Part shown: piece after piece, positions 1 through 64,000 of the stretch
Layout: each line of letters starts with the position of its first letter
Position numbering within the stretch: the first letter of the stretch is position 1
Source of the DNA: Accumulibacter sp.
GTDB lineage: Bacteria; Pseudomonadota; Gammaproteobacteria; Burkholderiales; Rhodocyclaceae
NCBI RefSeq assembly: GCF_023806565.1
Contig: NZ_JAMTDV010000102.1
Span: forward strand, 35,379-99,378
Direction: 5' to 3'
DNA length: 64,000 nucleotides
The notes under the pieces: generated by a model
What the model saw: the letters and a program-made list of their open reading frames with translations, nothing else
Told to the model about the DNA's origin: nothing
Database searches by the model: none
Made by a program: the position numbers and the translations under genes

Positions 1-548
1 GCACTGGTGAGGTGCTGCGGCAGGTCGGATTCGCAGAGATCAATGGCAGTGGAGCCCAACATCTCCGTCAGGCGCCGGTTGGCGTACAGGATGCGACCGT
101 CGTCCGGATCGGTCACGTACACCGCCGCGTGCATCTCGTCGAGCACGCGGACGAAACGCTCGTCCGATCGCCGCAGCGCGAGCCGCAGACGGTCGAGCAG
201 CAGGACAAAGACGAGGAACGTTGCGGCCAGCACCACGCCATCCCAATAGAACAACATCGGCGGCGTGTCGCCGTGCGTTGGGCCGAAACTGAACAGCCAG
301 CACAGACAGGCGAGCGCGGCGAGCAGCAGCCCGGCGCGACGTCCCGCGCTCCAGGTGGCGACTCCGATCGGCAGCAGATAGAGGCTGCCGAGGCGAAGGT
401 CGTAGCCGCTGAAGTAGTCCAGTCCGCCGATCAGCCCCGTGAGCAGCAGGGCCAGCGCGCACCGTCTGCCGATGCCAGCCAAGAGTGGCCGTGACGGCGG
501 CAGCGGTCGTGCGACGAACCGCGGCGGGGGGGAAGCATTCCGGATCAT
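1..548 (-). CDS. Membrane sensor protein with PAS domain (3' end cut by window)
   Basis: Only the N-terminal 182 residues are inside the window. They hold several hydrophobic segments (about residues 27-45, 54-87 and 97-118), including the pattern DYFSGYDLRLGSLYLLPIG that is common in membrane sensors, GGDEF proteins and histidine kinases. A PAS fold then begins near residue 128 (DERFVRVLDEMHAAVYVTD, later ILYANRRLTEMLG). The output domain lies beyond position 1 and cannot be seen, so it could be a kinase or a cyclic-di-GMP enzyme. The ATG at 548 is the first in frame; no convincing Shine-Dalgarno precedes it, and a TTG about 22 codons further in is an alternative. It is transcribed divergently from the decarboxylase genes. 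Confidence 0.7.
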   Translation of the reverse strand, partial: MIRNASPPPRFVARPLPPSRPLLAGIGRRCALALLLTGLIGGLDYFSGYDLRLGSLYLLPIGVATWSAGRRAGLLLAALACLCWLFSFGPTHGDTPPMLFYWDGVVLAATFLVFVLLLDRLRLALRRSDERFVRVLDEMHAAVYVTDPDDGRILYANRRLTEMLGSTAIDLCESDLPQHLTS

Positions 549-598
549 TGGCGAAGCATCGGCGGGAAACACGGGGGAAAATCTAGGGAGAACCCTAG

Positions 599-627
599 TT
601 ATGCGCTTGCTTGCCGCTACTTATACT
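599..627 (+). promoter_or_regulatory. Possible sigma70 promoter for the decarboxylase genes
   Basis: TATACT at 622-627 is a good -10 box. The -35 candidate TTATGC (599-604), 17 bp upstream, is weak. It lies about 90 bp before the GTG start of the beta subunit. Confidence 0.3.
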
Positions 628-717
628 ACAAGGCGTCACCGTTGGCGACTTCCGGCGCGACGGTGCGGCGGCAGGATCCCCGATCGTTGCCGCCCTTTCC
701 GGGTGCAGGAGGAAACC

Positions 718-1887
718 GTGGACCAGATCATGGTGTTTTTGCAGGCCTTGCTCGACCAGACCGGGGCGGTGCATTTCTCGTTTGGCAACCTGATCATGAT
801 CATCGTCGGATCGACCATGATCTACCTCGCCATCACCAAGCATTACGAACCGTTGCTGCTGGTGGGCATCGGCTTCTCGTGCATCGTTGCCAACGTCCCC
901 GGGCCACCTGACGACGTTCCTGGCGGGCAGGCGATTTCGGCGCTGCTCTACGTCGTCAAGGAGGGTGGTCTGTTTCACTACGCCTATGAGGGTGTGGCGA
1001 AACTGATCATCCCGCCACTGATCTTCCTTGGCGTCGGCGCTATGACCGACTTCGGTCCGATGATTGCCAATCCCAAGCTGGTGATTCTCGGCGCTGGCGC
1101 GCATCTGGGCATCTTTGTTGCACTGATCCTCGCCAAGCTGCTCGGCTTCAGCTTGGCGGAGGCCGGCGCGATCGGCATCATCGGTGGGGCCGACGGACCG
1201 ATGGCGATCTTCGTCACGGTGAAGCTGGCGCCGCATCTGCTCGGCCCGATTTCGGTGGCCGCCTATTCCTACATGGCGCTGATGCCGATGATTCAGCCGC
1301 CCGTGATGCGCCTGCTGACCACCAAGGCAGAGCGCCAGATCGGCATGGCGCAGTCGCGCAAGGTGACCAAGCAGGAAAAGATCGCTTTCCCGGTAATCAT
1401 CGCGATCATCGTCAATCTGTTCTTTCCGCCGGTCGCACCACTGATTACCATGCTGATGCTTGGCAACCTGCTCAAGGAAGTCGGCGTTACGGACCGCCTG
1501 TCGAAGACCGCTGCCGGCGGGCTGATGAATGTGATCATCATCATCCTCACCGTGGCGATCGGTTCGACCATGGCCGCAGACAAATTCCTGACGCTGCAGA
1601 CGCTCGAAATCGTCGTCCTGGGCTTGGTCGCCTTCATTTTCGGCACCGGATCGGGAGTGGTGACCGCGAAAGTCATGAACCTCTTCCTCAAAACCAAGAT
1701 CAACCCGCTGATCGGCTCGGCCGGCATCGCCTCGGTGCCCATCGCGGCACGCGTTTCGCACATCGTGGCGTACAAGGAAAACCCGAAGAACCTCCTGATC
1801 TACCACGCGATGGGGCCAAACCTGGCCGGGGTATTCGGGACAGCGATTTCAGGCGGGATCATGCTCGCGCTGATCGGCGTATCGTGA
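718..1887 (+). CDS. Na+-translocating decarboxylase, beta subunit (OadB/GcdB/MmdB/MadB family)
   Basis: This 389-residue polytopic membrane protein matches the carboxyltransferase-coupled sodium pump family. Decarboxylation of a biotin-bound carboxyl group drives Na+ export across the inner membrane. Family features visible are the GFSCIVANVP segment, the GAIGIIGGADGPMAIFVT stretch, and the GSAGIASVPIAARVSH and YHAMGPNLAGVFGTAISGG blocks near the C-terminus. Length equals the usual size. A GTG start at 718 is chosen because an AGGAGG sits just upstream; an ATG at 730 is possible. The gamma/delta subunit follows 49 bp later, but no alpha (carboxyltransferase) or biotin carrier gene is in the window. 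The substrate (oxaloacetate, methylmalonyl-CoA, glutaconyl-CoA or malonate) therefore cannot be assigned. Confidence 0.9.
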   Translation: MDQIMVFLQALLDQTGAVHFSFGNLIMIIVGSTMIYLAITKHYEPLLLVGIGFSCIVANVPGPPDDVPGGQAISALLYVVKEGGLFHYAYEGVAKLIIPPLIFLGVGAMTDFGPMIANPKLVILGAGAHLGIFVALILAKLLGFSLAEAGAIGIIGGADGPMAIFVTVKLAPHLLGPISVAAYSYMALMPMIQPPVMRLLTTKAERQIGMAQSRKVTKQEKIAFPVIIAIIVNLFFPPVAPLITMLMLGNLLKEVGVTDRLSKTAAGGLMNVIIIILTVAIGSTMAADKFLTLQTLEIVVLGLVAFIFGTGSGVVTAKVMNLFLKTKINPLIGSAGIASVPIAARVSHIVAYKENPKNLLIYHAMGPNLAGVFGTAISGGIMLALIGVS

Positions 1888-1936
1888 TTCGCGTGCGTAC
1901 GGCACCTGTTCCTTCCCAACGAGGAGACCGAGCGAA

Positions 1937-2332
1937 ATGAATCCAATCATCCCTGACACCCTGGAAGGCGCGCTGATCCTCAGCCTGATCGATTTTTTCC
2001 TGAGCTTCGTGGTGATTTCGTTCATCGGCGTCGTGCTCGCCGGCTTTCCCCTGCTCAATCGCATCGGAGACTGGGTCGCGGCGCGGGCCGCGGTGCCCAC
2101 GCCGACTGCCAAGAAGGCTGCGCCGCTTCCACCGCCGCAACCACCGCCGGCGCCGATTGCCGATCAGGAGATCCCCATCGAGGATGTGGTCGCCATTGCC
2201 GCTGCGATTGCGGCGATGGTCGGCGAACACCGCATTCTGCACATCGAGCCCCAGCAACGCAGCGGGGAATGGAGCACGGCTGGCAGACTGGAGCATCATC
2301 ACTCGCACCTGCCGACGCGCCAGAAGCACTGA
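1937..2332 (+). CDS. Na+-pump decarboxylase gamma/delta subunit (OadG-like)
   Basis: A 131-residue protein with a single N-terminal membrane span (about residues 10-42), then an Ala/Pro-rich linker (PLPPPQPPPAPI) and a hydrophilic C-terminal tail ending in a His-rich segment (LEHHHSHLPTRQKH). This is the layout of the small anchoring subunit of biotin-dependent sodium-pump decarboxylases, which ties the carboxyltransferase or biotin subunit to the membrane beta subunit. GAGGAG lies 10 nt before the ATG. It directly follows the beta subunit and is surely co-transcribed. The short size and low-complexity linker make the family call depend mostly on context. Confidence 0.72.
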   Translation: MNPIIPDTLEGALILSLIDFFLSFVVISFIGVVLAGFPLLNRIGDWVAARAAVPTPTAKKAAPLPPPQPPPAPIADQEIPIEDVVAIAAAIAAMVGEHRILHIEPQQRSGEWSTAGRLEHHHSHLPTRQKH

Positions 2333-2403
2333 GTCTCGCCCGCGCGCCTTGTCTCCCAGAGACCGCCCGCGTCGTGCCGGAGCACTCAGCTTGGGTCAGC
2401 GGA

Positions 2404-3756
2404 TCAGCGTGAACGCGCCAGATCGAAGTCCGCCGTATTGCGTTCGTCGATGAACAGGCGGGGCGGCTCGGGTGGCTCGCCGTTGCGGCAGGTGACCACG
2501 ACGTTGGCCAGCACCTGCTTTTTCTGCAGCACTTCGACGGCGCAGCGACCGTAGACGCTTTCGATCGTGGCCAGCAGGTTGCGCGAGTAAGGGGTGGCGA
2601 GCGCACTGTCGAGGATCAGATTGGCGATGAGCAAACCGTCGGGATCGAGCACGCGCCGCGTTGCCTGCCAGAATTCGCGGGTGACCAGATGCCCCGGAAT
2701 CGACGAATGCGCACTGTAGACGTCCACCAGCACTGCCGCAAAGCGCTGCGAGGTTCGGATCAGAAAGCTGCGGGCGTCATCGGCGATGAAGTCGCCGCGC
2801 GCCGCTGCGTGCAGAAAGTGCTTTTCGGCGATGTCCCGCACCGCCGGGTCGATATCGACATAAGTGTAGTGGTTGCTCGGCTCGCGGTGCGACAGAGTGA
2901 ACCCGCCGGCGCCCAGGACCAGAATCCGGCGGTCGCGGAAGCCCATTTCATCGAGCAGCAGACTGCGGATGTGGCGAATGTAGCGCGCGTAGCGCGGCGG
3001 TTCGGATTCGTCGATCAGCGAGGCATACGAGCTGTTGTTCTTCAGAGCTCGCCCGTTGGCTGCGCCTTCGTAGTTGGCCGGCACCACCAGATAACTGGCG
3101 TACGCGGTTTCGATCTCCGGGCGCAGCCAGGAGTTGACGCCGACGGTGAGCAGCATGACGCTCAGGCCACCTGCTGTCGTCATCCAGCCGCGCCCGCGCA
3201 GCAGCATGTAGCCGATCGCCAGGCAGATTCCGCAGAGCGCCACTGCAGCCGCCACCCCAAGCCACTGCATGACAAGGAGCGACAAGGAGAGCGAGCCGAG
3301 GAACGAGCCGAGTGTCGAGTAGTAGAGTGCCCGGCCGCTGGCCTCTCCGACGCGTTCGTGCTGCAGCAGGTTGCTGAGGATCGGGACGGTTTGGCCGAGC
3401 AGCCAAGCGATCGGGCCGAGCACGCCGATGATGAACCCGAGATAGGCGATTTCCGGCGGATTCAGCTTGTCAAACAGGAGGTCGACGCTTACCCCCGACA
3501 GCCCGGTTCCGGTCAGCAGCGCGGCGATCAGGAAATTCCTGGCGACGACTTCGCGAAAATCCTCGGCGACGCGCGCGCCGGCGTGGTAACCGAGTGCCAG
3601 CGCCAGCAGAAAGAAGCCGATGGTAGGGGCGGTGACGACGATCGAGCTGCCCATGTGCGGGACCAACTGGCGCAGGGCGATGATCTCGGCGCCGAGCGAG
3701 CAGAAGCCCTCGATGAAGACGACCGTAAAGACCGGGAATCGTGGCATGGCGGGCAT
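2404..3756 (-). CDS. Membrane-anchored spermidine-synthase-like protein
   Basis: 450 residues. The N-terminal 200 or so hold six or more membrane spans (starting VFTVVFIEGFCSLGAEIIAL). The C-terminal half is a Rossmann methyltransferase-like domain of the spermine/spermidine synthase fold (RRILVLGAGGFTLS, then YTYVDIDPAVRDIAEKHF and a DARSFL motif). Such fused proteins are widespread, but aminopropyltransferase activity has rarely been shown for them, so the substrate is unknown. No polyamine genes are next to it. It converges with the decarboxylase gamma subunit. Confidence 0.75.
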   Translation of the reverse strand: MPAMPRFPVFTVVFIEGFCSLGAEIIALRQLVPHMGSSIVVTAPTIGFFLLALALGYHAGARVAEDFREVVARNFLIAALLTGTGLSGVSVDLLFDKLNPPEIAYLGFIIGVLGPIAWLLGQTVPILSNLLQHERVGEASGRALYYSTLGSFLGSLSLSLLVMQWLGVAAAVALCGICLAIGYMLLRGRGWMTTAGGLSVMLLTVGVNSWLRPEIETAYASYLVVPANYEGAANGRALKNNSSYASLIDESEPPRYARYIRHIRSLLLDEMGFRDRRILVLGAGGFTLSHREPSNHYTYVDIDPAVRDIAEKHFLHAAARGDFIADDARSFLIRTSQRFAAVLVDVYSAHSSIPGHLVTREFWQATRRVLDPDGLLIANLILDSALATPYSRNLLATIESVYGRCAVEVLQKKQVLANVVVTCRNGEPPEPPRLFIDERNTADFDLARSR

Positions 3757-3832
3757 GGCGCCGGGTGAACCGATCCGGCACTATAGCGCAGCAGCGCATC
3801 TGCTGCTGGTCGATGAACAGCCAGGAAGAGGC

Positions 3833-4735
3833 TCAGGAACCGACGGCCCGGTTTGCCAGCTGGTCCGGGGCATCGCCAGCCGGTCGCGACGAGTCCGCGC
3901 CGCTCACGCACGACAGAAATTCTGGAGGGATCTGCAGGCGGTCGAGCAACGTTTGCCGATCGATGTGCAACAGTTTCTCGATCGCCGAGAAATCGTCTGA
4001 CAGGGCCGGATCGGTCCAGCCGTCGATCGAGTGACGGGCGAGGCAGACTGCCAGCTTGACGTTCCGCACCCTGGCCAGTTGGGCGTTGTTGTCGTCCATC
4101 ATGGCGATCAGCAGTTCGGGCAGATGCCAGCTGCGGCACAGCACCAACTGCAGCTCGATCAGCGGGAAGCCAAGTGCCGCCTGCTGCGCGCTGGCGCTGC
4201 GCAGTGTCCGGTCGGCCTGCAGGCGCGCGCGGATCGCGGTGGCCAACTGTGGGGCAAAACACCACAGCAGAATCTCGGCGATGTCGTGCAACAGTGCCGC
4301 CAGCGCAACTTCCTCGATGTTCATGTCGTGACGAGCGAATGCCCAGTCGTGCGCGTAGCGCGAGGCGCGTTGCGCGCGCAGGATCACCTGCAGCACGCCG
4401 AGCAGGGCTTGTGGTTGCTCGGCGAGCAGGCTCTCCAGGGTGAGCGGCTGGTCGAACCTCCGAAAAAACGGGTCGACGCCGAGCATCATCACCGCGCTGG
4501 CGATGTTGGTGATGTCGCTCCGCAGGCGGCTGCTGCCGACGGTATGCGTCAGCAGACGCAGGGCCATCAACGGATCCTGGAGGACGATGTCGGTGATGTC
4601 ACGGCCGCTGATCCGGTCCGCATTCCGGCGCGCCTGCTCGAGACGGCGTGCCGTCTGGCGCAGGATCGGCATTTCGCAGCCGCTGAGGAAAGTCACCCAG
4701 CCTGCCAGACCGTCCGGGGTTGGCTTGTCGAGCAT
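3833..4735 (-). CDS. HDOD domain protein
   Basis: 300 residues. The body matches the HDOD domain, an HD-related output fold found in bacterial signalling proteins. Visible are an N-terminal helical part with LSGCEMPILRQTARRLEQAR, DITDIVLQDPLMALRLLTH, and the central NIEEVALAALLHDIAEILL, where an H-D pair is retained. HDOD proteins usually act as protein-binding regulators and not as phosphohydrolases. The reading frame extends upstream into the neighbouring pseudouridine synthase, so the ATG at 4735, preceded by AGACAGG, is taken as the start. Confidence 0.78.
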   Translation of the reverse strand: MLDKPTPDGLAGWVTFLSGCEMPILRQTARRLEQARRNADRISGRDITDIVLQDPLMALRLLTHTVGSSRLRSDITNIASAVMMLGVDPFFRRFDQPLTLESLLAEQPQALLGVLQVILRAQRASRYAHDWAFARHDMNIEEVALAALLHDIAEILLWCFAPQLATAIRARLQADRTLRSASAQQAALGFPLIELQLVLCRSWHLPELLIAMMDDNNAQLARVRNVKLAVCLARHSIDGWTDPALSDDFSAIEKLLHIDRQTLLDRLQIPPEFLSCVSGADSSRPAGDAPDQLANRAVGS

Positions 4736-4865
4736 CGAGCCTGTCTCATGGGGGCGCCGAAGGAACGTACCGGGCGGGGCGATCCTCCGAGTGGGTCGTG
4801 CCAACGATGGTAGCCGTGGCGCCGCTGCCGTGCAAGTACCTGTTCCGGGCCGTCGGTCGCCGACA

Positions 4866-6146
4866 TCAGAAGCGCTCGTCGGGCCGCAGGTAGCGCCATT
4901 GACCGGAAGGCAGCTGGCCAAGAGAAACACTGCCAATGCGCACGCGTTTGATCGTCGCCGCCTTTGTGCCGACCAGTTCGCACATCCGCTGAATCTGTTG
5001 TTTGCGGCTTTCATGCAGGACGAAGCGCAGGAGCTGCGTGCCGAGCCAGGAAACCTGCGCTGGCCGCAGCTTGACTCCGTCCAGTGAGAGGCCGTACCGG
5101 AGTCGTTCCAGCGCGTCTGCCGGCAGCTTGCCCTCGATACGCACGTGGTATTCCTTCTCAAGTTTCGCGTCGCCGCCAGTTACGCGGCGGGCCACGCTGC
5201 CTTCGTGGGTGAACACGAGCATGCCAGCCTCGTCGGCGTCGAGCCTGCCGGCAGGCGCCAGACGGCGGAGATGCGACGACTGGAAGCGCCGCCCACTACT
5301 GTCTTCCGTCCAATGATTGTCGGGCCGGATCAACTGGGCGACGCCGCTACGATCGTCCTCCTGCGGCACCGGGCCGGCAGCGTGGGGTTTGTTGTAGAGG
5401 ACGGTGACGCTTTCGCTGTGGTGGCGGATCGCTGCATCCTTGATGCGGATCGTGGCTTGCGGGTTTACCCTGGCGCCAAGCCGTGCGACCACCTCTCCGT
5501 CGACGCTGACCCAGCCGTTCTCGATCCACTCGTCGGCCTGGCGTCGTGAACACGCTGCCAATTCGCTTACCAGCTTCGCCAACCGTGGTGATTCCTTCGC
5601 CAGTCCGCGCGTGACGGCAACTGCATTGCCCGGTGTGCTGGCGGCCACTTGCTCTGCTGACGGTGTTTCCGTCGCCAGATCACCTCGCGCACGCGCCGCA
5701 AGCGGCGAGGTTTGCGTGCGCGGCGCCGGCAGCGAGGCGCGTGCGCCGGTGCTGCGGGCAACGCCGCGCGGAGGGTGCAACTTTGCCGGCTTGACCGATG
5801 GCTCGGGGCAGGCCGGTTCGCAGGAGGTTCCTGTGCGGGCATGTGCGCCGCTTGCGTCCGGCGCAGCCTCTGCCGGCAGGTCGCCATTCGCCTTGCTGCG
5901 CGAGGGCGCTGGACGCGCAGCCGATTTTTCACGGCGGCCGGCGGTTCGTGAATCGTCGTCGCAGCGCGGAGCGTCGATCGTCTCCGGCATCGGCGCAGCG
6001 GACGGCTCTGCTGGCACGACCGTACGCCCGCGTCCGGCCTGCCTGGCGTTCGGTGCGCCGCCACGAATCGGCTTGCGCACCGCGGCCCGCGGGTCTCGCC
6101 CAGTGGCGGCAGGTTTCTTGGGCAACTTGAGCGTCGGGCGAGGCAT
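4866..6146 (-). CDS. RNA pseudouridine synthase, RluF/RsuA-RluB family, with long basic N-terminal extension
   Basis: The C-terminal 240 residues are a standard RsuA/RluB-type enzyme that isomerises uridine to pseudouridine in rRNA. An S4 RNA-binding domain (LAKLVSELAACSRRQADEWI, then NGWVSVDGE) leads into a catalytic domain with the GRLDADEAGMLVFT motif carrying the nucleophilic Asp, and with HESRKQQIQRMCELVG. The S4 sequence resembles RluF (23S U2604) most. Residues 1-185 are an unusual Ala/Pro/Arg-rich, probably disordered tail. The ATG at 6146 starts the protein MPRPTLKLPKK; longer readings run into the divergent promoter region. Confidence 0.85.
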   Translation of the reverse strand: MPRPTLKLPKKPAATGRDPRAAVRKPIRGGAPNARQAGRGRTVVPAEPSAAPMPETIDAPRCDDDSRTAGRREKSAARPAPSRSKANGDLPAEAAPDASGAHARTGTSCEPACPEPSVKPAKLHPPRGVARSTGARASLPAPRTQTSPLAARARGDLATETPSAEQVAASTPGNAVAVTRGLAKESPRLAKLVSELAACSRRQADEWIENGWVSVDGEVVARLGARVNPQATIRIKDAAIRHHSESVTVLYNKPHAAGPVPQEDDRSGVAQLIRPDNHWTEDSSGRRFQSSHLRRLAPAGRLDADEAGMLVFTHEGSVARRVTGGDAKLEKEYHVRIEGKLPADALERLRYGLSLDGVKLRPAQVSWLGTQLLRFVLHESRKQQIQRMCELVGTKAATIKRVRIGSVSLGQLPSGQWRYLRPDERF

Positions 6147-6406
6147 GGCGTGGCTTTCCGCGGGGTGGGGGATCAGGGGCGGACAGTTTACGCCAGAAAT
6201 GGCGGTTTCCTCCTGCGGAATGGTGTCGCGACGCTGTCCCGGAATGCCCGGCTGCTCCTTGCGCAGCGCCCCCTGCACGTGTTGCCGGCCGCCGTTTCTG
6301 GTACGCTGCGCAGCGAGGGGGGAGAACATGATGATCGGTCGTTGACCCGACGCGTTCCGTTCTCTGGAGATCTGCGCTGCCCAACTGCCCAGGATAGACT
6401 GCCGTC

Positions 6407-8371
6407 ATGCCACAGTATCCAAAAAGCGCCATCGGCAATCTCGCCGATCTCGAGGAGGGACAGATCGCCCTGTCGGGATTCATCGTACAGCACGACAAAG
6501 GGCTCTACGTAAGAATCCCGCAAATCGGATCCGAGAATGATTTCCCGGAATTCGTCAATCGCGTGGCCGCTTCCGGCCTCTACTTCCGGGAACTCGACTA
6601 TCTGCAGTTCTCTTCCCTGCTCTACGACGAGCCGGCCAGTCGCAGCCCCGGAGCCGGCGACGAGGTGTTCCTGGCAGCCGATATCACTGCTTTTCGGCCA
6701 GAGCGCCAGGCTCTCTATCAGGATTTCTCGATCGACAACGGCGAGGCAAGCTATCTCTTCGAGCCGCTCTATGGCACCGAAGGGGGCGACGACCAAGCAT
6801 GGATCAAGGACGGCGAGGACGGTCATCAGGCGTCCCCGGGCAGAGCGCGCCGCCCGTTGGAGATCCGAATCTACCTAGATATCGACGAATTCATCATCAA
6901 CGCCTGGAACAAGGGGGTCCGTTTCGGTATCGATCTTGCCGCTCTGGGCGAAGCGATCGAAGTCGACAGGCCGGAACGGCGCGTGGTCGCGCGCCGGCGG
7001 CCGTATCTTCCCGGCAAGGACGCCGAAATCATCGAGCAGGCGCCTGGACTGCATCGGAACAATGCGCCGCGCCAACTGGTCGGTGGCCGCTTCGATCTGC
7101 GCCAGTTCGAGACACGTTATCCGCAGGTCACCGCCGGCCTCCGCCTGGTGAGGAAGACGCCGCGCACGCTCGGTGTGGATGGGCGCGACCTCAGCGGTGA
7201 GATTCTGCCCGCACCTCTGCCCAAAGATTTCGACCTGGAGACGCTGGCCGGTCCGGGAACCCGGGTCAGCCGGGAACAGGGTGGCGATTACCTGCTCTCG
7301 TCGGTCTACGGATTCCTCAATATCGACCGGCGCAGCAACCAGTTTTCGGTGGTCGACAAGATCGTCAGCCATGAGGGGGTAAGTGCCCGCACGACCGGTG
7401 ACCTCACGCTCACCGGTGACGTCTATGAGCAGCACGGCGAGATTCAGGAACATCGCATAGTGCAGTGTCGCAGTATCACTGCGTACGCGGATGTCTTTGG
7501 CAAGATCGTTTCCGGCGGCGGAGTCGTCCACCTGCGGCACAACCTCGTTGGCGGCAGCGCCAGCAACGAGGATGGCGACATCGTGGTCGACGGGCGGGCT
7601 TCGGCATCGACACTGGTCGCGCAGCAAGGATGCATCACGGTAAAGCGGGCGGACAACTGTGTGATCGTTGGTCGTCGGGTCGTTGTCGGGCAGGCGACGA
7701 ATTGCGACATCGTAGCCGACGAGCTGAGTCTGGATCTCTCGGAAGCCTGCGCGCTCGCCGGCAGGAGCATCCGCGTCCGGGTGAGCCGTTCGCGCTGGGA
7801 GGTAGAGAGCGTGCTGCTGCTTCTGCTGCCGGATCTCTCGGGCCATGCGCTGCAACTCGCCGCGCTCGAAAAGAAACGCGTGGCACTGCGCAAGGCGCTT
7901 GCCGATCAGCGTGCCCGGATGGGCGCGCTGCAGGGCGAGAAAGACGTCGCGAGCTACCTGTCGCTGGGCGGCAAGCTGCGCCGTCACGAAGTCACGCTGA
8001 GCCCGGAGCAGCAACTCGGCTGGCGCCGTCTCTCGGCGTTGGTCGCTCCGGCCTTGCGGACCTTGTCGCAACTGACCGATACGATCCGCGAGCATGACGA
8101 ACAACTGGCGGCACTGGACGCGCAGGTCGAGGAACTCCTGGCAGCCAGAAGACGGTGCTGCAGCGGTCTCTCCTGCACGATCGACCGGGTCGAAGGGGAA
8201 ACGCGGGTCGATACCCTGTCGCTTCGTCTATCCGATACACCGCTTGGCGATCTGCCGAGCAAGGAATTGAGAATTCGCCTGCGTCGGACCGACGCCGCCA
8301 GGAGGCGGCTCTTCAGCGGAGCAAGCGGCCAGTTCTCCTGGACTTACGACAACCAGTCGGCTGCCAGCTAG
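6407..8371 (+). CDS. FapA/DUF342 family protein
   Basis: 654 residues matching the DUF342 (FapA) family: an N-terminal domain, then a long repetitive beta-helix-like region. The helix region includes EGVSARTTGDLTLTGDVYE, and VVDGRASASTLVAQQGCITV followed by NCVIVGRRVVVGQATNCDI. A helical, probably coiled-coil segment (about residues 490-580) and a small C-terminal domain follow. Family members are linked to flagellar assembly, polymer formation and localisation, but no biochemical role is settled. It stands alone, divergent from the pseudouridine synthase and convergent with cphA. Confidence 0.75.
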   Translation: MPQYPKSAIGNLADLEEGQIALSGFIVQHDKGLYVRIPQIGSENDFPEFVNRVAASGLYFRELDYLQFSSLLYDEPASRSPGAGDEVFLAADITAFRPERQALYQDFSIDNGEASYLFEPLYGTEGGDDQAWIKDGEDGHQASPGRARRPLEIRIYLDIDEFIINAWNKGVRFGIDLAALGEAIEVDRPERRVVARRRPYLPGKDAEIIEQAPGLHRNNAPRQLVGGRFDLRQFETRYPQVTAGLRLVRKTPRTLGVDGRDLSGEILPAPLPKDFDLETLAGPGTRVSREQGGDYLLSSVYGFLNIDRRSNQFSVVDKIVSHEGVSARTTGDLTLTGDVYEQHGEIQEHRIVQCRSITAYADVFGKIVSGGGVVHLRHNLVGGSASNEDGDIVVDGRASASTLVAQQGCITVKRADNCVIVGRRVVVGQATNCDIVADELSLDLSEACALAGRSIRVRVSRSRWEVESVLLLLLPDLSGHALQLAALEKKRVALRKALADQRARMGALQGEKDVASYLSLGGKLRRHEVTLSPEQQLGWRRLSALVAPALRTLSQLTDTIREHDEQLAALDAQVEELLAARRRCCSGLSCTIDRVEGETRVDTLSLRLSDTPLGDLPSKELRIRLRRTDAARRRLFSGASGQFSWTYDNQSAAS

Positions 8372-8382
8372 CGGCTCCTCCG

Positions 8383-10965
8383 TCAGCCTTCGGCCAGGCG
8401 CTGGTGGATGTGTTCGAGCGCTTCCTCGATCTGATCGATCAGGATCAGGCAGAGATCGCCGGATTGCAGCTTTGCCAGCGCCATGTCGATGGCGAGAAAC
8501 TCGCCGCGGATCTCCTCGACTTCCGATGTCCGTCTGGCGTTTCTCAGGCCCTCGCGCAGCAGGGCGAGCACTTCACCGTCGGCACGGCCGCGTTGGCACT
8601 GATCCTGATAGAGCAGTACCCGATCGAAAGCGTCACCGAGAATTTCGGTCTGCTGGCGGATGTCTTCGTCTCGCCGGTCGCCCGCACCGCTGATCACCAC
8701 CGAGCGTTTGCCGCCCGCCGCCAGGGGCAGGTTGTCGATCGCATCCACCAGCGCCTGAATGGCATCGGGGTTGTGGCCATAGTCGGCAATCAGCGTCGCA
8801 CCACGATAGTGGAACACGTTGAAGCGTCCAGGCGCAGTACGCGCGTCGTTTACGAAGCTGCCGAGACCACGCTCTATCGTCGGCCAGTCGAGGCCCAGAG
8901 CCCACGCCGCCGCGGTTGCCGCCATGGCGTTTTCTATCTGGAAGCCAATGGCGCCCTGCTGGGTGACCGGGATTCCTGCCAGCGCGATGCGGTGTTCCAC
9001 GCCTCCCCCGGAGGCGACGATCGAATCACCGTCGCGATAGACCACCCGCTTTCGTTGCGCCCGGTGCATTGCCATTACCGGATGGTTGCGATCGGAGGTG
9101 AAGAAAGTGACGCTGCCCGGGCAGGAATCGGCCATTCGCGCGACCATCGGATCGGCGGCGTTGAGCACGGCGACGCCGCTTCCCGGTCGCACGTTCTGCA
9201 CGATCACGCGCTTGACGACCGACAAGTCCTCGACCGTGCTGATGTAGGAAAGCCCGAGGTGATCACCGAGACCGATGTTGGTGACCACCGCGACGTCGCA
9301 ACGGTCGAAACCCAGTCCTTCGCGCAGTACTCCGCCGCGCGCCGTCTCGAGCACGGCTGCATCGACGTCGGGGTGGAGGAGGACGTTCCTGGCGCTCTTC
9401 GGGCCACTGCAGTCGCCGGTATCGATCCGCCTGACGCCGACATAGACGCCGTCGGTGGTGGTCATGCCCACCCGCAGGCCGTTCTCGCCAAGAATGTGGG
9501 CGATCAGGCGGACGGTGGTCGTCTTGCCATTCGTCCCTGCCACCGCGACCAGAGGAATGCGCGCGTCGTCGCCCGGCGCGAACATGTTGGCGATGATCGC
9601 TTCGCCGACCGGCTGCCCCTTGCCGAACGAGGGCTGCAGATGCATCCGTAAGCCCGGTGCGGCATTGATTTCGACGATGCCACCGCCCTGCGCCTCGAGC
9701 GGACGCAGCACACTGTCGCAGACGACATCGACCCCGGCGATGTCGAGGCCGACGGTCTGCGCCGCGGCGACCGCCTGCGCCGCAAATTCGGGATGGACGT
9801 CGTCGGTGACGTCGGTTGCCGTGCCGCCGGTGGAGAGATTCGCGTTGTTGCGCAGGACGACGCGTCGGCCGCGCGCCGGCACCGATTCCGGGGTCAGTCC
9901 GGCAGCCGTCAGGCGGGCGAGCGCCACGTCGTCGAGGCGAATCTTGGTCAGCGATGTAGCGTGGCCTTCACCGCGGCGCGGGTCGCTGTTTACGCGGTCC
10001 ACGAGTTGGCGGATGGTGTGGCTGCCATCACCGATGACCAGTGGCGGATCGCGGCGCGCGGCGGCGACCAGTTTGTCGCCGACGATCAGCAGCCGGTAGT
10101 CGTGACCAGGAAGGTAGCGTTCGACGAGGACTTCGTCGCTGACCTCATGGGCGATCGCGTAAGCGGCTTCGATCTGCTCGCGCGTGTTCAGATTGACGGC
10201 GACGCCTTTGCCCTGGTTGCCGTCCTGCGGCTTGACGACGACCGGGCCCCCGATTTCGCACGCCGCCGCCCATGCGTCCTCGGCACTGAGGACCGGTCGA
10301 CCGGTGGGAACCGGTACGCCGGCGGCGTGCAGGAGGATCTTGCTGAGTTCTTTGTCCTGGGCAATCGACTCGGCGACGGCGCTGGTCGAATCGGTCTCTG
10401 CCGCCTGGATGCGCCGCTGCCTGCTGCCCCAGCCAAACTGTACCATGCTGCCCTCGGTCAGCCGCCGGTAAGGAATGTTGCGTGCGACGGCGGCGTAGAC
10501 GATGGCGCCGGTACTCGGGCCGAGGCGCCTGTCTTCGTCGAGCTCGCGCAGGCGATCGAGCGCTCCGGCAAGGTCGAACGGCGCGTCCTCGACGGCTGCC
10601 TGACAGAGTTCCTGCGCCAGTTCCAGCGCCAGGCGGCCAACTGCCTCTTCGCTGTACTCGACCACCACCTGATAGACGCCATTTTCCAGCGTCTGTGACG
10701 TGCGGCTGAAGGTGACCGGGCAGCCCGCCTGCGCCTGCAGGCCGAGGGTTGCGAATTCGAGCGCCTGCGCCATTGCTATCGCTTCCTCATGTCCGGCCGG
10801 TCCGAGCATGGCGAGCTCCGGGAAGCGTTCGCGGAGACGGTTTTCGAATTCCGGCATCTGGTCGATGCTGCGCTCGTCTTCGGCGCAATAGACGATCGCT
10901 TCGAGCGCCGTGTGTCTGCTCCAGAGATTCGGGCCGCGCAGGGCGCGGATACGCGAGACTTGCAT
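8383..10965 (-). CDS. cphA: Cyanophycin synthetase
   Basis: 860 residues, the usual length of CphA, which polymerises Asp and Arg into the storage polymer cyanophycin with ATP. Order of domains: N-terminal CphA-specific domain (residues 1-160, with RALRGPNLWSRH); ATP-grasp domain (about 165-470, with VVVKPQDGNQGKGVAVNL and GIVEINAAPGLRMHL) that adds Asp; and Mur-ligase-like domain with P-loop GTNGKTTT at 477-484 and a C-terminal Mur domain (RFNVFHYRGATLIADYGHNP) that adds Arg. AGAGGAA precedes the ATG. It is the last gene of a minus-strand cluster with a shorter paralogue, a DUF1854 protein and an ABC exporter. Confidence 0.95.
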   Translation of the reverse strand: MQVSRIRALRGPNLWSRHTALEAIVYCAEDERSIDQMPEFENRLRERFPELAMLGPAGHEEAIAMAQALEFATLGLQAQAGCPVTFSRTSQTLENGVYQVVVEYSEEAVGRLALELAQELCQAAVEDAPFDLAGALDRLRELDEDRRLGPSTGAIVYAAVARNIPYRRLTEGSMVQFGWGSRQRRIQAAETDSTSAVAESIAQDKELSKILLHAAGVPVPTGRPVLSAEDAWAAACEIGGPVVVKPQDGNQGKGVAVNLNTREQIEAAYAIAHEVSDEVLVERYLPGHDYRLLIVGDKLVAAARRDPPLVIGDGSHTIRQLVDRVNSDPRRGEGHATSLTKIRLDDVALARLTAAGLTPESVPARGRRVVLRNNANLSTGGTATDVTDDVHPEFAAQAVAAAQTVGLDIAGVDVVCDSVLRPLEAQGGGIVEINAAPGLRMHLQPSFGKGQPVGEAIIANMFAPGDDARIPLVAVAGTNGKTTTVRLIAHILGENGLRVGMTTTDGVYVGVRRIDTGDCSGPKSARNVLLHPDVDAAVLETARGGVLREGLGFDRCDVAVVTNIGLGDHLGLSYISTVEDLSVVKRVIVQNVRPGSGVAVLNAADPMVARMADSCPGSVTFFTSDRNHPVMAMHRAQRKRVVYRDGDSIVASGGGVEHRIALAGIPVTQQGAIGFQIENAMAATAAAWALGLDWPTIERGLGSFVNDARTAPGRFNVFHYRGATLIADYGHNPDAIQALVDAIDNLPLAAGGKRSVVISGAGDRRDEDIRQQTEILGDAFDRVLLYQDQCQRGRADGEVLALLREGLRNARRTSEVEEIRGEFLAIDMALAKLQSGDLCLILIDQIEEALEHIHQRLAEG

Positions 10966-11030
10966 GAAAGGGTTCCTCTTCTGATTGGTTCCGGAGAGCG
11001 GATGGCCTGGCGCCTGCCGAGCGCGGTGAA

Positions 11031-13202
11031 TCAGGCGACGGGGAAGGTTTCCAGTCCGGTGCGAATGATCTCCGGCCCGATTCCCAGCGCCCAGGCGGCG
11101 GCGCTCGCGGCGAGGACGTTTTCTACCTGGAATTCGGCCTCGCCGTCGCTCGTCAGGGGAACGCCGTGCAGGCCGACGATCTCCCTTTCCTGGTCGCCGC
11201 TAGCGAGAATCACACGCCCATTGCGCGCATATACCGCCCGCTTGCCTTGCGCCCGGTGTTCGACGATCGCCGGCAGCGTCGGGTCTGCGGCAAAGAAGAT
11301 GACTTCGCCGTCACAAAGTGGTGCCATTTCGACCAGCATCGGCTGGCTTGCATTGAGCACGGCGGCGCCCGTCGGCAGCACCAGATCGACTTGCGTGCGC
11401 AGGATGGTGAACACCTGCTCGGCAGTGCTTACGTCGTAGCGGCCGAAATGCCGGGCGGCATCGAAGTTGGTGATCACCCCGACCTGACAGCGGTCGTAGG
11501 CGAGGCCTTCACTGAGGATGGTGTCGCTGCCGTTCTCGAAGACGGCAGCCTCGACCGCGCGGTTCATCAGGATGCGGTGCGCGGCTCCCCAGTTGGCGCT
11601 GTCGCCCGCGTCGATGCAGCGTCGATCAACGAACAGGCCGCTGCTGCAGGCGAGCCCCGTGTGCTTGCCGGAAAGGGCAAGCAGGCGCGTGATCAGGCGG
11701 GCGACGGTGGTCTTGCCGAGGCTGCCGCTGACGCCGACCACCGGAATGCGGCCATCGTCGCCATTGGGGAACAACTCGTCGACGATGGCTTGCCCGACCG
11801 GGCGAGGTTTGCCGAACTGTGGCTTGAGATGCATCAGCAGGCCGGGGCCGGCATTGACTTCGACGATCGCTCCGCGCTGCTCGTCGAGTGGGCGCGAAAT
11901 GTCCTCACAGACCAGGTCGACGCCGGCGATGTCGAGACCGACGATGCGTGCGGCAAGCGAGGCGGTCGCCGCCGTCTCGGGGTGAACCAGGTCGGTGACG
12001 TCGTCGGTATGGTTGCCGCTGCGCACGATCAGCACCTCGCGACCTGCTGGCGGGATCGACTCCGGAGTGAAGCCCTGGCGAGTTACTTCGAGTCGGGCGA
12101 CCGGGTTGTCGGCGAGGTCGATGACGTCGAGCACGAATTCCTCCGCCGCACCGCGGCGGGGGTCGGAGTTGATCTGGATGTCGATCAATTGGTTGACCGT
12201 CGACTGGCCGTCGCCGATGATCCTGGCCACCTCACCGCGCGCCGCCGCGGCGAGCTTGCCACCGACGATCAGAAGACGGTGTTCCGAGCCACGTACGTAG
12301 CGTTCGACGATGACGCCGCTACCTTCCTCGACTGCCGCGGCGTAGGCCGACTCGACCTCTGCTCTGCTCACCAGATTGGTGAACACGCCGCGTGCGTGAT
12401 TGCCGTCGGATGGTTTGACCACCACCGGGAAACCGATTTCGTCGGCTGCTTCACAGGCATCTTCGACGCTATCGACCAGGCGTCCTTCCGGAACCGGGAC
12501 GCCACACGAACTGATCAGCGTCTTGGTGAGATCCTTGTCACGCGAAATGCCTTCGGCGATCGCGCTGGTGCGGTCGGTTTCGGCGGTCCAGATGCGCCGG
12601 CTACGTGCACCATAACCGAGCTGAACGAGGTTGCCGGTGGCCAGCAGGCGAATCGCGGGGATGCGGCGCTCCTTGGCGGTCGCAGCCTCGACGATGCATC
12701 CGGTGCTCGGGCCGAGCAGCTTGCGCTCGGCCATGTCGGCGAGATGCGCCACCGTGCCGGCGACGTCGAAAGGCGTGTCCCTGATCGCAGCGAGCAGCAG
12801 GTCGCGTCCGGCGTAAAGGCAGGCGCGGGTGACGTCCTCATGCCAGGCGCGCACCACGACTTTGTATACGCCGCGCGTCGAGGTTTCGCGTGCCTTGCCG
12901 AATCCGCCGGGCATGCCGGCGAGGTTCTGCAGTTCGAGCGTGACATGTTCGAGGATGTGCGCCGGCCAGGTGCCTTCCTGGACGCGGCGCAGAAAGCCGC
13001 CGCGCTCGCCGTAACTGCAGCGATGCTCGATCAGCGACGGCAGCAAGGCGCTCAGGCGTTCGTAAAATCCCGGAATGGTGTTCGACGGAAAGTCCTCGAG
13101 TTCACCGATATCGACTACCGCTTCGATGGCCGGACGGTAGGTCCAGATGTTCGGACCGCGCAGGTAGCGAATCTCGATGAACTTGATGTCTTTGCTTTTC
13201 AT
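11031..13202 (-). CDS. Second cyanophycin-synthetase-like protein lacking the Mur C-terminal domain
   Basis: 723 residues. It parallels CphA through the N-terminal domain (EIRYLRGPNIWTYRPAIEAV), ATP-grasp domain (VVVKPSDGNHARGVFTNL, AIVEVNAGPGLLMHLKP) and the central Mur domain. The P-loop reads GSLGKTT instead of GTNGKTT, and the protein stops just after the ENVLAASAAAWALGIG segment, so the C-terminal Mur domain present in its neighbour is absent. Shorter CphA paralogues (CphA2 or CphA') are known in cyanobacteria and in betaproteobacteria such as Ralstonia, where a shortened enzyme can polymerise beta-Asp-Arg dipeptides; whether this one does so is inference. The ATG at 13202 is chosen over an upstream in-frame ATG because homology begins here. 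Confidence 0.85.
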   Translation of the reverse strand: MKSKDIKFIEIRYLRGPNIWTYRPAIEAVVDIGELEDFPSNTIPGFYERLSALLPSLIEHRCSYGERGGFLRRVQEGTWPAHILEHVTLELQNLAGMPGGFGKARETSTRGVYKVVVRAWHEDVTRACLYAGRDLLLAAIRDTPFDVAGTVAHLADMAERKLLGPSTGCIVEAATAKERRIPAIRLLATGNLVQLGYGARSRRIWTAETDRTSAIAEGISRDKDLTKTLISSCGVPVPEGRLVDSVEDACEAADEIGFPVVVKPSDGNHARGVFTNLVSRAEVESAYAAAVEEGSGVIVERYVRGSEHRLLIVGGKLAAAARGEVARIIGDGQSTVNQLIDIQINSDPRRGAAEEFVLDVIDLADNPVARLEVTRQGFTPESIPPAGREVLIVRSGNHTDDVTDLVHPETAATASLAARIVGLDIAGVDLVCEDISRPLDEQRGAIVEVNAGPGLLMHLKPQFGKPRPVGQAIVDELFPNGDDGRIPVVGVSGSLGKTTVARLITRLLALSGKHTGLACSSGLFVDRRCIDAGDSANWGAAHRILMNRAVEAAVFENGSDTILSEGLAYDRCQVGVITNFDAARHFGRYDVSTAEQVFTILRTQVDLVLPTGAAVLNASQPMLVEMAPLCDGEVIFFAADPTLPAIVEHRAQGKRAVYARNGRVILASGDQEREIVGLHGVPLTSDGEAEFQVENVLAASAAAWALGIGPEIIRTGLETFPVA

Positions 13203-13353
13203 GTCGTCGGTCCAGGCACAGGAAGGTTGGCGCGTATAGGCGCGGGGCAGGCAGCGGACCTTGGGACAACGGAGCAGGCCCGGCTTGTCGTCGAAATAAC
13301 GTGGCATACGTCAATCGGCTGACCGTTGGTCGCCGCAATTGGCTCAGCCGCGC

Positions 13354-13836
13354 TCACAGGAAGCGGTCCAGAATCCGGCGGCTTTGCTGATCGAGTGCGT
13401 TACGGTCGCGAATCAGGAAGTGAATGCCGTGGCTGTCGGCGATCAGCAACGCCGGTGGCGTCAGACGGCGGATGTCCTCTTCGCCCTTGAGGACGAAGCT
13501 GGTCGGGCCACGATCGGTTTCCACCTGCCAGGTGCTCGGCGTCGCAAAACTCGCGACGCCGATGATGCGGGTGATTACCGGCATGAACTCGCGCTGCGCG
13601 AGTTCGTCCGCGAGCAGTCCGCACGTTGCTTCGGGCAGGTCGGCCAGTCGCTCGATCCAGGCGAGCTCGTTGCCGTAGGGATCGACCAGAGCGATGCCGT
13701 CATCGGCCGCGGTGATCGGGAAGGCGCGTACCGGCACCACTCCGCCATGAATCTCGCCGTCCGGGCCGACGAGTTCGAGCCGGCCAAAGGCATTTCGACG
13801 CAACTGCAGCGGGTACTCCGTCGGGCTGACGTTCAT
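13354..13836 (-). CDS. DUF1854 protein of the cyanophycin cluster
   Basis: 160 residues, soluble, no membrane span. The protein shows the DUF1854 pattern: LQLRRNAFGRLELVGPDG, VVPVRAFPITAADDGIALVD, then LADELAQREFMPVITRI and a C-terminal SHGIHFLIRDRNALDQQSRR. Proteins of this family are found beside cyanophycin genes; the molecular role is unknown. Its ATG overlaps the ABC transporter stop by 4 nt (ATGA), indicating translational coupling. The position between exporter and polymerases suggests a partner or regulator of the transporter. Confidence 0.82.
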   Translation of the reverse strand: MNVSPTEYPLQLRRNAFGRLELVGPDGEIHGGVVPVRAFPITAADDGIALVDPYGNELAWIERLADLPEATCGLLADELAQREFMPVITRIIGVASFATPSTWQVETDRGPTSFVLKGEEDIRRLTPPALLIADSHGIHFLIRDRNALDQQSRRILDRFL

Positions 13837-16157
13837 TCACGGTCTCCCTCGTCTATGCGGTCGATGTCCATCCGGCGGAGCTCGTCTTCGGTGTCGACGT
13901 TGCGCGCCTGCGCCTGATAGAGGCGGTAGTAGTGCCCTTCCTGCGCCATCAGCTCGTCGTGGCTGCCGACTTCGACGACGCTGCCCCGATCGAGAACGAC
14001 CAGGCGATTGGCGTCGCGCAGCGTGGACAGGCGGTGCGCGATGGCGATCGTCGTGCGTCCGCGTACCAGGTTGTCGAGAGCTTTCTGGATTTCCTTTTCG
14101 GTGGTCGTGTCCACCGACGACGTGGCTTCGTCGAGGATCAGAATGCGCGGGTCGATCAGCAGGGCGCGGGCAATCGATATGCGCTGCCTTTCTCCGCCCG
14201 ACAGCGCCTGCCCCCGCTCGCCGACCAGGGAATCGTAGCCGTGCGGCAGGCGCAGGATGAACTCGTGCGCATGCGCGGCGCGAGCGGCAGCGACGATCTC
14301 GGCCCGGGTCGCCTCGGGCTTGCCGTAGGCGATGTTCTCGGCGATTGTGCCAAAGAACAGGAAGGGTTCCTGCAGGACCAGGCCGATGTGCTTGCGGTAC
14401 TCGGCAACCGGCAGCGAGCGGATGTCGACGCCGTCGATCAGGATGGCGCCTTCGCTGACATCGTAGAATCGGCAGATCAGGTTGACCAGCGTGCTCTTGC
14501 CGGAGCCGCTGTGGCCGACCAGGCCGATCATCTCGCCGGGTTCGATGACCAGGTCGATGTCGCGAGTGACGCTGCGTGTGCCGTAGCGAAAGCCGACATC
14601 GCGCAGTTCGATGCGGCCGGCGACCTTGGCCAGGTGCACCGGGTTCGTCGGCTCGGGAACGCTGGAAACGTGGTCGAGAATGTCGAAAATGCGCTTGGCA
14701 CCTGCCGCCGCCTTTTGGGTGACCGAAACGATGCGGCTCATCGAGTCGAGGCGCAGGTAGAAACGGCTGATGTAGGCGAGAAAAGCGGTGAGGACGCCGA
14801 CCGTGATCCGATCCTGGGCGATCTGCCAGATGCCGAAAGCCCAGACGATCAGCAGACCAATTTCGGTGAGGAGCGTCACGGTCGGGGAAAACAGCGACCA
14901 GACCTTGTTGACCCGGTCGTTTACGTCCAGATTGTGCGCATTGGCCGCGCGAAAGCGCGCCGCCTCTCGGCTTTCCTGAGCAAAGGCCTTGACCACGCGG
15001 ATGCCGGGAATCGTGTCGGCGAGCACGTTGGTCACTTCGGCCCAGATGCGATCGACCCGCTCGAAACCGGTGCGCAGCTTCTCGCGCACGACGTGGATCA
15101 GCCAGCCGATGATCGGCAGTGGCAGCAGGGTCACCGCCGCCAGCCAGGGGTCGATCGACACCAGGATCACCGTGGTCATCAGGATCATCAGCACGTCCGT
15201 GGCGAAGTCCAGCAGGTGGAGCGAAATGAAGATGTTGATGCGGTCGGTTTCGGAACCGATGCGCGCCATCAGGTCGCCGGTCCGCTTGCCGCCGAAGTAT
15301 TCCTGCGAAAGCTTGAGCAGGTGCTCGTAGGTGGCGGTGCGCAGGTCGGCGCCGATCCGCTCCGATACCAGCGCCAGAATGTAGGTGCGTCCCCAGCCGA
15401 GCACCCAGGCGAAGAGCGACGATCCGAGCAGACCCGAAAGGTAGAGAGCGACCAGTCCGGCGTCGATCGGCTGGCCGTTCTGGTAGGGAATCAGCACCTT
15501 GTCCATCAGCGGCATCGTCAGGTACGGTGCCACCAGTGTGGCCGCGGTGGTCAGCAGCGAAAGGACGAAGGCGACCAGCAGTCGTCCTCGGTACGGTCTG
15601 GCGAAACGCGCCAGGCGCAGCAGCGTCCAGGTCGAGGGTGGCTCGTGGATTTCCTTGCTGCACGCCGGGCATTCTTCCTGTCCGGCAAGCAGTGGGGTCT
15701 CGCACTTCGGGCAAAGCGCCTGTGGCGACGCCGGCGGCATTTCGCCGGTGACCCGGAAAGCCAGTTGACGGGCGAAATGGTCGACCAGGCGACCGGCGGC
15801 GACGTCGGCGCCCAGCGTGTAGCGCCAGTGGCCCAGGCGTGATTCGCGGTCGCACAGTTCGAGGCTGCCGACCCCCGAATGATCACGCCGCGAAAGGGAA
15901 AGTCCGGGCCGGTACGTCCAGCTTCGCCACTGCTGGTCGTCGGCCGACATCACCAGCAGGCGGTCGCTGGTCACCACCACGATGCCGCTGCTGAAGCGCA
16001 GTCCTGCATCCAGGTCGATCTCCAGCGCCGCCAGCACCTTCTCGTCGCGAGTCAACTGCTGTTCGAGCGGCGCGACCCATGCGGCGGGCAGCGTCGGTGG
16101 TGCCATTGCGGCGAGCAGCGAGTCGAGGGGAGGGGATGCGGATTCGACTGGAGTCAT
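13833..16157 (-). CDS. Cyanophycin-associated ABC exporter (fused TMD-NBD) with N-terminal zinc ribbon
   Basis: 774 residues, about 180 more than a normal half-size exporter. Residues 1-140 form a beta-rich, PH-like region (SSGIVVVTSDRLLVMSADDQ). Residues 149-166 form a zinc-ribbon-type four-cysteine site (CPKC, then CPAC). The membrane domain follows from about 185 to 470. The ATPase domain has Walker A GLVGHSGSGKSTLVN, signature LSGGERQRISIARALL and Walker B ILILDEATSSVD. It belongs to the exporter type linked to cyanophycin metabolism. The cargo is unknown. It is the first gene of the four-gene minus-strand cluster with DUF1854, cphA2 and cphA. Confidence 0.88.
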   Translation of the reverse strand: MTPVESASPPLDSLLAAMAPPTLPAAWVAPLEQQLTRDEKVLAALEIDLDAGLRFSSGIVVVTSDRLLVMSADDQQWRSWTYRPGLSLSRRDHSGVGSLELCDRESRLGHWRYTLGADVAAGRLVDHFARQLAFRVTGEMPPASPQALCPKCETPLLAGQEECPACSKEIHEPPSTWTLLRLARFARPYRGRLLVAFVLSLLTTAATLVAPYLTMPLMDKVLIPYQNGQPIDAGLVALYLSGLLGSSLFAWVLGWGRTYILALVSERIGADLRTATYEHLLKLSQEYFGGKRTGDLMARIGSETDRINIFISLHLLDFATDVLMILMTTVILVSIDPWLAAVTLLPLPIIGWLIHVVREKLRTGFERVDRIWAEVTNVLADTIPGIRVVKAFAQESREAARFRAANAHNLDVNDRVNKVWSLFSPTVTLLTEIGLLIVWAFGIWQIAQDRITVGVLTAFLAYISRFYLRLDSMSRIVSVTQKAAAGAKRIFDILDHVSSVPEPTNPVHLAKVAGRIELRDVGFRYGTRSVTRDIDLVIEPGEMIGLVGHSGSGKSTLVNLICRFYDVSEGAILIDGVDIRSLPVAEYRKHIGLVLQEPFLFFGTIAENIAYGKPEATRAEIVAAARAAHAHEFILRLPHGYDSLVGERGQALSGGERQRISIARALLIDPRILILDEATSSVDTTTEKEIQKALDNLVRGRTTIAIAHRLSTLRDANRLVVLDRGSVVEVGSHDELMAQEGHYYRLYQAQARNVDTEDELRRMDIDRIDEGDRE

Positions 16158-16295
16158 TAGTGGATCGCTGAATTACCGAGCAGGCTGTGGGAGGCGTCGC
16201 GAGGCCGCAAGTATAATACCCTCCGGCGATGCGGGCGCCTTCCCGATTTCCCTCGCCCGTACCCGGCGCTGTGGTCGGCGAGGAATCGCCCCACA

Positions 16296-17108
16296 CTAGA
16301 GGCGGAGACGATGGCTGCCGAGCTGACATTGCTGCTGCAGGCGGGCGACGGTTGGCAGGAGGTTGAGCCCGGTTTCCTGGCGGCACTGGCTGGCGCGGTC
16401 GAGCAGTTCGTCGTAGCCGGCATCGACGCAATCGCCGGCGGCAGCGAGGGCAATGGTATTGCCGCCGTCGCCGGAGGGAAAGACCAGCGTTCGGCCATCG
16501 AAGGCCTGGTTGATGCGATCGACGCTGGCCTGAAAACCGCGCTCGCGACCGAGCAGGTTCACCGCCAGCAACCCGTGCTCACCGAGGCGGGCGCGACAGG
16601 CCTGGTAGAAGGGGAGGGTATCGAGGACGCCGGCGCGGGCGTTGCGGTCGAAGCCGTCGATCAGCAGGTAGTCGTGGTGGCTGTCGCCGGCGAGCATGTA
16701 GTCGGCGCCGTCGGCGATGATCACACGCAGTCGCGAAGGGTCGTCGGGCAGTTGGAAGTGCAGCCGTGCGACAAGCTCGATCTGCGGGTCGATTTCGACG
16801 ACCGTGATCCTGGTTTTCGGCAACTGGTGGTAGATGAACTTTGCCAGTGACCCGGCGCCGAGGCCGATCAGCAGCGCCTGGCGTGGCCACGGCGGATCAC
16901 GCAGCAGCAAGCCGGTCATCATTTCGCGCGTGTAGGCGAGTTCCAGCGCATTCGGGTATTGAATGCGCATCGCTCCCTGCACCCAGGCTGACGAGAAATG
17001 CAGATAACGGACCCCGGCCTTCTCGCTGATTTCGATCGAACTGCGGTTGACCAGCCGTTGCCGCAGTTGTCCGAGCCGCTCGGCAAGCCGATCTCTAGGT
17101 GTGCGCAA
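16296..17108 (-). CDS. Soluble spermidine/spermine-synthase-fold protein
   Basis: 270 residues with a Rossmann methyltransferase-like core: ALLIGLGAGSLAKFIYHQLP, then ITVVEIDPQIELVARLHFQL and VIIADGADYMLAG, followed by YDLL-type DYLLIDGFD. This is the spermidine synthase superfamily, but the dedicated aminopropyltransferase catalytic loop is not obvious, so it may be a non-canonical member. The only in-frame start ahead of the conserved region is a TTG at 17108 with no clear ribosome-binding site, so the true N-terminus is uncertain. It lies upstream of the cyanophycin cluster on the same strand, separated from the ABC exporter by 138 bp. Confidence 0.7.
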   Translation of the reverse strand: MRTPRDRLAERLGQLRQRLVNRSSIEISEKAGVRYLHFSSAWVQGAMRIQYPNALELAYTREMMTGLLLRDPPWPRQALLIGLGAGSLAKFIYHQLPKTRITVVEIDPQIELVARLHFQLPDDPSRLRVIIADGADYMLAGDSHHDYLLIDGFDRNARAGVLDTLPFYQACRARLGEHGLLAVNLLGRERGFQASVDRINQAFDGRTLVFPSGDGGNTIALAAAGDCVDAGYDELLDRASQCRQETGLNLLPTVARLQQQCQLGSHRLRL

Positions 17109-17294
17109 GGAGGCGATCGCTCAGCGGGCTGGCGGAAGTGTGGAAAGCGTTGCCAAGGATAGAAGGTTAGGAAATCCAACGGCGCCATCGGAAGTGTATG
17201 AGTCCCCGTGAAGCGGTGTCAATCTCGGATTGGGTCCCGTGAACCCATGAAAAGTCATCTGACTCCCGCTTCGCCCAGTGCCTGTGGTCATCCA

Positions 17295-17609
17295 GGAATT
17301 GCCGATTCCATTCTTGCGCTGGCGGCGAGCGGCGTCCTTTGCCTTGCGGGCGTGGGGCATGGCGGCAACGTTCCCAAGCTAGCCGCGGCGGACGTGGCCT
17401 CCGGGGCGGCGCTAAAGAACAACGTTGTGTTTGGCAGCGTGAACGCCAACAAACTGCACTGGTTCAAGGGCGCCGAAGCGCTGGCGCGCGCGGATCGTTC
17501 CTGGTTGACTCGCCTCATTACCCGGCGCGAGCGCCCGGAGAACTTCGCCCAGGCTCTGGCGAGGAAGACGGAGGAAATCAAAGTCATCATCCAGTTCTCA
17601 GAGGTATGA
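17295..17609 (+). pseudogene. Remnant of a glucose 1-dehydrogenase-type enzyme (C-terminal third)
   Basis: The frame reads DSILALAASGVLCLAGVG, then NNVVFGSVNANKLHW and ARADRSWLTRLITRRE, ending IKVIIQFSEV and TGA. This matches the C-terminal part of the medium-chain Zn/NAD(P) glucose dehydrogenase family (Glu_dehyd_C), whose signature includes a V-F-G-S-V-N-A-N motif. The catalytic N-terminal two thirds, including the zinc ligands, are missing: upstream is only unrelated sequence back to 17109. I therefore call it a 5'-truncated pseudogene. It is followed by a broken lactonase, so the pair once formed a glucose-oxidation module. Confidence 0.7.
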
Positions 17610-17657
17610 TCGCCCAATGACTGTCGGGTGGGAATTGGCAACCACATCGCCGTGCGC

Positions 17658-17964
17658 ATGATGAGCCCAGTCGGGCATCTGGTCTGCCTTGGCGTTTTCG
17701 GCTTGATGGTCCCGCTGCTGCTCGCCCTGATCGTCACGACCGCTGCAGCGTCTGGCTATCTTGGCTATGTTGGGACCTATACCGGCAACGGAAGCGAAGG
17801 AATCTACGACTACCGGTTTAGCCCAGCCACCGGTGAATCCACTCCGATCGCTCCGGCTGGTCTTCAGCATCGCTTCGGATAGCGGCAGCTTGGCACCTGT
17901 GCAATGGATTCGCGGCGGAGGCAGGACGCCGCGCACTCTCGCGACAAAACCGAAGGGCTCGAAA
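17658..17964 (+). pseudogene. Remnant of a secreted 6-phosphogluconolactonase-family (beta-propeller) lactonase
   Basis: The first part (from ATG 17658) has a signal-peptide-like hydrophobic N-terminus (LVCLGVFGLMVPLLLALIV) and then YLGYVGTYTGNGSEGIYDY with FSPATGESTPI, the first blade of the Lactonase family. About 25 nt later the family's C-terminal motif appears in another frame (SLAPVQWIRGGGRTPRTLA, about 17880-17955). The propeller middle, several hundred residues, is deleted and the frame has shifted. It is clearly non-functional as a lactonase. Confidence 0.7.
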
Positions 17965-17988
17965 CGCGTTCCCTGGCGGCCGTTGTAG

Positions 17989-18717
17989 TCCGAGTTCGCC
18001 GGAACCGCCCTGTTCGTGCTCGTTGGCCTTTCGATCGTCATCGTGATGTTCGGGTCGGGCAGTCCCGTGCCGAGCGCGACTCCCAGCCTCGATGCTCGCC
18101 ACCTCATCGCAGGGTTTCTCTTCGGCTCGACGGGGGCTCTGATTGCGCTGTCTCCGGTCGGCAAGATAAGCGGCGCGCACATCAACCTGGCCGTCACGCT
18201 GGGCTTCCTTCTCATGCAGAAGCTTGATTTCCCAGTGGCGCTCGGCTAAGTGCTGGCCCAACTGGCGGGCGGAATCCTTGGATCTCTGCCGCTTCTGGCG
18301 TGGGGTTCATTGGGGCAAAGCGTGTCCTACGGTGCGACGTCGCCGGGTCAGGGCTACTTTACCCAGGCCGCCTTGCTCGGCGAGGTGGCAAACACCATCA
18401 CCATGGTCACGCTACTGACCGCTTTCTTGGCGTTCAGGCGAATTCGTCCGTTCACGCGCGCTCTTTTCCGCCCGCTTAACGTGATCATGGTGTATCTGAA
18501 GGCGGCAGTATCGGGCACCAGCACGAACCCGGCGCGCAGCCTCGGCCCGGCGCTCATCTCGGGCCAATGGCACGGTAAATGGGTGTACTGGGCCGGTCCG
18601 CAGACCGGCATACTGCTGGCACTTGTTGGCTGCAGTTTCCTGGCTCGACGCATCAAGGTCGCCAAGCTTTACCACTTCGATAGCGATCGCGACGGCCTGT
18701 TCCGCAGGGAATGTTAA
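17989..18717 (+). pseudogene. Aquaporin/MIP-family channel interrupted by a stop codon
   Basis: The frame reads SEFAGTALFVLVGLSIVI, GKISGAHINLAVTLGFLL, a TAA at 18247-18249, then VLAQLAGGILGSLPLL, SGTSTNPARSLGPALISG, and ends at 18717. This is a full MIP channel of about 240 codons. The in-frame TAA sits where a Tyr codon is usual (ALG-Y-VLAQ), so one base change explains it. A TAG at 17986 also cuts the expected N-terminus. The first NPA box reads N-L-A while the second is intact N-P-A. No frameshift is seen in the rest, so decay looks recent. Confidence 0.75.
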
Positions 18718-18920
18718 CGGCTTCCAACCAACATGGAAATCTGGCGCTGAGCGTCTGACCGGAGGCAGCATGGTCGGCGCCCGTTCCCGGAACTTTGGCA
18801 GTCGCCCATGGTGCCCAGCCGGAACAGGGCGTGCGCCGTATTCCAGTTCTGGCGACAGTGGGTGGAAGCAGTTTCGTCTGGGACAAAGGGCCGGTGTGGC
18901 AGACAGTCGTCGCACGAAAA
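18718..18920. other. Intergenic stretch without a recognised gene
   Basis: Between the aquaporin remnant and the secG promoter. Short open frames exist but none resembles a known protein. In many betaproteobacteria tpiA lies directly upstream of secG; no trace of it was recognised here. Confidence 0.5.
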
Positions 18921-18950
18921 TTGACCGGAAACGCGCAATCTGGCTATACT
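18921..18950 (+). promoter_or_regulatory. Sigma70-type promoter upstream of secG
   Basis: TTGACC (18921-18926) and TATACT (18945-18950) are separated by 18 bp, each one mismatch from consensus. It is placed about 65 bp before the secG start and could drive secG, the tRNA and the nuo genes. Confidence 0.7.
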
Positions 18951-19014
18951 CTGCAAGTTTTTTCTGCGTCGTCCGGTTGGCGACGCGCATGCGCCAGGTC
19001 GATCAAGAGGTAAT

Positions 19015-19386
19015 ATGGATTATCTGTTTTCCGTGGTACTGGTGGTGCACATACTCGCCGCGATCGGCGTGATCGGGCTGGTCCTGATGCAGCATGGGAA
19101 GGGCGCCGACATGGGCGCTGCGTTTGGCAGCGGTGCTTCGGGCAGCCTGTTCGGTGCTACCGGGTCCGCCAATTTTCTCAGCCGCACCACTGCGGTACTG
19201 GCGATGGTGTTTTTCGTGACCAGCCTGTCTCTCGCCTATCTTGCCTCGAGCAAGCCAAAAACGACTGGCAGTGTGATGCAGGATGCGGTAAACTCCGCGC
19301 CTGTTCCGGCAGCACCGGCCGGTGGCGCCGAGCAGGGGACAAGCCCGGCGAATCCAGATTCGAAGGCGAAAGATATTCCCAAGTAA
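19015..19386 (+). CDS. secG: Protein translocase subunit SecG
   Basis: 123 residues. SecG is the small, non-essential partner of SecYE in the inner-membrane translocon. The protein has two membrane spans (residues 2-22 and about 55-77) joined by the family-typical loop (QHGKGADMGAAFGSGASGSL, then FGATGSANFLSR). An Ala/Pro-rich tail follows. AAGAGGT lies before the ATG. It is preceded by a strong promoter and followed by tRNA-Leu and nuoA, the arrangement common in betaproteobacteria except that tpiA is missing upstream. Confidence 0.93.
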   Translation: MDYLFSVVLVVHILAAIGVIGLVLMQHGKGADMGAAFGSGASGSLFGATGSANFLSRTTAVLAMVFFVTSLSLAYLASSKPKTTGSVMQDAVNSAPVPAAPAGGAEQGTSPANPDSKAKDIPK

Positions 19387-19453
19387 TTCGGTTGCAAGGC
19401 AGCAGCGAGCGAAGCAGGATCCCTCGACGAGCTCGACCGTTGTCCGTGGTAAT

Positions 19454-19538
19454 GCCGACGTGGTGAAATTGGTATACACGCTATCTTGAGGGGGTAGTGA
19501 CTTCGGTCGTATGAGTTCGAGTCTCATCGTCGGCACCA
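19454..19538 (+). tRNA. tRNA-Leu (anticodon GAG), CCA encoded
   Basis: An 85-nt class II tRNA. The acceptor arms GCCGACG and CGTCGGC pair perfectly and are followed by A and the encoded CCA. The anticodon stem-loop CTATCTTGAGGGGGTAG shows anticodon GAG in loop CTTGAGG. A variable arm with a TTCG loop precedes the T arm (GTTCGAGTC). It sits between secG and nuoA as in other betaproteobacteria. Confidence 0.95.
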
Positions 19539-19597
19539 GGAGGAGCCATGCGGGGCGGGTGGCTGCAGTCTGAGTTGAAGTGCTTGTGGGGCGGATC

Positions 19598-19972
19598 ATG
19601 CTGGAAAGCTATTTCCCGGTCTTTGTCTTCATCCTGATTGGCATCGCATTTGGTTTCGCGCCGGTGATTGCTGGCATGGTGGTCGGACCGCATCGCCCCG
19701 ACAGCGAAAAACTCTCTCCTTACGAATGCGGCTTCGAGGCTTTCGAAGATGCGCGCATGAAGTTCGATGTGCGCTATTACCTGATCGCCATCATCTTCAT
19801 CCTCTTCGACCTGGAAGTGGCGTTCCTGCTGCCCTGGGCGACGATCTTCCGGGAGATCGTGCACACCGAGTCGGTCAGGTGGTTCGGTTTCCTCGAGATG
19901 CTGGTTTTCATCGCCATCCTGGTCGTCGGCTACCTCTATGCCTGGGCCAAGGGCGCTCTGGACTGGGAGTGA
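19598..19972 (+). CDS. nuoA: NADH-quinone oxidoreductase subunit A
   Basis: 124 residues, three membrane spans. A membrane-arm subunit of complex I, at the junction with the peripheral arm. Family features: [14 protein letters not shown] in the first loop, with the conserved Cys, and [20 protein letters not shown]. The ATG at 19598 gives the common N-terminus MLESYFPV; a GTG at 19580 is in frame but less likely. First gene of the 14-gene nuo operon. Confidence 0.95.
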
Positions 19973-19975
19973 GTG

Positions 19976-20452
19976 ATGGGCATTGAAGGCATTCTTCAGG
20001 AAGGCTTCGTCACCACCACGGCGGACAAGCTGATCAACTACGTGCGTACCGGCTCGCTGTGGCCGATGAGCTTCGGGCTTGCCTGTTGCGCCATCGAAAT
20101 GATCCATGCGGGCTGTTCGCGCTACGATCTCGATCGCTTTGGCATCGTCTTTCGCCCCAGTCCGCGCCAGTCCGATGTCATGGTCGTCGCCGGGACGCTG
20201 ACCAACAAGATGGCGCCGGCAATGCGCAAGGTTTACGACCAGATGGCCGAGCCGCGCTGGGTGGTTTCCATGGGATCCTGTGCCAACGGCGGCGGTTACT
20301 ATCATTACGCCTACTCGGTGGTGCGCGGTTGCGACCGGATCGTTCCCGTGGATATCTACGTTCCCGGCTGTCCGCCGACTGCGGAAGCGCTGATCTACGG
20401 CCTGATCCAGTTGCAGAACAAGATTCGCCGGACCAATACCATCGCCCGCTGA
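19976..20452 (+). CDS. nuoB: NADH-quinone oxidoreductase subunit B
   Basis: 158 residues. Carries iron-sulphur cluster N2, the last electron carrier before quinone. The ligands are visible: the tandem Cys 37-38 ([11 protein letters not shown]), Cys102 (MGSCANGGG) and Cys132 ([10 protein letters not shown]). The ATG at 19976 gives [10 protein letters not shown]; a GTG one codon earlier is the alternative. It starts 3 nt after the nuoA stop. Confidence 0.97.
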
Positions 20453-20476
20453 ACACAACCAACCCGAGAGTGAGTC

Positions 20477-21082
20477 ATGTCCGCCACGCTGGAAGCGCTT
20501 TGCCAGAACTTGCAGAAACATCTCGGTGATCGAGTCAAGTCCCTGAAGGTGGCGCTCGGTGAAGTGACCATCGAGGTCGATGCCGCCGACTACCTGGCGG
20601 TGATGCAGAACCTTCGCGACGAGCCGGAGTTGGCTTTCGAAGAATTGATCGACCTGTGCGGCGTCGACTATTCGACGTATGGCAATGTGGCGTGCAAAGG
20701 CAGGCGCTTTGCGGCAGTCAGCCACCTCTTGTCGATCACCCGGAATTGGCGCTTGCGCGTTCGCTGCTTCGCACCGGATGACGATTTTCCTTCGGTGCCG
20801 TCGGTCACTTCCGTGTGGAACAGCGTCAACTGGTTCGAGCGCGAGGCTTTCGACCTGTTCGGAATCGTTTTTCCGGGACACAGCGACCTGCGCCGTATTC
20901 TCACCGACTACGGCTTTGTCGGGCATCCGTTCCGCAAGGATTTCCCGGTCTCGGGTTACGTCGAGATGCGCTACGACCCGGAGCAGCAGCGAGTAATCTA
21001 TCAGCCGGTGACGATCGAGCCGCGCGAGATCACGCCACGGATCGTTCGCGAAGCGACTTACGGGAACGTCGACAATGCCTGA
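20477..21082 (+). CDS. nuoC: NADH-quinone oxidoreductase subunit C
   Basis: 201 residues, the 30-kDa subunit of the complex I peripheral arm, structural and without cofactors. The signature is seen in [19 protein letters not shown] and [19 protein letters not shown]. It is a separate gene here, not fused to nuoD as in enterics. It overlaps nuoD by 8 nt. Confidence 0.96.
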
Positions 21083-22328
21083 ATTGCGCAACTTTACCCT
21101 GAACTTCGGGCCGCAGCACCCGGCTGCGCACGGCGTTCTGCGAATGGTGCTCGAACTGGACGGCGAGGTCGTGATGCGGGCCGACCCGCATATCGGCCTG
21201 CTGCACCGCGCGACCGAAAAGCTCGCCGAGAACAAGACCTGGATCCAGTCCGTGCCGTACATGGATCGCCTCGACTACATGTCGATGATGTGCAACGAGC
21301 ACGCCTACTGCATGGCGATCGAAAAGCTGCTGCAGATCGAGGTGCCGCTCCGGGCGCAGTACATCCGCGTAATGTTCGACGAAATCACGCGTGTCCTCAA
21401 TCACCTGCTCTGGGTTGGCTGCCACGGTCTGGACGTGGGCGCAATGACCATGGTGCTCTACGCCTTCCGCGAGCGTGAGGACCTGATCGATGCCTACGAG
21501 GCGGTGTCGGGAGCGCGCATGCATGCAGCCTACTATCGGCCGGGTGGCGTTTACCGTGATCTGCCCGATCGCATGGCGCAATATCAGGAGTCGAAGTGGA
21601 AGACCGCCGCGCAGATCAAGCCGTTCAACGACGTGCGCAGCGGTTCGCTGCTCGACTTCCTCGACGATTTCGTCGGTCGTTTTCCGAAGCTGCTGGACGA
21701 GTACGAAACCCTGCTGACCGACAATCGCATCTGGAAACAGCGTTTGGTCAATGTTGGCATCGTCTCGCCCGAGCGCGCGCTGCAGCGGGGCTTTACCGGG
21801 CCGATGTTGCGCGGCTCCGGTATCGCCTGGGATCTGCGCAAGAAACAGCCGTACGAAGTGTACGATCGGCTGGACTTCGACATTCCGGTGGGAGTTACCG
21901 GTGACTCGTATGACCGCTATCTGGTCCGCATGGAAGAGATGCGACAGTCCAATCGCATCATCAAGCAGTGCATCGACTGGTTGCGGCAGAATCCGGGTCC
22001 GGTGATGTCCGACAACCACAAGGTGGCGCCGCCCGATCGTGCAGCCATGAAGTCCAACATGGAAGAACTCATTCACCACTTCAAGCTTTGCACCGAAGGC
22101 CTGCATGTCCCGGAGGGCGAAGTCTATTCGGCGGTCGAGCATCCGAAGGGAGAGTTCGGCATCTACGTGATTTCCGATGGCGCCAACAAACCGTATCGTT
22201 TGAAGATCCGCCCCCCCGGTTATGTGCACCTTTCGGCGATGGACGAGATGGTGCGTGGCCACATGCTCGCCGACGTGGTGACGATCATTGGTTCGCAGGA
22301 CGTTGTTTTTGGCGAGATTGACCGCTGA
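21075..22328 (+). CDS. nuoD: NADH-quinone oxidoreductase subunit D
   Basis: 417 residues, the 49-kDa subunit that with NuoB forms the quinone-binding pocket. The N-terminus shows [20 protein letters not shown], with the conserved His of the pocket. [15 protein letters not shown] and the C-terminal [20 protein letters not shown] with DR are also typical. Its last A overlaps the nuoE start (TGATG). Confidence 0.97.
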
Positions 22329-22801
22329 TGCTGACTTCAGAATCCCTCAAGAGAATCGATCGTGAAATTGCCAAGTACCCGGCCGATCAGAAACAGTCGG
22401 CGGTCATGGCAGCTCTCGCCATAGCACAGGAAGAGCAGGGCTGGCTGTCGAGCGAGGCCATCGAGTTCGTCGCCAATTACCTCGGCATGGCGCCGATCGC
22501 TGCCTACGAGGTGGCCACCTTCTACAACATGTACGACCTCAAGCCGGTCGGCAAGTACAAGGTGTCGGTATGTACCAACCTGCCGTGCATGCTCACTGGC
22601 GGGGTCGACGCTGGTGAATATCTGAAGAAGAAGCTGGGTATCGGTTACAACGAAACGACTCCGGACGGTCTGATCACGCTAAAGGAAGGCGAGTGCATGG
22701 GCGCCTGCGGCGACGCGCCGGTGATGATCGTCAACAACCGGCGCATGTGCAGCTGGATGAATCCCGAGCAAATCGACAAACTGCTGGCGGAGCTCAAGTA
22801 A
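22328..22801 (+). CDS. nuoE: NADH-quinone oxidoreductase subunit E
   Basis: 157 residues, the 24-kDa subunit with 2Fe-2S cluster N1a. The four ligands are Cys82 and Cys87 (VCTNLPCML) and Cys123 and Cys127 ([12 protein letters not shown]). Overlaps nuoD and nuoF by one base each, so translation is coupled. Confidence 0.96.
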
Positions 22802-24123
22802 TGGCGATTCTCGGTGCGATCAACCCGATGCTCAGCGTCGGTCTGGATGGCGATAATGCCTGGCGTCTGGCGGATTACGTCAAGCGTGGCGGTTACCGGG
22901 CGTTGCGGCGCATTCTCGAAGGCAAGATTCCGCAGGGCGACGTGATCAACGAGGTCAAGAAATCGGTCTTGCGCGGTCGCGGCGGTGCCGGATTTCCTAC
23001 CGGCCTCAAGTGGAGTTTCATGCCGCGCTCCTTCCCGGGTGACAAGTACGTGGTCTGCAATTCGGACGAAGGCGAACCTGGGACTTTCAAGGACCGCGAC
23101 ATCCTGCGTTACAACCCGCACTCGGTGATCGAGGGGATGACCATCGCCGCCTATGCGATGGGCGCTGCGCGCGGTTACAACTATATTCACGGCGAAGTGT
23201 GGGAGATCTACGAGCGCTTCGAGGAGGCTCTCGACGAAGCGCGCGCCGCTGGCTTTCTGGGCGCGGAGCTGCTCGGTTCCGGGTTCAGCTTCGACCTCTT
23301 CGCGCATCACGGCTATGGCGCCTATATCTGTGGCGAAGAAACTGCTCTGCTCGAGTCGATCGAGGGCAAAAAGGGGCAACCGCGTTTCAAACCACCTTTC
23401 CCGGCGTCTTTCGGTTTATACGGCAAACCGACGACGATCAACAACACCGAAACCTTCGCCTCGATCCCCTACATCATCAACATCGGAGGCGAAGCCTATC
23501 TCGAGGCCGGCAAGCCCAACAACGGCGGTACCAAGCTGTTCTCGGTTTCGGGGCATGTCAATCGCCCCGGCAACTACGAAGTACCCCTTGGCACGCCGTT
23601 CGCGACCCTGCTCGAAATGGCTGGCGGCATGCGTGGCGGCCGCAAGCTGAAGGGCTGCATCCCGGGCGGCTCGTCGGCGCCGGTGGTTCCTGCGGCGACG
23701 ATGATGGACTGCACCATGGACTACGATTCGATCAGCAAGGCCGGCTCGATGCTCGGCTCGGGCGCGGTCATCGTCATGGACGAAACCACTTGCATGGTCA
23801 GGGCGCTTGAACGTCTCTCCTATTTCTACTACGAAGAATCGTGTGGTCAGTGCACACCTTGCCGCGAAGGAACCAGTTGGCTGTACAAGGTGCTGCATCG
23901 CATCGAGAATGGCCAGGGGCGGGCCGACGATCTCGATCTGCTCGCGAGCGTGACCACCAATATCATGGGTCGCACCATCTGCGCGCTTGGCGACGCGGCA
24001 TCGATGCCGGTGCAGAGCTTCATCAAGCATTTCCGCGACGAGTTCGCGTACCACATCGAACACAAGAAGTGCCTTGTGCCCGTTGATGTGCAGCGCGCCG
24101 GCAGCGGCTTCTTTACGGCTTAG
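22801..24123 (+). CDS. nuoF: NADH-quinone oxidoreductase subunit F
   Basis: 440 residues, the NADH- and FMN-binding 51-kDa subunit carrying 4Fe-4S cluster N3. The glycine-rich nucleotide site is [16 protein letters not shown] and the cluster motif is [14 protein letters not shown], with a further Cys in [10 protein letters not shown]. The frame is open further upstream, but the ATG at 22801 immediately after nuoE gives the family N-terminus. Confidence 0.97.
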
Positions 24124-24134
24124 GGTGCGAGACG

Positions 24135-26462
24135 ATGGAAATCGAAATCGACGGCAAGCTGGCGAATGTGCCTGATGGCAGCACGATCATGGACGCCGCC
24201 CAGCAGCTTGGTGCTTATATCCCGCATTTCTGCTATCACAAGAAGCTCTCGATCGCGGCCAACTGTCGCATGTGTCTGGTGCAGGTGGAGAAGGCGCCGA
24301 AGCCGATGCCGGCCTGTGCCACTCCGGTCACGAACGGGATGAAGGTGTTTACGCACTCCGAACTGGCGGTGCAGGCCCAGAAAGGAGTGATGGAGTTTCT
24401 GCTGATCAATCACCCCCTCGATTGCCCGATCTGTGACCAGGGGGGCGAGTGCCAGTTGCAGGATCTGGCGGTCGGTTACGGTGGCAGCGCCTCGCGCTTT
24501 CAGGAAGACAAGCGAGTCGTCTTTCACAAGGACGTTGGCCCGCTGATCTCGATGCAGGAAATGGCGCGGTGCATTCACTGTACGCGCTGCGTTCGCTTCG
24601 GGCAGGAAATTGCCGGGGTGATGGAACTCGGCATGGCGAGCCGCAACATGCATTCCGAGATCACCACCTTCGTTGGTCGTTCGGTCGACTCGGAACTGTC
24701 GGGCAACATGATCGATCTCTGCCCGGTCGGCGCTCTGACCTCCCGGCCGTTCCGCTACACCGCGCGCAGTTGGGAGTTGTCGCGCCGCAAGTCGATCAGT
24801 CCGCACGACAGCGTCGGTGCCAACCTGACCGTGCAGGTCAAGAACAACATCGTGATGCGCGTCCTGCCGCGCGACAACGAGGAAGTGAACGAGTGCTGGA
24901 TCTCCGACAAGGAGCGCTTTTCGTACGAGGCATTGAATTCTCCGGCGCGCCTGGGCAAGCCGATGGTTCGGGTAGACGGTGCATTGCGCGAAGTCGACTG
25001 GAACGTCGCGCTCGATTACGTCGCGCATGCCCTCAGGGATGTCGTCGGCAACAGCGGCGGCGAGTCGCTGGCGGCACTGGCCTCACCGCAGGCCACGCTC
25101 GAAGAACTCTATCTGCTGCAGAAACTGACGCGTGGTCTTGGCTCGGGCAGCGTCGATTTCCGTCCGCGGCGGCGGGACTTCTCGGCCGATGACAAACTTG
25201 CCGGCGTGCCCTGGCTGGGACTTCGGTTCGCCGAAATCAAGGATCTCGATGCGGCGTTGGTGATCGGCAGTTTCCTGCGCAAGGACCACCCCCTATTCGC
25301 ACAGCGGTTGCGTCAACTGGCCAAGAAGTGGGGCAAGGTCAGTCTATTGTCGGTTGCTGGCGACGATCCACTGATCAAGTTGCACGCGCAGTTGACCGTT
25401 TCGCCGGCCGATCTGCCGCGGGCACTCGCTGCGGTCGTCAAGGCAGCGGCAAGGTTGAAGGGCGAACTGGTTCCGCCTGGGCTTGAGGCAGTCGAGCCCT
25501 GCCCGATCAGCGAAGCCATCGCGAGCAGCCTGCTCGCGGGCGAAAAACGGGCGCTGTTTCTCGGCAACGCTGCCGAGCAGAATCCGCAGGCAGCACAATT
25601 GCACGCGCTGGCGCTCGAACTTGCGAGACTGACCGGTGCCAGCTGCGGTTTCCTCGGGGAGGGTGCCAATAGCGTCGGCGGCCACGTGGCGAAAGCGCTG
25701 CCGACTGCGCTCAATGCGTACGAAATGTTCGCGCAACCGCGCAAGGCCTATGTTCTTCTCGGAGTTGAACCGGAACTCGATTGTCACAACCCGCAACAGG
25801 CACTTGCCGCGCTCAAGGATGCGGCGCTGGTGGTCGTGCTGACGCCGTTTGCCGATGGTCTGGTGCGAGACTACGCGGATGTGCTCCTGCCGATTTCGCC
25901 GTTCACCGAGACCGCGGGCACCTTTGTCAACGCCGAGGGGCGGGTGCAGAGTTTCCAGGGCGTCGTTCGCCCCCTCGGCGATTCGCGACCCGGCTGGAAG
26001 GTACTGCGCGTGCTCGGCAATCTGCTGGGACTGCCGGGTTTCGATCAGGACTCGAGCGAACAGGTGCGTGACGAAATCGCACCGCCCGGACAGGAATTCG
26101 TGGCCGGATTGAACAACGGACTCGCGGCTCTGCCCTTGTCGTTGGCCTTTGCCCGCAGTGGTCTGCAGCGCGTTGCCGATGTGCCGATCTATTTCGCCGA
26201 TCCGCTGGCTCGCCGCGCGCCGGCGCTGCAGAAGACGCGCGATGCGGCGGCACCGATGGCGCGCATGAGCGCGCAGACACTGGCGACGCTGCGTATCGGC
26301 GACGGCGTCCCGGTTCGCCTCAGGCAGGCCGACGGAGAGGTTGTGCTCACGGCTCGAGCGGACGAAACAGTACCGGCCGGCTGTGTTCGGGTTGCTGCAG
26401 CCCATGCTTCGACTGCGGCGCTGGGCGAGATGTTCGGTGCGATCAACGTGGAGCGTGCATGA
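24135..26462 (+). CDS. nuoG: NADH-quinone oxidoreductase subunit G
   Basis: 775 residues, the 75-kDa subunit. N-terminal ferredoxin-like domain with the N1b ligands ([18 protein letters not shown] and CATPV), the His/Cys site of N5 ([15 protein letters not shown]) and the N4 site ([15 protein letters not shown]). A molybdopterin-oxidoreductase-like domain without a catalytic centre follows (residues 220-690). The stop overlaps nuoH. Confidence 0.96.
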
Positions 26463-27511
26463 TGGTCGATGCGCTGCAGGGACTATTGCAAGGTCTGTTC
26501 GGGGCGGCATTTCCGCTGGTCTGGGCCGTCCTCAAGATCGTGCTGATCATTGCACCGCTGCTTCTCGCGGTTGCCTACCTGACCTTCTGGGAGCGCAAGG
26601 TCATCGGCTGGATGCAGGTGCGCATCGGACCGAACCGGGTCGGACCCTGGGGCCTGATTCAGCCGATCGCCGATGGCCTAAAGCTGCTCTTCAAGGAAGT
26701 CGTGATCCCCACCGGTTCCGACAGGAGCGTGTTTCTGCTCGCGCCGATGTTCGCTTTTGCTCCGGCTCTGGCCGCCTGGGCAGTGATCCCGTTCAACGAT
26801 ACGCTGGTGCTGGCGAACGTCAATGCCAGCCTGCTCTACATCATGTCGATCAGCTCGATCGGCGTCTACGGGATCATTCTCTCGGGCTGGGCATCGAACT
26901 CGAAATACGCCTTTCTCGGCGGCATGCGCTCTGCGGCCCAGATGATCTCGTACGAAGTCGCCATGGGGTTGGCACTGGTCGTCGTGCTGATGGTGTCGAA
27001 CAGTCTCAATCTCGGCGACATCGTCGGTGCGCAGGGCCGCGGTCATTTTGCCGACAAGGGTCTGGGCTTCCTATCGTGGAACTGGCTGCCGCTGCTCCCG
27101 ATGTTTGTCGTTTATCTGGTGTCGATCGTTGCCGAGACAAATCGCGCGCCGTTCGATCTCGCCGAGGGTGAATCGGAGATCGTCGGTTTCCATGTCGAGT
27201 ATTCCGGGATGGCTTTCGCGGTCTTCTTCCTCGCCGAGTACGCCAACATGATCCTGGTTTCGACGCTGGCCTCGATCCTCTTTCTCGGCGGCTGGCTGTC
27301 ACCGGTCGGTTTTCTGCCGGATGGCATTCTCTGGCTGTTCCTGAAAATCTCGGCCGTCCTGTTCGTCTTTCTCTGGATCCGCGCCACTTTTCCGCGCTAT
27401 CGCTACGACCAGATCATGCGCCTCGGCTGGAAAGTGTTCATCCCGCTCTGCCTCGTATGGCTGGTCGTGGTCGGCGTCTGGATGATGTCACCTTTGAACA
27501 TCTGGAAGTGA
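26459..27511 (+). CDS. nuoH: NADH-quinone oxidoreductase subunit H
   Basis: 350 residues, about eight membrane spans. It connects the quinone cavity with the proton-pumping arm. The conserved segments are [20 protein letters not shown] and [20 protein letters not shown], with its acidic cluster. Two adjacent ATGs (26459 and 26462) overlap the nuoG stop; the first is used here. Confidence 0.97.
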
Positions 27512-27521
27512 GAGGCCAGGC

Positions 27522-28010
27522 ATGGGTTCGATGAAGGAAGTTTTCAACAGTCTACTGCTCAAGGAACTGTTCAAGGGCATGTCGGTGACCGGACGCTACA
27601 TGTTTTCGCGCAAGATCACCGTCCAGTATCCCGAAGAAAAGACGCCGCAGAGTTTCCGCTTTCGCGGTTTGCATGCGCTGCGGCGTTATCCCAACGGCGA
27701 AGAGCGCTGCATTGCCTGCAAGCTGTGCGAGGCGGTCTGTCCGGCCATGGCAATCACCATCGAATCGGACCAGCGGGCCGACGGCTCGCGGCGCACGACG
27801 CGTTACGACATCGACTTGACGAAATGCATTTTCTGCGGCTTCTGCGAGGAGGCATGTCCGGTCGATGCCATCGTCGAAACGCGGATTTACGAGTACCACG
27901 GCGAGACGCGTGGCGACCTCTATTACACCAAGCCGATGTTGCTGGCCAATGGTGACCGTTACGAAACGCAGATCGCGGCAGACCGCGAGCTCGACTCGAA
28001 ATACCGCTGA
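27522..28010 (+). CDS. nuoI: NADH-quinone oxidoreductase subunit I
   Basis: 162 residues with two 4Fe-4S ferredoxin motifs, [12 protein letters not shown] and [12 protein letters not shown]. These hold clusters N6a and N6b in the electron path to N2. The N-terminal amphipathic region lies on the membrane. It starts 10 nt after nuoH. Confidence 0.97.
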
Positions 28011-28022
28011 CAGGCAGACACG

Positions 28023-28625
28023 ATGGAATTCAAGACCTTCGTTTTCTACTTTCTTTCGGCGATCCTCGTGCTTGCCGGACTACGCGTCATCACCGCCCGC
28101 AATCCGGTGCACGCTGCGCTCTACCTCGTCCTTGCGTTCTTTACGGCGAGCGGCGTGTGGATGCTCTTGCAGGCGGAGTTTCTGGCCATCGCCCTGGTGC
28201 TGGTCTATGTCGGCGCGGTCATGGTGCTCTTCCTGTTTGTGGTCATGATGCTCGACATCAATCTCGACCGCCTGCGCGAGGGCTTCTGGAGCTACCTGCC
28301 ACTCGGATCGATCATTGCACTGCTGATGGTCGTGGAAATGGGTCTGGTGCTCGGTGGCAATTATCTCGGCCTGTTCGAGAGCAGCGTTGCCCAGGCCGCT
28401 GCCGAGGACAGCAATGTGCAGGCGGTCGGGCGCCTGCTATTTACCGATTATGTCTATCCCTTCGAGCTGGCGTCGGTGATCCTGCTCGTCGGGATCGTCG
28501 CTGCGGTGGCCCTGACGCAACGCGACAAGCGGAAGAACAAGGCGGTCAGCCCCTCGCAGCAGGTATTTGTCAAGGCGAGGGACCGCGTACGCGTGCTGCA
28601 GATGCCCGCCGAGAAGAGCGAGTAG
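28023..28625 (+). CDS. nuoJ: NADH-quinone oxidoreductase subunit J
   Basis: 200 residues, five membrane spans. The pi-bulge helix region is seen as [20 protein letters not shown]. The membrane-arm subunit lies next to NuoK. The C-terminal tail is basic. Confidence 0.95.
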
Positions 28626-28698
28626 CGCCGCGTTTGAAGCAAAACCGGGCGGCGGCGGGATGCCCGCACGCCGTGCAGAAGGAACCAGGGAGGCACCC

Positions 28699-29004
28699 TT
28701 GCTTACACTGTCCCATTTCTTGATCCTGGGCGCGATTCTGTTCGCAATCAGCGTTGTCGGCATCTTCCTCAACCGAAAAAATCTGATCATCATATTGATG
28801 TCGATCGAGCTGATGCTGCTGGCGGTGAACATGAACTTCATCGCCTTCTCTCACTACCTGCAGGATCTTGCCGGGCAGATTTTCGTCTTCTTCATCCTGA
28901 CTGTTGCCGCGGCCGAATCGGCCATCGGCCTGGCGATTCTCGTGGTGCTGTTCCGCAACCTGAAGACCATCCACGTGGATGATCTGGACAGCCTGAAGGG
29001 TTGA
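28699..29004 (+). CDS. nuoK: NADH-quinone oxidoreductase subunit K
   Basis: 101 residues, exactly the family length, when started at TTG 28699, which has GGGAGG 5 nt upstream. No ATG gives a sensible N-terminus: the frame is open upstream to 28567 but that part is not NuoK-like. Three membrane spans. The two buried glutamates of the proton path are in [15 protein letters not shown] and [14 protein letters not shown]. Confidence 0.95.
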
Positions 29005-29006
29005 TC

Positions 29007-31091
29007 ATGGAAATGCAAAAGCTCTACCTGCTGGTTCCGCTGGCCCCGCTGTTTGGTGCCATCGTCGCCGGCCTGTTCTGCCGGGTGATTCCACGCTGGG
29101 TGGCGCATACCGTGACGATCGCCGGGGTGGCGGTTTCCTGCTTCGCTTCGTATGTGATCTTCAAGGACGTGTTGGCTGGCAACAGCTACAACGGCCCGGT
29201 TTACCAGTGGCTTACGTCGGGCGACTACCGGTTCGAGGTGGGCTTCCTGATCGATCGGCTCAGCGTGACGATGATGCTGGTCGTCACCTTCGTTTCCCTG
29301 ATGGTGCACATCTACACCATCGGCTACATGCAGGACGACCCTGGGTACAATCGCTTCTTCAGCTACATTTCGCTATTCACCTTCTCGATGTTGATGCTGG
29401 TGATGAGCAACAACTTCATGCAGCTCTTCTTCGGCTGGGAAGCGGTCGGGCTGGTATCGTATCTGCTGATCGGTTTCTGGTACACAAGGCCGACGGCGAT
29501 CTTCGCCAATCTCAAGGCGTTTCTGGTCAACCGGGTCGGTGACTTCGGCTTCATCCTCGGTATCGGGCTGGTGCTCACCTACTTCGGGACGCTCGATTAC
29601 GCGGCGGTATTCGCCAAGGCCCCCACCGTCGCTGCCCACAACACCATCGTGCTGTTCGGCGAGGGCCAGGGCGTCGCCGTGACGACGGCAATCTGCATCC
29701 TGCTGTTCATCGGTGCCATGGGCAAGTCTGCGCAGGTGCCGCTGCATGTCTGGCTTCCCGACTCGATGGAAGGTCCGACGCCGATTTCCGCGTTGATCCA
29801 CGCCGCGACGATGGTGACGGCGGGGATCTTCATGGTCGCACGCATGTCGCCGCTGTTCGAGTTGTCGACTACGGCGCTGTCCTTCGTCATCGTGATCGGC
29901 GCGATCACCGCACTGTTCATGGGCTTCCTGGGCGTCATCCAGAACGACATCAAGCGCGTGGTGGCGTATTCGACGCTCTCGCAACTCGGTTACATGACCG
30001 TCGCCCTCGGCGCGTCGGCATACTCGGTGGCGATCTTCCATCTGATGACGCATGCCTTCTTCAAGGCGCTGCTGTTCCTCGCCGCCGGCTCGGTGATCAT
30101 CGGCATGCACCACGACCAGGACATTCGCAACATGGGTGGTCTGCGCAAGTACATGCCGATTACCTGGATCACTTCGCTGATCGGTTCGCTGGCGCTGATC
30201 GGCACACCGTTCTTCTCCGGTTTCTATTCCAAGGATTCGATCATCGAGGCGGTTGCCCTTTCGCACATTCCGGGATCGGGTTTTGCCTATTTCGCCGTCA
30301 TGGCTGGCGTCTTCGTCACCGCCTTTTACTCGTTCCGGATGTATTTCCTGGTGTTCCACGGTGAGGAGCGTTTCGGCAAGTCGAGCCATCACGACGATAC
30401 CGCGCACGCCGCGCAGCATGTGGCGCACGACGACCAGGCAGCGGCACACGACAGCCACGCGCATCCCGCCGACGATGCGCACGCGGAGCATCATGGCCTC
30501 GCACCCGGGCAGAAGCCGCACGAAACGCCTTGGGTGGTCACGCTGCCGCTGATCATGCTGGCGATCCCCTCGGTGATCATCGGCTACATGACCATCGAGC
30601 CGATGCTGTTCGGCGATTACTTCAGGAGTGCGATTGTCGTCGACGCCGAGGTGCACCCGGTGATGGAGGAACTCGCGCATCACTTCCATGGCGCGTTCGC
30701 GATGGCCACGCATGCGGTCACTACGGCCGTCTTCTGGCTGGCCTTGCTCGGCGTGGCAGCTGCCTGGTTCCTGTACATGAAGCGCCCGGATCTCCCGGCG
30801 GCGGTCAAGTCCCGATTCGGATTCCTGTATACCCTGCTGGACAACAAGTACTACTTCGACAGGTTCAACGAGGTGTTCTTTGCCGGCGGCGCCCGCCTGC
30901 TCGGCCGAGGCCTCTGGAAGGGCGGCGACGCTGGCCTGATCGATGGCATCATCGTCAATGGTTCGGCACACCTCGTGGGCTGGTTTGCTAGCGTGGCTCG
31001 ATTGTTCCAGACCGGTCACATTTACCACTACGCTTTTACGATGATCATCGGCGTGTTCGTCTTGATGACCCTGTGGGTCACGCGCGCCTGA
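29007..31091 (+). CDS. nuoL: NADH-quinone oxidoreductase subunit L
   Basis: 694 residues, the distal antiporter-like proton pump with the long lateral helix. Conserved pieces include LLFIGAMGKSAQVPLHVWLP and LIHAATMVTAGIFMVARM. Between the core and the C-terminal helices (about residues 455-510) there is a His/Asp/Ala-rich insert with runs such as HHDDTAHAAQHVAHDD. The ATG at 29007 has GAAGGG upstream; the codon-3 ATG is also possible. Confidence 0.96.
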   Translation: MEMQKLYLLVPLAPLFGAIVAGLFCRVIPRWVAHTVTIAGVAVSCFASYVIFKDVLAGNSYNGPVYQWLTSGDYRFEVGFLIDRLSVTMMLVVTFVSLMVHIYTIGYMQDDPGYNRFFSYISLFTFSMLMLVMSNNFMQLFFGWEAVGLVSYLLIGFWYTRPTAIFANLKAFLVNRVGDFGFILGIGLVLTYFGTLDYAAVFAKAPTVAAHNTIVLFGEGQGVAVTTAICILLFIGAMGKSAQVPLHVWLPDSMEGPTPISALIHAATMVTAGIFMVARMSPLFELSTTALSFVIVIGAITALFMGFLGVIQNDIKRVVAYSTLSQLGYMTVALGASAYSVAIFHLMTHAFFKALLFLAAGSVIIGMHHDQDIRNMGGLRKYMPITWITSLIGSLALIGTPFFSGFYSKDSIIEAVALSHIPGSGFAYFAVMAGVFVTAFYSFRMYFLVFHGEERFGKSSHHDDTAHAAQHVAHDDQAAAHDSHAHPADDAHAEHHGLAPGQKPHETPWVVTLPLIMLAIPSVIIGYMTIEPMLFGDYFRSAIVVDAEVHPVMEELAHHFHGAFAMATHAVTTAVFWLALLGVAAAWFLYMKRPDLPAAVKSRFGFLYTLLDNKYYFDRFNEVFFAGGARLLGRGLWKGGDAGLIDGIIVNGSAHLVGWFASVARLFQTGHIYHYAFTMIIGVFVLMTLWVTRA

Positions 31092-31114
31092 GCTAGAAAA
31101 AGACTGGGAACGAT

Positions 31115-32599
31115 ATGTCAGCCACGCCGCTTCTCTCTCTCGCCATCTGGGTTCCGATCCTCGCCGGGCTGGTCGTCCTGGCGACGGGCTCGGATCGCAA
31201 TGCACCGCTGGCCCGGATGCTGTCCCTGGCGGGCGCTCTCGCCGGCCTGTTGGTGACGATTCCTTTGTATACCGGTTTTGACCTGCACACGCCGGCGATG
31301 CAGTTTGTCGAGCTGAAGACCTGGATTCCGCGCTTCAACGTCAATTACCATCTTGGCGTAGACGGAATCTCGATGCTTTTCGTGATTCTCAACAGCTTCA
31401 TCACCGTGACCGTGGTGTTGGCCGGCTGGCAGGTGATCGACAACAAGGTGGCGCAGTACAACGCCGGCTTCCTGATCATGTCAGGACTGATGAACGGGAT
31501 TTTTTCTGCGCTCGACGGTCTCCTGTTCTACGTCTTCTTCGAGGCGTCGCTGATTCCGCTGTATCTCATCATCGGTGTCTGGGGAGGCCCGCGGCGGGTG
31601 TATGCGGCATTCAAGTTCTTTCTCTTCACCTTGTTCGGTTCGCTGCTTTTTCTGATCGCGCTGCTTTACCTGTTCATTGCTTCCGGGGGAAGTTTTTCGA
31701 TCCTCGACTGGCACGAGTTGCCCATCGGCATGACCCCGCAGAGTTGGCTGTTCCTGGCGTTCCTCGTCGCCTTCGCCGTCAAGGTGCCGATGTGGCCTGT
31801 CCACACCTGGTTGCCGGACGCGCATGTCGAAGCACCAACTGGTGGGTCGATCGTGCTCGCGGCAATCGCCCTGAAGCTCGGCGCCTACGGCTTCCTTCGC
31901 TTCTCCCTGCCGATCACGCCCGATGCTTCGCATGCCTTCGCCGGCCTGCTCGTCGGGCTTTCCCTGATCGCCATCATCTACATCGGATTCGTTGCCCTGG
32001 CGCAGGAGGACATGAAGAAGCTGGTGGCGTATTCGTCGATCGCTCACATGGGTTTCGTCACTCTCGGTTTCTTCCTCTTCACGGCTCTTGGCGTCGAGGG
32101 TGCGCTGGTGCAGATGATCTCGCACGGTTTCGTTTCCGGCGCGATGTTCTTTTCGATCGGCGTCATGTATGACCGGGCCCATTCGCGGCAGATCGTCGAT
32201 TACGGCGGTGTGGTGAACACGATGCCCAAGTTCGCTGCCTTCTTCATGTTGTTTGCCATGGCCAATGCGGGGCTGCCTGCGACCTCCGGCTTCGTCGGCG
32301 AGTTCATGGTCATCCTCGCTTCGGTCGAGCACAGTTTCTGGGTGGCGTTCGCCGCGGCTTCCACCATGATCGTCGGTGCCGCCTACACGCTGTGGATGTA
32401 CAAGCGTGTCGTATTCGGCGCAGTGGCCAATCACCACGTGGCTGATCTTACCGACATCAACGGGCGCGAGTTCCTGATATTCGTCCTGTTTGCCGTGGGC
32501 GCGCTGGGCATGGGCCTCTATCCGCAGCCCTTTACTGAAGTGATGCATAGCTCGGTCAACGACTTGTTGCGTCACGTCGCCCTCAGCAAGATCCAATAA
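31115..32599 (+). CDS. nuoM: NADH-quinone oxidoreductase subunit M
   Basis: 494 residues, 13-14 membrane spans, antiporter-like proton pump of complex I. Typical elements are VDGISMLFVILNSFITV, FFEASLIPLYLIIGVWGG with the key Glu, and AFAVKVPMWPVHTWLPDAHV with the key Lys. Confidence 0.96.
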   Translation: MSATPLLSLAIWVPILAGLVVLATGSDRNAPLARMLSLAGALAGLLVTIPLYTGFDLHTPAMQFVELKTWIPRFNVNYHLGVDGISMLFVILNSFITVTVVLAGWQVIDNKVAQYNAGFLIMSGLMNGIFSALDGLLFYVFFEASLIPLYLIIGVWGGPRRVYAAFKFFLFTLFGSLLFLIALLYLFIASGGSFSILDWHELPIGMTPQSWLFLAFLVAFAVKVPMWPVHTWLPDAHVEAPTGGSIVLAAIALKLGAYGFLRFSLPITPDASHAFAGLLVGLSLIAIIYIGFVALAQEDMKKLVAYSSIAHMGFVTLGFFLFTALGVEGALVQMISHGFVSGAMFFSIGVMYDRAHSRQIVDYGGVVNTMPKFAAFFMLFAMANAGLPATSGFVGEFMVILASVEHSFWVAFAAASTMIVGAAYTLWMYKRVVFGAVANHHVADLTDINGREFLIFVLFAVGALGMGLYPQPFTEVMHSSVNDLLRHVALSKIQ

Positions 32600-32611
32600 T
32601 TGGTAGCCGCT

Positions 32612-34099
32612 ATGACTCTTGCCGACATGCAGTTCGTGACGCCAGACCTTCGCCTTGCTGCTGCGGAGATCTTCATCTCGCTGATGGCTTGCCTGATCCT
32701 CCTGTTCGACCTTCTGGTAAAGGACAGGAAGCGCACGGCGACCTTTGTCGCGACGCAGCTGACGCTGGTCGCAGCCGCGCTGATCACCTTGGCGACCAGT
32801 TCGGGCGAAATCAGCTACACGTTCAGCAACATGTACGTCGGTGACCTGATGGGCGACCTGCTGAAGTTGCTGCTCTACGTGACGGTGCTCGTTGTCCTCT
32901 TCTATTCGCGAGGGTACATTCTCGAACGCGAACAGATGGCCAAGGGAGAATATTACGCGCTGGCACTCTTCGCGACTCTGGGCATGATGGTCATGATTTC
33001 GGCGAATCACTTCGTGATCGTCTATGTCGGTCTGGAATTGCTCTCGCTTTCGCTCTATGCCATGGTGGCGATGAACCGCGACTCGGTACCGGCCACCGAG
33101 GCGGCAATGAAGTATTTCGTTCTCGGGGCCCTGGCCTCCGGTCTGTTGCTCTACGGCATGTCGATGATTTACGGCGCGACCGGGACTCTGGAAATCACCG
33201 CTGTTGCGGAGCGCCTGTATACCGGACAGGTCGACCGGATGATTCTCGTTTTCGGTCTCGTCTTCGTGGTGTCCGGCGTCGCTTTCAAGCTCGGTGTGGT
33301 GCCTTTCCACATGTGGATTCCCGATGTTTATCACGGCGCGCCGACGGCAGTCACCCTGTTCATTGCCAGCGCGCCGAAGTTGGCCGCCTTCGCAATGCTC
33401 GTCCGTCTGATGGTCAACGGAATGATCGTTCTCGCCCAGGATTGGCAGGCGATGTTGATCCTCCTCGCGGTCCTTTCGATGGCCATCGGCAATATTGCCG
33501 CCATCGCGCAGACCAATCTCAAGCGCATGCTTGCCTATTCGGCGATCTCGCACATGGGCTTCATGTTGCTCGGAATGGTTACCGGAGTGGTCAGTGGCGA
33601 CGCGCGTTTTGCGCTCAACGCCTACAGTTCGTCAATGTTTTACGTCATCACTTACGTTCTGACCAGCGCCGGCACCTTCGGCATGATTCTGCTGCTGGCG
33701 CGTGGCGGTCTCGAGTCGGACGAGATCGACGACTTCCGCGGTCTCAACAAGCGAAGCCCATGGTTTGCCGGCATGATGATGATGATGATGTTCTCGATGG
33801 CCGGCATACCCTTCTTCGTCGGTTTCTTTGCCAAGTTCTCGGTACTGCAGGCGGTCGTGGCCGCTGGCTACCTGTGGCTGGCGATCGTCGCCGTAGCCTT
33901 CTCGCTGATCGGTTGTTTCTACTACCTGCGCGTGGTCAAGATCATGTACTTCGAGCAACCAGTCAGCCCAACGCCGATCGAGGCGCCGGCGCAGATGAAG
34001 ATCCTGCTTTCGGCGAACAGCCTGGCGGTCGCCTTGCTGGGAATCTTCCCGCAGGCGTTGATGTCGCTCTGCGCGTTCTCGTTGCTGCGTTCCCTCTGA
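32612..34099 (+). CDS. nuoN: NADH-quinone oxidoreductase subunit N
   Basis: 495 residues, antiporter-like proton pump. Typical segments are [18 protein letters not shown] and [20 protein letters not shown]. The ATG at 32612 is chosen; the in-frame TTG at 32600 touches the nuoM stop but gives an unusual N-terminus. It is the last gene of the operon and is followed by a terminator. Confidence 0.96.
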
Positions 34100-34123
34100 C
34101 CTGCCGGCAGCTTATAGCCGTCG

Positions 34124-34147
34124 CGCCCCGCCAGTCGGGGCGTTTTC
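34124..34147 (+). terminator. Intrinsic terminator after nuoN
   Basis: Perfect 7-bp stem CGCCCCG/CGGGGCG with loop CCAGT, followed directly by TTTT (34143-34146). It lies 25 bp after the nuoN stop and ends the nuo operon. Confidence 0.85.
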
Positions 34148-34190
34148 GTTGTGCGCCCGGCCTCGGGCGTAGGCACCCAGGAGTTCCACC

Positions 34191-34751
34191 ATGGACAGCG
34201 ATTTCCCCCACCTGCGTGAGGAGACCATCGAAAGCACACAGCTATTCCGCGGCAAATTGCTTGATCTGCGCCGCGACCGCGTGCTGCTGCCCGATGGCAA
34301 CGAGTGCCTGCGGGAATACGTTCGCCACCAGGGTGCGGTGGCCGTCATCGCCGTGCTCGACGATGGTCAACTTCTTTTCGTCCGTCAATACCGCTATCCA
34401 CTCGGACGTTCCTTTCTCGAGTTGCCGGCAGGCAAGATCGATCCCGGCGAGGATATTCTCGAAACCGGCACCCGCGAACTCCTCGAAGAGACTGGCTATC
34501 GCGCCGAGGAGTGGCGCCATCTCGGCGTGATGCATCCCTGCGTCGGGTATTCGGACGAGCGTATAGAGATTTTTTTCGCCCGCGGCCTGCAGCGCGCCGC
34601 CGAGCCCACCCCGGATAGCGCAGAGTTCCTCGACGTGCTCAGCCTCCCGCTGGCCGACGCGCTCGCCGCCGTGCGCAGTGGCGCGATTACCGATGCCAAG
34701 ACGATCACCGGTCTGCTTTGGGCCGAGAAAGTGCTGCTCTCCGACTGGTAG
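34191..34751 (+). CDS. NUDIX hydrolase, ADP-ribose pyrophosphatase type
   Basis: 186 residues. The Nudix box is complete: G-K-I-D-P-G-E-D, then the RELLEETGY core with the metal-binding glutamates (residues about 83-105). Upstream PAGKIDPGE and the late Y-S-D-E-R-I-E-I-F-F segment resemble NudF-type enzymes that split ADP-ribose into AMP and ribose 5-phosphate. The gene follows the nuo terminator, a position where betaproteobacteria often carry a NUDIX gene. Exact substrate is not proven by sequence. Confidence 0.88.
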   Translation: MDSDFPHLREETIESTQLFRGKLLDLRRDRVLLPDGNECLREYVRHQGAVAVIAVLDDGQLLFVRQYRYPLGRSFLELPAGKIDPGEDILETGTRELLEETGYRAEEWRHLGVMHPCVGYSDERIEIFFARGLQRAAEPTPDSAEFLDVLSLPLADALAAVRSGAITDAKTITGLLWAEKVLLSDW

Positions 34752-34897
34752 CACTGCGCTTCTTCCCTGACCAGCGCCGCCGCTCTTGCGAAGTTGCGGG
34801 AGCGCGCGCCACAGACCTCCCGCCGACAATGGACCGCGTTGGCCAAATGCCGGAGAATCTGCCGTCCTGATCAGTGTCGCAGCGAATCGGAGGGGCC

Positions 34898-37800
34898 ATG
34901 GACTTCCTGACCGCACACCTCGAGCGACTGACGGTCGCGCGTCGAATGCTCGGCTTTGCCGCTGTCGCTTTCCTCACGCTGTTTGCTGTTGGGCTGTCGA
35001 TCCTGCCCCAGTTAAGCAAGCTGGCAGAAATCAATCGCGATTTTTACCGATATCCTCACACTGCGCTGAGCACGGTCAAGGATCTGCAGTACGAGCTGTT
35101 CGCGATGCGGCTCGTCCTGCGCGATTTGCTCAGGGAAGACAATGCTGAGAGGCGTGAGCAGCTTGCCCGCGAGTTGCTTCTTTGTGACGAGCGATTTCTT
35201 GCCTCAATGGACAGGCTGCAAACATCGTATGGCGGACCGGAAGGGGACGTCGTTCAAGTCCGGACCCAGTACGCCGATCTGCTCTCTCACCGTGCGGCCA
35301 CGCTCGCACATTTCCAGCGCGGTGAGGTCGATCTGGCGCGGCGCAGAACGCTGGATGCGACGCCCGGCAATCCCGCGCCACAACTGGTGCAAAACCTCGC
35401 CCGGATCAGCGAAGTGTCCGCGGCCAGCGCTCTGGCAATGGACCGCCATGCCAGCGAAATCCACTTGCGGCAACGGCAGCAAGCGATCTACCTCACTGCC
35501 GCGAGTCTCGCCGTGCTGCTCATCGCAGCGTTTATTTTCGCCCGCTCGATTACCGCGCCCTTGCGGCGTTTGCAGCACAGCATCGTCGCCTTATCGGAAG
35601 GAAAACTGTCGCAGACCATTCCCGCGCAGGATCAGCAGAACGAAATCGGGGAGATTGCGCGTGCTGTGGCGATCCTGCAGAAGGTCTATCAGGGAATGGT
35701 GGCCCAGCGCTGGATCAGGACGAATACCGCTGCGATCGCGAGCGAGTTGCAGCAGGCAGCAAGCTTCACCGAGCTGGCAGAAACGCTCATGTCATCCCTG
35801 GGGAGGCTGTTCGCGGCTAGCCAGGGGGCGTTTTTCATCGTCACCGAGGATCGTTGCACGCTGAAAAGGATAGCCGTCTATGGCGCTGATGACATGCAGG
35901 GTGCCGTCCTTGTCGAGCGCGGCGAGGGCTTGGTCGGCCAGTGTGCGAGCGACTGCAGAGTGTGGGTGAGTGCGGATACCGGTGACGTCGTGGCCGAGAG
36001 TAATGGCATAGGCAGTGAGTCCGCGCCGGCAGTCATGTTGCTGGTCCTGGTGGTCCGTTCCGGACGCTGCCTCGCGGTGATTCGCCTGTCGAGGCCAAAG
36101 CCCTTCGGCGAGGATCAAAGAGCGGTTCTCGACGCTTTGCTGCCCACCTTGGCGATGAACCTCGAAATCATTGAGCGCAGCACGCGTACCCATCGGCTGC
36201 TCGAAGCCAGCCAGCAGCAGGCAGCGCTGCTGGAAACTCAGGCGGCCGAACTGGCGGCCCACGAAGAGCACAGTCGACTGATTCTTGGGTCCGTGCGCGA
36301 CGGAATTCTCGGTCTCGACACGGACGGGCGAGTGATCTTTGCCAATGCAGCCGTTCTCGCGCTGCTCGGATACAGCGAAGCCGAGCTCCGCGGGAAATCA
36401 TTCCATGATCGCGCACACTACGCCTATCCCGATGGCCGAGTCTTTCCTTACGAGCGCTGTCCGATGCACCTGACTCTGCTCGACGGGCTGGCGCGCAACG
36501 TAGGCGACGAGGTACTGTGGCGCAAGGATGGTTCACCGCTGGCAGTCGAATACTCCACGACGCCGTTTTACAAGGCAGGCGAGCTCTTTGGGACGGTGGT
36601 CGCCCTCCGCGACATCACTGCGCGGCGTGCTGCCGAAGAGCGCATACGCCAGGCCCATGAGGAACAGACTGCCATTTTGGAGACCGCCAGTCTTGGCATC
36701 GCCTTCATCAAAGGCGGCCTCTTCGTCAACGCGAACCGCCGTCTGGAGGAATTGCTGGGCTACGCTCCCGACGAACTGATCGGGCAGGTCGCGGGTATCT
36801 GCCGGCCGGACGGCGAATACCCCGGAGGCATCGGCAACCTGAACGCGCTACTGAAGCGCGGCGAGATCATCAAGCAGGTCATGGAACTGCTGCGCAAGGA
36901 CGGATCGTGTTTCTGGTGTCGGATCAGCGGCCGCGCCGTCGATGCCCAAAAACTGTCGCAAGGGACGGTCTGGATGTTCGAGGATGTGACCAAGGAGCGC
37001 GAGGCTGCGGAGGCCATGCAACAGGCTCGTGACCTGGCCGAGGAAACGACCCGGATGAAGACGCGATTTCTCGCCAATATGAGCCACGAAATCCGTACGC
37101 CGATGAACGCGATCATCGGCATGTCGCATCTGGTGCTCAAGACTGAACTGACGCGCCGGCAGCGCGATTATGTACGAAAGATTCAGGCTTCCGGACAGCA
37201 CCTGCTGGCGATTGTCAACGACATCCTGGACTTCTCGAAGGTCGAAGCCGGAAAACTGCTGGTCGAGCGAACCGAGTTTGCCCTTGAGGAGGTGCTCGAC
37301 AACGTCGCCAATCTGGTTGCCGAAAGGGCCAGCGCCAAGGGGCTGGAGCTGGTTTTTGAAGTCGATCCGGCAGTGCCCGCGGTACTGGTGGGCGATCCTC
37401 TCCGCCTCGGCCAGGTCCTCGTCAATTATGTCAACAATGCGGTCAAGTTTACCGCGGAGGGCGAAGTCGACGTTCGCGTGAGCGTGGATGCGAGTCATGG
37501 CGACGGTCTGCTGCTCCACTTCGCCGTTCGTGATACGGGGATCGGCCTGACCGAGGAGCAGACGGCCCGACTGTTCCAGAGCTTCTCCCAGGCCGATACC
37601 TCGACCACGAGGCAGTTTGGTGGCACCGGCCTGGGGCTGGCGATCGCGAAGAAGCTTGCCGAGTTGATGGGCGGCGAAGTGGGCGTACGCAGCGAATACG
37701 GCAAGGGTTCGACCTTCTGGTTTACCGCGCGCGTGGGTCGTGCCGCGCAAGCCCCGCCTGCACTCCTGCCCAGCCCGGACCTGCGTGGCCGCCGCGTGTT

Positions 37801-39235
37801 GGTGGCCGACGACAACCCAGCGGCGCGCGCCGTCATTCGTGACTTGTTGAAAGCGATGACCTTCGTCGTCACCGACGTTGCCTCGGGACAGGCGGCGATC
37901 GACGAAGTGGCGGGCGCCGGCGACGTCGACCCGTACCAGATCGTCTTCCTCGACTGGCGGATGCCAGACCTGGACGGCATACAGGTCGCACGCCAGATTC
38001 GCTCGCTCGCCCTTGTGTCCGCGCCGCATCTGGTGATCGTCACCGCAGACAGCTCCGAGGACCTGCTCGAGCAGGCCACGGCACTCGGCATTCGCGACGT
38101 TCTTCTCAAGCCCGTCAACGCCTCTCTGCTCTTCGACAGCGCAATTCGCCTGATTGGTGGCGCCAGCGACGAGTCGCCCGCAACGCTGGCGCCAGGGCTG
38201 TCGGACGAGCGGCTGCTGGCGCTCAAGGGGGGAAGGATCCTGCTGGTCGAGGACAATGCTGCCAACCAGGAGGTGGCGACCGAATTGCTTGCCGGTGCCG
38301 GCCTCCTCGTCGACCTCGCCGAAAACGGGGCCCTGGCGGTGAGCAAGGTGCGCGGTTCCATGTATGACGCGGTCCTGATGGACATGCACCTGCCGGTGAT
38401 GGACGGTGTCACGGCGACTCGTGCGATCAGAGAGCTTCCGGAGTGCGCCGAACTGCCGATCATCGCGATGACGGCCAACGCTCTGCCGGCGGATCGCAAC
38501 AGGTGTCTCGACGCGGGCATGGCCGACTTCGTCGCCAAACCGATCGAGCCCGAGGCCCTCTGGCAGGTGCTCCTCCGGTGGATTAAGCCGAAACTGCCCG
38601 AACCGTCGCCGACTGCCGATGCGGCCGACGTCGCTTTCGACGCGACGCTCGGCATCCGCGGTCTCGATTCGGTCGCCGCGCTGCGCCGTCTTCTCGGCAA
38701 GAAGGCGCTTTATCTGTCGATGCTGGGGAAGTTCGTCAGCGGGCAGCGAAACGTGGCGGCCGAAATTGCCGCGGCGCTCGATGCCGGAGAGTGGCTGACT
38801 GCGGAGCGACTGGTACACACGCTGAAAGGGGTCGCGGCCAACATCGGCGCAAACGATCTGAACGCGGAAGCGGTCTTGCTGGAGTCGGCGATCGGGCAGC
38901 GCCGCGAGCGCATCGAGCTTGCTCCATTGCTCGACTCTGCAGCTAAAATGCTGGCTGCGCTGATCGCCGAACTGGCTGCCAAGCTGCCCGCCGAGGCATG
39001 TCCCCCGGCAGCCGTCGATCTGTCCCGCTTGCAGGGCGTTTGTCGCAGGCTGGCGGAATTTCTCGCCGACAACGATGCCGAGGCCGGCGACGTGCTCGAC
39101 GCCGAGGAGGCGTTGCTGCGAACCGCTTTCGCCGGCGATTATCGGCCAATCGAGGCGGCGGTGCGCAGTTTCGACTATGAGGCGGCCCTGGCTGCATTGC
39201 GCGCGAGTGCCCTGGCCGCTGGCATTATCGTTTGA
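34898..39235 (+). CDS. Hybrid sensor histidine kinase (HAMP-GAF-PAS-PAS-HisKA-HATPase-REC-REC-Hpt)
   Basis: 1445 residues. Two membrane spans (about 17-39 and 198-216) flank a periplasmic helical sensor. HAMP (217-270), a GAF-like domain (285-420) and two PAS domains (about 455-575 and 590-700) follow. The HisKA box is FLANMSHEIRTPMN with phospho-acceptor His730, and the ATPase domain ends with GTGLGLAIAKKL. Two receiver domains have Asp1019 (FLDWRMP) and Asp1162 (MDMHLP). A C-terminal Hpt domain has His1307 (LVHTLKGVA). It is therefore a complete phosphorelay in one chain, resembling BarA/EvgS-type kinases. The ATG at 34898 has GGAGGGG upstream. The HD-GYP regulator 12 nt downstream is the likely partner. 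Confidence 0.9.
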   Translation: MDFLTAHLERLTVARRMLGFAAVAFLTLFAVGLSILPQLSKLAEINRDFYRYPHTALSTVKDLQYELFAMRLVLRDLLREDNAERREQLARELLLCDERFLASMDRLQTSYGGPEGDVVQVRTQYADLLSHRAATLAHFQRGEVDLARRRTLDATPGNPAPQLVQNLARISEVSAASALAMDRHASEIHLRQRQQAIYLTAASLAVLLIAAFIFARSITAPLRRLQHSIVALSEGKLSQTIPAQDQQNEIGEIARAVAILQKVYQGMVAQRWIRTNTAAIASELQQAASFTELAETLMSSLGRLFAASQGAFFIVTEDRCTLKRIAVYGADDMQGAVLVERGEGLVGQCASDCRVWVSADTGDVVAESNGIGSESAPAVMLLVLVVRSGRCLAVIRLSRPKPFGEDQRAVLDALLPTLAMNLEIIERSTRTHRLLEASQQQAALLETQAAELAAHEEHSRLILGSVRDGILGLDTDGRVIFANAAVLALLGYSEAELRGKSFHDRAHYAYPDGRVFPYERCPMHLTLLDGLARNVGDEVLWRKDGSPLAVEYSTTPFYKAGELFGTVVALRDITARRAAEERIRQAHEEQTAILETASLGIAFIKGGLFVNANRRLEELLGYAPDELIGQVAGICRPDGEYPGGIGNLNALLKRGEIIKQVMELLRKDGSCFWCRISGRAVDAQKLSQGTVWMFEDVTKEREAAEAMQQARDLAEETTRMKTRFLANMSHEIRTPMNAIIGMSHLVLKTELTRRQRDYVRKIQASGQHLLAIVNDILDFSKVEAGKLLVERTEFALEEVLDNVANLVAERASAKGLELVFEVDPAVPAVLVGDPLRLGQVLVNYVNNAVKFTAEGEVDVRVSVDASHGDGLLLHFAVRDTGIGLTEEQTARLFQSFSQADTSTTRQFGGTGLGLAIAKKLAELMGGEVGVRSEYGKGSTFWFTARVGRAAQAPPALLPSPDLRGRRVLVADDNPAARAVIRDLLKAMTFVVTDVASGQAAIDEVAGAGDVDPYQIVFLDWRMPDLDGIQVARQIRSLALVSAPHLVIVTADSSEDLLEQATALGIRDVLLKPVNASLLFDSAIRLIGGASDESPATLAPGLSDERLLALKGGRILLVEDNAANQEVATELLAGAGLLVDLAENGALAVSKVRGSMYDAVLMDMHLPVMDGVTATRAIRELPECAELPIIAMTANALPADRNRCLDAGMADFVAKPIEPEALWQVLLRWIKPKLPEPSPTADAADVAFDATLGIRGLDSVAALRRLLGKKALYLSMLGKFVSGQRNVAAEIAAALDAGEWLTAERLVHTLKGVAANIGANDLNAEAVLLESAIGQRRERIELAPLLDSAAKMLAALIAELAAKLPAEACPPAAVDLSRLQGVCRRLAEFLADNDAEAGDVLDAEEALLRTAFAGDYRPIEAAVRSFDYEAALAALRASALAAGIIV

Positions 39236-39247
39236 CCAGGAAAGGAA

Positions 39248-40405
39248 ATGGACACTCTCGACTTCAATGCCAAAGCCACTGTTCTCGTGGTTGATGACAC
39301 GCCGGACAATCTTGCACTGATGTCGGCGCTGCTCCGGGATGCCTACAAGGTCAAGGTCGCCAACCAGGGCGAGAAGGCGCTCAGGATTGCCGCATCGACG
39401 ACACCCCCGGACCTCATTCTGCTTGACGTGATGATGCCGCAGATGGATGGCTACGAGGTTTGCCGGCGGTTGAAGGCCGATCCGAAGACGCGCGACATTC
39501 CCGTAATCTTTCTCACCGCCAAGTCGGAGGTCGAAGACGAGCAGAAGGGCCTGGCGCTCGGTGCCGCCGACTACATCGTCAAGCCGATCAGCCCGCCGAT
39601 CGTGCGTGCGCGTGTCGCCACGCAGCTCTCGCTCAAGGCGAGCGCCGACTTCCTGCGCAGCAAGAACGACTTTCTTGAAGCCGAAGTGGAGCGGCGGACC
39701 CGGGAACTCGAGGCGGTACAGGACGTGACCATCCTGGCGATGGCGTCACTGGCAGAGACCAGGGATTCGGAAACCGGCAAACATTTGCTGCGCACCCAGC
39801 GCTATGTCAAGGCGCTGGCGGAAAAGCTGCGGCCGCATCCGCGTTTTGCCGACTTCCTCACCGACCAGAACATCAAGCTACTGTTCAAGTCGGCACCCTT
39901 GCACGACATTGGCAAGGTCGGCATTCCCGATCGCATCCTGCTTAAGCCGGGCCCGTACGAGCCGGAGGAGCTGGAGATCATGAAGAGCCATACCCTGCTT
40001 GGCAGGGACGCGATTCAGCTCGCCGAAAAATGGTTGGGCAAGCGCGTCGAGTTCCTCACCCTGGCCAAGGAGATCGCCCTTTATCACCAGGAAAGATGGG
40101 ACGGAAGCGGTTATCCGGAAGCGCTCTCCGGCGACGGCATCCCGCCTTCGGCTCGCCTGATGGCGGTCGCCGATGTCTATGACGCATTGATCAGCCGGCG
40201 CGTGTACAAGGATGCGATGACGCACGCCCAAGCCGCAGAGATCATTGCCGAAGGGCGGGGAAGCTGTTTCGACCCCGACGTCGTCGACGCCTTCCTGGGC
40301 GTCGCAACGGAATTTCAGGCGATTGCCGCGGCCTATCCGGATTCCGACGAAGACCTGCAAAAAAAGATCGAGTTTCTCGCGCAGGCAGTGGCCGTCGAAG
40401 TCTGA
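39248..40405 (+). CDS. Response regulator with HD-GYP cyclic-di-GMP phosphodiesterase domain
   Basis: 385 residues. The receiver domain (residues 10-125) has the acidic pair in VLVVDDTPDN, phospho-acceptor Asp60 (LILLDVMMPQMDGYE) and Lys112. A short coiled linker follows, then an HD-GYP domain with the HD pair at 219-220 (APLHDIGKVGIPD) and the GYP motif at 288-290 (HQERWDGSGYP). The enzyme class hydrolyses cyclic di-GMP. It lies 12 nt after the hybrid kinase and very probably receives its phosphate from that protein. Confidence 0.93.
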   Translation: MDTLDFNAKATVLVVDDTPDNLALMSALLRDAYKVKVANQGEKALRIAASTTPPDLILLDVMMPQMDGYEVCRRLKADPKTRDIPVIFLTAKSEVEDEQKGLALGAADYIVKPISPPIVRARVATQLSLKASADFLRSKNDFLEAEVERRTRELEAVQDVTILAMASLAETRDSETGKHLLRTQRYVKALAEKLRPHPRFADFLTDQNIKLLFKSAPLHDIGKVGIPDRILLKPGPYEPEELEIMKSHTLLGRDAIQLAEKWLGKRVEFLTLAKEIALYHQERWDGSGYPEALSGDGIPPSARLMAVADVYDALISRRVYKDAMTHAQAAEIIAEGRGSCFDPDVVDAFLGVATEFQAIAAAYPDSDEDLQKKIEFLAQAVAVEV

Positions 40406-40424
40406 GTCACTGCGGCATTGTCGG

Positions 40425-41102
40425 TCAGGCGTCGTTGCCCCGGCTGTCAGGAGTTCCCGCCACGGGCAGCAGGCGTTGGATCATGCTGCGCAGGTCGGCG
40501 ACCTCGGATTCCAGGCGAGTCAGCCTTTGTTCCAGTTGGTCGGGCGCCGCCGCCCGCTCGCGCGCGGCGGCGCCTGCCTGGGCGGACGCGGCTACCGCGC
40601 CACAGAGCAGGTGTGTCCAGCGATGTTCACGCGCGCCGATTTGTTTCGGCAGCTTGGCGACCAGAGCGCCGCGGCTCCGTTCGGCGAGCTCTTCGAGATA
40701 GGCCTCGACCGACGATCCGTCGTCAAAGCGATACAGGCGTTCGCAGTTGGCGCGCAGTTCGCTGACCGTCTGTGCGCCGCGCAGCGCCAGCATGGCGAGC
40801 AATGCCACGCTGGCGGGCGGCAGGCCGTAGACCTTGCCGAAGTTCTGCGCATAACGCAGTACGCGACCCGAAGCGCCGTAACTCTCGATCACCAGCACCC
40901 GGCTGCGCAGCTCTTCGAGTGCTGCCTGCACCTCGCTTTCCGGCGCGCTGATCACCGGTTCGCGAGCGGATTTCTGATTGCAGCCGAGGGTCAGGCTGTT
41001 CAGTGTCAGCGGATAGGCGTCGGGAGTCGTCTTTTCCTTCTCGACGAGCACGCCGAGGATGCGCGCCGCGAGAAAACTGAGAGGGGTATCCGTAGGGTTC
41101 AA
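40425..41102 (-). CDS. YceH family protein (DUF480)
   Basis: 225 residues. The protein matches the YceH/DUF480 family: LGVLVEKEKTTPDAYPLTLN followed by LTLGCNQKSAREP, two winged-helix-like repeats and a C-terminal coiled coil (QLEQRLTRLESEVADLR). No catalytic role is known for the family. It converges with the HD-GYP gene (19 bp apart) and lies 37 bp downstream of prfC on the same strand. Confidence 0.88.
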   Translation of the reverse strand: MNPTDTPLSFLAARILGVLVEKEKTTPDAYPLTLNSLTLGCNQKSAREPVISAPESEVQAALEELRSRVLVIESYGASGRVLRYAQNFGKVYGLPPASVALLAMLALRGAQTVSELRANCERLYRFDDGSSVEAYLEELAERSRGALVAKLPKQIGAREHRWTHLLCGAVAASAQAGAAARERAAAPDQLEQRLTRLESEVADLRSMIQRLLPVAGTPDSRGNDA

Positions 41103-41139
41103 TGGCCGGCCCGTTTCAAGAACTTCCCGGTTTGCGGGG

Positions 41140-42774
41140 TCAAGCGAACAACTGTCCGTGTTCGCGCGAGTCGTGGAAGCCCACGCGTGGCCATTTCTCG
41201 CTCGTCACTTCGAGATTGTAACGGGTGTTCGCCAGATACACCGGGTTGCCGTCGACGTCCCTGGCCATGCGGTGGAGCTGTTCACGCTCGAAGTTGCGGC
41301 GCGTCGCATCGTCGGGAAAGGTCAGCCAGCGCGCCGTGTAGATGTCGGCGGACTCGAAAACGGCATCGACCTTGTACTCCGTCTGCAGGCGCTGCGCGAC
41401 GACTTCGAACTGCAGGTTGCCGACGGCGCCGAGCAGCAGGGCACCGCTGGCGAGGTTCTCGAAAACCTGGATCGCTCCCTCTTCGCCGAGCTCCTGCAGG
41501 CCCTTGAGCAGCTGCTTGCTCTTCAGCGGGTCGCGCAGCCGGGCCGCCCGGAAAAGTTCCGGCGAAAAATAGGGGATCCCCTTGAAGCTCAGCGTTTCTC
41601 CTTCGCTCAGGCAATCGCCGATGTGCAGGTTGCCGTGATTGTGAATGCCGATGATGTCGCCGGCGACCGCGTCTGCCATCAGCAGCCGCTCGTTGGCCAT
41701 GAAGGTCAGCACGTTGGCCAGTTTCATCTCGCGGTCGAGACGCACATGCCGAACTTTCATTCCCGGCGTGTAGCGGCCCGAGCAGACGCGGAAGAAAGCG
41801 ATGCGATCACGATGCTTGGGATCCATGTTCGCCTGAATCTTGAACACGAAGCCAGTGAAGGCGGCCTCTGCCGGTTGCACCAGACGCGTGCCGCCATCGC
41901 GCTCCTGCGGGGGGGGCGCCCAGTCGAGCAGCGCCTGCAGGATCTCCTGTACGCCGAAGTTGTTGATCGCCGACCCGAAAAACACCGGCGACTGTCGCCC
42001 CGCGAGGAATCCGACGAGATCGAAAGGACTGCTGGCGCTCTGGATCAGGTCCACATCCTCGCGCAGCTTGCCGATCTCGCCGGGGAACTGCGCGTCGAGG
42101 ATCGGGTTGTCGAGGCCATCGAGCCGCTCCGACTCGCTGCGCCGTTCTTCGCCAGCGGCAAAATGCAGCAGGCGGTCGTTCAGCAGGTGATAGACGCCGC
42201 GAAACGTCTTGCCCATGCCGATCGGCCAGGTGATCGGTGCGCACTCGATGCCGAGCACCGATTCGATCTCCTCGAGCAGCTCGAAGGGCTCGCGCACCTC
42301 GCGGTCCAGCTTGTTGACGAAGGTGATGATCGGCGTATCGCGCATGCGGCAGACGTTGAGCAGCTTGATCGTCTGCGCCTCCACCCCCTTGGCGGCGTCG
42401 ATCACCATCACCGCCGCGTCCACCGCGGTCAGCACGCGGTAGGTGTCTTCCGAAAAATCCTCGTGGCCGGGCGTGTCGAGCAGATTGATGGTGTGCCCCT
42501 GGTACTCGAACTGCATCACCGAGCTGGTCACCGAAATGCCGCGCTGCTTCTCCACTTCCATCCAGTCCGAAGTGGCATGGCGCGCACTCTTGCGCCCCTT
42601 GACCGTGCCGGCGAGCTGGATTGCCCCGCCGAAAAGCAGCAGCTTCTCGGTCAGCGTCGTCTTGCCCGCATCGGGGTGCGAGATGATCGCAAAGGTGCGA
42701 CGTTTGGCGACGTCGCGCGCGATTTCGGGGGGAAACCGGCTTTCGTTCCGGGAGTCGCTCGGGGGGGTACTCAT
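41140..42774 (-). CDS. prfC: Peptide chain release factor 3
   Basis: 544 residues. This GTPase recycles release factors RF1 and RF2 from the ribosome. The G1 motif is [19 protein letters not shown], the switch region includes [15 protein letters not shown]3 is [16 protein letters not shown] and G4 is FVNKLDRE. The C-terminal [20 protein letters not shown] segment is typical of RF3. The frame stays open far upstream, but the ATG at 42774 yields the normal N-terminus; the extra codons look non-coding. Confidence 0.96.
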
Positions 42775-43205
42775 CAGCAAGCCTTGGGTGCCAGCAAGAA
42801 CCGCTGGCCGGGAAGTAGAGGGCTGACCGGCCGGCGGCAGCGAGGGTGAACTATAGCAAGACTTCAAGACGAGCGACGGTCGTTCGCCTCTTCTCTGGCT
42901 GCTTTCGCCCGAGTGGAACGGTCGCTGACGGTGGACCGGGGCGCGGCGCGACGGCGGCAGGGATCCGTCCCTCGCCCACTTGCAGGCGCTCCACAAGCTT
43001 CCCGCAAGCGTGGATCTTCGGCGCCCATGTCTCGTTGTACGAAGCCAGAAGCCCTCGCGCCCGTCTAGCCCGTTCCCACGCAGACTTTCTTTCCTGCCGC
43101 CGCTTGGCCTTGCCACGACTGGCTTCGCCCGTTCCTGCTTGAGGGCTGCCACTGCACGGGGAAAGGCCATAGAATGAATGCTGGCTTCTATGGAGTGCCC
43201 CGGAC
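42775..43205. other. 431-bp intergenic region between divergent prfC and the TIR operon
   Basis: No supported gene. Open frames on both strands are Arg/Pro-rich and look like nothing known. It must contain the promoters of both prfC and the TIR operon, but I could not find a convincing -35/-10 pair. The only clear structure is the inverted repeat next to the TIR start. Confidence 0.5.
43167..43193 (+). repeat. 8-bp inverted repeat just upstream of the TIR gene
   Basis: CCATAGAA (43167-43174) and TTCTATGG (43186-43193) are perfect reverse complements around an 11-nt spacer. The right arm overlaps the likely ribosome-binding GGAG (43192-43195) of the TIR gene that starts at 43206. It may be an operator or an RNA hairpin that masks the site. 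Confidence 0.55.
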
Positions 43206-44534
43206 ATGGCCGGCATTTTCATCAACTATCGACGAGAGGATTCCCAGGGCTCGGCGGGGCGTCTGCAACAGACACTGCGCGCGCACTTTGGAGCTGATTT
43301 CGTCTTCATGGACGTGACCGCGATCGCCCCTGGTGCCAACTTCCCCAGCGAGATCGATGCCCGCCTACAGTGCTGCGACGTATTCCTCGCCGTCATCGGC
43401 AGACATTGGCTGACCATGCTCAAGCAGCGGGAGGGAGATCCGCGCGACTTTGTGCACATCGAAATGGCGGCTGCTCTGCAAAGGCAGATCCTGCTGATTC
43501 CCTGCCTCGTCGAAGGCGCCGCGCTGCCGGGCGCGGACCAACTTCCGGACGATCTGACCGACCTCGCCTCGCGCAACGCCAAGGAGTTGCGCCATCTCAG
43601 TTGGGATGACGACTGCGCAAGCCTGATCAAGGCGATCGACGAGTATCTCTCTGTGCGCGGCGCGGCCGATACCTCACCCACTTGGCACCAGTGGCTGGAT
43701 CAAGCGAAAACGGGAATCACCAGAGCCTTCACGTACCGCGTTTTCGACAAGTTCGATGACGCACTGCCGGACTGGAAGAGTCTCGGGATGCCCAGAGCGC
43801 TGGACGAGGCCTTGGCGGCGCCTCCGCAGTCGGCCGGGCGCGAGACGTGTGAAGCCTTGTACCGGCTGGTCATCCAGATGTGCCGGGTGCTGCAGGCAGA
43901 AGACGTCACGCTCACCGCCGGCGAAAGCAAGGAGGCACAGAAACGCCTCAAGGCCGCGATGGGCTGCGCAGCGCGGCTCTGTCTCGACCCCCTGCTCCGC
44001 AGTCGGCTGCGCCCCGCCCAATCTCCGGGCAGTTCCCGCCGCCTGAGCGCCCCGGCCAGTGAAATAGCCGGATCCACCTTGATCCATAGGGAGGAGCCAG
44101 ACAAGACTTGGGCGCTGCCGCAAACGGTTGGCCAGACCCCGCTCGAAGACAAAGCGGCGATTCCCATCACCGTGGAAACCGGGGACGAGGCTTCGACGCG
44201 GGAAAAGCTGGCCAAGGCCCTGGCGCGCCATACCTGGCCATTGGCGCCCGTGCCGGAACGTATCGACCCGACCACATGCGCGCGCCTGAGGGGTGAGAGC
44301 GACGTCGCAAGGGTGCGCGGTGAGGCATGCTACCTGGTACTGGACGGCAAGGAAGAGTCGGCACTCAGGCCCAGCCTCGAACAATGGATCGCCGACGAAC
44401 TCAGAACGGAAGTCCTGGTTCTGCAGAAAGGCGAGACGTCGAATCCGCTGTTTCTCTATGACGAAACGACGCTCCTCACTCTGATTGCACATTTCTTGCG
44501 TCTGCTCGAAGGACCCGAATGGAATCCCAGATGA
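43206..44534 (+). CDS. TIR-domain protein, first gene of a TIR / AAA+ / FGE operon
   Basis: 442 residues. Residues 1-150 are a bacterial TIR domain: [19 protein letters not shown] at the start, then [32 protein letters not shown], and [14 protein letters not shown], where Glu86 occupies the catalytic position of NAD-cleaving TIR enzymes. [10 protein letters not shown] and [20 protein letters not shown] complete the fold. Residues 150-442 match nothing I recognise: a helical part and a small C-terminal alpha/beta part ([20 protein letters not shown]). TIR domains in bacteria usually act as effectors that destroy NAD or make signalling nucleotides after infection is sensed. The stop overlaps the next gene by 16 nt. 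Confidence 0.87.
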
Positions 44535-45484
44535 CCCTGCCTGCCTACCCCGACAAGATCGATTTCGTCGCAATGGGCGCGTGGCCGGCCAGCCGGCACC
44601 TCTTCGACACCGACCAGAAGAGCGCGTTGCGCGCTGCCGAAGCCGCCGGCCGGCCGCTGCTGGTACGCGGCGACCCGGGAACCGGCAAGAGCCAGCTCGC
44701 GCAGGCTGCTGCCGCCGCCACCGGACGTCTGTTTCTGGCGATCGTCGTCGACGCGCGCAGCGAGGCCAGCGACCTGCTGTGGCGTTTCGATGCTGTCGCC
44801 CGCCTGGCCGACGCGCACCTCGCGGCCGTCCCGGGCAGCGACACCCCGAAGGATCTGAACGCCGGCCGCTACGTCGAACCGGGTCCGATGTGGTGGGCCT
44901 TTGACTGGGATGACGCCGCCAAACAATTGGAGCACAGCCGTGTCGGCGGCGTCGTTCCCGATCTGCCGGAGTCAGACTGGACGCCGAGGCGCGGCACCCT
45001 TCTCCTGATCGACGAAATCGACAAGGCCGAAGCCGATTTGCCCAATGGCCTGCTCGAGGCGCTGGGTAACGGGCGTTTCTCCGTGCCGCCGCTCGGCAAG
45101 GTGGTGGCGCGGCCGGCCGACGTGCCGCCGCCGTTGGTGATCGTCACCTCCAACGAAGAACGGGAGTTGCCCGCCCCCTTCCTGCGCCGCTGCTTGGTAT
45201 TGACCCTGAAGCTGCCGAAATTGCACCGCGAATTGACGGATTACCTCGTCGAGCGTGGCGCGCTCCACTTCCCGGCGATGTACCGGGACTATCCTGACGC
45301 CCTCACCAAAGCCGCCGCGGCGTTGATCGCCTACCGCAACAAGGCCGCCGAAGAGGGTGTCTATGCGCCCGGTCTTGCCGAGTATCTCGACTTGCTGCGC
45401 GTGCTTGATCGGATCGGCGGCGATCCCGCCGGACCGCTCGGGGAGTTCCACGCCCTCTTTTTCGAGAAACAGCAGCCGGCATGA
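44519..45484 (+). CDS. MoxR-like AAA+ ATPase
   Basis: 321 residues. Walker A is GDPGTGKS at 51-58, Walker B LLLIDEIDKAE at 161-171, sensor 1 VIVTSNEERELP near 210, and an arginine pair at 223-224 (FLRRC). The family is the MoxR-type AAA+ ATPases, which remodel or activate partner proteins, often von Willebrand-A proteins. The ATG at 44519 has GAAGGA 5 nt upstream; the in-frame ATG at 44531 would give a classic ATGA junction. It is placed between the TIR effector and the FGE-domain protein and overlaps both, so the three proteins are probably made in fixed ratio and act together. Confidence 0.88.
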   Translation: MESQMTLPAYPDKIDFVAMGAWPASRHLFDTDQKSALRAAEAAGRPLLVRGDPGTGKSQLAQAAAAATGRLFLAIVVDARSEASDLLWRFDAVARLADAHLAAVPGSDTPKDLNAGRYVEPGPMWWAFDWDDAAKQLEHSRVGGVVPDLPESDWTPRRGTLLLIDEIDKAEADLPNGLLEALGNGRFSVPPLGKVVARPADVPPPLVIVTSNEERELPAPFLRRCLVLTLKLPKLHRELTDYLVERGALHFPAMYRDYPDALTKAAAALIAYRNKAAEEGVYAPGLAEYLDLLRVLDRIGGDPAGPLGEFHALFFEKQQPA

Positions 45485-48366
45485 GCGCGCGTGTGTCGAG
45501 CGAGACCCTGCCGCCACGCAAGACCTCGGTCGGTCCCGCCGACCTGCTCTGGCTGCTGCACACACAGCCGGCTGACGAGGTTCGCCGGGCCGCCTCATGC
45601 TTCGGATTCGTCTGGCCGGAGGCTTCCGGCGAGCCCCCCAACCGCTCACCCGAAACGCTGCCGAAACGCTTCAAGCCATCCGCGCCGCCTCCCGGCCGGC
45701 AACCGCTGCGCGCCAGCCAGTCTGCCGTCGTCGAACACCAGCGCTTCCGCGAGGAAGCTGCGTCGGCGAGCGGGGCAGCCGCAGTTGACGATGGTGAACT
45801 TTATGTTTCCGTGGGAGCCGTTGCCGCTCCTGTTCGCACCCGCATTCCCTTGAGTCCACCAAGCCGGCTGGCGGCCTTTCTGCACCAAACGCTGCGCAGC
45901 GGGCGGCCAGGCCGCACGGTCGACCTGCCGCGCCTGCTCGCTGCGTTGGTTCGCCTTCGCCTGCCGCCCCGCCTGCCGCTCCAGTGTCGACCGCGCTGGA
46001 GCGCGGAAGCGGCCCTGATCCTCGACCTTTCGCTGGCCGCTTTCCCGCTGCGCGACGACCTGATCGAACTCGCCGAGCAGGCGCACGCGCTATCGGCGGG
46101 TTCCCTGCCGATCTTCTGCCACGATTCGGCGCAGGGATGGCTGCAGCGCTTGCCCGGCCGTGCGCCCGTCTGGCACCGGGTTGATGCGAGCGCGCCAGGG
46201 CGCGCCCGGCACTGGCTGGTTGCCGGCGAAGCGGGCAATCCGGCCGCTCACCCGGGCCGCGGCGCGGTCTGGCCGCTGCGCTGGCAGGTGCATCTCGCCG
46301 CTGGCGGTCGGCTGACGATATTGACCGGGCGTACGGGTGCCGGTGGCGCGGCGCGCCTGCCGCGCGACGCGGCGGCCGTCGTCTGGGAGTACGGCCAGCG
46401 TTTGCGCAGCGGTCGCGCCATCGGTCATCCGGGTAACGACACGGCCGCCACTGGCAGGCTGCTGGCGGCGCTGTCGCTGGCGGTGGTCGTCGAGCCCGCC
46501 CTGCTGCGCGAAATCCGGATCGCGCTCGGCCTGCCGACTGCCTGCGAGCTGGCCGCCTGGAGCCACCCAGACAGCCAACCTTGCCTGCTCGGGATGCAGA
46601 TTCGGCGCGAACGACTCGCCGATTACCGTGATCGCTTGCGCAGCGAAATGCCAGCGCTCCGGCAGCGCTTGGCTGCGATCATTGCCGCTCATCATGCCGG
46701 CGAGTCCCGTCTGATCCGGCTCGAAGAGGCCGCGCTGGCAGCGGATCTGGCGGATTTTGACGCCGCGCAGGCGCATGCCGGCTGGGCCCAGGCCGTGCGT
46801 ACCTTGCGCCGCGAGCCGCAGGGAGGGGCGGCGCGAGAACTCGCCGCCTACCTTCGCCGCACCGGTTTGCGAGCGCACGAAAGCCTCTGGCGATCGATTC
46901 CCAACCTGGCCGAGGCCTATGTGATTGCTCGCCGCGAAGATCTCGAAGCCGGCGCATCCATTCCGGCGGGATTGCCTGCCAATGTTCTTGAACGGCATCT
47001 GACGGCGCCGGGGCAGGCGGGAGAAGTACGCCGCTGGTGGCTGGTGCAGACTGCGGCAGATCTGGTGGTCACGTCGGAAGCGCCACAACTCGGGCAGTTT
47101 CTGCTGGCCGAGTGCGACGCGGCCGTCGGCTTTGATCTGCAGACACCGGCACACGCGCGTCAGTGGCACCCCCTGCGCGGCGGGAGCGAACGCGTCGACA
47201 TGCTGCAGGCCGGTGGCGGGCCGTGGGTGCTGCGCAGCGCGCGGGAAAGGATCGTCGTCGCCGAAGTGCCACGGCCTTCCTGGGCGCTCGCCTGGGGCCG
47301 CGACCGGCAGGGCCTGTACGCTGTCCCGCCATCGTTGGCGGGGTGTGCGGTGAAGCTCTACTGGAACTGGGATGAAGCGGTACCGGCTCTCTGGCCGCCG
47401 TCGGCGCGAGGTTTCCGCTCGCCGCGACAGCAAGTTGCGCCTGGCTGTTGGCAAGGCGCCGACCTCGAATACGGCCTTTACCTCGACGTCGACTTCGCCG
47501 GCGTCGTGCAGCGCTTCCGCTGGATCGAGCCGGGCGAGTTCCTGATGGGATCGCCAGCCGACGAGCCGGGCAGGCGTGACGACGAAGGGCCGCGCCACCG
47601 GGTACGCCTTACGGCTGGCTACTGGCTGGCCGAGACGGCGTGCACGCAGGCCTTGTGGCAGGCGGTGATGGGCGACAACCCGAGTCTATTCAAGGGCGAT
47701 CCGGAGAAACCGGTGAATTCGGTGAGCTGGGACGACGTGCAGGTTTTCCTGCAACGGGTACAGGCGAGGCTCGCCGGTGTGACGGTGCAATTGCCGAGCG
47801 AAGCCGAATGGGAGTACGCGTGCCGCGCCGGCAGTGAAGGGGCGTACGCTTGGGGCGAAACGATCACCCATGAGCAGGCGATTTACGAAGAGAAGAAAGG
47901 CGGAGCAGTGCCGGTCAAATCGTATCCGCCGAACGCCTGGGGTCTCTACGAAATGCACGGCAACGTCTGGGAGTGGTGTGCCGATGGGAAACGGCGGTAC
48001 GACGACATGCTGCAGGAGAATCCGCGGGGTCCCGAAGATCAGGAAGCGCCGCGCGTCGTGCGTGGCGGCTCGTGGGACGTCGACGCCGGTTGGCTTCGCT
48101 CCGCCCGCCGCTTCTACTGGCGCCGCGGCTACCGCCTCGACTTCCTGGGTTTCCGCTTTTCCCTGAGGTCCACGAGTCAGGTCGCTGGCGCGGAGCGCCG
48201 GCGACAGGAGCCGGTGGCCTTGGAAGGGCCGCCCGTTTCCGCGTCCTTGCCGGGACGGGAAGGCGGTGCTGCTTCGGCGGAGGCCGAAGCAGCACCGCGC
48301 GGCCTCGGCGGGCCGGCAGACAAGACCGTCAACCCGTCCCGGGGATCGCCGAAGAAGAGGAAATAG
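45481..48366 (+). CDS. Large FGE-sulfatase-domain protein carrying a DGR-type variable region
   Basis: 961 residues. Residues 1-670 are not assigned. Residues 1-115 are Pro/Arg-rich; a segment near 172-200 (WSAEAALILDLSLAAFPLRD) vaguely resembles a degenerate vWA domain; a helical region (about 345-470) follows. Residues 676-900 are an FGE-sulfatase domain of C-type-lectin fold (FRWIEPGEFLMGSP, LPSEAEWEYACRAGSE, YEMHGNVWEWCADG, RVVRGGSW). Residues 866-888 correspond to the hypervariable core shared with the downstream paralogue. Proteins with this fold are common targets of diversity-generating retroelements, where the variable residues form a binding surface. The start overlaps the AAA+ stop (ATGA). 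After the domain the frame reads through two hairpins to a low-complexity tail. Confidence 0.85.
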   Translation: MSARVSSETLPPRKTSVGPADLLWLLHTQPADEVRRAASCFGFVWPEASGEPPNRSPETLPKRFKPSAPPPGRQPLRASQSAVVEHQRFREEAASASGAAAVDDGELYVSVGAVAAPVRTRIPLSPPSRLAAFLHQTLRSGRPGRTVDLPRLLAALVRLRLPPRLPLQCRPRWSAEAALILDLSLAAFPLRDDLIELAEQAHALSAGSLPIFCHDSAQGWLQRLPGRAPVWHRVDASAPGRARHWLVAGEAGNPAAHPGRGAVWPLRWQVHLAAGGRLTILTGRTGAGGAARLPRDAAAVVWEYGQRLRSGRAIGHPGNDTAATGRLLAALSLAVVVEPALLREIRIALGLPTACELAAWSHPDSQPCLLGMQIRRERLADYRDRLRSEMPALRQRLAAIIAAHHAGESRLIRLEEAALAADLADFDAAQAHAGWAQAVRTLRREPQGGAARELAAYLRRTGLRAHESLWRSIPNLAEAYVIARREDLEAGASIPAGLPANVLERHLTAPGQAGEVRRWWLVQTAADLVVTSEAPQLGQFLLAECDAAVGFDLQTPAHARQWHPLRGGSERVDMLQAGGGPWVLRSARERIVVAEVPRPSWALAWGRDRQGLYAVPPSLAGCAVKLYWNWDEAVPALWPPSARGFRSPRQQVAPGCWQGADLEYGLYLDVDFAGVVQRFRWIEPGEFLMGSPADEPGRRDDEGPRHRVRLTAGYWLAETACTQALWQAVMGDNPSLFKGDPEKPVNSVSWDDVQVFLQRVQARLAGVTVQLPSEAEWEYACRAGSEGAYAWGETITHEQAIYEEKKGGAVPVKSYPPNAWGLYEMHGNVWEWCADGKRRYDDMLQENPRGPEDQEAPRVVRGGSWDVDAGWLRSARRFYWRRGYRLDFLGFRFSLRSTSQVAGAERRRQEPVALEGPPVSASLPGREGGAASAEAEAAPRGLGGPADKTVNPSRGSPKKRK
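48046..48173 (+). repeat. DGR-type variable region VR1
   Basis: 128 nt. The flanks (48046-48075 and 48145-48173) are identical to those of the second copy at 49303-49430. The 69-nt core (48076-48144) differs from it at 17 positions. Fourteen of these are first or second positions of codons ending in C in both copies. The other three cluster at codons 5-6. This is the pattern left by adenine-specific mutagenesis of AAC-type template codons. The 3' flank would be the initiation-of-homology site. Confidence 0.85.
48181..48205 (+). repeat. Hairpin 1 after VR1
   Basis: 11-bp stem (one T/G mismatch) with 3-nt loop GGA, 7 nt after the shared VR block. The second VR has an equivalent hairpin with loop AGA. 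Confidence 0.7.
48263..48298 (+). repeat. Hairpin 2 after VR1
   Basis: Perfect 16-bp stem (GCGGTGCTGCTTCGGC and its complement) with loop GGAG. It lies inside the 3' end of the coding frame. No T tract follows, so it is not an ordinary terminator. Confidence 0.8.
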
Positions 48367-48369
48367 GCG

Positions 48370-48594
48370 ATGAGCTTGCGTTTTTTTGCGATTCCGGCGT
48401 GCAACCCTGGAGCTGCCGAGGCCGAACTCAACGGCCTGCTCGCCGCCAGCCGCGTCTTGAGCGTCGAGCGCCAGTTGGTCCTGGCCGGCGCAAGCCATCG
48501 TGCCGGCGAACTGCAAGGCGCCCGGGGCGCCGGTAGGCGCGGAAGAACCGTACCGACAGCCCCTCGGGTCGCCGCCTCGCACGGGATGCCTTGA
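48370..48594 (+). CDS. Short ORF, probably a truncated DGR accessory protein
   Basis: 74 residues. The first 35 (MSLRFFAIPACNPGAAEAEL, then LLAASRVLSVERQLV) look like a real, conserved N-terminus. From memory they resemble the start of small proteins (MSL- or HRDC-type) encoded next to some DGR reverse transcriptases. The remaining residues are Arg/Ala/Gly-rich and look like out-of-frame or random sequence, and the protein is far shorter than such partners. I therefore suspect a remnant. The ATG lies 3 nt after the previous stop, with GAGG 10 nt upstream, and the next gene starts 3 nt after its stop, so it could still couple translation. Confidence 0.45.
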   Translation: MSLRFFAIPACNPGAAEAELNGLLAASRVLSVERQLVLAGASHRAGELQGARGAGRRGRTVPTAPRVAASHGMP

Positions 48595-48597
48595 GCG

Positions 48598-49491
48598 ATG
48601 GCGGCGTTTCCCTCGGATCCACCGTTCCCGCCCGAAGCGCAGCGGCGTCCGCCGGTCTTTCCGCTCCGCTGCGCGTCGGCCTGGGGCGACGACGCCCATG
48701 GCCTGTGGGTCGAGGTCGCGATTGCCGGCGTTGTCCAGTGTTTCCGCTGGATCGAACCCGGGGAGTTCCGGATGGGATCGCCGTCGGGCGAACCGGAGCG
48801 CTTGGAGGACGAAGGGCCACGTCACGGGGTGCGCCTGACCGCCGGCTACTGGCTGGCCGATACGGCGTGCACGCAGGCACTGTGGCAGGCGGTGATGCGC
48901 GACAACCCGAGCCATTTTCGGGAGAATCCGGCGAACCCGGTCGAACAGGTATCCTGGGACGATGTGGATGCTTTCCTGCAGCGGGTCGAAGAGATGCTGC
49001 CGGGAGTCGAAGTGCGCTTGCCGAGCGAGGCCGAGTGGGAGTACGCGTGTCGCGCGGGCAGCGACACGCCGTTCCACTTCGGCGAGACGATCAGCCCGGA
49101 CCAGGCGAACTACAACGGGGATCATCCCTACGCCGGGGGCGAGAAGGGCCTGTATCGCGGGAAGACCGTGCCGGTGAAATCCTTCGCGCCGAACGCCTGG
49201 GGGTTGTACGAAATGCACGGCAATGTCTGGGAATGGTGCGCCGACGGTCTGCGCGAGTACGACAGCGAGATGCACGAGGATCCGCGTGGCCCGGAGGGCG
49301 ATGCGCCGCGCGTCGTGCGTGGCGGCTCGTGGTTCGACGACGCCGGGAGTCTTCGCTCCGCCTGCCGCGACGGCTGGCCCCGCGACTTCCGCCTCCACGA
49401 CCTGGGTTTCCGCTTTTCCCTGAGGTCCACCAGCCAGGCGGCGAACGCAGAGCGTTCGCCGGTAGGCGCGCTGCTCACGCGGGAGGCGTGA
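48598..49491 (+). CDS. Stand-alone FGE-sulfatase-domain protein carrying a DGR-type variable region
   Basis: 297 residues, essentially a single FGE domain from about residue 48 (FRWIEPGEFRMGSPSGEPER) through LPSEAEWEYACRAGSD, KSFAPNAWGLYEMHGNVWEW and RVVRGGSWFDDAGSLRSACR. It is a close paralogue of the C-terminal domain of the 961-residue protein but lacks its long N-terminal part. Residues 246-268 are the hypervariable core. The role is inferred to be ligand recognition and not formylglycine formation. The gene follows the short ORF with a 3-nt gap; its own ribosome-binding site is weak, so coupling is likely. The stop codon (49489-49491) lies inside the second hairpin. Confidence 0.85.
   Translation: MAAFPSDPPFPPEAQRRPPVFPLRCASAWGDDAHGLWVEVAIAGVVQCFRWIEPGEFRMGSPSGEPERLEDEGPRHGVRLTAGYWLADTACTQALWQAVMRDNPSHFRENPANPVEQVSWDDVDAFLQRVEEMLPGVEVRLPSEAEWEYACRAGSDTPFHFGETISPDQANYNGDHPYAGGEKGLYRGKTVPVKSFAPNAWGLYEMHGNVWEWCADGLREYDSEMHEDPRGPEGDAPRVVRGGSWFDDAGSLRSACRDGWPRDFRLHDLGFRFSLRSTSQAANAERSPVGALLTREA
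49303..49430 (+). repeat. DGR-type variable region VR2
   Basis: Second copy of the 128-nt block. Flanks 49303-49332 and 49402-49430 are identical to VR1, and core 49333-49401 is diverged. Sequence just outside the block is clearly less similar between the two genes, so the identity of the flanks is best explained by copying from one shared template. Confidence 0.85.
49439..49461 (+). repeat. Hairpin 1 after VR2
   Basis: Perfect 10-bp stem (CGGCGAACGC/GCGTTCGCCG) with 3-nt loop AGA, 8 nt after the shared VR block. Confidence 0.75.
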
Positions 49492-49499
49492 GCAGCGCG
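49467..49499 (+). repeat. Hairpin 2 after VR2
   Basis: Perfect 14-bp stem (CGCGCTGCTCACGC and its complement) with loop GGGAG, 5 nt after hairpin 1. It contains the stop codon of the gene. No T tract follows. Confidence 0.8.
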
Positions 49500-49600
49500 T
49501 GGCGCCTGCGGGGGAGACTCCGCGAGCGTATTTCGTCCAACCAGGCGCATCGCCGGCACCCCGATTCTGGTGCCAAGTCCGCCCGCTGCTCGCGCGCGTC

Positions 49601-50614
49601 TCAAATCATGCCGCGACTCGCCAGTTCGTCCTTCAGCCAGGCGTAGCAGATCGGCGCGGCGACCAGGCCGGAGAGGCCGAAGGTACTTTCCATGAGCAGC
49701 ATCGCGCACAGCATTTCCCAGGCCCGGGCGTGAATCCGGGCGCCGACGATGCGCGCGTTGAGGAAATACTCGAGCTTGTGGATGACGATCAGGAAGACGA
49801 GCGAGGCGACGGCGACTGCCGGCGAGTGGGCGAGGCTGACGACGAAGATGATGGTGTTGGAAATCAGGTTGCCGACCACCGGCAGCAGGCCGACGACGAA
49901 GGTGACGACGATCATCGTCTTGGTCAGCGGCAGGTGGGCACCGAAAATCGGCAGCGCGACGGCGAGGTAAAGGGCGGTAAACGTGGTGTTCAGCGCCGAG
50001 ATCCGGATCTGCGCGAAGACGACTTGGCGGAAGGCTTCGCCCAGGCGGAAGACGCGTTCGCCGAGCGCGCGCGCCAGTGGTCCCAGGTTCTCGCCCGGTC
50101 CGGCTTCGCGCAGCGAAACCAGGCCACCGATGACCATGCCGATCAGCAGGTGTGCGAGCAGGCGCCCGGTTTCCTTGCCGATCACTTGCAGCTCGGCCGA
50201 ATGTTCGCGCAGCCACTGCCCGGCACGCTCACGGATCGCCTCGCCGCCGCGCGGCAGCAGATCGGCGAGCCAGGTCGGCAGCGTCGAGCGCGAAGTCTCG
50301 ATGATTTCAGCCATCTTGGTGAGCAGCGCGGCGAAGCTGCCCCCCTCGCTGTTCATGAACACGACCAGGCCGAGCACTGCGGCAGTGACCGCGCCGACGA
50401 CCAGCGACACCACCAGAAATACTGCTATGGCTTTCGCGCGGCTGCTCGACAGGCGGCGCGCAAGGAACGGTGCGAGCACATGCACGACTTCAAACACCAG
50501 CAGTCCGGCGATCAAGGCCGGCACCAGGTGAACCTCGATGACCAGCAGCACGAGCACTACGGCCAGCACCCAGGAAGCGTGATCGCTGTTCGTCGTGCGG
50601 CGGGCAGCGGTCAT
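49601..50614 (-). CDS. AI-2E family transporter (putative permease)
   Basis: 337 residues, about seven or eight membrane spans. The family pattern is visible in the N-terminal hydrophobic pair (SWVLAVVLVLLVIEVHLVPA), the central amphipathic stretch, VGLLPVVGNLISNTIIFVVS, and the C-terminal FGLSGLVAAPICYAWLKDEL. Members include autoinducer-2 exporters and Na+/H+ antiporters, so the substrate is open. Its start lies 2 bp after the murI stop; both are on the minus strand. Confidence 0.83.
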   Translation of the reverse strand: MTAARRTTNSDHASWVLAVVLVLLVIEVHLVPALIAGLLVFEVVHVLAPFLARRLSSSRAKAIAVFLVVSLVVGAVTAAVLGLVVFMNSEGGSFAALLTKMAEIIETSRSTLPTWLADLLPRGGEAIRERAGQWLREHSAELQVIGKETGRLLAHLLIGMVIGGLVSLREAGPGENLGPLARALGERVFRLGEAFRQVVFAQIRISALNTTFTALYLAVALPIFGAHLPLTKTMIVVTFVVGLLPVVGNLISNTIIFVVSLAHSPAVAVASLVFLIVIHKLEYFLNARIVGARIHARAWEMLCAMLLMESTFGLSGLVAAPICYAWLKDELASRGMI

Positions 50615-50616
50615 GC

Positions 50617-51402
50617 TCAGGTGATCACCAGACGCGCCGCACCGTGCAGGTGAGCGGTGAGGGCATGCAGGCCGAGCGCCGGCAGCGCCGCCTGCAACCT
50701 TTCCGGCCGGGCGGTGGCGAGCAGCGTCAGCCGCCCTTGCCCGTAAGCATCGGCGCCGGCGAGGCGGACGCATTGACGGGCAACGGCGTCTGCCACGTCG
50801 ACCAGCGCTGCCCGGTCGGCAACGATCGGTTCCAGCACCGGGCAGAGAAAGGCGTAATGCGTGCAACCGAGAACGATCTGGTCGACTCCGGCAGCGAGCA
50901 GCGGCGAGAGGTGGCGGTGTGCTTCCCCGGCGAAATCGGGGTCGTCGAGCGCCAGCGCTTCGACGCGCGTCGCCCAGCCCGGGCAGGGTTCGACATCCAC
51001 CTGGACGCTGCCCGCGTGCTGCCGGATGAGCTGGGCCAGACGCTCGCTGCGCGCGGTCGATTCGGTGGCGAGAACCGCGATGCGGCCGCTGCGCGATCGC
51101 TGCGCCGCCGGTTTGACGCCGGGCTCGACACCGACCACGGGCAGGTCGGGAAAGGACTCGCGAAAGGCGGCGACCGCCGCCACCGTGGCCGTGTTGCAGG
51201 CGACGACGATGAGGCCGCAGCCCTGCTCGACCAGGTGCCTGCCGATCGTCAGCACACGCTGGCGGATGTAGCCATCGTCCTTGTCGCCATAGGGCAGGTG
51301 CGCAGTATCGGCGAGGTAGACCAGATCGGCGCGCGGCAGGGCGCGGGCGATGGCGGCGAGTACCGAGAGGCCGCCGAGGCCGCTGTCGAAGACGCCGATC
51401 AT
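50617..51402 (-). CDS. murI: Glutamate racemase
   Basis: 261 residues. Makes D-glutamate for peptidoglycan. N-terminal IGVFDSGLGGLSVLAAI is diagnostic. The two catalytic cysteines are Cys69 (VVACNTATVAAV) and Cys180 (VLGCTHYAF), with His182. Length is normal. It sits between the AI-2E transporter and ridA on the minus strand. Confidence 0.95.
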   Translation of the reverse strand: MIGVFDSGLGGLSVLAAIARALPRADLVYLADTAHLPYGDKDDGYIRQRVLTIGRHLVEQGCGLIVVACNTATVAAVAAFRESFPDLPVVGVEPGVKPAAQRSRSGRIAVLATESTARSERLAQLIRQHAGSVQVDVEPCPGWATRVEALALDDPDFAGEAHRHLSPLLAAGVDQIVLGCTHYAFLCPVLEPIVADRAALVDVADAVARQCVRLAGADAYGQGRLTLLATARPERLQAALPALGLHALTAHLHGAARLVIT

Positions 51403-51435
51403 CGTTTCGTGCCGTGCATCGGCAGCACCGGGGCG

Positions 51436-51780
51436 CTAGCGTGCAGCAACGACGGCGATTTCCACGAGAAAATCGGGGTGGCTCAGCTTCGCTTCGACGC
51501 ACACCCGGACCGGTGCCGTGCCGCGTGGCACCCAGCGGTCCCAGACCGAATTGAAGGCGATCGAGTCGTCGATGTCGCGCAGGTAAATGGTGGCCATCAG
51601 CAGCCGGGTCTTGTCGCTCCCTGCCTGATCGAGCAGCTTTTCGATGCCGGCCAGAACCTCGTGCGCCTGCGTGGCGACGTTGCTGTCCATCGTTTGCGGT
51701 GTTTCGACGAGATAGACCGTGCTTCCGTAGGCACAGATGTCCGAATAGCGCTGCGTCGTCCCGCGCCGCTCGATCGTCAT
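51436..51780 (-). CDS. RidA family protein
   Basis: 114 residues. The YjgF/RidA family fold is seen in YSDICAYGSTVYLVETPQT, ATQAHEVLAGIEKLLDQAG, MATIYLRDID and the C-terminal PVRVCVEAKLSHPDFLVEI with the conserved Arg. RidA enzymes hydrolyse reactive enamines and imines made by PLP enzymes; this is one of several subfamilies, so the substrate is not certain. The ATG at 51780 is preferred over longer frames. Confidence 0.87.
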   Translation of the reverse strand: MTIERRGTTQRYSDICAYGSTVYLVETPQTMDSNVATQAHEVLAGIEKLLDQAGSDKTRLLMATIYLRDIDDSIAFNSVWDRWVPRGTAPVRVCVEAKLSHPDFLVEIAVVAAR

Positions 51781-51847
51781 GGCTCCCCTCTCCAGCCACG
51801 GAAAGGTCGGCCAGGAACCGGCACCCTGTCTCTGACCGGCAGGCATG

Positions 51848-53368
51848 CTAGGCGACTGTAACGGGGATCTTGCCGATTCTTGCCTGCCACTCCTTCGGGC
51901 CCGTGTCGTGCACCGAAGTCCCTGACGAATCGACCGCGACGGTGACCGGCATGTCCTTGACATCGAACTCGTAAATTGCCTCCATGCCGAGATCGGCGAA
52001 ACCGACCACCTTGGCTGTCCTGATCGCCTTGGCGACGAGATAGGCGGCGCCACCGACGGCCATCAGGTACGCCGAGCGGTGTTTCCTGATCGCCGCGATC
52101 GCCGCCGGCCCGCGCTCCGCCTTGCCGACCATCGAGATCAGCCCGGTTTCGGCGAGCATCATTTCGGTGAACTTGTCCATTCTCGTCGCGGTGGTCGGCC
52201 CGGCCGGACCAACGGCTTCGTCGCGCACCGGGTCGACCGGGCCGACGTAATAGATGACGCGGTTGGTGAAGTCGACCGGCAGTTTCTCGCCCCGGGCCAG
52301 CATCTCCTGGATGCGTTGGTGGGCGGCGTCGCGGCCCGTCAGCATCTTGCCGTTGAGCAGCAGCGTCTGTCCGGGCTTCCAGGCGGCAACTTCTGCGGGC
52401 GTCAGGGCGTCGAGGTCTACCCGCGTCGAGGTTTCGGTGTTCGCAGTCCAGCTTACCTTGGGCCATTCATCGAGATCCGGCGGCGTCAGGATCGCCGGCC
52501 CGGAACCGTCGAGATGGAAGTGTGCGTGGCGGGTTGCCGCACAGTTCGGGATCATCGCCACCGGCAGGCTGGCGGCATGCGTCGGATAGTCGAGGATCTT
52601 GACGTCGAGGACGGTGGTCAGGCCACCGAGGCCCTGTGCGCCGATGCCCAGCGCGTTCACCTTCTCGTACAGTTCGAGTCGCAACTCTTCGATGCGATTG
52701 GCCGCGCCACGTGCGATCAGTTCGTGGATGTCCACCGGGGCCATCAGCGATTCCTTGGCGAGCAGCATTGCCTTCTCGGGCGTGCCGCCGATGCCGATGC
52801 CGAGGATTCCCGGCGGACACCAGCCGGCGCCCATCGTCGGGACCGTCTTGAGCACCCAGTCGACAATCGAGTCGGAGGGGTTGAGCGCGTAGAACTTGGA
52901 CTTGTTTTCCGAGCCGCCGCCCTTGGCGGCGCAGATGACTTCGACGTGGTGGCCGGGAACGAGTTCATAATGCACGACCGCCGGCGTATTGTCGCGCGAG
53001 TTCCTGCGCGCGCCCGCCGGGTCGAGCAGCACCGAGGCGCGCAGCTTGTTGTCCGGGTGGTTATAGGCGCGGCGGACTCCCTCGTCGCACATTTCCTGGA
53101 CGGACAGCGTGGCGTCCCAGTGCACGTCCATGCCGACCTTGAGGAAGATCACGGCGATCCCCGTATCCTGGCAGATCGGCCGCTGGCCTTCCGCGCACAT
53201 GCGGCTGTTGGTGAGGATCTGGGCGATCGCGTCGCGGGCTGCCGGGCTCTGCTCGCGTTCGTAGGCGGCACCGAGGGCCTTGATATAGTCGAGCGGGTGA
53301 TAGTAGCTGATATATTGGAATGCGTCGGCGACGCTCTGGATGAAGTCTTCCTGCTTGATGGTGGTCAT
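51848..53368 (-). CDS. Fumarate hydratase, class I (4Fe-4S type)
   Basis: 506 residues, one chain carrying both the alpha (residues 1-285) and beta (290-506) parts of class I fumarase, converting fumarate to malate. Cluster ligands are in RPICQDTGIAVIF, the GWCPPGILGIGIGGTPEKAM segment and the IPNCAATRHAHF region. The beta part shows YYVGPVDPVRDEAVGPAGPT and TEMMLAETGLISMVGKAERG. GAGAGGG precedes the ATG at 53368, and an upstream in-frame start eight codons earlier is less likely. Confidence 0.95.
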   Translation of the reverse strand: MTTIKQEDFIQSVADAFQYISYYHPLDYIKALGAAYEREQSPAARDAIAQILTNSRMCAEGQRPICQDTGIAVIFLKVGMDVHWDATLSVQEMCDEGVRRAYNHPDNKLRASVLLDPAGARRNSRDNTPAVVHYELVPGHHVEVICAAKGGGSENKSKFYALNPSDSIVDWVLKTVPTMGAGWCPPGILGIGIGGTPEKAMLLAKESLMAPVDIHELIARGAANRIEELRLELYEKVNALGIGAQGLGGLTTVLDVKILDYPTHAASLPVAMIPNCAATRHAHFHLDGSGPAILTPPDLDEWPKVSWTANTETSTRVDLDALTPAEVAAWKPGQTLLLNGKMLTGRDAAHQRIQEMLARGEKLPVDFTNRVIYYVGPVDPVRDEAVGPAGPTTATRMDKFTEMMLAETGLISMVGKAERGPAAIAAIRKHRSAYLMAVGGAAYLVAKAIRTAKVVGFADLGMEAIYEFDVKDMPVTVAVDSSGTSVHDTGPKEWQARIGKIPVTVA

Positions 53369-53424
53369 TTCAACCCTCTCTCGTGGGGACAAGCAGCAGG
53401 GGGCTCCCTGCTGCGGATGGCTGA

Positions 53425-53982
53425 TCAGTGCCCTGCCAGGTGCTGTGTTTTTCCCAGCACAACGGTCTGGGTCATGATTCGGTCAACCCAGGCCATGGCC
53501 AGCGCCGAGCACAGAAAGACCACATGGATGGTGACCTGCCACTTGATCGTGTGCTCGTTCAGGTTTTCGGCGTTGATGAATGTCTTCAACAGGTGAATCG
53601 ACGAGATGCCGATGATCGCCGTCGATAGCTTGATCTTGAGTACTCCGGCATTGACGTGCGAGAGCCATTCCGGCTGGTCGGGGTGGTTTTCGAGATCGAG
53701 TCGGGAGACAAAGGTTTCGTAGCCGCCGATGATTACCATGATCAGCAGGTTGGCGATCATCACGACGTCGATCAGGCCGAGGACGACGAGCATCACGTCT
53801 GTTTCGTTGACTTGCGCACCGCTGAAAAAGAGGTTATGAACCAGGTGCGACAACTCGACCATGAACAGGTAAACATAAGCGCCCTGGGCAATGATCAGGC
53901 CGAGATAGAGGGGTGCCTGCAGCCAGCGGCTCCAGAAGATGAACGTCTCGAGCCGGTTTAGCATGGGTTTCGATGAGGCCAT
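53425..53982 (-). CDS. UPF0114/YqhA family membrane protein
   Basis: 185 residues, four membrane spans. The family pattern is visible in [40 protein letters not shown] and [20 protein letters not shown]. Function is unknown; the family is conserved in proteobacteria. It precedes fumarase on the minus strand and diverges from acs. Confidence 0.85.
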
Positions 53983-54233
53983 GGGACAAGCGCCGAAGTT
54001 GCGGGATGCGAGATTCTAGCACCAAGCCCCGCTTCGGTTACGGCGCATGGCCATGGCGTAAGTGGTGTGTAAGAATGGCGGCGTTTAATCCTCGCGAATT
54101 GGCGTGACACGGGGTAGCGCCGGCAACGTATCACCTGCCTTCCGCCAAGCAGGAGTCGCGAACATGGGTACGCTTCGCCGCTTGCTGCATCGCTTTCTTG
54201 AATCCTCCACCAATACCAAACAGGAGATGGGAC

Positions 54234-56198
54234 ATGTCACTGAACGAGGCCGTTAAATTTTTTGAGCCATCCGCCGAGTTTGTCAAGCAGGCCACGATTT
54301 CTGGCATGGATGCGTACAAGGCGTTGTGCGCCGAGGCGGAACGGGATTACACCGGTTACTGGGGTCGCCTGGCCCGCGAACATGTTTCCTGGAAGGAGCC
54401 CTTCACGCAGGTGCTCGACGAGTCGAACGCCCCGTTCTTCAAGTGGTTCGCCGATGGCAAGTTGAATGCCTCCTACAACTGCCTGGATCGCAATGTCGAA
54501 GCCGGGCTGGGGGACAAGGTCGCGATCGTCTTTGAAGCCGACGACGGCGAAGTGACGCGGGTCAGCTACGCGGAACTGCTGTCCCGGGTCAGCCGGTTCG
54601 CCAACGGTCTGCGGTCGCGTGGCATCAAGAAAGGTGACCGGGTGCTGATCTATCTCTCGATGGGCATCGAGGGCATCGTCGCGATGCAGGCCTGTGCGCG
54701 CATCGGAGCGATTCACTCGGTCGTTTTTGGCGGCTTTTCGGCGCAGTCGGTGCGCGACCGAATCAACGATGCGGGTGCGGTGGCGGTGATTACCGCCGAC
54801 GAACAGTGCCGCGGCGGCAAGAAGATCCCGCTCAAGCCGGCGGTCGACGAAGCGATGGGCCTTGGCGGTTGCGAGTCGGTGAAGGACGTCATTGTCTTGC
54901 AGCGCACCGGCGGGCCTTGCGACATGGTTGCCGGTCGTGACATCTGGTGGCACGACGTGATTGCCGGGCAGTCCGACGTGTGCGAGCCGGAGTGGGTCGA
55001 AGCCGAACACCCCTTGTTCCTCCTCTACACCTCGGGTTCGACCGGCAAGCCAAAGGGCGTCCAGCACTCGACCGGCGGTTACCTGCTGTACGCCATTCTG
55101 ACCATGAAGTGGACCTTCGACCTGAAGCCCAACGATCTCTTCTGGTGTACTGCGGACATCGGCTGGGTCACCGGGCACACCTACATCACCTACGGTCCGC
55201 TGGCGTGCGGCGGCACCGAGATTGTTTTCGAGGGAATCCCGACGTATCCTGATGCTGGCCGCTTCTGGAAGATGATCCAGGATCACAAGGTCAATATCTT
55301 CTACACCGCGCCGACCGCAATCCGCTCGCTGATCAAGGCAGCCGACAGCAATCCGACGGTCGCGCCGGTGCAATATGACCTGTCGTCGTTGCGCCTGCTC
55401 GGTACGGTCGGCGAACCGATCAACCCGGCGGCCTGGCAATGGTATTACGACAGTGTCGGTGGCGGTCGTTGCCCGATCGTCGACACGTTCTGGCAGACCG
55501 AGACCGGGGGTCACATGATTACGCCGCTGCCTGGCGTGACGCCGTTGGTGCCGGGCTCCTGCACCCTGCCGTTCCCGGGAATCCAGGCGGCGGTAGTCGA
55601 TGAAACCGGTACCGAACTGGATTGGGGGAAGGGTGGCCTGCTGGTGGTCAAGCGACCCTGGCCGGCGATGATCCGCAACATCTGGGGCGATCCCGATCGC
55701 TTCAAGAAGTCGTATTATCCTGACGATTTCGCCGGCAAACTCTACCTCGCCGGCGACGGCTCGATACGTGACATCCACACCGGCTATTTCACGATCACCG
55801 GCCGGATCGACGACGTGCTGAACGTTTCCGGTCACCGCATGGGGACCTTGGAAATCGAATCTGCGCTGGTTTCGCACCCGATGGTTGCCGAAGCCGCGGT
55901 GGTCGGTCGCCCGGACGACCTGACCGGCGAGGCGATCTGTGCCTTCGTCGTTCTCAAGGGTCCGCGGCCAACCGGCGACGCGGCCAAGAAGATGGTCAAG
56001 GAGCTACAGGATCACGTCGGACGCGAAATCGGGCCGATCGCCAAACCGAAGGATCTGCGTTTCGGCGAGAACCTTCCCAAGACTCGTTCGGGCAAGATCA
56101 TGCGTCGCCTTCTGCGCTCCCTGGCGAGAGGGGAAACCAGCGCGCAGGACGTGTCGACCCTCGAAAACCCAGCGATTCTCGATCAACTGCGAGGCTGA
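54234..56198 (+). CDS. acs: Acetyl-CoA synthetase
   Basis: 654 residues. Activates acetate to acetyl-CoA through acetyl-AMP. Diagnostic motifs: [20 protein letters not shown] (P-loop), [38 protein letters not shown], and the C-terminal [14 protein letters not shown], whose Lys is the residue controlled by acetylation in this family. GGAGATGG lies before the ATG at 54234. Central to polymer-storing, acetate-feeding bacteria. Followed by a DUF294/CBS gene, an exonuclease and an acetate-type symporter, which together form an acetate-use cluster. Confidence 0.96.
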
Positions 56199-56248
56199 TC
56201 CAGCGCAGCGTACGGCCTTCGGGCACTGTCCGACGGCCGCGCGCCCAG

Positions 56249-56277
56249 ACGGACCGGCGTCAGTGTCGCCGGTCCGT
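56249..56277 (+). repeat. Perfect 11-bp hairpin between acs and the DUF294 gene
   Basis: ACGGACCGGCG and CGCCGGTCCGT are separated by 7 nt. No T tract follows, so it is not a classic terminator; it may be an mRNA-stability or attenuation element. Confidence 0.65.
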
Positions 56278-56297
56278 AACGTGATCGAGGAACTGCG

Positions 56298-58208
56298 ATG
56301 AGCAACCGTGCGACGGAGATGCTGGTCTCGGCATGCATCCGGTTCCTGCAGGGTTTTCCGCCTTTTGATCGAATGGAACAGAATGCTCTGCGCTTCCTCG
56401 CCGAGCATGTCACCCTGAACCATTACCCGAAGGGTGCGCGGATTCTTTCCAGCGAAATGGGTACGGCGCACGCCCTTTATATCCTGCAGCGGGGCAGGGT
56501 GCGAGTCCGGGCGACTGGCGGGGCCAGCAATCTCGAGTTTTCGTCGGTGACGCTGGGTCCCGGCCAAGCCTTCTCGATTGGTGCGCTGATGGCGCAGCGT
56601 CCGACCTCGGGCGCCTACGTCGCGCGTGAAGACGTCTTCTGCTACGAACTGCCTGCCGACGATTTCTTTGCGTTGACGCAGAAGAGCACGGTCTTCAACC
56701 TTTTCTGTACGCAATACATCGCCGGCTTGCTCAAGCAGTCGCAGCAGCAGCTGCAGTTGCAGTTTGCGCAGCGTGCCGCCGAGCAGAAGACGATGAATTC
56801 GCCCCTGTCTGCGATCGTCAAGCGCGAGCCGGTAGCGGTTGCTGCGGATGCGTCGATTCGCCAGGTTGTCGAGCTGATGGCCGAGCGCCATCTGGGCTCG
56901 ATGGTCGTGGTCGATGCCAACGGGCATCCGGTGGGCATTTTCACCCTGTCCGACGTCCTCAAAAGGATCGTTCTGCCCGGTACGCCGCTCGAACAAGCGA
57001 TCTCGTCGGTGATGTCGGCCGCGCCGCAGACCTTGCCGCTCGCTGCCAACGCGCACGATGCGGCGCTGGCGATGGCAATGCACGGCATCCGCCACGTGCT
57101 GGCGGTCGACGAGGGCGGCCGCCTGAAGGGAGTGGTCTCGGAACGTGACCTGTTCAAGCTGCAGGGCGCCGGGCTGCGGCAGATCCGGCACGCGATCGAT
57201 GCGGCGAGCAGTGTCGACGTCCTCCTGCATGCCCGCGAGGACGTCCGTCAGTTGGCCCTGACCATGCTCGCCGAAGGCGGCGGGGCGCAGGAGATCACCC
57301 AGTTCATTTCGACGCTCAACGATACCGTTACCCGTCGGATCATCGAACTGAATCTCGATCGGCATGACTTGTATGGCATAGATTGGGCGTGGCTGTCGTT
57401 CGGCTCGGAGGGTCGCGACGAGCAGACCTTTACCACCGACCAGGATAACGGCATCGTCTATATCTGTACCGATATCATGGATCGCGAAATGACGCAGTTG
57501 CGCTTGCTCGAGTTTGCGCGCGACGTCAATGCCGATCTCGACAAGTGCGGGTTTCCGCTGTGCAAGGGCAACATCATGGCGAGCAACCCGGAACTGTGTC
57601 TGACGCTTGAGGAGTGGGAGGAGAGATTCGCCCACTGGGTGCGCACGCCGGAACCACAGGCCTTGCTCAACGCGACGATCTTCTTCGATTTCCGGCCGCT
57701 CTACGGCAAGTTCCATCTGGCGCACCGCATGCGCATCTCGCTCTTCCGTCAGACGGTGGGCAATCCGCTGTTCCTGCGCATGCTGGCACAGAACGCGCTG
57801 AGTGTGGCGCCGCCCTTGGGCAGGATTCGCGACTTCGTGACCGACGCCGATCCCGAGCACCCGGGAACGATCGATCTCAAGAAATTCGGCGTTCGCCTGT
57901 TTACCGACGCGGCACGTGTTTTTGCGCTGGCGCGACAGGTCGAGGCGACCAATACGGTGGCGCGCCTCAGGCGAACCGGACCCATGATGAACATGTCGTC
58001 CGAGGAAGTGGCAGCAAGCCTCGAAGGTTTCAACTTCATCCAGTTGCTGCGCCTGCGGCACCAGCATTTCGAGCAGGAGCACGGGCGTGCCGGTGACAAT
58101 CTGGTCAGGCCAGTCGAGCTCAACGAAATCGAACGGCACATTCTCAAGGAATCGTTCCGGCAGGCGCGCAAACTGCAGGGGCGGCTCAAACTCGATTATC
58201 AACTCTGA
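56298..58208 (+). CDS. cNMP-binding / CBS-pair / DUF294 nucleotidyltransferase-like protein
   Basis: 636 residues. Order of domains: cyclic-nucleotide-binding-like (about 15-140, GARILSSEMGTAHALYILQR), two CBS motifs (about 165-290, VVVDANGHPVGIFTLSDVLK and AVDEGGRLKGVVSERDLFKL), then DUF294 with SFGSEGRDEQTFTTDQDNG, a nucleotidyltransferase signature like the GlnD/PII-uridylyltransferase type, and DUF294_C. The family is repeatedly found next to acetate-use genes and is presumed regulatory. GAGGAA precedes the ATG. The next gene follows 2 nt after its stop. Confidence 0.88.
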   Translation: MSNRATEMLVSACIRFLQGFPPFDRMEQNALRFLAEHVTLNHYPKGARILSSEMGTAHALYILQRGRVRVRATGGASNLEFSSVTLGPGQAFSIGALMAQRPTSGAYVAREDVFCYELPADDFFALTQKSTVFNLFCTQYIAGLLKQSQQQLQLQFAQRAAEQKTMNSPLSAIVKREPVAVAADASIRQVVELMAERHLGSMVVVDANGHPVGIFTLSDVLKRIVLPGTPLEQAISSVMSAAPQTLPLAANAHDAALAMAMHGIRHVLAVDEGGRLKGVVSERDLFKLQGAGLRQIRHAIDAASSVDVLLHAREDVRQLALTMLAEGGGAQEITQFISTLNDTVTRRIIELNLDRHDLYGIDWAWLSFGSEGRDEQTFTTDQDNGIVYICTDIMDREMTQLRLLEFARDVNADLDKCGFPLCKGNIMASNPELCLTLEEWEERFAHWVRTPEPQALLNATIFFDFRPLYGKFHLAHRMRISLFRQTVGNPLFLRMLAQNALSVAPPLGRIRDFVTDADPEHPGTIDLKKFGVRLFTDAARVFALARQVEATNTVARLRRTGPMMNMSSEEVAASLEGFNFIQLLRLRHQHFEQEHGRAGDNLVRPVELNEIERHILKESFRQARKLQGRLKLDYQL

Positions 58209-58210
58209 TC

Positions 58211-58927
58211 ATGAGCTGGCTTTCCAGGCTCTTCGCGGGACAGGAAGCAGGCGGCTTGACGCTCACCGCCGAGCAGCAGCAGTCGATCGCCAACTGGCGG
58301 CAGTTGCCCGAGCCGGAACTTCGCCGCTCGCACTTCCGCAGTCGCTACGTGGTGGTCGACGTCGAGGCCAGCGGCATCAACGTGAAGACCGATCGCCTGT
58401 GCGCGATTGCCGCCCTGGCGCTGGTCGACGGGCAGCTCCGTTTTCGTGACGCCTTCCAGTTGCTGCTGACAGATGCGAAGGCGGTGGGTGATCCTGTGCC
58501 GCGGGCCGACGGAATTCTGAAGCCGATAGCGGAAGATGGCGAGCCCGAGGTCGACGCGCTGATTTCCTTCCTGCACTTTGTCGGCAAGTCGCCGCTGGTG
58601 GCCTACAACGTACCGTTCGTCGCGGCGATGATAGAACGCGAGCTGGCAGCCAGATTGGGGGTCGAATTGGCGCTGCCGTGGATTGATCTGGCGTGGGTGA
58701 TGCCCGATCTCTTTCGTCAGGTCGACCAGACGCAGACCGGGCTGGACACCTGGCTCGACCACTTCGGTATCGAGAGCATCAGACGCCACGATGCCGTTTC
58801 CGATGCTTACGTCGCCTCGCAGATGCTGCAGATCGCGATAGCCGCCGCTGCGCACAAGGGCATCGATACACCGGCCGGCCTGCTGGAACTCGAAAAGGCT
58901 CGTCGCCACATGCACCAGAGCGGCTAG
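58211..58927 (+). CDS. DEDD-type 3'-5' exonuclease-like protein with altered ExoII motif
   Basis: 238 residues of the DnaQ-like fold. ExoI is intact (Asp50 and Glu52, VVVDVEASG). ExoIII is intact (His193 and Asp198, RRHDAVSDAYV). ExoII reads AYNVPFVAAMIE, with Val137 where the metal-binding Asp is normal (N-x-x-F-D), so activity may be changed or lost. It is the usual companion of DUF294 proteins in acetate clusters; its job there is unknown. Confidence 0.8.
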   Translation: MSWLSRLFAGQEAGGLTLTAEQQQSIANWRQLPEPELRRSHFRSRYVVVDVEASGINVKTDRLCAIAALALVDGQLRFRDAFQLLLTDAKAVGDPVPRADGILKPIAEDGEPEVDALISFLHFVGKSPLVAYNVPFVAAMIERELAARLGVELALPWIDLAWVMPDLFRQVDQTQTGLDTWLDHFGIESIRRHDAVSDAYVASQMLQIAIAAAAHKGIDTPAGLLELEKARRHMHQSG

Positions 58928-58942
58928 GCTGGGCGTCTCGCG

Positions 58943-60982
58943 ATGGCCGACTACAAGATCCCGTTGCGCCGTTATTACGCCTCCTACACCGTCGGCTTCT
59001 TCGTTTTCATCCTCGGCCTGGGTGTACTCGAGCGCCACGGCATGCCGCCGCGCTGGATCGGCTATTCGTTTCTGCTGCTGACCATTCTGCTCTACGCGAC
59101 GATTGGCGTGCTGGCGCGCACCGCCAGCGTCTCCGAGTATTACGTCGCCGGGCGGCGGGTGCCGGCGGTGTTCAACGGCATGGCGACCGGTGCCGACTGG
59201 ATGAGTTCGGCGTCGTTCATGGGCCTCGCCGGTACGCTCTATCTGTCCGGTTACCAGGGCTTGGCCTACGTCATGGGCTGGACCGGCGGCTACGTTCTGG
59301 TTGCCCTGCTGTTGGCACCGTACCTGCGCCGCTTCGGACAATTCACCGTCCCCGATTTTCTTGCCGCCCGCTACGGCGGCAATCTGGCGCGACTGGTCGG
59401 CGTTTTTGCCACCGTTCTCGCGTCGTTCGTTTATGTGGTCGCCCAGATCTATGCGGTCGGCCTGATTACCAGCCGCTTCGTCGGTCTTCAATTCGAGGTC
59501 GGGGTGTTCGTCGGCCTTGCCGGCATCCTGGTCTGCTCGTTCCTTGGCGGCATGCGGGCCGTAACGTGGACGCAGGTGGCGCAATACGCGATCCTGATCG
59601 TCGCCTATCTGGTTCCTGTGACCATTCTCTCCTACCAGGTCACCGGCATTCCCTTGCCCCAGCTGACCTACGGCCAGGTCCTGCAGAAAGTACAGGTCCT
59701 CGAAGAAGGGATCTTCGACGAGCCCGCCGAAGTTGACGCGCGTCGTCTATTTCACGAGCGCGCCGACGGCTATTACGAGCGAATCCTCTCCCTGCCCGCA
59801 TCTCTTGATCAGGAGCGACACCACCTCACCCAACAAATCAACGACCTGAAGAGCAGCAATGTGCAGATGCGCGAGGTGGCTGCGCTCGAGCGGCAGCGTC
59901 GGGAACTGCCCACGAGCAGCACCGAGGCGAGAGCTTACTGGGAAACGCTGATGCGCCAGGCAGGGCAGCGCAGTATGGAACCCGAGCATCACCTGACGCC
60001 GTTTCCAGGAAATGGGGAGGCGGTGAACGATACGGCGCGCCTCAATTTCCTCAGCTTGATGTTCTGCCTGATGGTCGGCACTGCGGCCTTGCCCCACGTG
60101 CTGACGCGCTACTACACGACACCCAGCGTGCGTGAGGCGCGCAACTCGGTTTTCTGGTCGCTGTTTTTCATCCTCGCGCTGTACCTGACGGCACCGGCGT
60201 ACGCCGCTTTCGCCAAGCACGAAATCTACTCGCATCTGGTCGGCTCCTCGATGGCACAGTTGCCGGTCTGGGTGAGTTCGTGGGGCAAGATCGGAATGGT
60301 CTCGATTGAGGACATCAATAACGATGGCATCCTGCAACTCGCCGAACTCTCCTTCAATCCGGACGTGATCCTGCTCGCCACTCCGGAGATTGCCGGGTTG
60401 CCGTATGTCGTTTCCGGGCTGGTGGCCGCCGGTGCGCTGGCGGCGGCGCTATCCACTGCCGATGGTCTGCTTCTGACGATTGCCAGCGCCTTGGCGCACG
60501 ACGTCTACTACAAGATCTTTCGCCCGAAGGCGACCACCCAATGGCGGCTGGTCGTCTCCAAATCGCTGTTGCTGGTGGTCGCCGTGCTGGCTGCCAGCGT
60601 CGCCTCGCAGAAGCCGGCGACCATTCTGTTCATGGTTGCCTGGGCTTTCTCGCTCGCCGGCTCGGCCTTTTTTCCGGCGCTGATTCTCGGCGTGTTCTGG
60701 AAGCGGGCCACCGCAACCGGCGCGGTGAGCGGCATGATAATCGGCTTGGCATCGACCATCTATTACATGGTGCGTGTGCATTTCGACTCGATCCCCTGGC
60801 TCGGAATTCACGGCATCGGCATGGAACCCTGGCTGGGCATCCAGTCGACGGCAGCCGGTGTCTGGGGAGTCGCCGCCGGCTTCCTGACGATCGTCGTGGT
60901 CAGCCTGTTCGGCAAGCCGCCAAGTGGAGCGACGCAGGATTTTGTCGAAAGCGTCCGCTATCCCGAACTGGACGGTTCGTGA
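58943..60982 (+). CDS. Sodium:solute symporter, acetate-type (VC_2705 subfamily)
   Basis: 679 residues, about 13 membrane spans. The SSS family signature is seen in TGADWMSSASFMGLAGTLYL, GQFTVPDFLAARYGG, and ALAAALSTADGLLLTIASAL. Between spans near residues 255-355 is a long hydrophilic, partly coiled insert (LDQERHHLTQQINDLKSSNV), a trait of the VC_2705 subgroup that works with a DUF4212 small subunit. Substrate is most likely acetate or another short acid, given acs upstream. It starts 15 nt after the exonuclease stop. Confidence 0.88.
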   Translation: MADYKIPLRRYYASYTVGFFVFILGLGVLERHGMPPRWIGYSFLLLTILLYATIGVLARTASVSEYYVAGRRVPAVFNGMATGADWMSSASFMGLAGTLYLSGYQGLAYVMGWTGGYVLVALLLAPYLRRFGQFTVPDFLAARYGGNLARLVGVFATVLASFVYVVAQIYAVGLITSRFVGLQFEVGVFVGLAGILVCSFLGGMRAVTWTQVAQYAILIVAYLVPVTILSYQVTGIPLPQLTYGQVLQKVQVLEEGIFDEPAEVDARRLFHERADGYYERILSLPASLDQERHHLTQQINDLKSSNVQMREVAALERQRRELPTSSTEARAYWETLMRQAGQRSMEPEHHLTPFPGNGEAVNDTARLNFLSLMFCLMVGTAALPHVLTRYYTTPSVREARNSVFWSLFFILALYLTAPAYAAFAKHEIYSHLVGSSMAQLPVWVSSWGKIGMVSIEDINNDGILQLAELSFNPDVILLATPEIAGLPYVVSGLVAAGALAAALSTADGLLLTIASALAHDVYYKIFRPKATTQWRLVVSKSLLLVVAVLAASVASQKPATILFMVAWAFSLAGSAFFPALILGVFWKRATATGAVSGMIIGLASTIYYMVRVHFDSIPWLGIHGIGMEPWLGIQSTAAGVWGVAAGFLTIVVVSLFGKPPSGATQDFVESVRYPELDGS

Positions 60983-61135
60983 TTCCCGTGACGGCGTTCC
61001 GCCGGCGCCTCGACCATTGCCGCTGGCGCGTGGCAACAGTGGACGAGGATTGTCGTTTTTTCCCGCGGCCTTCGTGCAGGGAAAGGGGAGCGACACCCGG
61101 AATTTTGCTGCGGCATTTCTGACCGGGGGTAGCGA

Positions 61136-61405
61136 ATGCGGCTCGAGCGAAAACAGCGGGAATACTGGCGGCGCAACCTGCGGATGACTGCGTTCCTGTT
61201 GGCGATCTGGTTTGTCGTGACTTTTGTCGTCAGCTACTTCGCGCGTGATCTCGGGGGAATCGTCGTGCTCGGTTTCCCGCTCGGCTTCTACATGGGGGCG
61301 CAGGGCGCTCCCGTGATCTATGTCCTGATCATCTGGTGGTATGCCCGCTACATGAACAGGCTGGACCGCGAGTATGGGGTGAGCGACGCAGAAGCCGAGG
61401 ACTGA
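61136..61405 (+). CDS. DUF4212 protein, symporter small subunit
   Basis: 89 residues with two membrane spans (about 17-37 and 41-70). The pattern YWRRNLRMTAFLLAIWFVVT, then FPLGFYMGAQGAPVIYVLII and YARYMNRLDREYG, is DUF4212, the small partner of VC_2705-type symporters. In most genomes it lies directly before the symporter gene; here it lies after it, separated by 153 bp. Confidence 0.9.
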   Translation: MRLERKQREYWRRNLRMTAFLLAIWFVVTFVVSYFARDLGGIVVLGFPLGFYMGAQGAPVIYVLIIWWYARYMNRLDREYGVSDAEAED

Positions 61406-61893
61406 GAAATCCGGGGATCGCCACGGGCGATCGCGAGCGTGCAAGCGACGTGTGTACCGCGTTCGCCACTTGATCGAATGCATCCACTCGACATCGAGCT
61501 TCCGACTCATTGCCACGCGCAAGGCAAGCGTGCCGAGTATATTTCCGGTTCAAGAAAACTATGCAGACGATCCGGCTTCACGTCGTCACGTTTGCGCCAG
61601 TTTCAGGTTGGCCGCGACAAAGCCGGAGAATTTCCTCGTTTGGGGGGTATCTGGAGCCGCCCCACCCGGACTCGACCGGAGGCATCGCGCGCAACGTCAG
61701 GAGAAATCTCGAATCTTGCCCGGGAGGCTGAATTTCCCCGTTGCCGGCAAGCCCGCTACGGACGTCTTTTCCCCGCGCTTGCCGCTTGCTGTCGCTGGTT
61801 CCACCACATCGAGAACGTCGTCCGAGGCCATCGACCAGGCACCATCATCGCAATCGGAAGATGGGCGCCGGCGTCGTTTTGCCAAGAAATGAA
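61406..61893. other. 488-bp region without a recognised gene
   Basis: It lies between the DUF4212 gene and the 3' end of cysB, which are convergent. Open frames on the plus strand (about 61439-61984) read as Arg/Ser/Ala-rich sequence with no family resemblance. A short hairpin (GATCGCC/GGCGATC, 3-nt loop, near 61415) follows the DUF4212 stop without a T tract. Nothing else was seen. Confidence 0.5.
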
Positions 61894-62829
61894 TCAATCA
61901 TTCCCGTTCTGTTTCTGGATCGCCGCCTTGAGGTTTTCCTCACCGATGTCGGGGCAGACCTTTTCGATGAACGCCAGGGCATAGCTGCGCAGGTAGATGC
62001 CGCGACGCACCGCCAGGCGGGTGGTGCTTTCGGGAAAAAGCTGCGGGACCGAGATCAGGACCAGATTGCGATCCTTGATGGCATCGTAGGCCATCGACGC
62101 GACAATGCCGACGCCCAGATCAAGCTCCACGTAGGTCTTGATGACATCCGCGTCAATTGCGGAGAGCACGATATCGGGAACGACACCGGCATCGGCAAAG
62201 GCCTTGTCGATCAGCGTCCGACCGGTGAATCCTTCCTGGTAGGTGATGATCGGGTACTCGCCGATGGTTTCAAGCGTCAGCGTCTCGACCTGCAGCAGCG
62301 GGTGACCGTAGGGAACGATCAGCGCATGGTGCCAGCGATAGAAGGGGAAGGTCACCAGCTCCGGGACCTTGTCCAGCCGTTCGGTGGCGATGCCGACGTC
62401 GGCCTCGCCGGCAACGACCAGGTCAGCGATCTCGCTCGGGCTTCCCTGGTGCAGCGCGAGGTGTACCCGGGGATAGTCGGTCTTGAACCACTTGATGATC
62501 TGCGGCAGCGCGTACCGGGCCTGTGTGTGGGTGGTGGCAACGACGAAGTGGCCGGTTTCCCGGCTCGCGAACTGGTCGGCGAGGCGACGCAGGTTCTGCG
62601 TGTCGAGGAGGATGCGGTCGACTACCGCGGCCAGCTCCTTGCCCGGTTCGGTCAGCCCGAGCAGCCGCTTGCCGCGGCGAACGAAGATTTCGATGCCGAG
62701 TTCGTCCTCGAGATCCTTGATGTGCTTGCTGACTCCCGGTTGCGAGGTGTACAGTGCGTTCGCCACCTCGGTGAGGTTGAAGTCCTGACGCAGCGTCTCG
62801 CGAATGATGCGTAATTGCTGTAAGTTCAT
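61894..62829 (-). CDS. cysB: LysR-family regulator CysB
   Basis: 311 residues. N-terminal winged helix (MNLQQLRIIRETLRQDFNLT, then NALYTSQPGVSKHIKDLEDE) and a substrate-binding-like effector domain with THTQARYALPQIIKWFKTDY, characteristic of CysB/Cbl, which sense O-acetylserine and activate sulfur-assimilation genes. Length is a little below the 324 residues of E. coli CysB. It begins 9 bp after the cysA stop, so the two are co-transcribed. Confidence 0.93.
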   Translation of the reverse strand: MNLQQLRIIRETLRQDFNLTEVANALYTSQPGVSKHIKDLEDELGIEIFVRRGKRLLGLTEPGKELAAVVDRILLDTQNLRRLADQFASRETGHFVVATTHTQARYALPQIIKWFKTDYPRVHLALHQGSPSEIADLVVAGEADVGIATERLDKVPELVTFPFYRWHHALIVPYGHPLLQVETLTLETIGEYPIITYQEGFTGRTLIDKAFADAGVVPDIVLSAIDADVIKTYVELDLGVGIVASMAYDAIKDRNLVLISVPQLFPESTTRLAVRRGIYLRSYALAFIEKVCPDIGEENLKAAIQKQNGND

Positions 62830-62838
62830 CGAACGGCC

Positions 62839-63906
62839 TCAAGCTGCCAGGGCTTCCGCCTGGAAAACGCGAATGTGGCGCGGACGCAGCGACACCCGAT
62901 CGCCCTCCGCGAGCCCCAGTGAGTGGAAAGTTTCCCGGGCGATGGTGACTTCGATCAATTCGCCGTCGAGGCGACTCAATTCGATCTGCGCGCTCGGTCC
63001 CACCGAAACGACGCGGAGGATCGTCGCCGGCAGACCACCGTCGGCTCCCCAGCCTGGAACGATGTCGAATTCGTGTGGCCGTACGAAAGCCACGGCCTTG
63101 CCTTCACTGCGGCTATCGACGGCGAGCGCCAGCGCATCCTCGCCGAGATGCAGATGCCCACCCTCGACCCGGCCATGGAAGAGATTGACCGAACCCAGGA
63201 AGTTGGCGACAAAGGGCGTCGCGGGATGGTCGTACACGGACTCCGGCGTGCCGATCTGCTCGACCTTGCCCCGGTTGATCACCACCACCCGGTCGGATAC
63301 CTCGAGAGCCTCTTCCTGGTCGTGGGTGACGAAAACGCTGGTGACGTGGATTTCGTCGTGCAACTGCCGCAGCCACCGGCGCAGCTCCTTGCGCACCTTG
63401 GCGTCGAGAGCGCCGAAGGGTTCGTCGAGGAGCAGCACCTTCGGTTCCACCGCCAGCGCGCGTGCCAGCGCGATGCGCTGGCGCTGGCCGCCGGAAAGCT
63501 GCGACGGATAGCGATCCGCGAGCCAGTCGAGTTGTACCAGTTCCAGTAGTCGCTTGACTCGTCGCTTGATCTCTGCCTCGGCGAGGCGCTCGCGCCGCGG
63601 CTTGACACGCAGCCCGAAAGCGACGTTGTCCGCGATGCTCATGTGGCGGAAGAGGGCGTAGTGCTGGAAGACGAAACCGACGTGTCGCTCGCGGACATGG
63701 CGCGCCGAAGCATCATCGCCGTCGAGCAGAATCTGGCCCTGGTCGGCGAAGTCGAGACCGGCAATGATCCGCAGCAACGTCGTCTTGCCGCAACCGGAGG
63801 GGCCGAGCAGGGCGACCAACTCACCCGAGGGGATGTCGATCGAGACATCGTCAAGCGCCTTGAAGGTGCCGAACTGCTTGCTGATGTTACGGATGGCGAT
63901 GCTCAT
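62839..63906 (-). CDS. cysA: Sulfate/thiosulfate ABC transporter ATP-binding protein CysA
   Basis: 355 residues. Walker [18 protein letters not shown], signature [19 protein letters not shown], Walker [20 protein letters not shown], and a C-terminal TOBE-like domain (residues about 240-355) with [15 protein letters not shown]-terminus [20 protein letters not shown] is typical of CysA. Permease genes cysT and cysW are expected further right but are outside the window. Confidence 0.94.
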
Positions 63907-64000
63907 GGCTCATTCTCCGGAAGTTTAATGTGAAAGTCGCCTCAGAGTCTTTTCCAACATGGTATGAGTCTGAACGGGCTGGGGTGTTTCCAAGGAGTAA
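63907..64000. other. Right-edge sequence upstream of cysA
   Basis: 94 nt. On the minus strand one frame ends in a TAA about 20 nt before cysA, which could be the tail of cysW, but the visible residues are too few to recognise. Confidence 0.25.

Follow-up and report, generated by a model that had tools for sequence, protein, structure and literature searches.

Paired variable regions in an Accumulibacter operon, probably left behind by a two-target diversity-generating retroelement

Two FGE-fold genes and their paired variable blocks

The window, i.e., the whole 64,000-nt stretch of DNA analysed here (G000:C102:35379-99378), belongs to a draft Accumulibacter genome of 3.71 Mb in 139 contigs and encodes a TIR-domain protein, an AAA ATPase and two FGE-domain proteins, A and B, whose genes both retain full-length reading frames (Table 1). 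The layout is that of a MoxR-associated system by gene order and domains, with an ATPase directly upstream of a long target gene that is followed by a short second target, the ATPase being called MoxR-like from this layout (its Pfam class is AAA_5) and not by phylogeny. The TIR-domain protein shows weak similarity to Thoeris ThcB4/ThsB, below the cut-off. Both A and B match PF03781 and carry a variable region (VR) at the end of this domain, i.e., lectin/FGE-fold targets with a C-terminal VR are present. For gene B, the best match among solved structures is the Treponema denticola variable protein 1 (2y3c, E 2.1e-22), and the alignment of the two runs through the VR-bearing C-terminal stretch.

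Table 1 Features of the window discussed in the text
Feature	Position	Strand	Remarks
TIR-domain protein	43206..44534	+	PF13676; upstream of the ATPase
AAA ATPase	44519..45484	+	PF07728 (AAA_5); MoxR-like by layout; directly upstream of gene A
Target gene A, 961 aa	45481..48366	+	long N-terminus without Pfam hit; C-terminal FGE-sulfatase domain, residues 681-892
VR block of gene A (VR-A)	48046..48173	+	variable core 48076-48143; 17 differences from VR-B, all in the core; template adenine sites of relatives
Hairpin with GGA loop 3' of VR-A	48181..48205	+	11-bp stem, one mismatch; the 5 bp adjoining the loop are perfect
HRDC stub, first ~40 codons of a DGR HRDC accessory gene	48370..48489	+	92.5% identical over 40 residues to the G008 HRDC protein; PF00570 in the full protein
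Putative deletion junction GCCGGCG, 7-bp microhomology	48484..48490	+	found at both breakpoints of the intact G008 locus
Remnant of the template-to-gene-B spacer as in G008	48491..48597	+	window 48479-48758 vs. L096 (reverse complement) 7822-8131, 73.0% over 311 columns
Target gene B, 297 aa	48598..49491	+	FGE-sulfatase domain, residues 51-272; little beyond this domain
VR block of gene B (VR-B)	49303..49430	+	variable core 49333-49400; 17 differences from VR-A, all in the core; template adenine sites of relatives
Hairpin with AGA loop 3' of VR-B	49439..49461	+	10-bp perfect stem
Second hairpin 3' of VR-B	49467..49499	+	14-bp stem, loop GGGAG

The original prediction, made from the letters of the window, had described two 128-nt blocks that differ at 17 positions, and a new comparison of the two copies confirmed both the blocks and the count. 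Of the dimensions given for them, one 30-nt flank stands, but the other flank measures 30 nt and not 29, and the core between them 68 nt and not 69. With codons numbered from 0 at the block start, 14 of the 17 changes affect one of the first two bases of codons whose third base is C in both copies, as had been noticed, and the remaining three (codon 14 position 3, codon 15 positions 1 and 3) form the cluster that had been placed at codons 5-6, i.e., codons 14-15 in our numbering. About a dozen variable residue sites had been expected, and VR-A and VR-B indeed differ in 12 codons, 11 of them in amino acid; as many as 16 of the 17 changes fall in codons with an altered amino acid. The perfect flanks of the VRs stand out because genes A and B are otherwise only 77.7% identical upstream of the block (483 of 622 aligned bases, 66 gap columns excluded), with no identical run longer than 19 nt, and just downstream of it 25 of 38 bases agree. 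At 77.7% identity, the chance of 60 matching flank bases would be ca. 3e-7, a crude figure that ignores local conservation. Judging by these alignments, A and B are ordinary paralogues outside the blocks.

Complete loci in relatives and the probable scar in the window

When the block DNA was queried at E <= 1e-8 over 81 genomes, matches were obtained in 13 of them, i.e., in the own genome and in 12 of 27 others of the same genus, and in none of the 53 genomes outside the genus. The complete loci of these relatives share one gene order (AAA ATPase, long FGE target A, HRDC, reverse transcriptase (RT) of the diversity-generating retroelement (DGR) type, template (TR), short FGE target B), and at seven loci (G008, G013, G015, G017, G019, G025, and G009) three copies of the block occur in a row, the middle one being AAC-rich and reading as a template. 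At G008:C9, the clearest case, 18 of the 24 adenines of this template are changed in one target and 16 in the other, with 0 of 95 other positions differing in either, and the templates of G019, G017, and G009 are likewise adenine-specific, with 0-2 other sites differing from the targets. Between target A and the template, G008 encodes an HRDC protein (156 aa) and an RT frame (342 aa) in which LPIGALTSQ and YMDD occur, the ends of both being taken from open frames instead of annotated genes. The best sequence match of this RT is PDB 8ub7, which we take to be the BPP-1 DGR RT and do not use as proof. The SQ dipeptide is a published mark of DGR RTs (PMC3521204).

No RT match was obtained in the window, i.e., a DGR RT with the SQ motif and YxDD is absent from the locus, as is a complete Avd/HRDC accessory gene, the HRDC accessory being reduced to 40 codons. 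Genes A and B are adjacent, separated only by this HRDC stub fused to the post-template spacer, and from ca. 48479 onwards the window sequence tracks G008 DNA that is located 3' of the template. By comparison with G008, the missing stretch amounts to ca. 1.6 kb (roughly 6239-7825 of the reverse complement of L096), which in that genome holds the remaining part of the HRDC gene, the entire RT frame (6600-7625), and the template (about 7647-7771). Such an arrangement supports the view that the window locus is a degenerate DGR, whose two targets would have been diversified from one template and then stranded. Judged by its ATPase (75% at the amino acid level), G022:C71 is one of the nearest relatives, and it too has an HRDC stub, which ends at another point. 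The engine loss of the window may be independent of it, or it may be an older shared loss that was eroded further; because of this stub, the loss is possibly older than it looks.

How well the two blocks fit the lost template can be gauged with the G008 template as a stand-in, the window's own being absent: 12 of the 17 positions that differ between VR-A and VR-B are adenines in it and five are not, and these five must be explained, as far as the stand-in goes, by substitutions that came later or by a lost template unlike that of G008. Two of them are position 1 of codons 23 and 31, where both window copies end in C. In the eight compared templates codon 23 is mostly CAG or GAG and codon 31 mostly GAG, GAC, or CAC, and the lost template of the window may have had AAC at both. 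Another is position 1 of codon 20, a codon that reads ACC in the G017 template. The remaining pair falls at position 3 of codons 14 and 15, where G is present in every compared template codon but one, and would be due either to later substitutions or to an A there in the lost template.

Origin and present state of the variable regions

We consider it very probable that the blocks are VRs of a two-target, AAA/MoxR-associated DGR whose mutator was deleted. That they once were DGR targets is argued by the relatives, since the template there shows adenine-specific differences, and RT and TR lie between the orthologous targets. The original prediction held that both genes are, or recently were, targets of one DGR template, and its past tense is borne out by these relatives together with the scar. 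By analogy with the DGR family, an RT with its HRDC helper would have copied one template RNA while misreading adenines, and the cDNA would have overwritten the 3' ends of both FGE-fold genes, adenine-specific products of which are seen in the relatives. A deletion of ca. 1.6 kb at a 7-bp microhomology would, from the comparison with G008, have taken out the larger part of the HRDC gene together with RT and template. Given that both targets kept their open reading frames, the likely outcome would be two fixed sensors in a TIR/AAA conflict operon that could no longer be re-diversified in place. The window pair would thus be inactive at present and its receptors apparently frozen.

The own genome holds further DGR parts. 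A second DGR is located on contig C3 (L060, G000:C3:34000-50000), with a template at about 6835 (-) and VRs at about 5632 (+) and 7140 (-); 17 and 18 of 24 A sites are changed in these two VRs and 0 of 76 others in each, and the RT beside the template gives only a partial match. Contig C88 (L061, 1437-2096) carries a DGR with an HRDC gene, a template at about 2158 and VRs at about 695 and 3147. Only residues 6-126 and 239-328 of its RT frame give a match, the centre with the YMDD motif being absent, and the template of this DGR was paired with VRs on C88 and C75. RT pieces are present on both C88 and C3. On C18 (L059) a full-length RT (LPIGNLSSQ, YVDD) lies tail to tail with an FGE gene (551-1813 and 1878-3044), and no template for it was found in the 12 kb around it. 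The RT on C114 resembles, by eye, that of group II introns. A lone and more drifted VR of the window's class occurs at about 4734 on C126 (L062), where the matching frame of the gene shifts at the VR. Compared with the TRs of six relatives, it differs at 14-18 of 20-25 A sites and at 6-12 of 75-80 others, with 1-10 gap columns, and no RT, HRDC, or second block was found on this contig. With this drift, the frame shift, and the missing parts, C126 was dismissed as a template donor and appears to carry one more stranded VR.

A template matching both blocks had been proposed as a check on the own genome, and it was not found: BLAST at E <= 10 gave none in the own assembly, and a search for a diverged own template, with a pattern that left the variable sites free and allowed 3 mismatches, matched only the two blocks. 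In our reading the template is missing because the deletion removed it. A DGR RT had been suggested as another thing to look for, and it turned up outside the window, in full length and of the DGR type, on C18. This RT is one reason to consider continued diversification of the window pair in trans, with template and RT located at another site and either unassembled or helped by the C18 enzyme. The template could also sit elsewhere in the strain, unassembled in a draft of 139 contigs; contigs C88 and C75 begin within or beside DGR parts, and thus DGR regions do break this assembly. Diversification in trans is moreover published for Thiohalocapsa PB-PSB1 (PMC10907252). Such activity nevertheless appears unlikely, as neither search of the assembly recovered a template of the window's class, and a scan of seven stretches plus the window yielded no pairing of its blocks with the C3 and C88 templates, which had been considered as a source.

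It is also conceivable, and in our judgment quite improbable, that the deletion is a minority allele or a product of assembly and that most cells keep an intact HRDC-RT-TR cassette. Long reads did reveal intact alleles at disrupted DGR loci of PB-PSB1 (PMC10907252), and the genome studied here is a draft of many contigs. However, the junction shares just 7 bp, presumably too short for the usual repeat collapse, and since it is not placed at a long repeat, collapse by the assembler would be unlikely at this point. Ordinary drift between paralogues or gene conversion between two FGE genes, with no DGR involved, could be invoked because A and B are both FGE paralogues in a genome with 26 FGE-sulfatase matches. 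A missing template together with synonymous-rich drift had been named beforehand as what would speak for this explanation; the template is indeed missing, but the drift is not of that kind, as all 17 changes lie in the 68-nt core between identical flanks and nearly all of them (16) in amino-acid-changing codons. What decides the matter is that the relatives carry the template itself, with its adenine-specific differences, and on this ground we reject drift and conversion, which have next to no chance of being correct.

As a DGR that has probably lost its mutator, the window locus has several published counterparts. Its layout resembles that of the clade 5A MoxR-associated DGRs of the Thiohalocapsa PB-PSB1 DGR 8 type (Dore et al. 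2024, PMC10907252), with a MoxR-like ATPase directly upstream of a target whose long N-terminus has no predicted domains, a short second target consisting of the lectin alone, and a TIR gene nearby; the likeness is one of layout and not of an RT tree, and the window differs in lacking RT and TR and in having a readable loss junction. Passages of the same paper name Accumulibacter as having multiple related DGRs and describe degenerate DGR loci with missing parts and structural variants, and truncated RTs as well as Accumulibacter DGRs are mentioned in PMC3521204. The DGR of T. denticola also combines FGE-fold targets with an HRDC accessory (PMC4891356; TvpA structure 2y3c), and in 8 of the 17 isolates listed, targets occur without a TR or RT (PMC4891356). 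It belongs to a different phylum, whereas in the window both targets adjoined the lost engine and a scar remains. Nostoc all3226 is a target with remnant TR-VR homology and no RT nearby, for which removal of the engine after variant selection was suggested (PMC7517822); unlike the window genes, it is a cyanobacterial paralogue at a dispersed locus, and the passages on it describe no excision junction. Degenerate DGR loci and RT-less targets are already known, and the window is a well-resolved further case. Our limited literature search recognised no published description of this scar or of the GGA hairpin loop treated below.

Decay across the genus and hairpins behind the variable regions

A count over 28 genomes of the genus gave 18 places with an encoded RT that shares at least 50% identity with the G008 enzyme. 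Eleven of these RTs are near full length, ten with YMDD and one with YMDH (G020:C121), and seven are truncated, including an internal loss in G015, which is a single-contig genome. Elsewhere it is the HRDC gene that is damaged, by a stop in its frame in G013 and by an interruption in G025. Thus, intact, broken, and excised versions of one two-target DGR coexist in one bacterial genus. At loci with an intact RT (18 VRs, 9 loci), 7 of 1400 non-A template positions differ between template and target and there are no gaps, vs. 55 of 899 non-A positions and gaps in 10 of 12 VRs at loci with a broken or YMDH RT (12 VRs, 7 loci; Mann-Whitney p = 1.8e-4 per VR). G020:C121 was counted as broken although its sole VR there looks like another class, and with this VR removed the broken group shows 31 of 818 (p = 3.5e-4). 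As VRs of one locus are not independent, per-locus means were used as well, which gave p = 0.011 (9 vs. 6 loci, without G020). The aligner favours mismatches at template A, the test leaves out G012:C53 (one block only) and G003:C177, and the list of VR loci is not exhaustive, having been drawn up without G026:C109, G026:C70 (contig ends), G026:C2, G020:C22, G009:C1:1621481, and some weaker places.

According to these counts, divergence between templates and targets tends to accompany a broken RT. The near-perfect non-A match under an intact RT and the tendency to drift under a broken one offer a rough built-in clock, by which one could measure how quickly engines are lost and what becomes of frozen receptors. 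It is a clock that lags, since both C88 VRs are unchanged at non-A positions (0 of 75) although the RT there is broken, and the C3 VR pair is free of such differences next to an RT with a partial match only. A simple reading is also opposed by G013, where the RT is full length and yet 4 and 1 non-A differences occur.

On G027:C48 (L103, reverse complement, 3942-7649), A and B are joined in a single open frame 1236 codons long, which contains two VRs. No HRDC, RT, or template lies between A and B there, and no RT match was obtained in the whole G027 genome at E <= 1e-6. The fetched stretches of G027:C48, G022:C46, G022:C71, G020:C40, and G000:C126 contained no engine; G022:C71 has one VR and its short HRDC stub, with an N close by in the contig, and G020:C40 has one VR and a frame-shifted A. 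Some of these breaks may stem from errors in sequencing or assembly. The genus bears on the question of what favours the retention or the loss of immune-like hypermutation systems. We tentatively raise the doubtful idea that mutator loss is a recurrent, selected step in this genus, in which the DGR explores receptors, the engine is deleted, and useful variants are locked in. If this were true, the window would be a snapshot taken soon after such an event, and the double-lectin open frame without an engine in G027 would fit as well.

A GC-rich hairpin is present downstream of both window VRs and favours the DGR reading; the loop behind VR-B, AGA and not GGA, counts against it. Across the genus, a hairpin with a GGA triloop and a perfect stem of at least 5 bp within 110 nt 3' of the VR (G020 excluded) follows 27 of 29 VRs (L113-L142; 17 of 18 where the locus is intact, 10 of 11 where it is broken), vs. 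0 of 15 templates and 4 of 2000 random 110-nt pieces of the window. Phage DGRs have a hairpin 3' of the VR with a 4-nt GRNA loop and a 7-10 bp stem, which in BPP-1 is needed for efficient homing (PMC3240598). The hairpins described here are likewise GC-rich and placed just downstream of the VR; in contrast to the 4-nt GRNA loops of BPP-1 and other phage DGRs (PMC3240598), they mostly have a 3-nt GGA loop, and there are often at least two in a row. The GGA hairpin looks like the phage-type DGR element with a shorter loop, and by the same analogy it would have a role in homing here. It could also serve as a candidate marker for stranded targets that have no template or RT nearby.
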